A stretch of DNA of 64,000 nt. Origin: Chaetoderma sp. LZ-2023a. Taxonomy: Eukaryota; Mollusca; Caudofoveata; Chaetodermatida; Chaetodermatidae. Shown piece by piece: positions 1-64,000 of the stretch. The notes under the pieces are model-generated. The model was not told the origin of the DNA and searched no databases. It worked only from the letters and a program-made list of their open reading frames with translations. Position 1 is the stretch's first letter. Each line of letters opens with the position of its first letter. The DNA lies in assembly GCA_034401795.1 (NCBI GenBank), contig CM067370.1:100634164-100698163 (forward strand). Reading direction: 5' to 3'. Made by a program: the position numbers and the translations under genes.

Positions 1-2104
1 GGTCCTGTATCGCTCGCCTGCAATTATTGGCCACTGGCACAACCGAACAAAACGAGGTGACCACTGGAAACATTTACCAATCAAATTTTTGTGAAGAAGG
101 TTTAGCCAAGTTTTACTAAAATTGGCCCAGTGGTTAATAATTGTCTTTTCACGAGTTTCTTAGAAATTTGCAGAAATTACCAGATGTTCACAAAAAAGCT
201 AAATCTTGATTGATTAATGGCGGTAGGATTTACCTTTGTTGGTAAAGGACACAAAACATGTTGTTTTGACATATCTCCATGGAACAAACTATAATGGCCT
301 TTAGTCCCTAATCATATCTTCCAAATTTTGTTCACTGCCACTCTGGAGAAGTCGTTTTCGCAAAAAATAGGTCATCCAAGATGGCCGCCGAACTATTTGG
401 CTAAGCAAGTTCCCTTGAACAAACTTGATTCAGCTAGCTTTTACCAGAACTGATATTTCATGAGCTTGACATCAATCCCCAAAATTGTTTTGGAGATCTT
501 TAGACGTATATAAAAAACAGCCAAAATTCAAGATGGTCAGCCAAACTGGCTGATCGGCTTTGTTTGAACAAACATGGATTTGTATGCCTTAAGAATGCTT
601 CCTGCCAAATATACTTGAAATCAGTGCAGTGGTCCGAAGAGGTAAATTTGAAATCAGCATACTCAAAAACCTATATAAAACCAGTTTCGGCTCATCAAAC
701 AGACAAGAGGCCTAAGGCCTGTGACGCTCACCTGGACCATTAGCATTTGCATTTAAATATACATGAATCTCTTTACATTAAACAGCTGGCCACTGGAAAA
801 ATCGACCAATCAAAATTCTAAATAGAAAGTCCAGATTCTAGCACTGTAGGATATCAAATTCAAATTTGGTTAAAATCCGGCAAGCTGTTAGGATGTGTTT
901 TGACAGTTTCCAGTAAATATTTCATTGAAAAAAATCATGGTTTTCTCCGAAAAGATTGACCAATCAAAATTCTGAATACAGCATCTGGAGCCTACTCGCA
1001 TAGGATCATTCAAGCAGTTAAGAAAGAGATGCGTTTTGACAATTTCCAGTAAATTTCTCATAAAAATCAGATTTTTACCCAAAAAATTGATCAATCAAAA
1101 TTCTGAATAAAACTTCTAGAGCCTACGACCATACAATGCATCTAGTCAAATTTGGTTGAAATATGTCCTGCAGCTAAGGAGTAGCATTTTGACCATTCCC
1201 AGTAGATTTTCACCCAAAAAATTGATCAATTAAAATTCTGAATAGAAGTTTTAGAGTCTACCACGATAGAATGCATCTAGTCAAATTTGGTTGAAATATG
1301 TCACGCAGCGAAGGAGGGGTAATATTTTGACCATTTCCGGTTGATTTTTTCACCCAAAAAATTGATCAATCCCAATTCTGAAAACATTATCTAGAGCTTA
1401 CCACCATAGAATGCATCTAGTCAAATTTGGTTGAAATATGTCACGCAGCGAAGGAGGAGTAATATTTTGACCATTTCCGGTTGATTTTTCACCCAAAAAA
1501 TTGATCAATCCCAATTCTGAAAACATTATCTAGAGTCTACCACCATAGAATGCATCTAGTCAAATTTGGTTGAAATATGTCAAGCAGCTAAGGAAGAGTA
1601 GCATTTTGACCATTTCTGGTTGATTTTTAATAAAATCTAAGATTTTCACACAAACAATAGATCAATCAAAATTCTGAAAAGGTTCTAGAGGCTACCACCA
1701 TAGAATGCATCTAGTCAAATTTGGTTGAAATATGTCAAGCAGCTAAGAAGTAGTATTTTGACAATTTCCGATAATTTTTCATAAAATCTCAGATTTTCAC
1801 CCAAAATATTTATCAATCAAAATTCTGAAAAGAACTTCTAGGCCAGGTGAGCTAAAGATCCAAAATGGCAGCCAAAGGTGCTACAATTTGATTGGTTCAG
1901 GGCGGCCATGTTTTTTACCCATCACCATCCCTTGAACAAACTATAATGGGCATTAGGCCCTAATGATCCATAGTCCAAATAGATAGTGCCTGAAGGAACA
2001 TGTCTGCCAAAGTTTGAATTCATCAACAGAGTGAAATGTGCCACAAATTTTGACAGACAACTCAGAAAAAACGCGATTGGATAAGCTCAGCTAGGCGAGC
2101 TAAA
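1..2104. repeat. Nested family A repeats within the SKP1 intron
   Basis: This non-coding DNA lies downstream of the SKP1 exon on the minus strand and so is probably intron. Blocks at about 190-710 and 1855-2104 match the separate copy at 9720-10258 by eye. Shared motifs include AAGATGGCCGCC, 'tttgtttgaacaaac' and 'cttcctgccaaatata'. Ends resemble imperfect inverted repeats: ATCGCTCGCCTG near position 10, CGCTCACCTGG near 725, CCAGGTGAGCT near 1847 and AGGCGAGCT near 2095. These ends suggest an inner unit (about 720-1855) nested in an outer one. No long open frame or transposase is visible, so this is probably a non-autonomous element of unknown class. Confidence 0.55.
780..1845. repeat. Tandem array with ~140-bp period inside family A
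   Basis: The word ATGCATCTAGTCAAATTTGG recurs at about 1136, 1271, 1411, 1550 and 1705, giving periods of about 135, 140, 139 and 155 bp. Each unit also carries a TTTTGACCATTTCC-type block and a TTGATCAAT-type block. Two more diverged units appear near 850 and 990. The central units are the most alike, as expected from unequal exchange. No coding potential is seen. Confidence 0.75.
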
Positions 2105-2153
2105 AATGTACTTGTACTATATGAATGAATAAATAAAGAATATCAATACGTAC

Positions 2154-2250
2154 CTTCAAGCATATTTTTAATTGTAACACTCTGCTTGGCGATGTCAACC
2201 TCCACCTCAAAAACCTCGCCATCAGAACTCTGTAACTTAATGTTAGGCAT
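2154..2250 (-). CDS. skp1: SKP1, first coding exon
   Basis: Read on the minus strand this exon encodes 32 codons plus one base, starting [18 protein letters not shown] and ending NMLE. This is the N terminus of SKP1, the adaptor that links F-box proteins to cullin-1 in SCF ubiquitin ligases. The ATG at 2250 is directly preceded by a T-rich tract ending TTTCAG, a good acceptor. The exon ends GAAG followed by GTACGTATTG, a good donor, leaving phase 1. The next codon would be G|AY (Asp), matching the conserved LEDLG of the family. Later exons must lie to the left, outside the window, and a 5' UTR exon should lie to the right. Flanking splice sites argue against a processed copy. This is the only confidently recognised host gene. 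Confidence 0.93.
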
Positions 2251-3338
2251 CTGAAACATTAACAACATAACTATGATAATTGTAAGATACAGTTAGCAAG
2301 CAATGGACTGACAGTATTGTCTGCACCAAGCAAAGAAATTGGGGGTGGGGGTGTCAAGGAGGTGTCCCCTTCTGCAACAATGGGGGGGGGGCTCCCTAAG
2401 GGAAATTTTAAAGTCTGGATGCGCTCAGGGAGTAACTCCTGAAGTTCTCGACGTAAATACATATCTTCGCTTGTTGGTGAAATTATTCTATTTAGACTGT
2501 CCATTTTCTAAAAAAAGTCTACACACCTCCAATATGTAACAATTGTTGATTGTTTCCTTTGTCACTGGCATGGACCGATTAGTGACTAAAACACATTATT
2601 TTATTCGCCAAGTCAATTGTTCAATGCTAATCAGCTCTCGTATTGTAACATTTGATAAACCTGATGTGCTAAGCTTGATGTGATACGGGACCATAGGTGT
2701 ATCGCTCACCTGGCATTTCAACTAATCTTACTTAAGTTTTACATACATCGGTGTCACTTCCAATGACTTTCAGTCAAATGGTTTAGTTTTCGAGATATTG
2801 ACAACAATCTCTGGATGGTTTTTTTGCATAAGTGATATTGAACAATGTTTAAGTGAAAATAGATGATATCAGTGCTAACGACAGATGGTTTCTTAACTGT
2901 CTCACTGCTGCAAGCCAGTGCAGCCAATAATTTTAATTTTCAAAAGCTCTCGACTTCTTGAATATTTTGAAAACAATTGTTTTCAAAATATTTATCAGGT
3001 TCAGAGATATAACCTTTGGAATATGTCGTCTGCAAAAATTCAGTCAGATGGTTACTTAAATACAATTGAAGAAAATTGTCTCTAAAGGCAGGTAGGTGGT
3101 CTTTATAGCAGGTTATTCCCCACCACCACACAATCCATTTAACACATGCGCATCTGGCTGAATCACCAAGTTAGCAGCAGGGGTAGGGTGAGCTGGAGTT
3201 TATTAAAAAAAATAATTTGACTGAAAGTCATTGGTGCCTTAGGCAGCAACAACTTTCATTGCTGCCTAAGGCAGCAACAACTTTCAATCAAATACATTTC
3301 AAAATATTTTTAAGAGCATAGATGTCAGAGCACATATA
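2251..3338. other. Intron or intergenic DNA, no gene seen
   Basis: This is probably the SKP1 intron upstream of the first coding exon. It holds a G-rich stretch near 2340-2395, another family A-like start near 2697 (ATCGCTCACCTGGC), a palindromic AT-rich segment near 2965-2990, and a short direct duplication around 3235-3290 ('cctaaggcagcaacaactttca'-type units). No supported coding sequence. Confidence 0.5.
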
Positions 3339-3340
3339 TA

Positions 3341-4997
3341 CACCTGTGCAAAAGTTAAGCACCAGCAAAAACAATAGAACATAGAAACATGATGGTACAA
3401 CTAGGCTGCCATACTTTTTGTCCCCGCGTTAGCTGACATAATTCCAAGTACGGAATGCACATGCATGCATGACTTCACGCCGCTTGATGTCCGTGCGTGG
3501 CGGGAAACAGCACACGTGTTCAGTTATGTAAAAGTCCAGTTTGAGGTGTAGAACATTACGTACAGACTTAGGCGACAAGATTAGGAATTTTGTGTTCATG
3601 ACCGTGGTTTATTTGTAGAGAGAGAATTAGCTCTTGATTGTGAACCGCTATGGCAAGACGAAGGTTAAGTGATCGTGTGAAATGGCAAATCATAGGCATG
3701 CATACCACTGGTATGTCATGCAGAGAGATTGGCAGACAGCTGAACATTAACCATACTGTAATCAGTCGTTTGATTGCAAAACATGGGCAAACTAACGAGG
3801 TGAAGGACAGGCCTAGATCTGGAAGACCGAAGAAGACTACTGCCCGTGATGATCGAGCCCTAGTACGCCTTGTTAGGAGATCTCCATTCACCAACAGCAG
3901 AGTGCTCAGCCAGCAATGGGAAACGTGCAATAGAGTGTCAATGTCTACCGTCAAAAGGAGACTGTATGCTGCTGGCATGAAATCTAGGAGACCTGTCAGA
4001 CGTCCTCTCCTCACTGCACACCACAAAGAGGAGCGTCTGAGGTGGTGCAACGAAAGAAGACACTGGAACATGAGATCCTGGAGACGGGTACACTGGTCCG
4101 ATGAAAGTCGGTTCCTGCTTCATGCCACAGATGGTCGAACTCGTGTATGGAGGTCCAGACGCACGGCGTACGACCAACGTAACATCATGGAAGAAGTTCC
4201 ATTTGGTGGAGGTTCCGTTATGATATGGGGGTGCATCTCATTTGATTGTAAGCTGGATCTGTTGACTGTACCTGGAACACTAAATGGACAAAGATATCAA
4301 GATTCCATACTGGATAGAGTTGTGGTCCCTCATTTTGTAAATCATGCACCTGGAACCCACCCTATATTCATGGATGACAACGCCCGACCACATCGTGCTA
4401 GAGCTGTGCATGAATACCTCCGCCAGAATGCCATCGAAACCCTACCATGGCCAGCAAGGAGCCCTGACATGAACCCTATTGAGCATATCTGGGACATTCT
4501 GGGAAACATGGTGAGAAGGAGGGATCCTCCTGTGCAGAACCTACAGGAATTAACAGACGCACTCCATCTTGAATGGCAACGAATACGACAATGGCGTATC
4601 AGTCGGTTGGTGACCAGCATGAGACGTCGTGTCCAGGCCGTCATCCAGGCACAAGGTGGATATACCCGGTATTAATAATGACAGTCTCAAACTCGTGCAC
4701 AGATGTTAAACTTCGTTTTCAGACACCATTAATGACAATCTAGCCACATGTGTCAACTGTAGGGCAATAGTTGTCAGTTGTGTCAACGTAACCATATTCA
4801 GGCCTCGTTTTCAAGTTCAAACATAAACATACAGTGTTTCCCCACCACCATAATCAGCATTCCTCTAGTTGCATTATTACCTCTTGCACTAAGATGGATG
4901 GGTACATAAATGTTTATGCTATTGCTTTCTTCATAGCACATGAATATACCCTCGCATGTGCGTAAAAATAGGGTGGTGCTTAACTTTTGCACAGGTG
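3341..4997 (+). mobile_element. Tc1/mariner-type transposon, copy 1 (intact)
   Basis: The 1,657-bp element has 24-bp terminal inverted repeats beginning CACCTGTGCAAAAGTTAAGC, flanked by the TA dinucleotide duplicated on insertion (3339-3340 and 4998-4999). It contains one uninterrupted transposase gene. Two further copies, at 30779-32434 and 44186-45842, lie in the opposite orientation and are nearly identical by eye, implying recent activity. Intact ends plus an intact gene make this copy a plausible autonomous element. Confidence 0.96.
3650..4675 (+). CDS. Tc1-type DD34E transposase, 341 aa
   Basis: This transposase would bind the inverted ends and cut and paste the element into TA sites. 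The N-terminal ~110 residues carry paired helix-turn-helix DNA-binding regions (MARRRLSDRVKWQIIGMH; then RPRSGRPKKTT, an AT-hook/GRPR-like linker). The catalytic DDE domain follows: first Asp in WSDESRF, second Asp in MDDNARPH, and Glu in SPDMNPIEH. There are 34 residues between the second Asp and the Glu, so it is DD34E. The length is usual for Tc1 proteins and the frame has no breaks. The ATG lies 309 bp inside the left end and the stop lies 322 bp before the right end. Expression in the host is not shown by sequence alone. Confidence 0.96.
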   Translation: MARRRLSDRVKWQIIGMHTTGMSCREIGRQLNINHTVISRLIAKHGQTNEVKDRPRSGRPKKTTARDDRALVRLVRRSPFTNSRVLSQQWETCNRVSMSTVKRRLYAAGMKSRRPVRRPLLTAHHKEERLRWCNERRHWNMRSWRRVHWSDESRFLLHATDGRTRVWRSRRTAYDQRNIMEEVPFGGGSVMIWGCISFDCKLDLLTVPGTLNGQRYQDSILDRVVVPHFVNHAPGTHPIFMDDNARPHRARAVHEYLRQNAIETLPWPARSPDMNPIEHIWDILGNMVRRRDPPVQNLQELTDALHLEWQRIRQWRISRLVTSMRRRVQAVIQAQGGYTRY

Positions 4998-5029
4998 TAT
5001 ACATATCTTAAATATTTCGGCAGCATTGG

Positions 5030-5336
5030 AATGAAGGAAATTTCAATTTCCCTTTCTCCGAGATCTAACAATACTCACCATTCTATTACTTCTGATACAG
5101 CTAGCCCTGATAGCTGGGCCCAAGAACTAGACTTCGTAAGCTTTACCGACTGCTGGAACCGGGTACTCGGCTCCCAACTGCCGAGTACCCGTTTGCCATG
5201 AAGCTCATATTGTTTGCATAGCCACCAAACAAGAGATACCGTTGGCTTGCCTCCGTGGGGCTGGGAGGCTGGGTCCGTAATAGAATGGTGAGTATTGTTA
5301 GATCTCGGAGAAAGGGAAATTGAAATTTCCTTCATT
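5030..5336. mobile_element. Family B short element with perfect 60-bp inverted ends
   Basis: Bases 5030-5089 and 5277-5336 are perfect inverted complements (AATGAAGGAAATTTC... inward to ...CATTCTATTAC). The 187-bp interior is homologous to the family B copies at 8905-9346 and 63553-64000. It includes a hairpin of GGTACTCGG and CCGAGTACC arms at about 5163-5192. There is no coding sequence. It looks like a MITE-type derivative in which one terminus of family B has been duplicated in inverted orientation. Confidence 0.8.
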
Positions 5337-5633
5337 CTCCTTCGATCAACACAACTATGCCAAGAGGGTTAACTGCTCTTTGCATATATTCGCCTGGGAA
5401 TGAACATGAATATATAAGATGAATGAACATGATATATAGACATGATACAAAAAACTCTCAATCTTGAGTTACCTCATGATATTTGGATTCCAGACGTGGA
5501 GCCTCCAACCATTCACTTATCCGGCCATCAGTGACACAATCTGGTTGACATCCTCTCGCCCGACCATGTCTGCCTCTTAATTCTTTCTTACAAATGCCAA
5601 AAAAGGGAGAAGAGCAGTGTGGTCGTTTAACTA

Positions 5634-6640
5634 TCATTTCAAAACAGCTAGAGCGAGTGGATTAGCGGAGTCTGACACATCCCTCAGTTAGTAATCCGTG
5701 AAAGAGGACTCACAGTGCCATTGTGCAACAGCCATGATGTCCTCTAACGGAACACCATTGTAAAGGGCGGTCGAGGCGGCTATTCCCCTAACATCGTGTG
5801 CCCTTGCGCATTGCACCTGGTGCCCAATCGCAATCTCATGGGTAGTCTGAATGCATTCGAGTACCCAACGAGAGATAGAATCCATGGATGCGGCGCCATA
5901 TGGCTTCTTATGGCAGATCCACAGATGTCTATCATTTGACCGTAACGAGTCTGTCCGTTATTTGTACTTAGTCATAGCACGGACTGGGCACCAGACACTG
6001 GCATCACGATCAAACCTAGTTATTTTCGGTATAATGATCGGTTTGCCGGGATATCTCAAAGATTGATTCTTTGACATAAACTCTGCTCTTGGCAGTAGAC
6101 GCAGACCCTCTCCGGAGACAATAAATCGGTCCCTCGTTGCTGAAAGTGCATGGATCTCACTGCGCCTTCTAGCTGAGGAAGCTGCCAATAGAAAGACCGC
6201 CTTTAAAGTCAAATGCTTTACACTAGCCGAACGCAACGGTGCATGGCCAGTACATTAAGCACTAAAGATAGACTCCAGGTTGGAATGACTACCGGTTGTC
6301 TCGGTCGGAGATTGCTCATTCCCTTCACCATCACATTTAACTGGGCCACCTCTGGACTATACCTGTTGGCTAGACAAGGGATAACTGATGCCAAAGCTGA
6401 CTTGTATCCAGCAATTGTGACAGGAGCTAGTCCTGAAAAGAACAGCTACAGAGAAAGTCTGCTATTTGCTGAATAGTGGATTGAAAGGTATCAATACCCT
6501 TTTCTTCACACCAGTCTGCAAATCTGTTAACCTTGTTGTTATATGACTTGAAGGTTGACCTCCTTCTCGCAGCCGCGATGAAATCAGCAGCTTGTCGAGA
6601 AAAGCCTTCCGACGTGGAATGTTGTTTGATAACATCCACG
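5634..6640 (-). pseudogene. DIRS-type tyrosine recombinase, broken
   Basis: The minus-strand frames reassemble a DIRS-like recombinase, which would integrate a circular cDNA without target duplication. A SAM-like N-terminal region (FIAAARRRSTFKSYNNKVNR) lies near 6500-6620. It is followed by GLAPVTIAGYKSALA, then by the catalytic-Arg block (FLLAASSARRRSEIHALS) near 6150-6210. The HxxR-type block (RAHDVRGIAAS) lies near 5780-5815, and a terminal region reads FTDY, stop, LRDV. Frameshifts occur near 6435 and 6245. The codon directly before LRDV, where DIRS recombinases normally carry the nucleophilic Tyr, is TAA. The protein is therefore not functional as read. It lies downstream of the RT/RNase H gene and its 5' end overlaps it, as is usual in DIRS elements. 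Confidence 0.85.
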
Positions 6641-8425
6641 CAGTCAATTTGAACATTTCGGGACGCTCGTGTAGGAAGCGTCCCTTGGCCTGGGAGATTA
6701 TGTTCGGAATCTCGGGCAACTGCACAGGATTTTCCACCAGCAGATCCAGAAGATCCGTGAACCACGCCCTGCTCGGCCAATACGGCGCTATTAGCAGGAC
6801 CAGCCACGGCTCCTCCCTGACCTTCACCAATACCTTCGGAAGAAGAATGGTGGGTGGGTACGCGTACGCGTGCATCCCTCTCCAGCTTATCGCCAGAGCG
6901 TCTGTATCGACGGCATTTGGATCTGGAATCGGCGAGACATATGTCATGATTTGAGCATTTTCCTTTGTGGCGAACAAGTCCACGTTGGGTTTGCCCCAAT
7001 GCTCGAAGATCCGTCGTAGAACTGGAGGGTTGAGGGACCATTCTGTTGGCAAGATTCTCTGTCTGCGAGACAAAGCATCCGCCAGAATGTTCAATCGGCC
7101 AGGAATATGAGCTGCTTTCAAAACAACCGAGTAATTCCTGCACCATTGAATCAAGTGCCACACCCTGATGCACAGGGTGGGCGACCTGGTCCCTCCTTGG
7201 CGATTTATATATGATACTACTGTCGAATTGTCCGACCGTATCAATATCACCTTGCCCCTGATCATCGGAAGGAACTCTTCCAACGCCAGTTCCACTGCCA
7301 TCATTTCCAACAGATTGATATGCAGCTGACTCTCCGGGAGAGTCCATGTGCCCGAGACCTGGTGTTCTCCCAGGCAGGCACCCCACCCTTCCAGCGATGC
7401 ATCCGTGTAAACGGACAGCTGGGGGTGAGGTAGGTGCAGCGAAACCCCTATTAGGAGATTCTGACGCTGTTTCCACCATAGAAGATGCGATATTATCGGC
7501 TCCAAAACTGGCACCAGTTTTGACAGGGGTTCTGATCTCTGTTTCCACAGAGACATCAGATACAACTGGATAGGTCTTCGCATTAGAGCAGCGTACGGGA
7601 TAACCTGCTCCATGGAGACCATCATGCCCAGCATCTGAAGGAACCGCCTCGTCTGAATGTGGTTTCCCAATCGAAAACTCTTGAGGATGGCTAACAGAGA
7701 CACCACTTTGGGCTCTGACTGGTAAACCCTGCTCTCCTCGAGATCGAATCGCATCCCTAAATAAACGAAATGTTGAGTGGGTGTGAACTCGGATTTCTCC
7801 TTGTTGACTATCCAGCCTAGATCTGAAAGCAACTTCAGAGTCAGAGCAGTATCCACCTCTAACCTGGCTGATGTGTCTGCTTTGATCAGCCAGTCGTCTA
7901 TGTAGGTGTGAAGCGCCACGTTCTCTTTTCTGAGAAACGCTGTCACCGCAAGGACCACTCTTGTGAAAACCCTCGGAGCTGTCGACAGGCCAAACGGGAG
8001 AACTATAAATTCCCATACTTGATTCTGAAAAGCAAATCTTAAAAACCTGTGCCAACTCCGATTCATCGGAATGTGGGAACATGCATCTCTCAGATCGATC
8101 GATACACACCACACCCCCTTCCTCAATCCGGCCATTACCGACCTCGGAGTTTCCATCTGAAACCGAGGCATATGGATAAACCAATTCAATGGCCTGAGAC
8201 AGAGTACGGGTCTCCATCCCCCTGTGCTCTTGGGGACAAGGAACATGTTTGAATAGGCCTGGTGTTCCGTTTGCTGGTTTTATTGCTCCCTTCAGAAGCA
8301 AACCTCACACTTCATTTTGAATGGCTTCTAACTTGTCTGGTTCCCTTGGAACGGGTGTCCAGACAGGTGCCAAAGACAGATTCTGTGGTGGAAAGTCCCA
8401 CCACTCTGGCATGTACCCCTGGGAT
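6462..8425 (-). pseudogene. DIRS-type reverse transcriptase/RNase H
   Basis: A 594-codon open frame (6462-8246) holds a reverse transcriptase with the FLVPKSTGGWRPVL start block, a DLRDACSHIP block and the catalytic YIDDWL box. RNase H follows, with YTDASLEGWGA, the LLEMMAVE Glu, the RSDNSTVVSY Asp and NILADALSR. A DIRS-typical C-terminal region containing VDLFATKENAQ comes next. The N-terminal ~60 codons continue in another frame up to about 8425, with a stop near 8305 and a frameshift near 8250. No gag-like frame was recognised upstream, so the element is 5'-incomplete or gag has decayed. No DIRS inverted terminal repeats or internal complementary region were located by eye. Confidence 0.88.
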
Positions 8426-8904
8426 AACCACCCCAGGACCAGACTACACCCATATACTGATCCTCAAGGATGTATAACGGAACCAGGAATCATATCGTAT
8501 AGCTTTCGGGGTATATTTACTAATAAATATAAATTATACTCCTAACGAAGGCCAAAACGATATGTGAAGAAAACAACAAAATGTAAACAAACTGCTGTAG
8601 AACACGGTAAAACCGCAGACCACACATCCTAAATCAAGAATTTTGAAACCACTGATCATTGCAAACAGATCGTGATAACACGCAAAACTTGAGTTTTTCT
8701 GGTACCAAAAAGTATGCAGCACCTAGAATCAGATGCATGAATTAATGAAACATCTTCTTCACATAAACATCCGAGTAACACAGTGTGACGTCACCCGCTC
8801 AGATCTTACGGAGAACGATGTCAGCCGAATTTCGTGTTTAAAACACCGACAAGCCAACACCTATTTCATATCTGCCGATCGCCCGTTGGGGTTAAAGGAA
8901 GGCG
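8426..8904. other. No gene seen; edge of DIRS and start of repeat B region
   Basis: AT-rich sequence with a small palindrome-like stretch near 8514-8535 (atatttactaataaatat). Homology to family B probably begins within 8733-8905, but the window-end copy that would confirm this is cut off at base 64000. The open frame at 8733-9017 is a product of the repeat and is not supported as a gene. Confidence 0.4.
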
Positions 8905-9346
8905 ATCATCTGGCATATTTCGTTGTTAACACACGTCCCCGATTCTTAGGGGTTAGAAATTGGAACATGCGACACACACGAAACTTTGAAGACCTAAGTC
9001 TTTTGACTATGGAATAACATGGAAATATACAACCTGGTTATCATCGGCAGCATCCATGGTAATCCAAATATCCTTTAGAGAGTGCACAAAGCTATCACAA
9101 TTTACACAGAAAACAGATTTAGAATAATCTCAAGACTTCCAACTGCAAAAAAGCATGTGTCTCTTGTTGCTATGCAAACAAGAATGAGCTTCATGGCAAA
9201 CGGTACTCGGCAGTTGGAAGCCAAGTACCCGGTTCCAGGAGTCGGTAAAGCTTACTAAGTCTATAGTCCTAGGGCCCAGCTATTAGGGCTAGCTGTATCA
9301 GAAGTAATAGAATGGTGAGTATTGATCGAAGGAGAAAGGTTAATCT
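8905..9346 (-). repeat. Family B repeat, copy 2
   Basis: Its reverse complement aligns by eye with 63553-64000 along its length. Shared landmarks are TTTCTCCTTCGATCAATACT at the outer end, the hairpin with TACTCGG/CCAAGTACC arms (one arm mutated here), TTTGCATAGC, TTGCAGTTGGAA, and ATATTTCGTTGTTAACACAC at the inner limit of comparison. No coding function is supported. Class unknown. Confidence 0.78.
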
Positions 9347-9719
9347 GTCAATTGGAATTTAATATCTAGTTTGGCAATAAAATCTGACATGGTGATAAAT
9401 CAATGGACAGTGGGAACAAACCTGTATTTGCCCTATGAAAGTGAGACTGCAAATATTTAAGGAGTGATAACTCTGGCATTTGACATCCTATCAGTTTCCA
9501 CCACATTTTCACAACACGGATATTAGATGCCGACATTAACATTGTGACCAAGTTTGGTGTCAATCTATCAAGAAATAACAAAATGAGCCGCCATTGTTTG
9601 TGACGGACAGACAGATGGATGGATGGACATACAGAAGGCAGATGGGGGTAATCGCTATACGACAGCTGATTGACAAGTAAGTGGAGTTAAGAAAACCAAT
9701 TTCGGCTTCAAAATCCATC
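9347..9719. other. No gene seen; family A-like fragment
   Basis: The stretch includes GACGGACAGACAGATGGATGG near 9600-9630, a motif found near the 3' ends of family A-type repeats, and therefore probably contains the tail of an older copy. No open frame of note. Confidence 0.35.
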
Positions 9720-10258
9720 AAATAAAAAAATTTAATATGGCAGCCAAACACGCTAAAATTTTATTGGTCCACGGCAGCCATGTTCTTTACTTATCAACTT
9801 CCCATGAACAAACTTTAATGGCCCTTAGTCCATAATCATATCCCCAAAATTTCAGCCCGATCCGTTCAGAATAAGTAATTTTCACGAAAACTAGGTCATC
9901 CAAGATGGCCGCCTAACCATTTGGCCAATCAAGTTCCTTCGAACAAATTTGGTTCAGAGCTCTTGCCCTATATGATATTTCATGAGTTTTGAATCGATCC
10001 ACTAAGCGGTTTCGGTTTCGGAGAAGATTTTTAAAGCCATTTCCTAAAATCGGCCAAAATCCAAGATGGCCACCAGCCAAATTGGTCGATCGACTTTGTT
10101 TGAACAAACTTGGATCCCTATGCCCTAAGGATACTTCCTGCCAAATATAATTGAAATCGGCCCAGTGGTTCTTGAGAAGTCGTTTTAAGAAAAGTTGACG
10201 GATGGACAGACGGTCGCCATGGCATAAGCTCACTTGGCCATTCTGGCCAGGTGAGCTA
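9720..10258 (+). repeat. Family A repeat, copy 2
   Basis: This block aligns by eye with 280-700 and with 1855-2104. It contains the AAGATGGCCGCC and AAGATGGCCACC words, two 'ggcagccatgtt'-type words and ACGGATGGACAGACGG. It ends in CCAGGTGAGCTAATAATG, matching the proposed terminus. The element appears non-autonomous and its class is not established. Confidence 0.75.
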
Positions 10259-11400
10259 ATAATGTGAGAGGCTGACGAAAATGTATGTTTTTATACACTA
10301 TATATGCGTCTCTGTGAGCTGCCGAAAACGAATTAATATTTGCGGCTGCCGAAATTACATGGCTGCCGAAACCGCCTGAGACCATTGCTGCCAGTCTGTG
10401 TTGTAGATCCGAACCCCTCTCGCCTTTCATAAAGTATTGCCGCTCAGTGTCCGCTTTTCTTCCAACTGTCATGACCATCACCTTGCATTTATCAGGGTGG
10501 AACCCCAGTCGAACCACAGTAGCGTAAACCCTGAGTAGCGCTAATAGCTGTCAAATTTTGACATAGCACAGACTTCAAAATAATATTGTAGCGCAACCAT
10601 TAATGCCTTCAGAATAGGAAGCACATGTATAAAAGAGTAATTCTTCATCCGAATCCATCATGATTGCGCATGTTTGGATTATCGCCTCCTATCAAATAGT
10701 CTGAGCAAAAATTGTAATTGTTGAATAAGTATAAGAAACTAGCATAGGTTCTTATTCACCTGTATGAAACTTGATTTTTTTTTTATTGGCGGTCTGCGTA
10801 AAATCCAGCCCAAAAGGAGAAGCTACCGAATCCAATGGCATACCCACTTTTTGCGCACAGGCAAAAAGTATTTGTTTTGCAGCATATGCTACCACATCTT
10901 TAACATATGTTTCACATAAATGCATTGTTGCTGAAGATTAACCAATGGTAACATGTGTCATATTTGAAAGATTGGTTTGACAAATGGTGACCCTGGCTGC
11001 ATAAAAACATCTGTGTTATTCTTAAAGGGGAAGAAAATGTCATCTGAAATTATTTAATCATCAAATATAGGTACAGGGCGTAATATTTTATGTTTCTAAG
11101 AACAATTTTTGCCATAGATGTTAAAATTTTGAAATAATATGGCAGTGTCAGAAATCAACAGCACTGCTTTATTAACCCTATATTGACAAACAGTTTCACA
11201 ATTTCAAGTGAAGAAAGTCTTGCATGAGCAAAATGAATAACCATAGATTGACATGTGAATCAATATGTGTGCATGCCAATCGTGAGGGACTCTCACAAGA
11301 GGTTGAATGCGTATGCGCAAAGAGAGGGGATGCGCAAATACAGGGACCACAATGATAGTTTGATACCCATTTCTATACTGTATTAATCCTTTCCTCATGT
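10258..11400. repeat. Family D repeat, split copy
   Basis: 10258-10390 carries several GGCTGCCGAAA words. 11165-11370 carries GAGCAAAATGAATAAC and TATGCGCAAAGAGAGGGGATG. Both parts match 58640-59130 in reverse orientation, where they are directly adjacent. The 10390-11165 segment here is therefore extra sequence, or was lost from the other copy. It includes the RT fragment at 10380-10532. Confidence 0.65.
10380..10532 (-). pseudogene. Fragment of a LINE reverse transcriptase
   Basis: About 50 codons read VVRLGFHPDKCKVMVMTVGR, continuing RQYFMKG. This resembles the region just after the RT catalytic core of APE-type LINEs (the 'FHPDKCKVM...Y.M' pattern). Neither the catalytic box nor the rest of the protein is present. 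It is a dead fragment enclosed by repeat D. Confidence 0.55.
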
Positions 11401-12340
11401 TAATTGTCACGATTGATCAAGAACATTCAAAACAGGTTTGTCATTGAGTGTCACTTTGCACTATCTTATAATAATAAACACGTTGATACTTGCGCAGTAG
11501 GTAACAGACATTACACACACACAACTCGTCAACTGCAAAAATGTCCTGGCAGTCTTATTTTCATATCGAATTGACTCATTCATTGCTTTCATTTTTCGGG
11601 ATTTGCCTTACCCTTACTTATATTCTGGAAACAATTAGCAATTTATCTAAATCAATTTCAATAATGGAAATCGTAACGATTATCTCAGTCTCACCTTTAA
11701 AGGCCTAAAACTGCAAACAAATAGCTATTCAGTAGTTCTTCTATAAGCGTTGTGATACTCTTGCTGGTTACCGTATAATTTCATCTTCCTCGGATATATC
11801 AAAGGTTCTGATTGGTTGATCTAATTAAACAACACTGTATTTGATTGGTGAACAGACTTTGTATGGACGCTAACCGGTGATCTCGATACAGGTCGATCTC
11901 GCCCCATTTCTCGCCCTCTGAACTATAGAGGTAGTTCTGTCTGTATCTATATGAAGTACGTTGTATGACCAATACTAGCATAACACAACAGATGAAAGAG
12001 TGCGTTCAATAGTATACAGGTGGTCTACTATGGAGTGAGGACCGGAAACTGTCAACAGTTGGAGCGCAAACACAGTTGTCATCTAGATGAGTCCAGTCTA
12101 TTACTGTTTGTACGAAAAATGAATGTTTAAAGAGTTAAAATTTAGCTGGTGGTACTTATAGTTAGATTGACAAATAACTCTTTGCTCTGAACTCATAAAC
12201 AACATTGAAATGAAGATTTTCGATCTGGGAATGTCAATCTGACAACATCGTGTCTCACAAGCTCTGGCTAGTTTTAGGTTGTCTGGCATTGTTGCAGTTT
12301 TGTATTGAAATGTGTGTTTGAGTTTGTATTTGCATGATAA
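11401..12340. other. No gene recognised
   Basis: Unique-looking AT-rich sequence without a convincing open frame, located between repeat D and a small candidate exon. It could hold a promoter for the short frame at 12347, but no element can be assigned with confidence. Confidence 0.3.
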
Positions 12341-12346
12341 CTGAAG

Positions 12347-12484
12347 ATGGGAAAAAGTTCAATCGAATCTAAAAAACAGAAGAAGTCGAGTAAAAGTGTA
12401 GATAATAGTGTTGAAGATGGCCGTGAGAGCTCTTTACGAGAGAGAGACGCCATCTGTAATCTGTACTCGGAACGCCAGCCTTGA
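12347..12484 (+). CDS. Small Lys/Ser-rich frame, possible first exon
   Basis: An ATG at 12347 opens 45 codons beginning MGKSSIESKKQKKSSKS, highly basic and then acidic/Arg-rich (RESSLRERDA), ending at a TGA. The last part may already be the 3' end of LINE E1, whose tail seems to finish near 12450 (TACAGATTACAGAT on the minus strand). That would mean the LINE inserted into or beside a host exon. No family is recognised and no donor site is convincing. It may be chance. Confidence 0.25.
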   Translation: MGKSSIESKKQKKSSKSVDNSVEDGRESSLRERDAICNLYSERQP

Positions 12485-12750
12485 TGGGCTCACCCCTGGC
12501 ACGAGCAGGGTAATGAAGAGTTGCGACTTGAGTTGCACAATAGTTTAGCTGGATTGAATCCGTCGCGACACTGACACCCCTGGGAGAGTGTCCAGGTTAT
12601 ATTAATTTCCCAGAAACCGTAGCTCAGGCAAGCAATTCGATCGTGTTGAGAAGTGTGTGCATACTGTACATAGTTCGTGTGTGATAGCTTGACAAAAGTC
12701 AGTGCGGAAAAAGGTGTTTGTGCACAATGTACAAATTTACAGAGATTTAG

Positions 12751-15700
12751 TTATATACAATGGCTTTCCAGGTCAGTTCGCTTCAAATGAAGGGCATAGC
12801 AGAGAGCGTGTGTGATTCTGGATACTTTTTGATAGTTCTCTGCAGACAGGTTGATATCGGAGCAGGTGAGAAGTTTGGAGTGGTCCAAGATTAGTTGAGC
12901 CACGTTTTCTGGGTCAGCAATCAGCCTATCATATCCTACTGGGTCGATCTCATGGAGTACAACAGAGCGGATATCTTCTAGATACGGTTTTCTGGATTCC
13001 ATCAGCATTGGACAAGTTACGAGGAAGTGAGTTCTGTCTTCTTTTGTTAGCCGACAAAGCTGGCATGTGTCAGGTGCAGCAAACTGATTAAAGCGACTAC
13101 GATTAGCTTGTAGAATGTATGTATCAACCAGGAGTTTCGCTTTAATCGTGGCACGTCTTACATCTCTTGTTGTATTATCAGTAGAGCTCCAGACATGGTG
13201 GACACGGTTCACTGAGCAGTCGCGAACATTAAGATACTTGAGGGTGGATTTTGTGCTGGCATCATTCTTCCAGGCTTCATGAACAACTTTATTAATCTGT
13301 GTGTCTACTACTGCTTTCCACTGAGGTTTTGAAGGGATGCTGTCAATCAGCTGGTAGATACTTGGAAGATCATACTTAGAGAGTAGGTGTTGACATCTCA
13401 TAAACCAGCTGCTGCTTCTGATACTCTTTACAGCTAACTGTCTCGCAGCTGTTTGATACTCTAGAGTCTCTCAGTTTCTGAGTATGTTTCCTAAGAAGTT
13501 CAGTTTTCTGCAGTCTATCTCAGCTTCTATAGGTCTTATGCCCAGAAAGCAAAGTGGTGCTGTTGAGGATGTACACTTTGAAAGGGATTGGAGTTGCCGG
13601 AGAATTTTGCGTTGGAATTGCTCCATGAGATTAATCTCGGTTTGGTTCATTTCCAGAGTTTCTAGGCCAAAGAGTAATCTTTGGCGACAGTAGATTTTCC
13701 ATACATGCGCAGCTAGTGCAGGAGACATTCCGCCATTGCCGTGCAGTCCAGCTCCCATCAAGGAGTACACCATTCTCCGTGCCATTTTAATCCTCTTCTG
13801 CACATTTTCTTTGCCCCGTAGGGAATGTTCTATACCCAGATGTGTTTCACACTTTGATTCAAGGCTTTGTTTTTCTCCTAGTTGTATTTTGGGCATTTCT
13901 TTTGGTCGTTTGTTAAGAAAGATAAGAGCACTCTTTGCTGGATTGATAGAGTAGCGTTCGTGATTGGTGTAGTGGTGGACAACGTTGAGAATCTCTTCGA
14001 GATGATTAGTATCGTGTGCGAGAATGGCAATTTCATCAGCGCAAATTGGTGCTGAGCAATTAATGTGTCCAATTTTTTATCCGACTTGCATATCCTCAAT
14101 CATATGTAGGAGATTGTTGTTGAATAGTTTATAATGGATGGTGGAAAGGATTCCACCCTGGCGTACTCACTGCTGGACCTGTAGAAGTGAGGAAATTCGG
14201 CCCTTAAGCTTGACCACAGTTTCGGCATCAGTATAGAGGTCTTGGATGGTTCCCCAGAGTGATTGTTCGACTCCGCTGATGTATATCTTATGAAGGAGTG
14301 AAGCATGCCAAACTACATCAAATGCCTTGCAAGCATCTAGCGTGACCATAGCCACTTGTTCCTGGTTGTCCTTGGCCTCGTTCACATCCTCTGAAATGAT
14401 CAACGCTGTGTTGTTGGAGGACGATCCCTCTGTGAATCCTCTCTGCCACATGGACTGAATGTTATCGTGGTTATGTTTGGTTCGGTTTAAAAGCAGTTTC
14501 TCAAGTATCTTTCCGATTAATGACAGGACTGTAATCCCCCTATAATTTGTTGCTAGTTTACTATCTTTATCTTTCTTGAGGACAGGTGTTAATATTCCTT
14601 GCTTCATGTCACGTGGAACGTGTCCCTTTGAGAGAATATAGTTCATTAGAATTGCTAAGTGATCAAATACTGCTGGCGGGGCATGCTTCAGATGCTCTGC
14701 AGTTAGTCCTTGATAATCCAGAGCTTTATTGTTCTTAAACCCAGCTACGATTTCCCTGAGCTCTAATTCTGTTACAGGCTGATTCTGTTTCTTCTGGTTG
14801 TGACACAGGTCTCCAATTACGATGAGATCGTTCTCATCCACTAAGGTCTTATAGGCTTCGTCGAATGCTGCATCTTGAAGAGGACTGGCCAGTGCACCAA
14901 AGTGTTCCTTAAATGCCCCTACGATATCAGCCTCATCAGTACACGTTGTTCCATGATGTATAAGATGGTGGATTCCATTGTTGCCTAGAGTACGTTGTTT
15001 TGCAATTAGGTAGAAGAAGGTTTGTCTGTCATATCCGTGTGCCACCATGATCTTGTTGCAATGGTCACTCCATTTCTGCCTGTTCATCAGTCATATAGCT
15101 TGCCTTAATGCCTGCCTAGCATCTTTTCGCCTACGGTTTGCAGCATTATCATTCTCAATTGACTTGCCTTCAAGAATCCATATCCTGTGTGCTTTTTTAC
15201 TTATCAGGGCATTTAAAGTTGGGGTCCATATTTTGTTGTTGTTTGGGCGCTTCCTTGTTCCGTCCTTGACTGAACACACAGAAGCCTGGAGAGAAGTGCT
15301 GTGCATGGCATTTGAGAGTGTCTTTACCATCATATGTGCTGCTAGATTACTTTCTATTTCCGGGGTTTTGCCAGATAGGATGCCATCAACCATCTCTTTG
15401 TACTGCTCAACATCACACTTTCTCCAGTGAATTCTCTCAGGGATATGGTCTGTCTGGAGACGCATTTTAGATTCTTGTGCTTTACCTACATTGTTGTGGG
15501 TGTTGAAGGTAACCGCAGCTGTAAGTATCACATCAGTATGATCTGAGAGGTTCAGTGGATGTTTTGGAGTTATCGTGACTTGTTTGGCCATAGGCTTGGA
15601 CCTGCCAGACAGCAGCCAGTAATCTATTTGTGATGATAACTTTCCACTTTCAGAACAGAATGTAGGTTTGATAGGGTAATTCTGAGGAAGATGTATATCA

Positions 15701-16922
15701 TGCTCACTCATGAAGTCTTTTAGCTTTTGGTCTCTAGGGATCCCTTTATCTCTATGAGCTGATGCATTTATGTCGCCACCTATTATGATGAGATGAGTTC
15801 CTTCATATTTTTCTATAAGTTCATGAATTTCATCTATGACTGCCTCAAAGCCGCGTTCGGATTGGGCATTTCCACGTGAAGGCATGTACACATTAATAAG
15901 GTAGATTGACACTTCAGTAAGTATTTCTAATGCCACGATCCTATGACTTCCCTCATCTGTTTTTCTGATGTACTGGTCCAGACTACTTGACCAAACGATG
16001 GCTGTCCCACTGTAGCCTCTTGGTGCCTGAAGTGGTGGTATTGGATCATCATCGTCAATACACTTGGCATGGAAGTCGCCTTTGCTGTAGACCTTTGTTA
16101 GTACTTCTTCCACCTTGTACCTGTAGAGCCAGTGCTCCTGCAGTAGGATGATTTTGTTATTCTTTGAGAGCATATGAAGGTAACCAATATTCGTCTCAGC
16201 ATTCTTTGCGTTCAGTGTTGCAATATTAATCAAGCGATGACCATCTATAGCCTCTGCACTCGATGCGTTTTCTTCCTGAGCTGGTTGGCTTTGCTCATGT
16301 GGATCTGCCATTGGCAGACTTACGATAGGCGGATCACTTGTGGCACTGCTCATAGGCTTGCATATTTGAACTGTATCATGGGTTGAGATTGTGTTGGTAC
16401 CCATTGTTAGATTTGGGCTGCAGTGAGGGGGGGGGGGGTGTGTGGCAGGAAGTAGCTGCGCTGCAGATATGAGCCTGTCGAACACGGGTGTGGTATGATT
16501 GGCCTTGCTAGGGACTGTTGTTGTACAGTAGGTTGGAGATGAGTCATGGGAAACATCATGTTCATCATTGGAGGTCTGTCCCGTACATCCTGTTGACGCC
16601 ACAGGTCTGGTCCCAAGTGGAAGGCACTGGTAGTCTGGTAGTTTGGCGGACGTACTGCAGGTGCAGCTTCTTGATGGCTGATAACCGGTGGAACAAGATA
16701 TGGATAACCTTGAGGCCATACTGGGCATGTCTCCAACGGACCGTTCATTCGAGGACTGGGGATCTGGTTTACTGTCGTCATAGTGACATGTTGTCGCTTT
16801 TTCTGTGGTTTTGTCTTTGGCTGGCTCGTATATCGCTTTTTCTGTTTTTTCCGGTGGCCCACCTCTAAAAAATGATGCCGTTGATCTGGTTGCAGGTTCC
16901 GACACTGGTTGGATATCTGTTT
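12751..16922 (-). pseudogene. LINE E1 ORF2: endonuclease and reverse transcriptase
   Basis: The N-terminal region is low-complexity. The APE-type endonuclease (about 16240-15500) shows IATLNAKN, LLQEHWL, VYMPSRG, IIGGDINAS and the terminal LSDHTDV. RT blocks lie at 14167-15087 (NYRGITVLS, MVTLDACKAFDVVW). The normal (F/Y)ADD box reads CADEIAIL near 14035, so one catalytic Asp is replaced by Glu. The C-terminal part (12751-13401) holds a CxLC...HFLVTC Cys/His motif. A stop follows VQQ at 14166, and further breaks occur near 13465 and 13900-14050. It would nick target DNA and prime reverse transcription if intact, but this copy is dead. It is the same family type as E3 at 35.4-39 kb. Confidence 0.85.
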
Positions 16923-19312
16923 AGTATGCAGTGGCCGTGAGTGAGATAGTGAGTCAGCATCCTGTTGGTCTTGCTGGGAATCATCATTGTTAGTACGTGG
17001 GCTGCGCCATGCGGGTGGAGACATGCCGACTTCGTCCGTTCTGCCAGATGTTTTTTCAGCGGGTTTTTGCTGCCATGCTTTGGTCTTTCGAGATTGGTTA
17101 GTTGACGAGTTGATATGCATTGCTTTTAGGCGGGGAGGAAGTATTCTGTCACCTGTATGGCTGTTGTGATGGGGTCTCTCAGAAGCGGTATTTTGTGTTG
17201 AATGACTGCGCTGCAGGTTCTGATACCGATCAGGTGATTGGTTGTTATGTGATGTGTACTGACCAGATGATGTCATTCTAGTGCTGCCCTGTCTACCATA
17301 ACACGGTTCTTCAGCAATATTCTGGGATGGCCTACCATGAGGGAACTGGTTATATGGTGTGCTATGCTGGTTTTGGGGCAGCCACCGAGGTGAAGTACTA
17401 GTATCATACGGTCCTGGTGCTACACGTACGTACTGGGGGTAGTTCTGAGCATCAGTTTTCCTTGGGGGGAAGCCTGTACAGAGACGCATCTCGGTTAGGT
17501 GATCTATATGCTTGTGGCTGTGCTAGGTTTGTCACTACTCCTGGAATGTTGCTTGAATTCTGATGAGCACTGCAAGGTGCACACGTCTGACTACTGAGAG
17601 GGCTTTGTTCAAGTTGAGTCTCTAGGTGATATACTCTACTTTCAAGCATTTTCATTTCCAGATCAGACACCCTTGCAATAAGGTACTGCATTGATCCTCC
17701 ATCTCCTGCTTCGTTGGGTCGAGTGTGAATGTTACCACGACACTCACTGTTACAGCAGTGTCGATTCGACCAAGGCATGTTCTCTGGCTGCGTGGAAGCT
17801 TCTGGTGTGGCAGCTGCTTTCAAGAGAAGCATCCTATTAATTTTGTTCTCCAGGATGGTGATATAAGACTGAGAGTATGTGTTTTGTTCTAGATTGTGCT
17901 TCAACTCAAATTCTTTGGCTGCAGTTTTCTTTTCCAGGTCCCTGAGGCGCTTTTCCTTGCTCGCTAGTAGTTTCTGTCTGTGCTTTAGCTCGTTTTTATG
18001 ATACAATCGTCATTAATCAGGATTCTTGCTGGTATATTGCGTTCTGTTGGATTATGCTTATCTGAAGAGTGTTCCACATCTTGCATGTCTAGTGGCTGCT
18101 CATTAAGCATTGCCTCTAATGATGTAGTCGCTGGGTCTGCACCACTACATGGTAGATCAGCAGAGGCATGTCCAGGTTCTAGGGATGGAAGAGGGAACAT
18201 GATCGACACACACTGGACCATCACTATGAAGTAGTTCCAGGTCACTGGATTATATACGGGTTGGTGCTGTCTCAGAGTTTATATCGGTAGAACATATCTC
18301 TAGACTTGAAGTATTCATCCCTGGTGATGCCTTGAGCGGGTGCTCTGGTTGCTTACAGGTCACACATCTGTATAAGCATTCTGGGTCTGCTAATACAGGG
18401 TCGTCATCTTGTAATTTCGCATAGCTGGCATGTGTCCAAGACTGATATAAGCAGCATTCTACTGCTAAGTGGTCGCACTGGACGATGTAATTGCATATCT
18501 GGCATGCAGCTTCATCAACGTTATGTCTCAAGGGAGAACAAGACACATTGTGGATATCTGTGCAATGGGATAATGGTTCATTTCCATGAACCTCAAGCGC
18601 CAGTAAATTATCAGCAGTGTGATTACATGCATAGTTATGTGTATGTTTATCACGACTTGCATTCTTCTCCAATTTTCTGTCACCCCCAGCTGCCTGCTTG
18701 ATGGTTTCATTTATCTGTTGAGCTGTAACAGGTTGTTTACTCAGGACATCTTCAAGAATCGGGATATGGCGTGATCTGAACACCTTGATCGCGTGAGGGC
18801 CATTTAGCAACATCTTTGAACGTGTGTTATACATGTTGATTGTGAATTGTTCCTGCCTGCCAAATGCGCCAGCAGAGGTACGGTTACACACCCTTAGCTG
18901 CTCTTCTACTGTTAGATTGGACTCCTCTCGGATTGAGGTAAGCTTAGCAATATGGGTTTTAGATGTACATCTGGCAGCACCACAGTGGAATTCAATGAGG
19001 AAGTTCTTAGCAATTTCATAGGCTCCTGCACTCATGGTTAACACCAGTTGTCCGTCATGGCTACCATCTTTGACCAAGACCTGGATTGCGGGGACATGGG
19101 CAGCCAGTAGCTTCTTATTGATTGCTTTACCCCAATTCAACATGTATTCTTTCTGTTCTGTGCCGCTATGGTCTGGGCCCTTGAAATAAATGCTTCGAAA
19201 GTATATCGAATTGAATTTCCCTCTTCACCAAAACTGTATTCCGAAGATGAATTTCGTTAATGGTCACCAATAAATGGAACTCGGTGTTCATGTCTTTCTG
19301 ATGGTTCGCCAT
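16407..19312 (-). pseudogene. LINE E1 ORF1: shared domain, PHD-like zinc region, coiled coil
   Basis: ATG at 19312 opens MANHQKDMNTEF. A frameshift near 19180 leads into 18250-19143. That frame contains a region reading EQFTINMYNTRSKML that also occurs in E2 (see findings). It then has a zinc region with CQIC, VECC, WTHASY and CLYRCVTC, which is PHD-like but with Tyr where the HxxC Cys is expected. After breaks near 18250 and 18000, a charged coiled coil follows (17700-18000, RLRDLEKKTAAKEFELKH), then a Gln/Ser/His-rich tail to 16407. No SGNH esterase was seen. The likely role is RNA/chromatin binding in the retrotransposition particle, inferred from CR1-like ORF1 proteins. Confidence 0.7.
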
Positions 19313-20069
19313 GAAGAAGATTTCCGTTGATGTGCACGCAAAAGGTTCATGTAGTGGTATGAGTGAGGACGAGGGTGCGTGTTCAACTAATCAAAGTCAA
19401 AGTGAAGGTAACAGATCAATATTGAAAACAATACAAGAGGTGAGAAATGATTTATTGAATTGCATGTCTTTCCAAGAAAATTACTTAGAATTGAAACTGA
19501 ATTGTATTCAGAAATCTGTGGATTTTGTCTCGGATCAAAGTAATGAAATCAAAACTTTGTGTAAAAATCATGAAAAGAAAATAAATTATTTGGTTGTGTC
19601 CAACCTTGCTTTAAAGAAAGAAAATGATATTTTGAATGAGAAGATTGATGCAATGGAAAGGTATTCATTTGAATTCGATCTACTAATTTATGGTGTATCA
19701 GAGGAACATTAACCAAATGAAAATTCAATAGACTTGGTCAAAATGCTATTAAAGGACAAATTCAGAATTAGTAAGGGGGTGGACATAGAGAACACTCACA
19801 GGCTAGGTAGGAAAATGCAGAACCGTGCGAAACAGCGTCCACTTATCAGTAGATTTTTTAGGAGACTGGAGCGAGCTTCAGTTCGAATTAGGATAAAGGA
19901 GGCCAATGATAAGGGCATATATTGTAAAGATCATCTGATTAAAAAAGAGTATGAAAAGAAAAAGAAACTACTTAACATTATGAATAGAGAATATCAGCAA
20001 AATAAAAGGGTGGTTTTCCGAGGAAAGGAAATTTATTTATTAACGGTGAAATATACAGAGAGGAATTAG
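19311..20069 (+). pseudogene. L1-like ORF1 (coiled coil and RRM-type region)
   Basis: The frame starts MKKISVDVHAKGSCSGMSE. It runs through a Leu/Glu/Lys-rich coiled coil (EKKINYLVVSNLALKKENDI) into ERYSFEFDLLIYGVSEE, the pattern of L1/Tx1 ORF1 RNA-binding proteins. A stop at 19710-19712 interrupts it, and the second part (19734-20069) continues with IENTHRLGRK and PLISRFFRR, typical of the ORF1 C-terminal domain. No ORF2 follows, since a TA microsatellite and another LINE lie downstream. It may pair with the L1-like ORF2 type seen at 32.6-47.3 kb, but that is not shown. Confidence 0.7.
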
Positions 20070-20248
20070 CTTCTTAGATAGCTGAATTTATGAATTTACT
20101 TCCTTAACCCGTTAATGGTCAAATTTGGTATAAAAATGTTAAATATCTGTCTGTTGAGTGTATATATATATATTTGCCTTTTTTGCCTGTTTAGGCTAAT
20201 CAGCATACATTACATGAAACAAACAATCAATATAAATTACAGTAATTA

Positions 20249-20393
<145 letters not shown>

Positions 20394-20602
20394 TTTATTT
20401 ATTTATTTATTTTGTATTTAGTGCCCCCCCCCCCCCTCCCCATACGTATCGAGCATATTCGGACACATACACACATATATATATAAGTAAATACATATGC
20501 GCATGCACGCACGCATGTGCACACCCGTGCACACACACACACACACCATATATAATATATTTACAGATCCTGTTCTATTTTAATCACACAACGGCGAGCT
20601 GA

Positions 20603-23600
20603 TTATGTTGTGGCTGACATGGCAGAAATTAGTTCCTTTCTATACTCCATCATGCAGTGAATACCTTTACATGCTTTCGACATGTTGGCTATGTTAATGA
20701 TACTAAAGCACAGTAAGTAGACAAGATGTAATAAAGGATCCTGGGTGCCAGTAAGATTCTTGAGGTGTGGAAAATTTGAGTACCTCAAGTTTGACAAATC
20801 ATCACAGATGATTAGGAAATGTGTCTCATCTTCTACCCCTTCACCACATAGTTTACACAATCTATCCTTTCTATCAATTCTGGAGTGGCGCCCAGTTTCA
20901 ATCTCTAGCTGATGAGCACTGATTCTAAGTTTGGCTGTAGTCGACCGGTATTTGAAAGGCACATTGGAAGTAAGGTATGGTTCGATTCCATAGGTATGTT
21001 TCATGTGTTTATATGTTGGAAGTTTGGGAGAATTTTGGATAGCATCAAAGAAGTACTGTTCATACTGATTTCGTAGGTGTGTTCTGACGATGTTGGTTGT
21101 GTACATAGCTGGCTTTTGTAACTTCCACACATCATCAAGTCCAGCTCCAGCTAAGACAGTCTTAACTACTGTCAGCCATGAGCTGATGCTGTTATCTTGG
21201 ATTAGATGGAAGTCAGATAATTAAGCCTGCTTAATTATTCTGGTATTAGGCACAGATAGAATCCAGATCCAGTGCTTAATAAGCCTAGCAAGAATCTCAA
21301 TAGTAAAGGGACACATTCCTGTTTCGGCCTTTGCAGCTATGTTTGATGCATATTTATGTACGCCAATACCATTTTTGCAAAATTTGTTTAACAGTTTTTC
21401 GAAATGGACTTGATCAAGTTTCTCAAATTTGTTTGCCAAGAATAGGTTTGCTGCTTTTGCTCCCCAAATTTCGCCATTGTGTAATAGGATTGGTTTGATT
21501 AGTGAGCCAAACAATTTTATCTGAACATTTGGGTTGACTCCACCGAATTGCATGTAGCTGGACTTAATCTTGAAATATGCCCTCAGTGCCTTGTTGTACT
21601 GGTTCTTTATATTCTGGCTAAAGATTCAAGATGTTTGGAATGTGGTACCGAGATAGCAATAATTATCTGTTATCACTAGTTCGTCATTACCAAGTGCAAA
21701 TGAAAGATTTTTACATTTCCTACCAGACTTGTTAAATATTATGATTTGAGTTTTATCAAGGTAGACCTTCAGTGACATCTTATTACAGAATGCATGAAGC
21801 TTGTCAAGATATCGCTGCATCCCGTCAGCCGTTTCGGATAACAACATGAGGTCGTCAGCATATAGTAGGTGATTTAGGCATTCAGTACTTAGTGCTACAG
21901 GTTCACATAATTTATCGAAAGTGTCACCAATACCATCTACAAATAAATCAAACATGATGGGACTGAGATTATCCCCTTGTTTTATACCAGTGTTGCTTAG
22001 AAATGATTCAGATACACCACTACTGGTTTTAACTCTGTGCCTAGTAATGGAGTGCATGGATTTTATTAAGTCATAGAATTTTCCTCCCATCCCGGTTTCT
22101 ATAATCCTAGACAGTAGTAGATCACGATTTACTTTGTCAAAAGCTTTACTAAAGTCGACAAAACAGGTGTACAATTTCTTATTTTCTGAGTGAACATATT
22201 TATTGATGAGGCTAATTAATGTCTGGGCATGATCAAATGTCCTAAAATTGGGTCTGAAACCAGCCTGATTGGTACTAAGTATGTTGTGTTTATTGATGCA
22301 ATTGATCAGTCTCTTGGCTAGGATACTGTTAAACAGTGTACCTGGGCAGCTAGTAATACAAATTCCTTTATAGTTATTGCAATCAACTGGGCTTCCTTTT
22401 TTATGAATTGGTATGAGTGTACCATCATTCCACTATGAGGGGAAGTTACCGTTGCAAAATGCTATGTTAAAAAGTTTGGTTAGGTGTGACAGTAGTGCTT
22501 GACTTCCAGCTTTAATCATTTCATTTAGGATCAGGTCATCACTGCTGCATTTACCAGTCTTGGTAATGTTTAATTGCTGCAAGGATCTCAGTAGTAGTAA
22601 GAGGGCCATTGCGTTCATCTAGAGTTGGGATATTAGATTTTTCAAGTTCAATAAGTTTCTTTTTAGACGAAGTCACCTCCTTGTCATTAAGCAGGGCAGT
22701 AAAATGGTTTACCCATTCACAGTGGCTTATTTCAATTGCAGTGTCGCTGGGCATAGGATTCATGGAATTAACTATTTTCCAAAATTCTTTTTTGGTCGCA
22801 AGTGTAAGCCGCATTGATTTTTCCTAAAATGTTCTCCTTATGAAGTTTTTCCTTATGCTTGATATTTTTCTTGTAAAGTTTAGCATTTTGAAAGTATGTG
22901 TCCCTTAATTTGTTGTCAAAAGGTTTCTTATGGAGTTGTCTTCCAAGTTTTAGGACATCACGACTCATGGATCCACAGTCAGCATCGAACCATTTCTTTT
23001 TCAATGTCGATTTATGTTCCATGTGTTTAGATTTTTGCCTAAAGTGTTTAATCCTAAGGCTTGCTTGTCCAGCAACAAATAATATATTGCGGAATTCATC
23101 TACTGCTTCTTCTGTCCCTTCCTGACTGTTCTTAAATGCTTTATTTTTTAAGTTAGCTAATAAACTGGCCACTTCTGGACTACACAGCGGTAGTCTAAAT
23201 TTGTCTGTGGAGCCATCCTCCCAAACAAATTTTGGTGGGGCTGGGTTTAGTGAATTAGGATCATGGCCATTTCTTTGGTCAGCGTCATGTAAGATTGTAT
23301 CAGCCGTGAGGGAGAATGATATCTGACAGTGGTCTGAAAGGTAGTTTATTGGGCTAACATGAAAGAGGTCGATCCTACTTAATAGGCCAGTTTCAACCAC
23401 AACATAATCAACTACACTAGCTCCATTGTATTTATGGCACGTGCAATAGCCTAAGGAGTCACTTAGATAGCGTCCATTGAGTATTTTCATATTTGTGGAT
23501 ATACAAAGGTCAGTGAAATCTTTGCCAAATTCATTAACGTTTGGGTCTAATTTGAATCGTTGGGGTGGTATCGTATCGCTGATAAAGAAGACATCATCAT

Positions 23601-24141
23601 CAAGCTGACCACTCCTTTCGTTTTATGTAATAACAAAGTCAGGTAGCATGCCAGTCCTGGAATTGAAGTCTCCCATTAGTATGACATTTCATAAGTTGGA
23701 ATATACCGCAATTTCATCCTCAATGAAGTCAAAGAGTGATATTTGCTGGTTACTAGTTTGACTGGATGAACGTTTGGGTGTAAAGTAACCCATGCATAAG
23801 AAAATATTTCGCTTGAAACCAAAAAAGTCTTTGTCTAGTTTGATCCAAATTAAATCGATACTCTTGCTTTTAAAGTGGCTTATGCCAGGTATGAATCGCG
23901 ATTTGAAGTAGATGATGATACCACCACTGTTTCGGCCTTTAGTCATTCGCTTGCGTCTATAGGAATGGAAAAAATCATATCCTGGTATGGACAATTTGCT
24001 TATAGGGGTCTCTGAGGTTGTCCATGTTTCGCATAGACCAAATATGTCACAATCAAGGACGCTATCCAGGAAGACTTTGTCTTTCAGCCTGCTCTGTGAT
24101 ACACGTCCTTCAATATTCCAGGCTCCTAATTTGAGCTTCAT
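20603..24141 (-). pseudogene. LINE with APE endonuclease and RT, decayed
   Basis: ATG at 24141 opens MKLKLGAWNIEG and an endonuclease with LCETWTT, then NYLSDHCQISFSL near 23320. The RT shows FVDFSKAFDKVN (near 22160), SNTGIKQGDNLSPIMFD and the intact catalytic LLYADDLMLLS near 21850. The C terminus has CKLCGEGVEDETHFLIIC near 20860, a Cys/His motif of the same design as in the 60-63.5 kb LINE, to which this copy is clearly related. Breaks occur near 23690, 22800, 22550, 22435, 22175, 21626, 21555 and 21220. Its 5' side touches a TA/CA-rich tract (24226-24283). The exact LINE clade is not assigned. Confidence 0.85.
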
Positions 24142-24283
24142 GTTGTCTATCTATGTAATGAAGTTTGAAGTCGCAAATCTTTTACCCTTTCAGAACATAC
24201 AGGTTATATAAAAATGTGTCTACGTTATGTATACATATATACATACATATACATACATATACACATATACACACATACATATA

Positions 24284-25565
24284 CCATGCTGGAGTCAGAG
24301 TACAATAGGCGTAAAACGCCTAGGATTGAATTGTGACATGTGAAAGCTGGTCGGCCAAACCTTAACTTTTAGTCTTATCGCTGTGGTCCAGTGGAAAGAT
24401 GTCTGATTGTCGATGCTATGCAGAGTTGCAGAATGGCAGTTCGATCCCCCGATCGGGAGATGGTGATCAACAAATTAAACTAATGGGTGCATGACTGTTG
24501 GCTAGGTTAGCACATAGAAATTGAAGCCGCACGTTGACAGTGCATCAATAAAATAAAAAAATACATATACTGCCAGCGCCGTGCTGGAGTCAGAGCACAA
24601 TAGGCATAAAAAGCCTAGGATTGAATTGTGGCAGGCGCATCCACAGATAGTCACATATGAATCGCCATTGTGTCAGTATATCAGACATGTGAAAGCTGGT
24701 CGGCCAAACCTTGCCTTTTAGTCTTATCGCTGTGGTCCAGTGGAAAGATGTTATGCGAAGTTGCAGAATGGCGGTTCGAACTCCCGAGTTGGGAGATGGT
24801 GATCAACAAATTAAATTAATGGGTGCGAAGCCGCACGTTGCCAGTGCGTCAATAAAATTAAAAAAATACATATACTGCCAGAGCCGTGCTGGAGTCAGAG
24901 TACAATAGGCGTAAAAGCCTAGGATTGATTGTGACAGATGCATCCATAGATAGTCCCATATGAATTGTCAGTGTGTCAGTATATCGGACATGTGAAAGCT
25001 GGTCGGCCAATCCTTGACTTATAGTCTTGGTGCGGTGGTCCAGTGGAAAGATGCCTGGTTGCTGATGCTATGCGGAGTTGCAGGATGACGGTTCGATCCC
25101 CCGACCGGGAGATGGTGATCAACAAATTAAACTAACGGGTGCAGCACTGTCGGCTAAGTTAGCACATGGAAATTGAAGCCGCACGTTGCCAGTGCGTCAA
25201 TAAAATAAAAAAAATACATATACTGCCAGAGCCGTGCTGGAGTCAGAGTACAATAGGCGTAAAAGCCTAGGATTGATTGTGACAGATGCATCCACAGATA
25301 GTCCCATATGAATCGTCAGTGTGTCAGTATATCGGACATGTGAAAGCTGGTCGGCCAATCCTTGACTTATAGTCTTGGTGCGGTGGTCCAGTGGAAAGAT
25401 GCCTGGTTGCTGATGCTATGCGGAGTTGCAGGATGACGATTCGATCCCCAGACCGGGAGATGGTGATCAACAAATTAAACTAACGGGTGCAGCACTGTCG
25501 GCTAAGTTAGCACATGGAAATTGAAGCCGCACGTTGCCAGTGCGTCAATAAAATTTTTAAAAAAT
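24284..25565 (+). repeat. Tandem array of four tRNA-derived SINE units
   Basis: Four units start near 24284, 24578, 24883 and 25231, each opening with (C)CRTGCTGGAGTCAGAG and closing with an AATAAAAT-type tail plus ACATATACTGCCA. Each has a pol III box A, TGGTCCAGTGG (24384, 24733, 25036, 25384). Each also has a box B of GGTTCGATCCC type (24438, 24773, 25090, 25438), spaced as in a tRNA-like head. Units 3 and 4 are nearly identical. Unit 1 lacks about 50 bp of the middle section, and unit 2 lacks two short segments. The tandem head-to-tail layout is unusual for SINEs. Confidence 0.85.
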
Positions 25566-25738
25566 ACATATATATATGTACGCTCACACGTGCGCGCGCA
25601 CGCACACACGCACGCACGCACACACTAGCATATACACAAGTATTGTTACCCTAAATTAAAAGGTAAATGAATAGGATTAAGCAGAATATATATTACTGAT
25701 AGAATAGGTCTTAGGTATGCTTCTATTGTATGGATTCT
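25566..25738. repeat. Mixed TA/GC/CA simple repeat
   Basis: Short TATATATG, GTGCGCGCGCACGC and ACACGCACGC stretches join the SINE array to the 3' side of LINE ORF1 E2. No ORF2 of E2 is present here. Confidence 0.7.
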
Positions 25739-28302
25739 TCAGAACATGTCACCCTGCAATGCCATAACGAGCGTCTGAATAGCATCACGAACCATGTTCG
25801 GATTAGACCTGTGCTGAGTGGTCAGTCTTCTGAAATCAGTCCCATGCTGCTGCCACCTATTTTGTGGGTGGGTTGGGGGTTTATTGTTGTTGGTCTGCCG
25901 CTCCTGTTGCCCATATCTCTGCCTGTTACTGTGATCATACTCTGGTGTTTCCTGGTCTGTAAGCCTCATCCGCTGGTGGTCATTTATTATTCCATGTGTG
26001 AAATCATTTGGTCTCTTGGGATGATGTATGTCACGGCCCTGTGTTCCTATGTGCTGGACCCGTTGAATGGGAGGTGACAGTGCACGGTCATACTGTCGAG
26101 GGGAATGCTCAGAGGATTTGTTGTGGGAACTATCCTTTCTTATATAGTCCTGATATGGTCGCATCTTGAGAGCTGTGTTCGTACAATGCTTGATGTTACC
26201 TATGAGGGCCCTCAAACCAACATTAGTGAGGTGAATGCCATCGCGTGCACTGAAGTATGTGGGATTTGATATGTTCTCATTTTGCACCACATCTGAAATA
26301 ATTTTATCACGATGAAAGTGTTTTAGAGCCCTATTGATTGTATCAACTCTGTCATTAACATGGTCATTGAACGGTCGATGTGGTAGTGAGTTCATGATAA
26401 TATAACATTCTGGGTACTTCTCTTGTGTTAACTGGGCCAATTGTAACAACCTATCGATGCAACATTGGGTGTCTGCTGTAATGGGTTTAATGTCATTAGT
26501 GCCAACAATAAATATGATGGAGGCTGGATTTGTGATCGGGCAGTTCGACATGTATCTTCCACCACTACTTTTTTGTATCGATATAATGACTCAGCCTGGA
26601 TACCCTGTCCCAGTGAAATTGTGATGATAAGGAGGTCATACTCATTACTGACAGATTTACCTGGACCCGAGCTAAGTACTATTGGGACTTCTGTAGAATC
26701 TGATGGGCTTGTTGGGACCTCTGTGTGTCTTACATTATCCTGATACTTCTCCGTGTAGTTTGTTGTGTGCACAGTGTCACAGTTTTTGTTTTGCTTATGT
26801 CTTCTGTGAGAACAATGCTGCCAGTGCATTGTGTCATTGTTAGTTGTATGAGCTGTTGCTGTTTCTGGTTTCCGGGTGTTTGATGGAATTGCCTTCTGAT
26901 CCATCGTATGCTGCATGCAGTCCGCATACAGTGTGTTCATATGACCTGACAGGTCAACTAGTGAGTGTTTCAATTTATCTTCTATTTTAATGATGTTGGT
27001 ATAGAGTCCTTTTACAGTTAGCTCGGCACTTTGCATTTTATTGCTAATGCGTTCAAGCTCTTTTGGCAAGTCTCTTAGCTGTTGTTGGGATTCCTCTATT
27101 CTATTTGTATGCTTATCTAGTTTTTCCATGTCACTTGTTTCTAGTGTGTCTATTCGTGTGTCCATTTTGCTTAACATTTCACTTTCACCTGATGCCTGTT
27201 TCAGCTCAACCTCCTTGATTCGCCTACATAGGGAGTCGATGCTCTTAGTGAGCATTGTGATATCACTTGATTGTTTCCGAATAATAGGTTCTACAGAATT
27301 TAGTATAGACCGTTATATTTGCCTTCAATTTCTTGAAGTGACGAAACTACTTTGCTAAGCTGGTCACTACTAAACTCAGTTTGTCGTGCAGTTGATTTCC
27401 GTTTTGATGGCTTGATGTTTGAACTGTCAGCTTTTGTAGTGTCACTCTCTACTGCGTGTGCTGCCTTAGCATCTGTGATAGGCATATGTGATGTCAAGGG
27501 CTGACATACTGCACAATAGTACTCTTGCTCTGTCGACTCCAGGACAGCCAGGTCTTCCAGCCTAAGGCGTGTACAGTTATAATGCAGCCATACCTGACAG
27601 AGTCCACACATAATCATTTTTTCATTGGGTGGCTCACTGCACGCTGAACAGATGCTCTCCGGATTGTGAGATTTTATGTCAAGTGAAGGTATCTCAAGGT
27701 CCATGGCTGGTGATTTCCAATCTGCTAATACCGAGGAGACACGTTCGGATAGTGTTGGATAATGTTCTAATGTCCACAGTAGGTATGAGTGTCCCTGGGT
27801 GAGGATCTTCGCCGTGTGATAGATGGTAATTGATACAGGACCAAGCTATACATCATCATATATACCTATTCTGCTGTATGGTAGTTTAAACTGGGTGCAA
27901 TTTATATTGGGCTTTGAAATGTTTGTTGGGTTTCTGTACTGCTCATTACACACTTTGACCCATGCCTCTATAGTGTTCTCTGGTATAGAGAGTAATGCTG
28001 AAAGTGTTCTCTGTCACGGTATACCCTAAGCTGGCCACATTTTGATTAGAGGGGACGCTATGACTGGTATGTTTAGCTAGATGTTGACCATACGCGAGTC
28101 TTTTATTAGAGTCCATAAGCATAGAATATGCTGCGTTGAGCGTCTAGAATGCTTGTTTAGCTGTTTCTTTGTCAGAACTTTCCTTATCCGCGTGACATCT
28201 TCTGGCAAGTAGCCTATATATACGTTTAATAACGTCTAGTGTTGCATGGTTTTCCACCTCTAGTATTTCGTAATAGCTTTTGTCTATTACACTTTCAGCC
28301 AT
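25739..28302 (-). pseudogene. LINE E2 ORF1: J domain, PHD finger, coiled coil, SGNH esterase
   Basis: Read on the minus strand the locus is collinear from ATG at 28302 to TGA at 25739. Order: J domain (28078-28302); a domain ending VSITIYHTAKILTQG near 27830, shared with E1 ORF1; a canonical C4HC3 PHD finger (27504-27650); a coiled coil (about 26950-27250, KQASGESEMLSKMDTRIDTL); an SGNH esterase-like domain (26200-26640); and a Gln/His/Pro-rich tail. Esterase blocks are TISLGQGI (Ser kept, GDS degenerate), FIVGTNDI and DGIHLTNVG. PHD plus esterase is known from CR1-like LINE ORF1 proteins. The J domain is the unexpected part. Breaks: a TAG at codon 53, a frameshift near 27980, a TAG near 27850, a break near 27300 and a frameshift near 26540. 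Confidence 0.82.
28078..28302 (-). other. J domain (DnaJ-like) at the N terminus of E2 ORF1
   Basis: Codons 8-75 align with the whole J domain. They contain SYYEILEV, then IKRIYRLLARRCHADK, where the Hsp70-activating HPD tripeptide reads HAD (codons 37-39). After one TAG stop at codon 53 (28144-28146) come LNAAYSMLMDSNKRLAYGQ. Helices I-IV and the YxxL and KRxxYG landmarks are all present. J domains dock Hsp70 chaperones. The Pro-to-Ala change would be expected to weaken Hsp70 stimulation, unless Pro is present in active copies of the element. Confidence 0.85.
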
Positions 28303-32544
<4,242 letters not shown>

Positions 32545-32572
32545 AATTAACTTCATTTTTGTGTGATTTGAC

Positions 32573-33166
32573 ATGTCTCTAAACATGGTGTCTTTCAATG
32601 CAAGAGGTTTAAGAGATCGTGTTAAGAGGAGAAAGTTTGGGTTTTTTTGTAAATATTTAGATGTTGTTGCAGTGCAAGAAACGCACAGTGTTGCAGTAGG
32701 TGAAAGATTTCAGTTAGTGGGGAAATCTGGTACTTTTTAGTCATGGTTCAAATTTAAGTAGAGGAGTGGCTTTTTTCTTTTCAAATAATAAAAGAAAAAT
32801 TTTAAACAGTCATTCAGATTGTAATGGTTGTTTAATGTTAATTAATGCTGAATTTCAGAACAAAAAATGTGTGATTGTAAATCTTTATGCTCCAAATCTT
32901 AGGACTGGACGTGAAGAATTCTTTAAGAAATGTGCTGATCTTTTACAAACCTTTCAAACTGGTACAATTTTATTAACAGGTGATTTTAACACAGTCTTAT
33001 ACCCTATTAAAATAGATTAAATTCCACAAATTCTATGGTCTCCATTAGTGTACATGAATTAATAGTTAAATATGATTTAGCTGATATTTGAAGAGTTCGA
33101 AATGCAAATGCAAAGAAATTCACATGGAAGCAGTCAAATGATGTGCAATCAAGAATCGATTACTGG
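32573..33166 (+). pseudogene. L1/Tx1-like LINE ORF2, block 1: endonuclease
   Basis: ATG at 32573 opens [20 protein letters not shown], with [10 protein letters not shown], then (after a frame break near 32740) VIVNLYAPN, LLTGDFNTV and KFTWKQSNDVQSRIDYW. These are successive motifs of an L1-clade APE endonuclease. The frame stops abruptly at RIDYW (33166) and resumes at 40291 with a sequence that fits the following residues, so block 2 is its continuation. Stops near 32738, 32759 and 33018 show decay. Confidence 0.8.
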
Positions 33167-33670
33167 TGTAGCTCACAGGGTACGTGCTGTTCCGCCATGT
33201 TGCTCCATGCCACTGCACCACATGTACTGGATGCGTGGGAGGGCTGGTTAGCTGCGGTTCTCGGGGTTGCGGATCCCGTATCGCATCTCTCTGGAAGGTA
33301 CAAAGACCGGCCTCTAGAGCCGGGGGAATGTTCATGTTCCAGTGGGGCCATGCGACCATTGCCGCCGAGATTGAACCTCACTGTCTCGTCCCAACTGTTG
33401 GTGTCACCGGTATGATGGTCCATTAACTAATTTAAAAGTCTGGACACGATGATATAATTAAACAGTCACAATAATAACTATACAAACAATGCTACTCGTT
33501 TGACAGTAATGAGCAAATAATACAGTACATAGGGCTATCCGGTGTTCTTTCTACGTGGACTCGCCGAAGGTACTACACAGACCCGTAAATCCGCAGAGGT
33601 ATCCCTGCAAGGGAGCATCGCTACGAGGCTACTTAATAGTTTAATATAAACCAATTATACACCTACCAGA

Positions 33671-33672
33671 CA

Positions 33673-33716
<44 letters not shown>

Positions 33717-33718
33717 CG
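33671..33718. repeat. (CACG)n microsatellite
   Basis: Twelve uninterrupted CACG-type units. The same motif occurs at 42361-42402. Confidence 0.95.
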
Positions 33719-33770
33719 ATATTGTTGTTGGGAGAGGGAAGTGCCTTGCGCAGGCCTCCGTCACAGGAAA

Positions 33771-33995
33771 ATGCCTTCAACGCCGAAGCGAAGGAAAAGA
33801 GCTGGCAAAAAGGGCCACTCTTTTCGTCAAACAAAAAGCCAAGTGCTGGTCAATCCTAGTGAAGCCATAATTAATCTGATGCACACTGGTTTACGTGAAG
33901 ACAGGTCGGGTGATTTCCAAAGAATTCACAATCCCCGTCTTATGTTGGTAGTTGCCGCTTTATTTATGTGGGCCCTCTGCTACAATCTAACCTAA
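33771..33995 (+). CDS. Unrecognised 74-aa basic frame
   Basis: ATG at 33771 opens MPSTPKRRKRAGKKGHSF, a very basic start, followed by NPSEAIINLMHTGLRED and a hydrophobic end (MLVVAALFMWAL) before a stop. It lies in the left arm of the 7.1-kb insertion and may be the remains of that element's own gene. No family recognised. Confidence 0.3.
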   Translation: MPSTPKRRKRAGKKGHSFRQTKSQVLVNPSEAIINLMHTGLREDRSGDFQRIHNPRLMLVVAALFMWALCYNLT

Positions 33996-35354
33996 CATTT
34001 GGTTATTAGATACGATTCCAAGCTTTGGCTGCAAGTGGCAGTGATTCCTACCTATCTTTAGACACATATATCTGACTGGCGAAGATGCCCAGCTTCCCGA
34101 AGGTCGCCCCGCATAGCATCTTCCTCAGAAAGACAGTGTGTGTACATGTTATGGAGCAATAGCTCCCGAATCATATGACGATTCAGTCACCCTTGTTCCG
34201 CAACCACATATAGCATCACTAGGATGGGTCACAGGTCACAAAAGCGATTTAGAAAGCGCAATATCATTTATGGTCGGTTGTAAGAGGCAGATATCCATCG
34301 CTAGTGACCTTCCCATACAGGCGTGGTAGGTTCTAAGACCTCACCCAGACACTACAACGAATTTGAAAGATATCTGCATCTCGTCCGTCACCCAGGTGTT
34401 ATGGAATTAACATATTACCTGTCATTAGGGTTATGTTCCAGAATGTCCATGGATGCACTGCAGGCCGGTGTCACCTAATAAATAATACAATTTCTTTTTG
34501 CAGTGCTTTCTACATTGGCAGCCGAATCTTAACTAACTGGTATCCGAAGATACTGGGGGAGGCGTATGTAAATCAGCACGTTAGTTATCACTGCTCAGAA
34601 ACCCCAATAGTCTCCCAGAGTCAGATCCTGCTAGCGTGTCGATGGGGAATCCAGACAATTATTACGCCTTGCGGCTGGAGGCGCATAGACAGAGACAATC
34701 ACTCGATATTAATAAGAGGCCCTAAGATAGTTTGGCCAATTTTACACAACCTAGCTGGTGCGTGGTGTTACATAGCCACTACAGCCAGAAAAGAAGCGTA
34801 CACTATGTGTCTCTTATGGAGAGAGTGTCCCTAACTAATTTAAACCTATCCTATCGAACTAGAATAGCCAGGTTTAGTCGGCCACATGTCAGGCTCGAAC
34901 ATTTGGAGCATGATCAGTCACCTCAGTGTAAAATTGATGCTGGGGGAATATAGTGGTGCGGATATAATGTTGCTGTATAGTATAGCCTAGCGTACTGTGT
35001 CCTAGAGTTTTAATATAGAAACAAAACATAATAACTAGGATGGCGACTTGCCCAATACACAACTAACGAATACAGTGCTAACGATATATCACAGGTCATA
35101 GGACCTTACGGTGCTGTTAGTTGAGAGCACATGGAAATAAAGATAATATGTACAGTAAGAAACAGAAAGTATAAAAATGCGGTTGGAAAGACTGTTTAGG
35201 TCTATTAGTCATCAGTACCATTTACGGAAATAATGATATGCACAATAGTATAGTTACTTGAGTACATATTGGTCGGTACAGTAAAGGTTTGTAAATCACG
35301 GAAATTGATGCGCTGCAGTTGAGTAGACCGAGATAAAACTAACCAGAATCCAAG
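33996..35354. other. Left arm of the 7.1-kb insertion, no recognised gene
   Basis: One frame (34433-34834, 133 codons, Cys/Trp-rich) is the longest here but has no recognisable motif. The rest has frequent stops in all frames. It could be a decayed ORF1 of LINE E3 or of the host element. Confidence 0.35.
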
Positions 35355-38300
35355 TCATTTTTTAGAGAGAGGCCAAAGAAGAAGGGCCAGATACAAACAA
35401 ACAACAGCCAAGGCATACCGTTCGCGACACAAGCCGCATCAGCACCAACGCCACTGGGTCCACCACACCTCACTCAATCAGGCCAGCAGTTGGGGACCAA
35501 TCAGCCAAATGAGCGTAGAACCATCCAGGTGGCAACGTATAACATGTGCAGCCTTACCTCCAATACAGCCTGCCTTCAACAGCTTTCACTAAAATATGGC
35601 ATCATAGGAGTACAAGAACATTGGGCCCATGTATGTGACGAAAGCAAACTCTGTAATATCTCTGACAACCTATCATGTCATGCCAAATACTATGATCAGG
35701 ATAATCCCCACATAAGTCAATGCCTCAGAGGCCAAGAGGGTGTGGCAAGTTTCTGGCAAAAACACCTGGACCAGAGAGTCCGCCCACTGACTGAGGGAAG
35801 CAACAGAGTAGTCGCCATCCTCCTCGAATCCAATGAAAGTTACATCTACATTATCAACATCTACATGCCATCAGCAAAAAAGGCGCTACTACTGATAACC
35901 AAAGAGAAGTATGGGCTGAAATAAGTGAAATCTCCACGAAGTACGGCGCTGGCGGGGTTATCCTCATGGGAGATATAAATGCATCTCTCCACACAAACCC
36001 ACCATCAGAACACGACAAATTATTCAGTAGCTTCATGAAATCCCAGAGCTTTCAACTACCTTATCCTTATCCAACCATTGCTACAGGGTACCCTGACAAT
36101 ATTGCAAACCGACTTAGCCCTAAAAAAAACCCTCCCAAATTGACTACATAGTCTATAGAGGTAGCTGCCATGTGAGGGAAATTGTCGTCATAACTGATGA
36201 TCACGATATCAACATAGAAGCATGTAATGGATCAGACCATAAACCAGTAGTCGGTATTACCGAGATTGAGCTTACTAGTGACAAAAGGCCCAATGAGCAT
36301 ATACCTATATCTCAAAGACCACGATGGCAAACTATTAACTCAGATGAGTATGCAGAAACTGTTAGGAAAAAATGGAAGGGATATATATATAGAAGATGTT
36401 ACATCAATCATAGATCTGGAAATTTTCATATCAGATATCACCACAGCACTTAACTCTGCGGCAGCTGAATGTGCACCACCAAAGAAAAAACACCGACACC
36501 ATAAGACAACGTCTTTACCTCCCGAGGCCATTGTAAAGATCAAGACCTGTAAGAGCAAATTTTGGCAATGGAAGACGAGAGGGAAAAAAGATGATGATCC
36601 ACTGAGATCAGAAATCAAGGCCATTAAGAAGACGATACGACAAATACAAAGAAAAGCAGACTATGAAAAATGGATGATTTTCTTCAGTGAAGTCCAATTT
36701 GCCAACTCAGAGGATAAGAAGACATTTTACAAACTTATTAACAATCAAAGAAGATCAGTCCAGAATTACACCAACGAACTGCTCCTAGAAGGCCGCAGAC
36801 TGCAGTGTGATGAAGAAATATTGAAAGGGTGAACTGACTACTTTGAATCGTTAGCTAGCCCAGCAGAAGTCCCAGAATTTGATGAAGCATACAAAACCCA
36901 CATAGAAGCTAACGTTGCCTTTCTAGAAACCTTGTCAGAATCTTTACCGTTAGATGTGAACCCATTTACTGATGCCAAAGTTGAATCCGCAATAAAGAGA
37001 CTGCGGAATAATAAAGCCCCTGATGAAAATGGGTTAATGTCAGAGCATTTGAAGCTTGCAAATACCAACATCATACCACTATTAACTAAGCTTTACAATA
37101 ACATCTTGAGACTTGCCAGTGTACCAAGCGCTTTTAAGGATGGAATATTGTTCCCTATAGCCAAGAAAGGAAAGACTGCAAACAACCCCAGTAACTACAG
37201 AGGAATCCAAGTCAATTCTATTATCGAAAAGTCCCAGAAATAGCGGTAATCTGAAGATCAATAGATATATTAAGATCCAAACAGTCCTATCTTCAGCATG
37301 GTTTTACTGAACTGATTTCCGTACTAAATGCCGCACTAATCTTGACTGAAACCTATAGCGAGTATGATGACAATAAAGAGGAACTCTCCGTAATCTTCAT
37401 GGACGCCGCAAAGGCATTTGACATTGTGTGGATTGATGTTCTCCTCCACAAACTGTTCATGCAGGTATTCCAAGACAGATATGGCATATCACGGCGGACT
37501 GGTAGAGAGGTCCACACTCAAGAGTAAAGTGGAACGGCGAACTCTCAAAACACTTCAACACCAGACAAGGCACTGGTCAAGGCAGAAACTTCTCAACAGA
37601 AATGTACAAGGTATATATAAACCCGCTACTGGATAAAATCCATGAGTCTGGTCTAGGGGCGAACATAGGCTCCATCAGCATACCAGCTGTGGGCTTAGCA
37701 GATGATATCGCTGTTATTGCGCCGAAAAACTCAGTTGATGGCCAAATCATATTAGATATCATCGACCAAGACAGCCGCAAAAGTAGAACTATCTTCAATG
37801 CAACAAAGACCAATCTAATAGAAAAGACTTCTTTGGCGACACCCAATACAAACAGACAGCTAACGTTTCAAGGCAATCAACTACAACCAGACAGAAAAGT
37901 CAATCACTTAGGCATATTATATAAGTCCAACACCAAAGACAAACAGGTAATGGAATCTAGAGTACAGAGAAACATTGGGAATGCCAGAAGAGCAGCTTTT
38001 GCTCTATTTGGCGCTGGCTGCCATGGTAAGAATGGTCCTAATCCAGTGATATCCGCATCCACCTGGAAGACTTACATCCTTCCCATACTTCTATATGGGG
38101 CTGAACTGTGGAAATGTACAACAAAGGATCTAGACCCAATGGAGAAATTTCAGCTATCATCCATGCGGAAACTGCAGTCTTTACCAGACTCCACTGCAAA
38201 TATAGCTACGTTGGGCCTTATGGGAATGCTGCCAATAGAAGCATGCATCGACATTAGAACTCTAACCTTCATACGGACCATTGTAGAACTAGAAGTAACA

Positions 38301-39230
38301 CTAGAATCTGATATAGCAATCAGTCAACTAGCGATGAAAGACTTCTCTTCAAATAGCTGGTTCATCCATGTACAGAACATCCTATACAAGCATGAAGTGC
38401 CCACCGCCCACCAAATCCTATGTGACATGCCTTCAAAGACTCACTGGAGTGAGACTGTAAAATTAGCAATATCCAATTACTGGATGGATCGCTTCGCATC
38501 AGACTTTGTCTCTAAGTCTTCTCTGAAGTACACTGCCATGTCATCAATAAGTATCTCAAAGGCTGCAAGGATTTGGGAAGCATCAATGTCAAATAACCAT
38601 CATCAACAGCAAGCCATTGCAAAAGCTAGGGTCCTGACAGGCACATATAGGCTACAAGGAAATATAGCAAGGCAGAATCAGCATCGCGTCGACTCAACAT
38701 GTAATCTATGTGGCACTGCTCCAGAGGACAGGGAGCATTTTTTTCCGAACCTATGTCCAGCCCTAGAAAGTATCCGCCAACCTATAATCAGAGAGATCAT
38801 GCAACTATGTGAAACTGCTGGATGTTGGACATGACAGTCTCCCCAAATGGATTCGCTTGGATGAGGATTTGTGTATGCTTCTTGAACAGCTCTCGTGCGC
38901 ACTAGTTCATCGGCTACACATGACAAGATGGCGATGAAAATCTTTCCAAGAAAAAAACCCCTGGAATTGACATTCATTCTACTTTAGAGGTGCTCCATAA
39001 TTGGAGGAATCTCATCAACAACAACAACGATGGGACGATCTTGAATGCAGGGAAGATTTCCTCAGGCAGACTGCTGATGCGGCTCTCTCTCCAGACGGTG
39101 AAGAAGAACAGTTAAGAAAGATGTCCACTAGATAGTCAGAATAACTGATACATGAATTTACACAGTGGTTGTAAAGTTTCCATCCAGCGACGGTAGTTTG
39201 AAAGTTGCTCATTAACAAGGAGGGCTATAT
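35355..39230 (+). pseudogene. LINE E3 ORF2: endonuclease, RT and Cys/His tail, decayed
   Basis: Homologous to E1 ORF2. It has FFRERPKKKG (compare FFRGGPPEKT in E1), the endonuclease with VATYNMCSL, GVQEHWA, NIYMPS, MGDINAS and GSDHKPVV, and an RT region with KRLRNNKAPDENGL, NYRGIQVN, IFMDAAKAFDIVW and the catalytic LADDIAVIA (near 37700). A ~410-codon C-terminal frame (37602-38834) carries CNLCGTAPEDREHFF. The C terminus continues past a stop at 38834 to about 38930. Breaks near 35924, 36151, 36450, 36832, 37243 and 37527 make it non-functional. The 3' UTR is judged to end near 39230. Confidence 0.82.
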
Positions 39231-40286
39231 TTGTAATTAAATATGAATGTACAATAACTGGGTACACGGTGCGGGATATGTCGCATAGCTCTTGCAACGC
39301 ACAGAGCAGAGTTCCACCAGACTGTGGTCTAAAAGTTAATTAACACACGCGGAATGCAGCGTGGAAGTTTGATACCACTTTTCAGCGTGGTCCAGCAGAT
39401 CTGGTGAGTTATCCACCAAGAATTACCATCGGCTCTACATTCCGTAGAATCACATCGGGCCCGCAAGGCCCATCCGCAGGAAATTCCTTTTAAGAAAGTT
39501 CCGGAAAGGGAGTTCTTATATTAATTTATTATTGCTCCCGTATGGCTGTCCGGGAACATCCAAAATTTGTATCGCAGATGTCTTTAAGACTGCCCACCAG
39601 CGCAGGAGATCTCAAATCCGAAAGGCACTGCTGTGACGTAGGAACCACAGTCAGTTAGCAGTTCTCTTGCGTCTAGCACTGCACTGGTCCGGCAGTCTTC
39701 TTGAGGGGTCGGCTTCCACGCCGATGATGCTCTCGATTCTCATTTTTTCGTCCCTTTTATACTACTCATGACGCCAGATGCAGGATGCTCCAGCCTATCG
39801 TGCAGCTAGAAGTGGTGACGTGGCTATCACGTGAACAGCACATTCCCCATTCATTTAATGCATACATCCGATTACGACGTCGAAGCAATATTTTGAAGAT
39901 AATTTAAAAGGATTTTAAAGATAACTCGGCCATTTCTGGTCTGATTTTAAAATGGTAAAAAGTTCTGTAATCCTCGTTTCATTCTGGTTCTGATCGGTAT
40001 CAATAACGACGAGAACAGTGCAATTTGAGAAAATCACGAGTACCAACTCGGTACACTATAAGCATACATTCTCTCCCAATCCTGACACATGTTGCCAGAG
40101 AAGCTCTGACGCGCGCACATGCATGCTACGCATTTTTACGGACTTAGCCATTTTAATGAAATCTCTCTTTTATGGCTTTAGACATGTATACTATCCTACG
40201 TCGGGGTGGAGGGGGCGTGATTGGAGCGCACCCGGAATGGTCATCCCATACCCAGCCTAGCTCGGACGGTCCGTACCCGTGCTACA
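39231..40286. other. Right arm of the 7.1-kb insertion
   Basis: No open frame of note. On the minus strand a TATAAAAGGG word at about 39755-39765 could be a core promoter, followed by GC-richer sequence, which would suit transcription directed into the insertion. This is only a motif-level observation. Confidence 0.35.
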
Positions 40287-42140
40287 CCGGCTTGTACAGA
40301 GGCAGATTCTGAATTCTATTTATCACCCTGAAATATCTTTAGGGATTCAGTCTGATTATAAAATGCTTACAGTGCAGCTGAATTTTCTCCAAAATTCTGT
40401 ACCAAATTTTAATTTTTGGAAATTTAATAGTAAACTTTTGAGTTATGTATCATATACTGATAAAATTAGATTTTTTTTTTAATGAGGTGCCGGATATGAA
40501 TGATTCATCAAACAATAGAATGGAATGGGATAGGATCAAGTTTTCAATAAAAAAATATATCTGTAGATTTTAGTAAAGCTATGTCTAAAAAAAATAAAGA
40601 AAATGAAAAGAAGTTAATTAAAGAAATTTATATACTTGAAAGTTATTTAAGTTATAATCATGATGCGCAGTCAGAAAATGTGTTATCTTTGGCCAATAAA
40701 GAGTTAGAATATATTTATGATTAAAAAAAAGCTGAAGGTGTCATTATTCGATCCCGGATTAATTGGACGGAATCTGGAGAAAGAAGCTCGAAGTATTTTT
40801 TTAATTTGGAAAGACAAAAACAATTTAAGAATGTTACAAGTGAAATTTATGATTCCGAAAATCATTTAATAACAAATGAAACGTTAATTTTGTCTGAACT
40901 TGAAAAATTCTATTCTACTTTGCTATAAAATAAATCAAAATTTAATGTAGATGATTTTTATGAAGTTTTTGACACGATCTCTTTGCCTAAATTGAATGAT
41001 GTTAATTTAGCCACGCTTAGTGCCCCCTCTTGAACCTGCAGAATTCCATGCAGCATTATCAAGCATGCAGAATAATAAATCTCCAGGTAGTGATGGCCTG
41101 ATGGCAGAATTTTATATAAAAAAAAATTGGGGATGATATTAATGATTTTTACTTCTTGGCTTTATATGAGTCTTTGGAAGAGGGGATGTTATCTGAATCT
41201 CAGTAGAGTTGTTATTACTTTGATTCCCAAAAAAGACAAAGACCCCAAATTTTGTAAAAATTATAGACCCATCACATTATTAAATACCGACTATAAAATG
41301 TTTACAAAGGTTATTGTGAACAGAATTAAAGATGTTCTGGCAGATATTATACATCCTTTCCCAGACTGGTTTTTATTAAAAAATAGGTATATTGGTGAGA
41401 ATATTAGACTAATTTGAGATATTTTGGAACTTGATTTTATTAATGGTTATGTTTGCATGCTTGATTTTGAAAAGGCTTTTGGTTCTATAGAACACAATTT
41501 TATGTATGAATGTTCAAAGGCTTTTAATTTTGAAGAGGCATTTATTAGCACTTTAGAGCTTTTTTATACAAACATTAAAAGTTGCGTTCCAAATAATAAA
41601 GTTTCTTCGAATTGGTTTGAAAATAAGAGGGGTGTTAGGCAAGGCTGCCCATTATCACCGTACATATTTATTATATGTGCTGAGATTCCGAATCATACTC
41701 ATAAACAAAAACTTAATATTAATTTTTTTTAAATTAATAGTATCAACATTTATGGTAGTTATTATGCGGATGATTCTACTCTAACAGTGATGGACAAAGT
41801 TTCTCTTAATAATGCATTAGATTTGTATTATGAACAGTCGACTATTTCTGGTCTAAAGCTGAACATAGATAAATGTGCTATTATTCCTTTCGGGAATGTG
41901 GATGTTCATAACTTGCCATATGGTTTAAAATTAACCACAACTTATAAATATTTGGGTATACTGTTAAATGACAATAATTTTCAGGATATCAATGAAAAAA
42001 TTAAGATCAGGCTAGATATATGGAGCCAAAGGGGGCTTACTATTTTTGGATGCTCCCTTTTAGTCACGGCTGAAGGAATATCACGTCTTGTTTCTCTTTT
42101 AAGTATGTTAACTACCTCTAAGGTTGTAATTTAAAAAAAA
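40287..42140 (+). pseudogene. L1/Tx1-like LINE ORF2, block 2: linker and reverse transcriptase
   Basis: The frame resumes LVQRQILNSIYHPEISLGIQ, then FWKFNSKLL, the usual end of an L1-clade endonuclease and start of the linker. RT motifs follow: NNKSPGSDGL (41070), LIPKKDKDPKFCKNYRPITL, MLDFEKAFGSIEH, KRGVRQGCPLSPYIFI, and the catalytic box read as YYADDST near 41762. The thumb region ends SRLVSLLSMLTTSK near 42125, where another LINE has inserted. Several stops and frameshifts (40484, 40930, 41030, 41417, 41731) are present. Confidence 0.83.
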
Positions 42141-42360
42141 AATTTATATGTTCAAGATTCAAGATTCAAGATTATTTATTTTCATATAACACATATATTT
42201 TACATTTACACAACAGGCAGTCCACCAAAGGCTGAGCCTATACAGCGGTGGACCCCTTACATTTAACATAAAATAAACATATAATTCAGTAATAGTTGGA
42301 TCATGGGTGAAGATAATATAATATTTACATGTATACATTTAAGACAATAGACAACTAACA

Positions 42361-42361
42361 T

Positions 42362-42436
<75 letters not shown>

Positions 42437-42477
42437 GGAATGGGGAAAACACATGCATATCTTGTTTACAATATTAA

Positions 42478-42534
<57 letters not shown>

Positions 42535-42587
42535 GTCATATATAATAACGGCCTAATTTGTATCAACATTTCTTGGTGCAGCAGCAG

Positions 42588-42680
<93 letters not shown>

Positions 42681-42724
42681 CATATATAACAATGCGGCCT
42701 AATTTGTATCAACATTTCTTGGTG

Positions 42725-42799
<75 letters not shown>

Positions 42800-42841
42800 C
42801 ATCCACATCAACAATTACGGATGCATTATTATTATTATTAT
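42361..42841. repeat. Compound microsatellites (GCAC)n, (AC)n and (ATT)n
   Basis: (GCAC)n at 42361-42402, (AC)n at 42403-42434, then ATT arrays at about 42479-42533, 42588-42680, 42726-42799 and 42827-42841. The ATT arrays are separated by repeated copies of a ~45-bp spacer containing GGCCTAATTTGTATCAACAT. Poly-Ile and poly-Tyr frames here are artefacts. Confidence 0.95.
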
Positions 42842-44185
42842 TGCAGATGTGTATTTTACATTATAGTTGTTATCCTGGCAACTGGGTACATACTTGTTTT
42901 TGTACTGCCATGGTGGTGACTTCTGCATTCATGTCATTGGTTTGGATTTTTAGTATCTTTCTAAGATTATTTTTTTAATATTTTGTTTAAAAGAGCTTTG
43001 TGTTAGAATTTGTGTGCGTATATTTACATCTGTGTTGTTCCAAAGTTGTATTGCTTGGTAAGATGGTTTTTGTGTAGCTGTCATTGTTCTGTAATAGGTT
43101 TGGTGTAAGTTATTCTTAGTTTGTGTGTTGTGCGAGTGTATATCGGAGTTGTTCCTAAAAAGGTTTGATAATGAGAAGGGTAGATTGCCATTATGGTAGT
43201 CCCTTAAGATAGTGTATAGTTGGACAGCTCCAATGTCTTCAAGTTTTAGCATGTTTTCGGTTTTAAAGACATCCTGGCCCTCTGTTGGCTGTGCGAATAA
43301 CTTGATTGCCTGCTTTTGTAGTGATTTTAGATGTGCTAGTTTAGTTTTATGCGTGTTAGTCCATATTACATTGCAATATGTGATCTGTGGAAGGATCAGT
43401 GTACAATATAGAGATTTTAGAATATTAGGGGGAAGATATGGCTTAAGTCTGCACATGATACCTATGTTCTTTGCTACCTTGGATCTCACTATTTCTATAT
43501 GCTTCTCCCAGGTTAAGCTTTTATCCAGATAGACGCCAAGAAAGTTGACATATTGTGCTTCGTGAATTTCTTGATTATTTATATGCATTTTGGGGAGAGC
43601 TATTTGTTTTAAATTCTTAGATTTTGTGAAAAGTATATAGTTAGTTTTATCGACATTCAGAGATAATTTATTCACTTTAAACCAGTCTATGATTTCTTTC
43701 AGTTCATTATTTACATACTTGTATACAGTGTCTATGTCCTTGTGACTACAAAAGGCATTGGTATCATCCGCAAACAATATTAGTGAGAGGTGATCACATG
43801 CTTTGGGTAGGTCATTCATGTATAGCAAAAACAACAGAGGTCCAAGAATTGATCCTTGTGGAATGCCACAGACTAATTTCCTGTCTCCTGACATGGCCCC
43901 ACTGAATTTTACACATTGTGTTCTGTTAGTTAAATAGCTATATATCCAATTTAATGCAATGCCCCTAATTCCATAGTTGGCTAGTTTTTAAAGTAATATT
44001 TCATGATCAATAGCATCGAATGCTTTGGAGAGGTCCAAGAATACACCTAGAGTGTGTTCATTTCTCTCAAGGGATGTGGTTATTTTTTCCAGCATATCCA
44101 CAATGGCAAGCATGGTAGAGTGTTTTTCTCTGAAGCCGTACTGGGATTCATAGATTATAGAGTTTTTATTCAGATATGTTATATA

Positions 44186-45842
44186 CACCTGTGCAAAAGT
44201 TAAGCACCACCCTATTTTTACGCACATGCGAGGGTATATTCATGTGCTATGAAGAAAGCAATAGCATAAACATTTATGTACCCATCCATCTTAGTGCAAG
44301 AGGTAATAATGCAACTAGAGGAATGCTGATTATGATGGTGGGGAAACACTGTATGTTTTTGTTTGAACTTGAAAACGAGGCCTGAATATGGTTACGTTGA
44401 CACAACTGACAACTATTGCCCTACAGTTGACACACGTGGCTAGATTGTCATTAATGGTGTCTGAAAACGAAGTTTAACATCTGTGCACGAGTTTGAGACT
44501 GTCATTATTAATACCGGGTATATCCACTGTGTGCCTGGATGACGGCCTGGACACGACATCTCATGCTGGTCACCAACCGACTGATACGCCACTGTGGTAT
44601 TCGTTGCCATTCAAGATGGAGTGCGTCTGTTAATTCCTGTAGGTTCTGCACAGGAGGAGCCCTCCTTCTCACCATGTTTCCCAGAATGTCCCAGATATGC
44701 TCAATAGGGTTCATGTCAGGGCTCCTTGCTGGCCATGGTAGGGTTTCGATGGCATTCTGGCGGAGGTATTCATGCACAGCTCTAGCACGGTGTGGTCGGG
44801 CGTTGTCATCCATGAATATAGGGTGGGTTCCAGGTGCATGATTTACAAAATGAGGGACCACAACTCTATCCAGTATGGAATCTTGATATCTTTGTCCATT
44901 TAGTGTTCCAGGTACAGTCAACAGATCCAGCTTACAATCAAATGAGATGCACCCCCATATCATAACGGAACCTCCACCAAATGGAACTTCTTCCATGATG
45001 TTACGTTGGTCGTACGCCGTGCGTCTGGACCTCCATATACGAGTTCGACCATCTGTGGCATGAAGCAGGAACCGACTTTTATCGGACCAGTGTACCCGTC
45101 TCCAGGATCTCATGTTCCAGTGTCTTCTTTCGTTGCACCACCTCAGACGCTCCTCTTTGTGGTGTGCAGTGAGGAGAGGACGTCTGACAGGTCTCCTAGA
45201 TTTCATGCCAGCAGCATACAGTCTCCTTTTGACAGTAGACATTGACACTCTATTGCGCATTTCCCATTGCTGGCTGAGCACTCTGCTGTTGGTGAATGGA
45301 GATCTCCTAACAAGGCGTACTAGGGCTCGATCATCACGGGCAGTAGTCTTCTTCGGTCTTCCAGATCTAGGCCTGTCCTTCACCTCGTTAGTTTGCCCAT
45401 GTTTTGCAATCAAACGACTGATTACAGTATGGTTAATGTTCAGCTGTCTGCCAATCTCTCTGCATGACATACCAGTGGTATGCATGCCTATGATTTGCCA
45501 TTTCACACGATCACTTAACCTTCGTCTTGCCATAGCGGTTCACAATCAAGAGCTAATTCTCTCTGTACAAATAAACCATGGTCATGAACACAAAATTCCT
45601 AATCTTGTCGCCTAAATCTGTATGTAATGTTCTACACCTCAAACTGGACTTTTACATAACTGAACACGTGTGCTGTTTCCCGCCACGCACGGACATCAAG
45701 CAGCGTGAAGTCATGCATGCATGTGCATTTCGTACTTGGAATTATATCAGCTAACGCGGGGACAAAAAGTATGGCAGCCTAGTTGTACCATCATGTTTCT
45801 ACGTTCTATTGTTTTTGCTGGTGCTTAACTTTTGCACAGGTG
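44186..45842 (-). mobile_element. Tc1/mariner-type transposon, copy 3 (intact)
   Basis: 1,657 bp with the 24-bp inverted ends and flanking TA (44184-44185, 45843-45844). It lies inside the LINE RT gene between the RLYYNRT and YLNKNS coding blocks and is therefore younger than that LINE. Confidence 0.96.
44508..45533 (-). CDS. Tc1-type DD34E transposase, 341 aa
   Basis: Full-length and uninterrupted, the same length as copy 1, with first Asp in WSDKSRF (Glu-to-Lys beside the catalytic Asp), second Asp in MDDNARPH and Glu in MNPIEH. By eye it differs from copy 1 at about ten residues, including RRAPP for RRDPP and a C terminus HSGYTRY for QGGYTRY. The DDE residues are intact. The Lys change next to the first Asp could affect activity. 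Confidence 0.95.
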   Translation of the reverse strand: MARRRLSDRVKWQIIGMHTTGMSCREIGRQLNINHTVISRLIAKHGQTNEVKDRPRSGRPKKTTARDDRALVRLVRRSPFTNSRVLSQQWEMRNRVSMSTVKRRLYAAGMKSRRPVRRPLLTAHHKEERLRWCNERRHWNMRSWRRVHWSDKSRFLLHATDGRTRIWRSRRTAYDQRNIMEEVPFGGGSVMIWGCISFDCKLDLLTVPGTLNGQRYQDSILDRVVVPHFVNHAPGTHPIFMDDNARPHRARAVHEYLRQNAIETLPWPARSPDMNPIEHIWDILGNMVRRRAPPVQNLQELTDALHLEWQRIPQWRISRLVTSMRCRVQAVIQAHSGYTRY

Positions 45843-46069
45843 TATAGTTCTATTGTAGTATAATCTTTCCAGAAGTTTAGAGGAAAGCGGAAGTACTGAG
45901 ACTGGCCTATAGTTAGTAAAATCAGATGGGTCTTTAGCTTTGAATATAGGTGTTACGCATGCAGTTTTTAATCGGGATGGAAATATACCCTGTGAAAATG
46001 ATAGATTGCAGATGTGATTCAGTGGAGTTAGTATTTCTCTAGCACAGTTTTTAAAGATTTTCCATTTAA

Positions 46070-47520
46070 AGTGTTTATTTGGAATCGAAAAAGTTAACAA
46101 AAATTAAAAGAATTCAGCTTAATTCCCCGATTAAAAATGGGGGCATAAATTCAAGGAATTTAGAATGTATGAATGCTTCATTCAAATTAACATGGCTTGC
46201 ACGATATTTCTCTCTTTTAGCAATCCCTTGGAAAATCATACCGTGTTTGATTTTTAGGAATGTTGGAGGTTTAGCCTTCTTGCTACATTGCCAATTTTCA
46301 ATTAAAAAATTGCCAGTGTTAATACCTTCATTTTATGAAGAGATCTTAAAACTTTGGTCTGAACTAAATCCTTCAAGTTCTTTTCAAATGGACAGTTTTA
46401 AATAGATAATTTTGAATAATAAGTACATTTTAATTAATGGTAAATCAGTGTTTATGGAGGATCTTTTTAATGCCGGATTGATATACATTATGGATCTCTT
46501 TGAGGGTAATGGCTCTGTTTTACCATATCTAAAGATATATAGAAAATTATATGATAAAACTAATTTTTCTTATAGAATATATGAAAGTTTAAAAAGAGCT
46601 TGTTATAGGGCAGTTGGATGTAATTTATTTAATACAATTTTAGCTAGACCTCAGTTAAATTTGTTTCAAGCACCTATTTTAAAAGGAATTAAATTACATG
46701 ATGGTATCTGACGAAGTAAAATATTTTATAATTAGATAACGGTTACAAATTTAAGAATACCAGTTTAAAAATTTAATTCAGTGTATTCTGCACCATTGAA
46801 ATTCAATATATGGTAATTTTTTCATGAACTACCTCTACAATATAAAATTAAGCAGTTTCAGTTTAAATTATTACATCATATTTGCCCTGTAATAAGTTTT
46901 TATATAAATTAAAGATCGCTAGATATCCTTTTTGTAGTGTGTGTCCAAATACAGTAGATGATATTGTTCATTATGTGTCTGCTTGTCAGGATGTATACCA
47001 ATTTTGACATCTTTTATTTAGTAAAATTAAGCAGATTGAATCTACATTTAATGTCAATTATAGTGAAATGGAGGAAACTGTTATTATTTTATATTATCCA
47101 ATATCCAAGTCTTCACATATTAATTATTTATTATTGTTGTCAAAATTTCATATCTATAAGTGCCATTTTATGAATAATAATATCAATTTGATAAATTTTA
47201 AAAATGAATTAAAATTTCAGCTTAGCGTGATAGGTAAAGTTAAAATGAAATTTTCTGGTGAATGCTATGTTTTTTTAGATAAACTTATTCCTTTATTATA
47301 AATTATTATAAGGTGATATTAATACTTTTGTATTTTATATATTTTATTTATTATTATTTTTCTTTTTTTATTGATATGTTGAATCACTCAGAAAGGAACC
47401 TTGGGGTGGGGGTGGGGTGGGGTGTTGATTGATAATGAAGTATATTTAACTTAGTTGGAGGAATGGAGTACTGATTGAAATGTAAATATGTTTATGTTTA
47501 AATAAAGACGTGCGCTTGTT
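46070..47520 (+). pseudogene. L1/Tx1-like LINE ORF2, block 3: C terminus and 3' UTR
   Basis: The block resumes at FIWNR (46070), then SPIKNGGINSRNLECMNASF and LTWLARYF, the standard post-thumb region of L1-clade ORF2. It continues to a C-terminal Cys/His segment (PFCSVCPNTVDDIVHYV near 46930) and ends LDKLIPLL at 47300. Stops near 46403, 46711 and 47008 show decay. An AT-rich 3' UTR with AAATAAAG near 47498 follows. It is the third piece of the element begun at 32573. Confidence 0.8.
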
Positions 47521-48483
47521 TGGAAACCTGGGGTTTCACCTCAGGTCTAGCCATGAATGGAATCTCTTGTGTGCTTGAAAGTCCTTAGATGCTGGTCTTT
47601 TTTAGTTTAATTTTTGGACTTGGTTTAGGTGCATTAAATTTGCATTTTTGATTTTTATCGTGAGCCTCTAACCCTCTTGCTCTACAAATGTACATTTATT
47701 AAATGAAAATTTTTATTTGAATACCGAATTTGGTGTTTATTTTTTGGGCAGCCTTGGTGGATGATGTCTGTGATGACAACATCCTCCAACAAATATGTTT
47801 AGAAATGAACATCGGTTAACTTGAAAATTAAAACTTAAATATCAATGTGTTTGGGGTTATTGTTAAATCACCATTAACCCTTGCCACTCTGATGTAAGTA
47901 TTCTATAGTTTACTAGGTTAATTGCGTAGAAGTTGGTGTGCATTTTTCGGCAGTTTTGGTGGATGATGTTGCAGTCTATGTCAGCAACATCTTCCAGCGG
48001 ATTTGTTGTAAAATGAACACCCAACTCATCCTTTATTTAATTTGAAAATTTTGGCATTGGTGTGATATGGGTTAGGAATTATAGAACAGCACTTGAGGAC
48101 TGAGTTGGAAATGCTGACAGTGGTGATCCTTGCCGGAGCAAGGCGGGGGTCTCTGTTTGTTTACTTTTCACGGAAATATGCCTTGATACTTCTTTCTTTA
48201 CTCAGTGTCTTAAACTTCTGCTTTGCCTGCAGCTGGCTTAACAGTGGTTTTGCCAGTGAGGGTCGACTCCGCCTCGTAATGTAGAAAAAACAAAAGACAA
48301 ACCCAAAACATTGAAATGAATTGAGTTTGCATTTATTTGGCTGAATGATATTTACAGTATACATTGTGCATACAGGGAGTCAACTAGAGGAATAGCCTAT
48401 ATCATATACTGTAGACCCCCTTATATAAACATACATAAAACAATAGGGCCTGTACGGGCCTCCATTAAGCAATTTCACAATCA
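47521..48483. repeat. Family F repeat and a LINE 3'-tail fragment
   Basis: 47750-48080 contains two to three related units (GATGATGT...ACAACATC, ATTAACCCTTGCCACTCTGATG, TCATCCTTTATTTAATTTG) matching 30355-30500. 48310-48450 resembles the 3' UTR of the minus-strand LINE at 42180-42290 (GTAGACCCCCTTATA compared with GTGGACCCCTTACA) and is probably another truncated LINE tail. No gene is supported. Confidence 0.55.
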
Positions 48484-49789
48484 AGGAAGAGGATATCAAG
48501 AAAAGGTTGGATAGCCTGCTAGTGTCAAAATCACAAGGACCCGGTGGGCTTCATCCAAGAGTCCTGAAGGAAATGAGCCATTGTATTGCCTGGCCACTAG
48601 CGATAATATTCAACAGATATTTACACGATAGAACTCTCCCACAGGAATGAAAAAATGGTCAAGTAACCCCTATATTCAAGAAAGGCAGTAAATCATCAGC
48701 CATCAATTACAGACCTGTAAGCCTGACTTCAGTTGTATGTAAAGTCATGGAGCGGTTCGTTAGAGATAAGCTCATTAATCATATGTCAAACTCTATTTCC
48801 GACTGTCAGCATGGCTTCCTAAGTGGAAGATCCTGTATCACATAATTGTTAAACCTTAGATTAATGTACTGACATCGTAGATCAAGGAGGAGCAGTCGAC
48901 GTAATATGCCTTGACTTTGCCAAAGCGTTTGATACCATCCCACACCAGAGATTGCTTAGCAAATTAAAGAGCTATGGCGTCAGTGGAGATGCCTTGGGCT
49001 GGATTCAAGACTTTTTAAGTAACAGAAGGCAGGTTGTCATTAACGGCTCTAGCCCAAATTGGGCTCCAGTCCTCAGTGGAATCCCACAAGGCAGTGTGCC
49101 GGGACCGGCATTATTTGTCTGCTACATTAATGACATGCCCGAAGTAGTAAGCAGTATGATAAAGCTCTTTGCAGATGATACTAAGCTCCACTCAAAGATA
49201 GCTTCAGAAGAGGACCATCAGCAGCTACAGACAGATATCAACAATCTAAAAGACTGGTCAAATACTTGGCAACTACGCTTTAACGCATCCAAGTCCAAAA
49301 CCATGCGCTTGGGTAGATCCAATAAGAAACAGCCTTACAGCATGAATGAAAATGGTCAAAGCATAACACTTGCCAAAACAATCTGTGAAAAAGATCTGGG
49401 CGTTTTTGTTGACAATGGACTGAAGTTTAACAGCCATGCAGAGACAGAAATAAACAAAGCCAACAAAATCGTTGGGATGATTAGAAGATCGTTCGACTTC
49501 CTAGATCCAGTCACATTTGTACTGCTCTTCAAAAGCCTTGTATGACCCCACCTAGAATACGGAAACGTGGTATGGTCTCCACTGTACAAAAATGATGTGC
49601 TGTTACTTGAAAACGTCCAGCGACGAGCGACAGAGATGATCCCAGGGCTAAGTAATTTGCCATATGAAGATAGACTCAGAACACTCAAACTACCAAGTCT
49701 AGTATATAGGCGGCTTTGCGGAGACCTTATCGAGGCTTTCAAATACACGCACAATATGTACGACGTCAATCGGGAGCATCTACTGCCAT
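48484..49789 (+). pseudogene. LINE reverse transcriptase, 5' part (split by the Gypsy element)
   Basis: Starts in the RT palm (SKSQGPGGLHPRVLKEM), with the endonuclease missing. Then come TPIFKKGSKSSAINYRPVSL, FLSGRSC, VICLDFAKAFDTIPH, SGIPQGSVPGPALFVCYIND and the catalytic IKLFADDTKLH (near 49165), then LGVFVDNGLKFNSH, VVWSPLYKND and RRATEMIPGL. Stops occur near 48648, 48844 and 49543. It ends at YDVNREHLLP (49789), where an LTR begins, and continues at 57933. Confidence 0.88.
49786..49789. other. Target-site duplication CCAT, left copy
   Basis: CCAT directly precedes the left LTR, and the same four bases follow the right-most LTR at 57929-57932. Removing the element and one CCAT rejoins the LINE coding frame. 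Confidence 0.9.
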
Positions 49790-50183
49790 TGTAGACTACA
49801 CGACGGTACCCTGGCATGAGTTATGCGGAGGATGCCGCGTGGCTAGAGGGTTTTCGCAACAATCGACCCTCGCTCAACAGCACATGTGGGGTGGGCATCT
49901 AACACGAAGACATCATCTGAAAAGCATAGTATGTTTATTTAGTTCTTCGAAAGAATATTCACAATCTGTGATGAAACAATTACCCGACCAGGATAAAAAA
50001 GGACAATTTACCCAGGCGGCGGAACATCACGATCTTCAAATTAAATAAACCCTGATTGAGAGAGTTCTCGAACATCTATGTAGTCTATGCTACAGGTTTA
50101 CAAATCTACACCTATTCTATAATACAACGCTCATATACAATTTATCTGGCAATAAACAGGTTACAAAAGTACGTATGGCTACA
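49790..50183 (-). repeat. Gypsy LTR (3' LTR), 394 bp
   Basis: Begins TGTAGACTACACGA and ends GTACGTATGGCTACA on the plus strand. By eye it differs from the LTR at 57535-57928 at about 5 positions and from that at 57135-57528 at about 9. Confidence 0.95.
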
Positions 50184-50205
50184 CTCTCCCCCACTAAAAA
50201 AAAAT
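50184..50205 (-). other. Polypurine tract
   Basis: On the minus strand the bases immediately before the 3' LTR read AGTGGGGGAGAG, a purine-rich tract of the kind that primes plus-strand DNA synthesis in LTR elements, preceded by an oligo-T run. Confidence 0.8.
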
Positions 50206-50665
50206 GTCTCTGACATTTTCAACAATTTATCAATTGTTATTGAACATTATAATTAAGGACAGATATTAATCGTCGGTTTTCAACTGTATCATTGCTTCCA
50301 GAATTTAGCGAACAACTGATGGCCAATCGGTCGTCACCAAAGTCCACCGCAAGCAAAGAGACAACTCGACATCTTAATTGTATTCTCCATAATACTTTGT
50401 ATCCTACAATCATTATTCAATACCCTAACAGAGTAACCCTTGATCACTCACATTGTACAAAAACCATATCAATACCTTGTCAGTGATTGTCACTGTATAT
50501 TTTAAACTCAAACCTAGAGCACCAAACACAAGTCACAGTTACACGCAATAAATCAATCATCTATATCAGTGTAATCATGTCAATAATCACATATCAACAT
50601 ACAATTGAATTATGTAACACCAGATGCGCTAACTCTTACAAATGGGTTCACAATCTGCTCATTAT
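50206..50665. other. Untranslated region between pol and PPT
   Basis: About 460 bp without a supported open frame, internal to the Gypsy element. Confidence 0.6.
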
Positions 50666-52718
50666 TTACAGGTGCAAAACAGGCCAAACAAATTCATAAG
50701 GCCTTATTGGTTGAGGCTGATGTAGAATCGAGTTCACATTTGTTTGAATAGCATACTCAGCCATATTACCAGACCTATCATATGTAAATTTCACAAGGGC
50801 ATGTCTAACTCTTTCAGACTGTCTGAGTTGTGGTGCCTCCTCATCAACAGGAGCACATGCTTCCTCAACATGAGTTTCTTGGACACCTCCAACATTCCGC
50901 CCGTTGTGTGGAACATTCGGTGTAAACACAGGCGCAGTTGGCCTCAACTGATTCTCTAACCGACACTCAACCTGACCAGTCTCCTCATCACTATCGCTTT
51001 CCTCACTTTGAACAGGCAGTGATCATCGATGTGTCCTCACTAATCTTAATGGCTTCTGTGATTTGGGCTCCAATTCGTCCAGCAGTAAACCATCACACTG
51101 GAGAAGCAAATTTCGGTGCAATACCATAGTCCTACCAATTCCACATTCCGGTTTGACCGTATACACAGGGCTATCATCTCCCACTCTATTAACAACAATA
51201 TGAATATTATCCTCCCAATGAGATCGCAGTTTCCCCGGCCCACCACGCTCACTCAGGCGCCGCACCAATACTCGATCTCCTGGTTTTAGCTCGATTCCTC
51301 GAACTTTCTTATCGTAATACTCTTTCGATATTTTAGCTCTCTTTACTTTATTTGTGGCTGCTTTCTCATATGCTTCACGCATTACTTTAGTCCATTTTTC
51401 AACATACTGAGGATAGGCGAGTTGTGGAGTTTTTGGTTCTAGATCGAAAATTAAATCAATTGGAAGCCTGGGTGATCTTAGAAACAACAAAAAGAATGGT
51501 GAATAACCAGTCACGTCACTTCGTGTGCAATTATAGGCGTGAACAACTTTCGACACATGATTCTTCCAATCAGCCTTTTAATGATCTGGCAAACATTTCA
51601 GCATGGAAATCAAGGTGCGGTTGAATTGCTCCAGCTTGCCATTCCCTTGTGGGTGGTAAGGTGTAGTTCGCGACTTCGACACTGAACACAATCTCTCCAA
51701 TTGACGAAACAAATCATTTTCAAATTCACCACCCTGATCATGGTGTATCTGCTTTGGAAATCCAAATCGTAGCACAGTCGTTGAAGATTCTATCCGCTGC
51801 TGTACGACCAGCTTTGTTTTTCGTGGGGTATGCTTGAGCAAATCCTGTGAAATTGTCAACCACCACAAGAATATACTCCTGGCCTCCGATCGATCTTTCA
51901 AGATGTACAAAGTCAAGATGTACTATTTCAAATGGTGCACTTGTCACTATATTCTGCATTGGGGCTCTCACTGGAATTGATGGAGCTTTACGCTTCACAC
52001 ATTGACACTGCTGAGTTACATACTTTTCAACATCTGCTTTCATGTAAGGCCAATAGAAACGATCTCGTACCAAATTCAGAACACGATCTGAACCCAAATG
52101 TCCCATTTCTTCATGCAGTTCACGAAAGACAACTTGCTTCAAAATTTGTGGCAAAACCAACTGATAACGATAAAAACCATCTGATGTTTGTATTTTACAA
52201 TACAGTAATCCATCTGAATGCACGAAAAGCTTTGGAAACTCTCGAAGAAGAGCTACAGTCTCCTTGGGCTCTCTATTTCTCTCATCTTGTGATGGGCTAG
52301 CTCCGCTTCTGACATAACCTAGAGATATTCCAATGTACGGATCTGTTTCTTGTGCATGCCTCAACTCTTCTGGTGTGTACTTTCTCAGATCCATGCCGAT
52401 AAACTTTGTATCATCGTGAAGTAAAGAACTATCATCACTGATTGATGACATCCAAGCTACCTCACCATCTTCTCTTAATTTAGCATTTACAGATAATAGC
52501 CCAATCTCATCGGGAGACACAACCTTCGAAAACTGAATTTCCCTCTCACGTGAATCAACCGGCATTCTTGACAGTGCATCAGCATCACCATTCAATCGAC
52601 CTGGCTTGTACTTAATCACAAAGTTATAATTAGATAATTCCGCTACCCACCGATGACGAGCAGCATCAAGCTTCACCGATGTCATAATATATGTTAACAG
52701 ATTGTTGTCACTAAACAC
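50666..52718 (-). pseudogene. Gypsy integrase and pol C-terminal tail, broken
   Basis: It starts in the RNase H to integrase linker (GDADALSRMP). The HHCC zinc domain reads HEEMGHLG followed by CQCVKRK. The catalytic core has Asp in VHLDFVHLE, Asp in HHDQGGEFEN and Glu in GNGKLEQFNRT. The C-terminal domain reads KPGDRVLVRR and the tail contains RQSERVRHALVKFTYD. A frameshift near 51790 separates the first catalytic Asp from the second. TAA near 51580 and TGA at 51021-51023 interrupt the same frame further on. It would insert the cDNA and make the 4-bp duplication if intact. Confidence 0.9.
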
Positions 52719-54920
52719 CTCGAAAGACTCTGCATAAAACAGATAATCTCGAAACCGTTCTGTGATAATTCTGCTCTGATGGGCTCAGCGTTCTCGAGCC
52801 ATAGGCAACCACTTTTAACCGTTGATCATCCTGTTTCTGGTACAAAACCGCACCGAGGCCTTTATCAGAGGCGTCCACATGTACAACAAACGGTTTATGG
52901 AAATCTGGATATGCCATAATAGTAAGTGAGGATAAAATATCAATCAGCCTCTCGAGAACACACTGATGTTCATTTGTCCATGTAATCTGGTAACTGGATG
53001 GTAACGGACCTCTCTTGGATTTCATTTTACGCTTCCCAGATGCAGCTACGCTTGGCTTAACTGCCTTTAGTAGATCATATAATGGTTTTTGCAATACGTG
53101 AGAAATCTGTAATATATTTACGGTAGTAACCAAGCAATCCCAACACACGACGGAGTTCACCAACAGATTTCGGAGGTCGCTCTTTCAGTGACTGGACAGC
53201 AGTCAGATCAGCAGGGTCCATCCGAATTCCATCCGCTGAAACCAGATGACCAAGAAATTTTATTTCTCTTCGAAATAACTTGCACTTAGTTGGTTTCAGT
53301 TTTATACCACATTCTTTAAATCTCTGCAAGACTTTACGAAGCCCTCCTACATGATCTTCAAACGTCCGGTCGAATACAATAGTATCATCCAAATAAGGGA
53401 GACAATCCTCATGAACAAGACCATCAAGCTTGTCGTTCATATACCTTTGAAAGACGGCAGGCGCATTGCTGAGGCCCATTGGAATCCGATTCCACTCGTA
53501 CAGACCCCAGGGAGTTATGAATGCGGTAAGTTCACGGAAATGCTCTGCAATAAACCCTTGATGGTACGCTTTACCTTGATCAAGAAGAGAAAACAACTGA
53601 TGTCCGGCTAATGTATTGAGCGCATCCTGAATTCTGGGTAGCGGCTGTCGATCAGGTATAGTTTTACTATTGAGCTGTCTATAATCGATGCATATTCTTA
53701 ATGTCCCATCTTTCTTTCGAACACAAACCATCGGTGATGAATACGGAGATCTTGATTTTCTTATCCAACCGTGACTGAGTAAATTATTCACATATTCCTT
53801 TACCTCTTGGTACAAAGGCTGGGGTACGGACATGTAAGTTCGCTGTACCGGCGTAGGATCAGATAGACGGATTTCCATACTCATATCTACAACACAACCA
53901 ATATCATCATTATCCCGTGAGAATGCTCCATTCTCTTCACGTAGCATAGTACGAACTATTCTTTTCTGTTCATCCGTCAACTCACTGTTATCCAAATCAA
54001 TTGGTGGATTCCACACACTTTTGTCATCATTACACTTCACTTCACCAACTACAATAGAAGACTCACCTGACATATTTGATCTATTTACAGTTACAGGAAC
54101 ATCCTCTTCAGCAACAGGTACATCCACAATAGAATTAACAGACTGAAGTTCTCCAAAAATTGACTGCAGATCTAAAGACACTATCCGATCTGACATATTG
54201 TACACCCTTACTGGGACACGATTTGTACCATGTCGCAATTTAATTACACAATCAGGGATACACACATCACAAGCACCTCTAAAACCTTCATCTAAGTGAT
54301 GCTCCAGCAGCACTGTCTGCGCACAATGACTAAACACTCGTCCAACAATAACTTTACTACATTTCCCATCAACTATTATTTTACGCTTTGGAAATTTCAA
54401 TGTTAATATTGGTTCAGAATCATGGTATTTCAGTAGGTTAATTAATGCTTTTGCCTTTGGTATATTTACACCAGCAACTGTGGCACAGAGACTAGATATA
54501 ATATGGTTGCCATCACACAATACATTAATATCATTGGTTAAGTACTCCTGGATAACATTAAACCCGATAATCGGTAAACGGATTTGATCAGCAGTCACAA
54601 CTAAAATTGGAACTTGCAACACATGATCACTTCCGATCAAGGAGAACTCAACCGCAATCCATCCACAATATAATATTAGCATTATTGACAGTACACAACT
54701 GAATATCACCAAGCAACTCTGACACTGGATGAATATAATGATTTGGGAATTGATGCTCAACAACATGCAACGGCATTACACAAACCTGCGCACCACTATC
54801 CCACAAAACACTCAACTGAACACCGTCCATAACACATGAAACAATACACTGCTTACATATCAATTCCACTATCTTAGTTTTCCTATTTACATTATGGCAC
54901 TTTTGGGACATCTTACTCAC
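52711..54920 (-). pseudogene. Gypsy protease, reverse transcriptase and RNase H, broken
   Basis: The aspartic protease starts near 54911 with active site LWDSGAQVC, and its second half (RLPIIGFNVI) is in another frame after a break near 54660. RT: IRKSRSPYSSPMVCVRKKDG, RICIDYRQLN, IPMGLSNAPAVFQRYM and the catalytic CLPYLDDTIVF. RNase H: VVHVDASDKGLGAVL with YGSRTLSPSEQNYH. Breaks lie between RT and RNase H (near 53100) and at the end of RNase H near 52770, where some residues are also lost. The protease frame is in the -1 frame relative to gag and stays open across the gag stop, compatible with gag-pol frameshifting. Confidence 0.9.
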
Positions 54921-54922
54921 AG

Positions 54923-56092
54923 CTATTCCCTGTCCCGTGGTCGTAGCTGACCTCCATTTCCCTGATTTCGATGTCCACTACGACAGCCTCTCATCCAATG
55001 ACTGTCGCTCCCACACTTGAAGCAATGGTCACAAAACCCACCTCTTCCAGACTTACGACACGTCAGACAACCTCTTCCAGCAGGCGCATTCCGGTTACCA
55101 TAATTGGAAGCGGCATTATTCTCAAGAACATTATTTCTATCTGCAACTTCCCGTCTAATGTTACGTCCATCTGGAACTTCTCTTTCTCTCCTTTCGACTA
55201 TGCTAGGTCGACTCTCCTGCTCCATTCTTATGCTCATATTGTCTATTTGCGCTCGCAACCGTTTCACCTCTTCAGCCAGTTTCCCTTCACTCTTTTCACG
55301 TACCTCAAGTCGACTTTTCTTCCGTTCCATATTCATGTTATCTACATCAGCTCGTAGCTGTTTCACTTCTTCCGCAAGCTCACGTTCCCGTTTTGAGGAC
55401 TCGCACTGTGTCTTGGTCACAATCTGGGAAATCTTCGGATTCACACTGACTCCTTTCAATTTCATTTGACGCTCTTGTTCCGTTGTGGTTACTTCACTCA
55501 CTGCAGCCAGAAGTTCTTCAACCTCAACACCGTCTTTCAAATATACTTTTAATTCATGTCTTGTACTCTCCTTTTGTAATCCGGTATCAATAGTTCTTAA
55601 AAATATTTTCTGAACCTGATCCTCAGAATACACTACTTGTCCATCCTCATCTGAGGCAGCTAGGATATTTTGTTTAATATTTAGTGCACGAATCACAAAG
55701 GACAATGTATCTTCCTTGGCGCCCTGACTCATTGTGCATAACTCTTGGTACGAATCCGTAGAAGATTTGACTTTGAAATAAGACTTCAAGATTCTCCGCA
55801 ATTTTCTTAGACTCAAATCACGAATTCCCTCCAAATAGCTCCTGAGTGACAGTCCAGCAGTCATTGACCTAACCACGGCATGTACTACTTCATCCTCTTT
55901 GTAGCCACGGGCAAGACCAGCATCAACTTGATGAATAAGACCAGCATACGTCAACTTATTATCTTGTCCTGGCGCCCCAACTTGACCTGAAATTTTAAAT
56001 TCATGCCTCATCACTACTTGATGCAACTCTGTGTCTCTGCGACCAACATCCTTAACAAGCGTAGAGTATGTCGCTGCATCAGGCGAAGCCAT
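54923..56092 (-). CDS. Gypsy Gag, 389 aa, CCHC zinc knuckle
   Basis: The chosen start is the ATG at 56092 (MASPDAATYS). The upstream codons of the frame have no ATG. Capsid-like helical region to about residue 190, then a long Glu/Lys/Arg coiled coil with two similar heptad-rich blocks (ELAEEVKQLRADVDNMN and KLAEEVKRLRAQIDNMS, an internal duplication). A Cys-rich end has CLTCRKSG and a zinc knuckle CFKCGSDSHWMRGC (CX2CX4HX4C), followed by an Arg/Gly-rich tail. It is intact, unlike pol. Gag would form the particle and bind RNA. Confidence 0.9.
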   Translation of the reverse strand: MASPDAATYSTLVKDVGRRDTELHQVVMRHEFKISGQVGAPGQDNKLTYAGLIHQVDAGLARGYKEDEVVHAVVRSMTAGLSLRSYLEGIRDLSLRKLRRILKSYFKVKSSTDSYQELCTMSQGAKEDTLSFVIRALNIKQNILAASDEDGQVVYSEDQVQKIFLRTIDTGLQKESTRHELKVYLKDGVEVEELLAAVSEVTTTEQERQMKLKGVSVNPKISQIVTKTQCESSKRERELAEEVKQLRADVDNMNMERKKSRLEVREKSEGKLAEEVKRLRAQIDNMSIRMEQESRPSIVERREREVPDGRNIRREVADRNNVLENNAASNYGNRNAPAGRGCLTCRKSGRGGFCDHCFKCGSDSHWMRGCRSGHRNQGNGGQLRPRDRE

Positions 56093-57113
56093 GATGTACG
56101 ACAATACCCACAATAACGAGGATTAGTTTGTACACGTTTATACAACTCAGCACAAATTACAGTGAAACAATAATTCAATCTAATGATATGAACATTAAAA
56201 TTGGCTAAAATATCACTACATAACAGAGAACTCTTTCTATTCGTAGGCTAAATAAAGAATAGCAAACGCTATATCATGCTCAAAATTTGAATAGTCTAAT
56301 GATTTACCTGTTTACATTCAGACCAAATTGTTTTGGCATATAAATCCCCATACAATAACCCAGTCATTTTACGCTTTAATGCAATGAAACCAGCCATCCT
56401 AAGTTTTAACACAGTAGTGGACTCTAATTGGGCTGTAGGGCCTATATAGGTCAGTACATATTTCCCTCAAAAGACTTGAATTATACTTGTTGACAACTTG
56501 ACATAGAACAAAAGAAAATCTGCCCAAGGAACAGAGAATCCCTTCCCATCCCCTGTCCTCATAATATAATATGAAACTCATTAATAAAACGATACACCTG
56601 ACGACAAGCAAAATCTACAGTCAAGATATAATAGATCAGCAACACTTGACACGGTGCTTTTTGGTGCATACAATTGAGGACAACCGTACCATGCCAGCAT
56701 ATTTACTTCGTTCTGACTATACGGAAATAGTTATTACTATTCGGCGAATCACTGCGAGATGACCGAAATATGACGATATCAAGCCCGCTTGGCTTTCAAA
56801 TTAAAACATGATAATGGTCATGAAACAAAAAAATTCTGCATTAATACTTATTTTACCGCCCTTTCACTTCATTTAATTTTAATACACGATCACGCCATGA
56901 CACAGAAATCTTCATCATAATGACCGAACACGATGACATCATAACAGAGCAGACAGACGCACACATTACTACTCAGACGCTCTGCATCTCAGTACTCGGT
57001 AGATCAGTAGTATATGGCTGGCAGCACATGAACCCATGGATACTACTGAGATCGCCCATAATCCTGGTGTAAATCGCCCACGCGTCTCGAACAGCTTGCC
57101 AACTGACTCCACT
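56093..57113 (-). other. Gypsy 5' leader
   Basis: About 1 kb between the PBS and gag without a supported frame. It presumably holds packaging and translation signals, none recognised. Confidence 0.5.
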
Positions 57114-57131
57114 ATCTCGGTAGAACCTCCA
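57114..57131 (-). promoter_or_regulatory. Primer-binding site for tRNA-Gln
   Basis: The plus strand reads ATCTCGGTAGAACCTCCA, which is the 3' end of an animal-type tRNA-Gln (T-stem CTCGG, acceptor TAGAACC, T, CCA). The minus-strand PBS, starting TGGAGGTTC, lies 3 nt inside the 5' LTR. The tRNA assignment is from remembered tRNA sequence patterns. Confidence 0.82.
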
Positions 57132-57134
57132 AAT

Positions 57135-57528
57135 TGTAGACTACACGACAGTACCCTGGCATGAGTTATGCGGAGGATGCCGCGTGGCGAGAGGGTTTTC
57201 GCAACAATCGACCCTCGCTCAACAGCACATGTGGGGTGGGCATCTCACACAAAGACATCATCTGAAAAGCATAGTATGTTTATTTAGTTCTTCGAAAGAA
57301 TATTCACAATCTGTGATGAAACAATTACCCGACCAGGATAAAAAAGGACAATTTACCCGGACGGCGGAACATCGCGATCTTCAAATTAAATAAACCCTGA
57401 TTGGGAGAGTTCTCGAACATCTATGTAGTCTATGCTACAGGTTTACAAATCTACACCTATTCTATAGTACAACGCTCATATACAATTTATCTGGCAATAA
57501 ACAGGTTACAAAAGTACGTATGGCTACA
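57135..57528 (-). repeat. Gypsy LTR, inner copy of the tandem pair
   Basis: 394 bp, same ends as the other LTRs. It is the most diverged of the three (for example CTCACACAAAG where the others have CTAACACGAAG). It sits next to the PBS. Confidence 0.95.
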
Positions 57529-57534
57529 CTAAAT
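57529..57534. other. LTR-LTR junction spacer CTAAAT
   Basis: Six bases separate the tandem LTRs. AAAT equals the bases beside the LTR on the PBS side (57131-57134). CT equals the first bases beside the LTR on the PPT side (50184-50185). This is the composition expected at a 2-LTR circle junction. Confidence 0.7.
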
Positions 57535-57928
57535 TGTAGACTACACGATGGTACCCTGGCATGAGTTATGCGGAGGATGCCGCGTGGCGAGAGGGTTTTC
57601 GCAACAATCGACCCTCGCTCAACAGCACATGTGGGGTGGGCATCTAACACGAAGACATCATCTGAAAAGCATAGTATGTTTATTTAGTTCTTCGAAAGAA
57701 TATTCACAATCTGTGATGAAACAATTACCCGACCAGGATAAAAAAGGACAATTTACCCGGACGGCGGAACATCGCGATCTTCAAATTAAATAAACCCTGA
57801 TTGAGAGAGTTCTCGAACATCTATGTAGTCTATGCTACAGGTTTACAAATCTACACCTATTCTATAATACAACGCTCATATACAATTTATCTGGCAATAA
57901 ACAGGTTACAAAAGTACGTATGGCTACA
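57535..57928 (-). repeat. Gypsy LTR, outer copy of the tandem pair
   Basis: 394 bp, ending GTACGTATGGCTACA, followed by CCAT (57929-57932), the right copy of the target-site duplication. Confidence 0.95.
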
Positions 57929-57932
57929 CCAT

Positions 57933-58437
57933 CAGATGTAGGTGATCGCACAAGAGGTAACAGTCACAAGCTCACCAAACAACGCTTCTGCAGTGATACC
58001 AGAAAGAGGTTCTTTAGCATACCAGTGAACAAGCATTGGAATAGCCTACCTGATCACATAGTGACAGCTCCAACACTCAACGCCTTTAAAGGAAGGATTG
58101 ATAAGCACTACCGGGAGAACCTCTACACAATTCAGTTCCCGATCTCACCCATCCACACCCAATCAGTTAAACAGGTTAATGAAACCCAGGTTCAAGAAGA
58201 AAGTGAAAATCTGTTACAGGCTTACTAGCCTAACCAGCAGAAGAGGATATGTATGTAAACGGTTTTGAGGAGACTTAATTAGGCAACAACAGTCTGATCA
58301 TGCAAGAACAAACTGGAAGTCGACTTCAAGGAAGGAACTTATGAATTGGATTGAACAAGCCACACAACAACAAAAACACTGAGTCAATAACAAGCCAATG
58401 GCTTATGCCTCGTAAAAGGATGATGATGATGATGATT
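57933..58437 (+). pseudogene. LINE reverse transcriptase, 3' end (after the Gypsy element)
   Basis: Continues the protein cut at 49789: SDVGDRTRGNSHKL, RFFSIPVNKHWNSLPDHIV, FKGRIDKHYREN, ending ENLLQAY at 58228. A ~200-bp 3' UTR follows, ending in a GATGATGATGATGATT tail, a short tandem tail of the kind found at LINE 3' ends. Confidence 0.87.
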
Positions 58438-58652
58438 AACATAATGTTGAGCTTGCCGTCTGACAGACGGGACTTACTGAACACAAAAACAATAAGAAAG
58501 ATTTTTGTATTATTCAGTTACAAAGTTAATCAATGTACTTGTTATCCAAAGTGTTTTACGGAATAATGTGGTGACCACATGAACAAATTTCGTTAAAAAT
58601 TTCTTTGATAAAGAATCCAGTTTTCGTTTGTAGAATCGCTGATCTTGATCTT
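58438..58652. other. No gene seen
   Basis: Unremarkable sequence between the end of the split LINE and a 96-bp duplication. Confidence 0.4.
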
Positions 58653-59130
58653 GATCAAGATTCAAGATTCTTTATTTCCATATATCATTGTGTTCTCTGT
58701 ATTTGGGCATCCCCTCTTTTTGCGCATACGTATTCATCCTCATGTCAAGATCAAGATTCAAGATTCTTTATTTCCATATATCATTGTGTTCTCTGTATTT
58801 GGGCATCCCCTCTTTTTGCGCATACGTATTCATCCTCATGTGAGGGTTGCTCAAGATCAGCAGGCACACATATTGGTTTACATGTCAATTTACAGTTATT
58901 CATTTTGCTCATGATCAGCCTCGTGCAAGATTTTCTCTGCTTGAAATTGTGAAACTACTTGTCAATATACGTTTAAAGCAGGGTCTCAGGTGGTTTCGGC
59001 AGCCATGTTACATGTAATTTCGGCAGCTGCAAATATTAATTTGTTTTCAGCAGCCTACCGAAACGCAAATATGGTGCATAAAAACATACATTTTCGGCAG
59101 CCTCTCACATTATTACATTTTCGGCAGCAT
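58653..59130 (-). repeat. Family D repeat with a 96-bp tandem duplication
   Basis: 58653-58748 and 58749-58842 are near-identical direct repeats (GATCAAGATTCAAGATTC start; TTTGCGCATACGTATTCATC inside). The AAGATTC units resemble the 3' tail of the LINE at 42150-42175, read in the same orientation. 58843-58970 matches 11165-11340 in reverse. 58985-59130 has repeated TTTCGGCAGC words and matches 10258-10390 in reverse. Confidence 0.75.
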
Positions 59131-60122
59131 GATCAACATCGTTATATTGTTGTAAAATATTGTAATGTTATGAATGTCATTAAAATTGTTTTACCGGCAA
59201 TCTGTATAAGTCTGTCTGCATCTAATAATATTTCCATTTTTCGGGTTAATACCGTGATTAAGGTTTAAAGGAACCATAGATCTGAAATTCATAGACCTCA
59301 TTTTAATTGATGTTGCTTCTGCAACATTTGAGGGTGAAAGTATTTAGGTCGTGTACGTTTAGAGGCTTGGATTGTGGGTCTATGTGTGATGAATCAGATG
59401 GGATTTTGCCTGGTGGCGATTTCATTCGTATTGGTTAATGCATTTTATTGGTTTGTAGAATTGAATTAGAGGCACAAGCCTCTGATTCGGTTTGGCAACG
59501 TAGGAGGTTGTATTGATTGATGCATGAGGGAGTCGTCACGTGTTAGGATTTAGTTTGTTTCCTTGCACATGGACCTGCGGTTTGGGCCTCTGAAAATAAG
59601 CGGCTTGGATGGGGTTATTTTCGAGCATTTTCCTGTGTATGTGCACCTTTAGTGGTCAAGGGGTGAGAATTTCCACTCCAGTAAATGTACTTTCAGCGGT
59701 AGATCCATCAGCTCTATAATCAAAAGGTAACCATATGGTCAGGGTTGTTGGGGCTGACTATGGGGCTGCTCTTGCCTTTATTATGTGTTTGGTACTAGTG
59801 ATACCCATCACATGATAAAGGAAACAGTATTGCTTGGTCAGCCTTAGCAACCCTGACAAACAGCATCAACCTACCAGACTAGCATGATTGATCTGCTTGT
59901 AATTGAATACTCCTAGTATCATTGAGAATCTTCTCTATTTGACTTATATGGTTGAAAACGTCCCGGAACGATGTAGATTACTGATCCGGTGACTGGCCGA
60001 TGCTGTAATGATATCATCCTAGCATCGGCCCGTTCTGGCCACTGAGTCCCAATATCCGGGTAAAATATGTCCCTGTACATAACCTGATTATTTGTCACAA
60101 TTTAATTTCCTTATTTTTCTGG

Positions 60123-60123
<1 letters not shown>
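59131..60123. other. No gene recognised; probable 5' region of the next LINE
   Basis: GT-rich sequence with no good open frame, followed (59750-60120) by sequence that may be the 5' UTR of the LINE at 60163. No specific signal can be named. Confidence 0.35.

Positions 60124-60153
<30 letters not shown>
60124..60153. repeat. (TA)n microsatellite
   Basis: About 30 bp of pure TA, ending 9 bp before the LINE start codon at 60163. Confidence 0.95.
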
Positions 60154-60155
<2 letters not shown>

Positions 60156-60162
60156 TATCAAT

Positions 60163-63100
60163 ATGTCCAAGAAGAACTGTGTGTCTCTCGCTTTTTGGAA
60201 CATTGACGGTGTTATCACTAGAAGCAGTGGCCAAAGATCATCCAAGCTAGATGACCCTGACCTTTTGGATATGATAAAGTCATACGACATAATAGGGTTG
60301 GCAGAAACGCATTGCAGTAACTCTGACATTCCTTTACTACATGCATCATTGCCAGATTACCTAATTAAATCCAACATAAGGCCTAAATCAGCAAACTCTA
60401 AAAGGCATTTTGGCGGAATCGCTGTTTGTATCAAGAAAGCAATTTGTGCCAGCATTAAATTTATGCCTATTAAAAACAGTGAGATTCTCTGGCTGCAATT
60501 ATCCAATTCCTTTTTTGGCATGAAACAAAATTTATACATTACCATTGTTTATATGAGCCCATCAGGGTCAAAATTTGCTGATAGCGGTGATGACATCTTT
60601 GGCCTACTTGAAACTGATATCGCCCACTATTCCAAATTAGGAAATTGTTTCATTTGTGGCGATTTCAATGCTCGCACTGCCTGCGATCAAGATTTTTGTC
60701 TCGATCAAAACACTTCAATTGCAGACACCCAACCAGATTATGTCTGCGACACTGTTCTCCTGCGAAATAATCAAGATGCCCACAAAGTAAACAAACATGG
60801 TGAGCTATTATTATCACTATGTAAATCTGCCAATGTGCGTATACTGAACGGGAGAAGCTTGGGTGATTACTTTGGCCACTGTACATGTTTTAGTTACCGC
60901 GGTAATCCAAGCCTAATAGACTATATGTTAACTTCTACAAACTTTCTAAATAATGTTGAATGCTTTTTTGTACATACTATTACAAATCTCTATCCATTAT
61001 ATGCTATCAGCTGTCTTAAGAACTGGACAATACGAGTACATGCGTGCACACCATGATTGTCCTAACCCACCTATCCCCAAGTTCAGATGGGGCAAACTCG
61101 ATGAGGTTATGTATATGCAAGCTCTCGTTAAGCCTGAAACCAAATCTAAAATTTGTGCTGTATTAACTGGTCATGGCATGGATAACAGCAATGAGCTAGC
61201 TCAGTCAGTTACCGATGTTATTATTGGTGCGGCAAAAATAGCGGGCATTAGACAAGCCATCAACAACCAAAAACGTACCAAAAAACCCAAAACCAAAAAG
61301 AAATGGTATGATGATGACTGTAGAGTAGTCAACAAGGAACTTAAGCAGTTATCACACAAACTCAGGAATCATCCATTTGATCAATCTATCTTGAGTGATT
61401 TCCGACGGAAAAGGAAAAGACTCAAGAAGTTGATCTCAAATAAGAAAACTCTTTACAAACAACAAATTCTGAATCAAATGGAATCAATCCATACTAGAAA
61501 ACCTAAAACCTTTTGGAAACTTTTCGACAACCTCAGAGATTTTGACACAAAAACTAAAAACAACCCAATCCCCTGTTCAGATTGGGTAGCACATTTCAAT
61601 AAACTGCTAAATGAAGCTCCACAAAAAACAGATAACAATTTTGATAATATTATGGATGGCTTCATTTCAGCGAACAAAAACAAGATCTTTAATGAGCTAA
61701 ATTTTGCTATGACCACTGACGAAATTTCACGCTGTATCACCAAGCTAAAAAATGGCAAAGCATGTGGTTTAGACGTGATCCTCAATGAGATGCTAAAGGC
61801 AGGCCACAACTATTTTCTTCCAATCCTGTGGAAGCTATTTAACCAGATCCTCCTGTCTGGTGAATTTCCGGACACCTGGCGATGCAACCTTTTAAACCCT
61901 ATCCATAAAAAAGGTGACATATTTGCACCTGAGAACTATAGGGGTATTGCAATTGGAAGCAATCTCTGCAAACTTTTCTGCAGTGTGTTACATCATAGGC
62001 GTGTGAAATTTTCTGATATCAACAACGGTGTCCCGCAATGCCAAATTGGCTACATGGTCAATTCACAAACGGCAGATCATACATTGACTTTGAAATCAAT
62101 TATTGACAAATACGTCAACTTGATTTCAAAACAATATGTTTTCTGTTGTTTTGTTGATTTCAAATCGGCCTTTGACACAGTTTCCAGAAGAGCCTTAATT
62201 TTTAAGCTTCTTCAATCAGAAATAGGTGGTAATTTTCTAAATATAATTCAGAATATGTATTCTAGTGTTCAATATGCTGTGAAACTTGAGAATGGACATA
62301 GTAATTACATTTCTTCGACTGTAGGTGTTAAACAGGGCTTTGTTCTGAGTCCTTTGTTATTCAATATTTTCATCAGTGACCTTCCGGCCATCTTTGACAA
62401 GGAATGCGACCCTGTCTACTTATGCAATACTTCCATAAGTTGCTTGATGTTTGCTGATGATCTGGCCATTGTGTCGCATAGTCCTCATGGACTACAACGA
62501 GCACTAAACCAATTAGGTGATTATTGTGACAAATGGAACCTGACCGTTAACTTATCAAAAACAAAAATTATCATCTTTAACAAGGGTGGTAAGGTCATTA
62601 AAAGATTCACATTCACTTTCAAATCATCCAGCATTGAGATTGTGCAATCCTACTGTTACTTAGGCATTGTTTTTACCCCGTCTGGTATATTTAACAGCGC
62701 ATGTGAGAGGCTCAAAGATCAGGCCCTAAAAGCACTCTTTAAACTCAAAGCGCTTAACGTACGGGAAAACATTTTAATTGCCTTTAGACTGTTCCGTTCA
62801 CTGATCATCCCAATCATTAGCTACTGTAGTGAGGTGTGGGCCCCATTCTACTTAAAGGGACTGAATGCACAGAATCTGATTAGCCTTAGTGAGAAAGTCC
62901 CAGGTGAAAAGGTTGTAATGAATTTTTACAAATACCTTCTTGGGGTCATTAGGAAGTCCACAAATGCAGCGGTAAGAGGGGAGTTGAGGCAGTATCCTTT
63001 ACTGGTCAGTATGTTGTCTCAATCTGCCACATATTGGCTTAGAATCCTTGAGAAACCAGCATCGTCCCTTGTTTATCAAGCATACCTTTCCTGTCACACT

Positions 63101-63552
63101 TTGCATGATAAAACCAGTAACTGGGCTACCTATATAAAAGACTTGTGGCATAAGTTTGATTGTGCTGGTGTTTGGGATAACCATGGTGCCAAGAAAATTA
63201 AAAAAATGGTTTCCATCCTGAGCAAATCTGTTAGATTGAATTATGCCAACAATTGGCACGACTGCATCAATAAAAATACCTCGGTGACCTCTAATTCTGG
63301 CTCTAAGTTAAGGTGCTACAAATCTTTTAAGCATAGCCTTTCAATCGAAAACTATTTGTTGAGTGAAAAGAATTTTTCAAAACGAAGAAATTTCTCTAAG
63401 CTGCGTATTAGCGCACACACTCTACAAATTAAAGTAGACAGGCATAAAACCCCAAGGGTCCCACCAAATATGCGATTCTGCATGATTTGCAACCAAAACC
63501 TAGTTGAGGACGAGAAACACTTCTTAATGGACTGCCCCTACTACTGCCAAGA
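60163..63552 (+). pseudogene. LINE ORF2: endonuclease, RT, Cys/His tail, nearly intact
   Basis: ATG at 60163 opens MSKKNCVSLAFWNIDG. The endonuclease has IGLAETHCS, TIVYMSPSG and CGDFNARTA. A single frameshift near 61010-61020 moves to a second frame that stays open to the family B insertion at about 63553. That frame holds KLKNGKACGLDVILNEML, ENYRGIAIGS, CFVDFKSAFDTVS, TVGVKQGFVLSPLLFNIF, the catalytic LMFADDLAIVS (near 62450) and, near the end, CMICNQNLVEDEKHFLMDC. The protein end and 3' UTR are missing. It belongs to the same family type as the copy at 20.6-24.1 kb and is much better preserved. Confidence 0.9.
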
Positions 63553-64000
63553 GAGAGTTTCTCCTTCGATCAATACTCACCATTCTATTACTTCTGATAT
63601 ACAGCTGGCCCTGACAGCTGGCTCTAGGACTATAGACTTAGAAAGCCTTACCGACTCCTTGGAACCGGGTACTCGGCTCCCAACTGCCGAGTACCCGTCT
63701 ACCATGAAGCAATTTCTTGTTTGCATAGCGACAAGAGAATACAGGCTTTTTGCAGTTGGAAAGTCTTACGATTGTTTAAGCCTAAGTCTTTTTACTGTGA
63801 TTAATTGTGATAGCTTGTGCGTTCTCAAAAGGATGTTTTGGATTAATATGGACGCTTCCGATGATAACCGGGTCGTATATTTCCATGTTATTCCATAGTT
63901 AAAAGACTTAGGTCTCTAAAATTTTGTCTGTGTCACATGTTCCAATTTCTAACCCCAAAGAATCTGGGACGTGTGTTAACAACGAAATATGCCAGATGAT
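63553..64000 (+). repeat. Family B repeat, copy 3, running off the window
   Basis: Starts TTTCTCCTTCGATCAATACT inside the LINE ORF and matches 8905-9346 in reverse. It has the conserved hairpin with GGTACTCGG and CCGAGTACC arms near 63668-63696. Reading of the LINE frame into this repeat (to 63898) creates about 115 artificial codons. Confidence 0.85.

Follow-up and report, generated by a model that had tools for sequence, protein, structure and literature searches.

Within a stretch of 64,000 nucleotides from the mollusc Chaetoderma sp. LZ-2023a, referred to below as the window, a LINE copy on the minus strand carries a J domain at the N-terminus of its ORF1. The domains succeed each other, all on that strand, in the order J, Nmid (a name coined here), PHD finger, coiled-coil region and SGNH-like esterase, and ORF2 follows. 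The J domain lies inside the element, and it was found in five subfamilies of copies. J domains are modules that stimulate Hsp70 through an HPD motif, and the copies described here are probably the remains of an old, now low-copy LINE lineage with a J-Nmid-PHD-coiled coil-esterase ORF1, in which J would recruit Hsp70 to the particle. The features of the window copy are the following.

20179..29030, minus strand: whole LINE copy, 5′ end at 29030 and 3′ end near 20179, both ends common to the window and copy L006
28303..29030, minus strand: 5′ untranslated region of the element; L006 is similar along its entire length, L007 and L008 align only from 28645 and 28650
25739..28302, minus strand: ORF1, interrupted by stops and frame changes
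28078..28302, minus strand: J domain, N-terminus of ORF1 (PF00226, E 4.2e-17; PDB matches DNAJB8, HCG3, DNAJB2, DNAJB6)
28186..28194, minus strand: HPD site, reading HAD in the window; HPD in 7 of 10 copies
28144..28146, minus strand: in-frame TAG within the J domain; CAG in L006, L007 and L008
27717..28013, minus strand: Nmid domain, found by tblastn in all ten J copies, partly deleted in L007
27504..27650, minus strand: PHD finger (PF00628, E 1.3e-7)
26731..27312, minus strand: ORF1 coiled-coil region; similar region in L007, L008, L020 and L023
26156..26646, minus strand: SGNH-like esterase (PF13472, E 1.4e-5, below cut-off; motifs)
24284..25572, minus strand: tandem array of units of about 350 bp between ORF1 and ORF2, units 82-87% alike; related units in L007 and L008
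20603..24141, minus strand: ORF2 with endonuclease, reverse transcriptase and C-terminal part (PF03372, PF00078, PDB matches)

The sequence-only reading of this locus had proposed a J domain starting at an ATG, collinear with the PHD finger and esterase and on the same strand, and this was borne out. With an X entered at the in-frame TAG, the segment from 28302 to 28078 scored 62.4 bits against the Pfam DnaJ profile (cut-off 27.8), and its ATG at 28302 stands in a Kozak-like context, CAACATGG, that is, close to the rule known for the surroundings of start codons. A linker of about 25 residues separates J from Nmid, for which no Pfam family above cut-off was found. The eight cysteine and histidine positions assigned to the PHD finger, in the frame starting at 27704, are correct, and the finger exceeds its Pfam cut-off with 32 bits. 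Both predicted SGNH blocks, GTNDI and DGIH, are present. The profile check thus upheld DnaJ and PHD; the esterase fell short, with 26.1 bits for a cut-off of 32.9 in the window copy, and the esterase of L020 (a diverged copy, see below) matched no Pfam family; the best PDB match for the esterase had E 0.23. Five copies (window, L007, L008, L020 and L023) were compared for the esterase motifs: GTND is kept in four (L008 has GTNG), DGIH in four (L023 has DGIR), and the upstream serine, within DLLIxTxS, in all five. This first block (26646-26551 in the window) has DLLIxTxS in place of GDS, the usual first block of SGNH esterases. The coiled-coil region gave weak Pfam matches below cut-off, to unrelated families. 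Structure models had pLDDT values of 61 and 43 and were not used as evidence.

The reverse transcriptase of ORF2 is of the LINE type (PF00078, E 6.4e-32; PDB matches R2 and LINE-1 ORF2), and the endonuclease gave Pfam matches below cut-off to PF03372 (E 0.0025) and PF14529 (E 0.0062). No convincing repeat was seen at the element ends that could be a target-site duplication; microsatellites are present at both ends. By eye, part of the tandem array 24284-25572 looked as if it might be tRNA-like.

The window copy is dead, which the sequence-only reading had not noted: J contains the TAG at 28146-28144, HPD has become HAD at 28194-28186, and the frame shifts near 28000, 27306 and 26550. A further TAG is found near 27848, in Nmid, and about 73 bp are absent at 27306 compared with L007 and L008. 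ORF1 was intact in no copy seen.

Taken by itself, this decayed copy, with J and Nmid out of phase and a stop in J, would be compatible with a J domain that belongs to some host gene, or to a processed pseudogene, located by chance beside a 5′-truncated LINE. The host genome (2.44 Gb, 2753 contigs) was searched with the 225-bp J segment, and all 4 candidates were matches: the window and three copies, L006, L007 and L008, at 94, 91 and 82%. These lie on other contigs, and their alignments with the window extend from J into ORF1 and cover sequence before J as well. Similarity between the window and L006 starts at TAGTTATTAA (29030) and runs inwards, the flanks before 29030 being unrelated. Since this abrupt 5′ end, shared by both, precedes the J start by about 730 bp, J lies inside the element. 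Alignments with L007 and L008 begin at 28645 and 28650, which means that these two copies either have another 5′ end or have diverged there. At the other extremity, the window and L006 share sequence down to about 20179, and L006 has no counterpart of the segment between 27306 and about 24236; the sequence retrieved for L007 and L008 showed no ORF2.

More distant relatives were obtained with the J protein of L006, which gave 11 matches among 29 candidates in the host genome: the window, L006 to L008, six further loci (L013 to L018) with 48-56% identity in J, and one contig with a bacterial-looking dnaK-dnaJ pair (L019). Nmid lies downstream of J on the same strand in all six of the further loci, and a PHD finger was recognised in L015 and L018 and, for a length of 20 residues, in L017. 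In a larger stretch around the L015 locus (L020), J, Nmid, PHD, coiled coil, esterase and endonuclease follow one another on one strand at about 50% identity; around the L018 locus (L023), the same order, again at about 50% identity, continues through the reverse transcriptase and the C-terminus of ORF2. In the larger stretches L021, L022 and L024, J and Nmid were present, and PHD and esterase were not found. Grouped by eye, the copies make five subfamilies: A (window, L006-L008), B (L013, L014), C (L015), D (L016, L018) and E (L017). The two members of B, almost identical in sequence, are separated by about 18 kb and point in opposite directions. As for the bacterial-looking pair, seen in both L019 and L025 (contig C19 near 244000), open frames resembling bacterial dnaK and dnaJ are adjacent there, and the contig looks like that of a contaminant or symbiont.

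J is thus upstream of Nmid in 10 of 10 scored LINE copies. The junction recurs, on the same strand, at other sites or on other chromosomes, both in the three close copies and in the six diverged ones, which agrees with the proposal that J is part of the LINE. Neither of the situations that had been named as speaking against that proposal, copies of the element beginning after J or a separate host gene, was seen.

The converse search started from Nmid and PHD, and 150 of 3122 candidates were scored. Among these, the Nmid body (in L007, what remains of it after deletion) occurs at eleven places, the ten J copies and one on C1 (L055), where a degraded J remnant lies upstream of Nmid (E 2.7e-6, HPD segment missing). 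J or a J remnant therefore accompanies Nmid at 11 of 11 places among the candidates scored. The remaining matches start at query residue 67 or later, mostly within the PHD finger, and many are in long open frames; they look like further PHD-bearing LINE families. Upstream of one such PHD fragment that was inspected (L056), neither J nor the Nmid body was found. Many PHD-bearing open frames of 500-838 aa were noticed in the host genome, several of exactly 761 aa, and these are probably other, younger LINE ORF1 families.

Of 80 candidates from a host-genome scan with PF00226, 41 matched, and these include the ten LINE copies, all above cut-off; the window and pieces of L006, L013, L015, L016 and L017 also passed it. 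Thirty J loci were fetched. Seven are LINE copies, each with Nmid, and Nmid or esterase was found at none of the other 23, eight further non-LINE matches being outside this set. An origin of the window J from an adjacent host gene was rejected, given the shared 5′ end, which leaves J some 730 bp inside the element, and the diverged copies that carry J; with Nmid and esterase also missing from these 23 loci, we consider it extremely improbable.

A J tree was built from 25 rows, namely the J domains of nine LINE copies (all but L008) and of 14 of the 23 non-LINE loci, and two PDB chains. The LINE J domains form one group (support 80/91, 84% of 200 bootstrap trees), separate from the other J domains sampled in the host genome. 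A single capture fits this grouping. We lean towards the view that J was captured once, before the subfamilies diverged, and has since been kept under selection as a self-encoded Hsp70 co-chaperone, with which the particle would recruit and activate host Hsp70 in cis.

One of the checks proposed with the sequence-only reading was whether J shares an open frame with the downstream ORF1. This held for phase, which is 0 from J to Nmid in seven of ten copies (L007, L008, L013, L014, L015, L017 and L018), and less well for continuity, the stretch being read without a stop in four (L008, L013, L014 and L015). The frame is closed by a stop upstream of J in all ten, and an in-frame ATG lies at most 8 codons before the first aligned J residue in six (window, L007, L013, L014, L015 and L018). 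Three copies, the window, L006 and L016, have J in another phase than Nmid, as would be expected if J were a separate small frame of the element placed before ORF1 and unfused to Nmid-PHD. The window and L006 shift, however, sits in a CT run, 2 bp shorter in the window and 2 bp longer in L006 than in L007 and L008; together with the common phase and the stop-free copies, this makes a separate frame very unlikely, and we retain an ORF1 in which J is fused to Nmid.

Divergence between subfamilies was then scored by codon position, on segments that had been found through protein similarity, which favours apparent constraint, Nmid and PHD being equally biased. It amounted, for positions 1, 2 and 3, to 0.328, 0.296 and 0.610 in J (2251 codon comparisons, from overlapping pairs), 0.392, 0.261 and 0.641 in Nmid (2334 codon comparisons) and 0.324, 0.324 and 0.634 in PHD (629 codon comparisons). 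J resembles Nmid and PHD in this excess of change at position 3. For two chosen non-overlapping pairs (L006-L013 and L015-L016), 144 J codons had 44, 41 and 86 differences (p=2.7e-9); the same test gave p=3e-13 for Nmid and, with one pair, p=0.046 for PHD. Within subfamily A, comparison of L006 with the three others showed 32 differences over 534 at positions 1 and 2 of J and 7 over 267 at position 3 (p=0.055, in the reverse direction). Lacking a third-position excess, J in this subfamily looks as if it had decayed after insertion. HPD is intact in seven of ten copies, L006 and all six diverged ones (L013-L018), and was lost in three of the four subfamily A copies (HAD in the window, HLD in L007, YPH in L008). 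Judged from codon-position divergence, J has been under protein-level constraint with HPD kept.

Both this constraint and the retention of HPD in the diverged copies speak for a benefit that the element drew from stimulating Hsp70. Some J-like domains have no co-chaperone activity, and J could have been retained for another role, as a structural cap, as an RNA or protein contact, or as a decoy tying up host chaperones; the HPD losses in the window, L007 and L008 would suit such a role. These losses are confined to subfamily A, where decay after insertion is likely, and the six diverged copies keep, besides HPD, the basic helix II and the KR..YD helix III pattern. A role other than Hsp70 stimulation therefore appears unlikely, and we favour the Hsp70 mechanism as the likely one. 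Binding of Hsp70 by the ORF1 J domain, and the step at which Hsp70 acts, are what we infer from these patterns. ORF1p would multimerise on LINE RNA through its coiled coil, and its J domains would present HPD to host Hsp70 and stimulate its ATPase, so that Hsp70 would be loaded onto the LINE particle in cis. There, it might fold or assemble ORF1p and ORF2p, or loosen the particle ahead of target-primed reverse transcription, and PHD and esterase might mediate chromatin and lipid contacts. If this is true, a LINE with its own Hsp70 activator offers a one-motif handle, HPD, on the part played by host chaperones in LINE retrotransposition. That part is poorly understood, Hsp70 proteins being found in human LINE-1 complexes; HSPA8 and HSPA1A are among the proteins listed for the ORF2 complexes (PMC5821459).

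The best PDB sequence matches of the element's J domain are DNAJB2, B6 and B8; here J leads into LINE ORF1 domains, unlike in DNAJB-type proteins, where a client-binding part is found. Polyomavirus T antigens are parasite proteins that carry an N-terminal J domain and exploit host Hsc70 with it, as proposed for the element. The likeness considered here is that of the J domain, with a DNA virus on one side and a LINE on the other; the T-antigen strategy would, if our reading is true, extend to retrotransposons.

LINE ORF1 proteins with a PHD finger or an esterase were reportedly described by Kapitonov and Jurka in 2003. That both occur in one ORF1 had been taken as established, which we could not confirm: in excerpts of Metcalfe and Casane (2014, PMC4120745), PHD and esterase are assigned to different ORF1 types, the esterase types being in vertebrate groups only, and the types are without a J domain. 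What our element has in common with ORF1s of the CR1 and L2 lineages is the PHD finger, the coiled coil and, going by its motifs, the SGNH-like esterase, located before an endonuclease-reverse transcriptase ORF2; it differs by its N-terminal J domain and Nmid. ZfL2-1 ORF1p (PMC3905857) has a coiled coil before an SGNH esterase, an order also seen here; our element adds J, Nmid and PHD in front, and its first block is TxS, not GDS. No description of a J domain in a LINE ORF1 was found among the literature matches listed, which cover few subscription journals, Repbase being outside the search. Three matches proved to be unrelated: a 'DNAJ' string within 'DNAJ Virol' (PMC4120745), the plant protein SILENZIO (PMC8616336) and DNAJB9, a gene listed beside an element (PMC9004415).

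Searches elsewhere relied on exact 5-residue words. In viral contigs, this insensitive search revealed no relatives with the J, PHD or RT queries or with an RT alignment. In genome contigs a single LINE turned up, within a cyanobacterial MAG contig; its sole open frame of at least 150 aa is ORF2-like. With two read-through queries, the protein database had no match at E 1e-3 (best 8000 candidates for one of them), and a five-copy alignment found, among its best 8000 candidates, two J proteins, neither with LINE context.

The window holds other elements. A second LINE ORF1 at 17450-19224 (minus strand) resembles the J element, by eye, in a PHD-like stretch rich in Cys and in a motif like that of Nmid, FTINMYNTRSKMLLNG, and has a different N-terminal part; it was rejected as a J relative, no Pfam family being found at E 0.1. 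Two nearly identical 343-aa open frames, at 3644-4675 (plus) and 44508-45539 (minus), resemble Tc1-type transposases, and a broken third copy lies at 31422-32131 (minus). Another LINE ORF2 is found at 60950-63898 (plus), with a 982-aa open frame; its reverse transcriptase and that of the J element share 40% identity.
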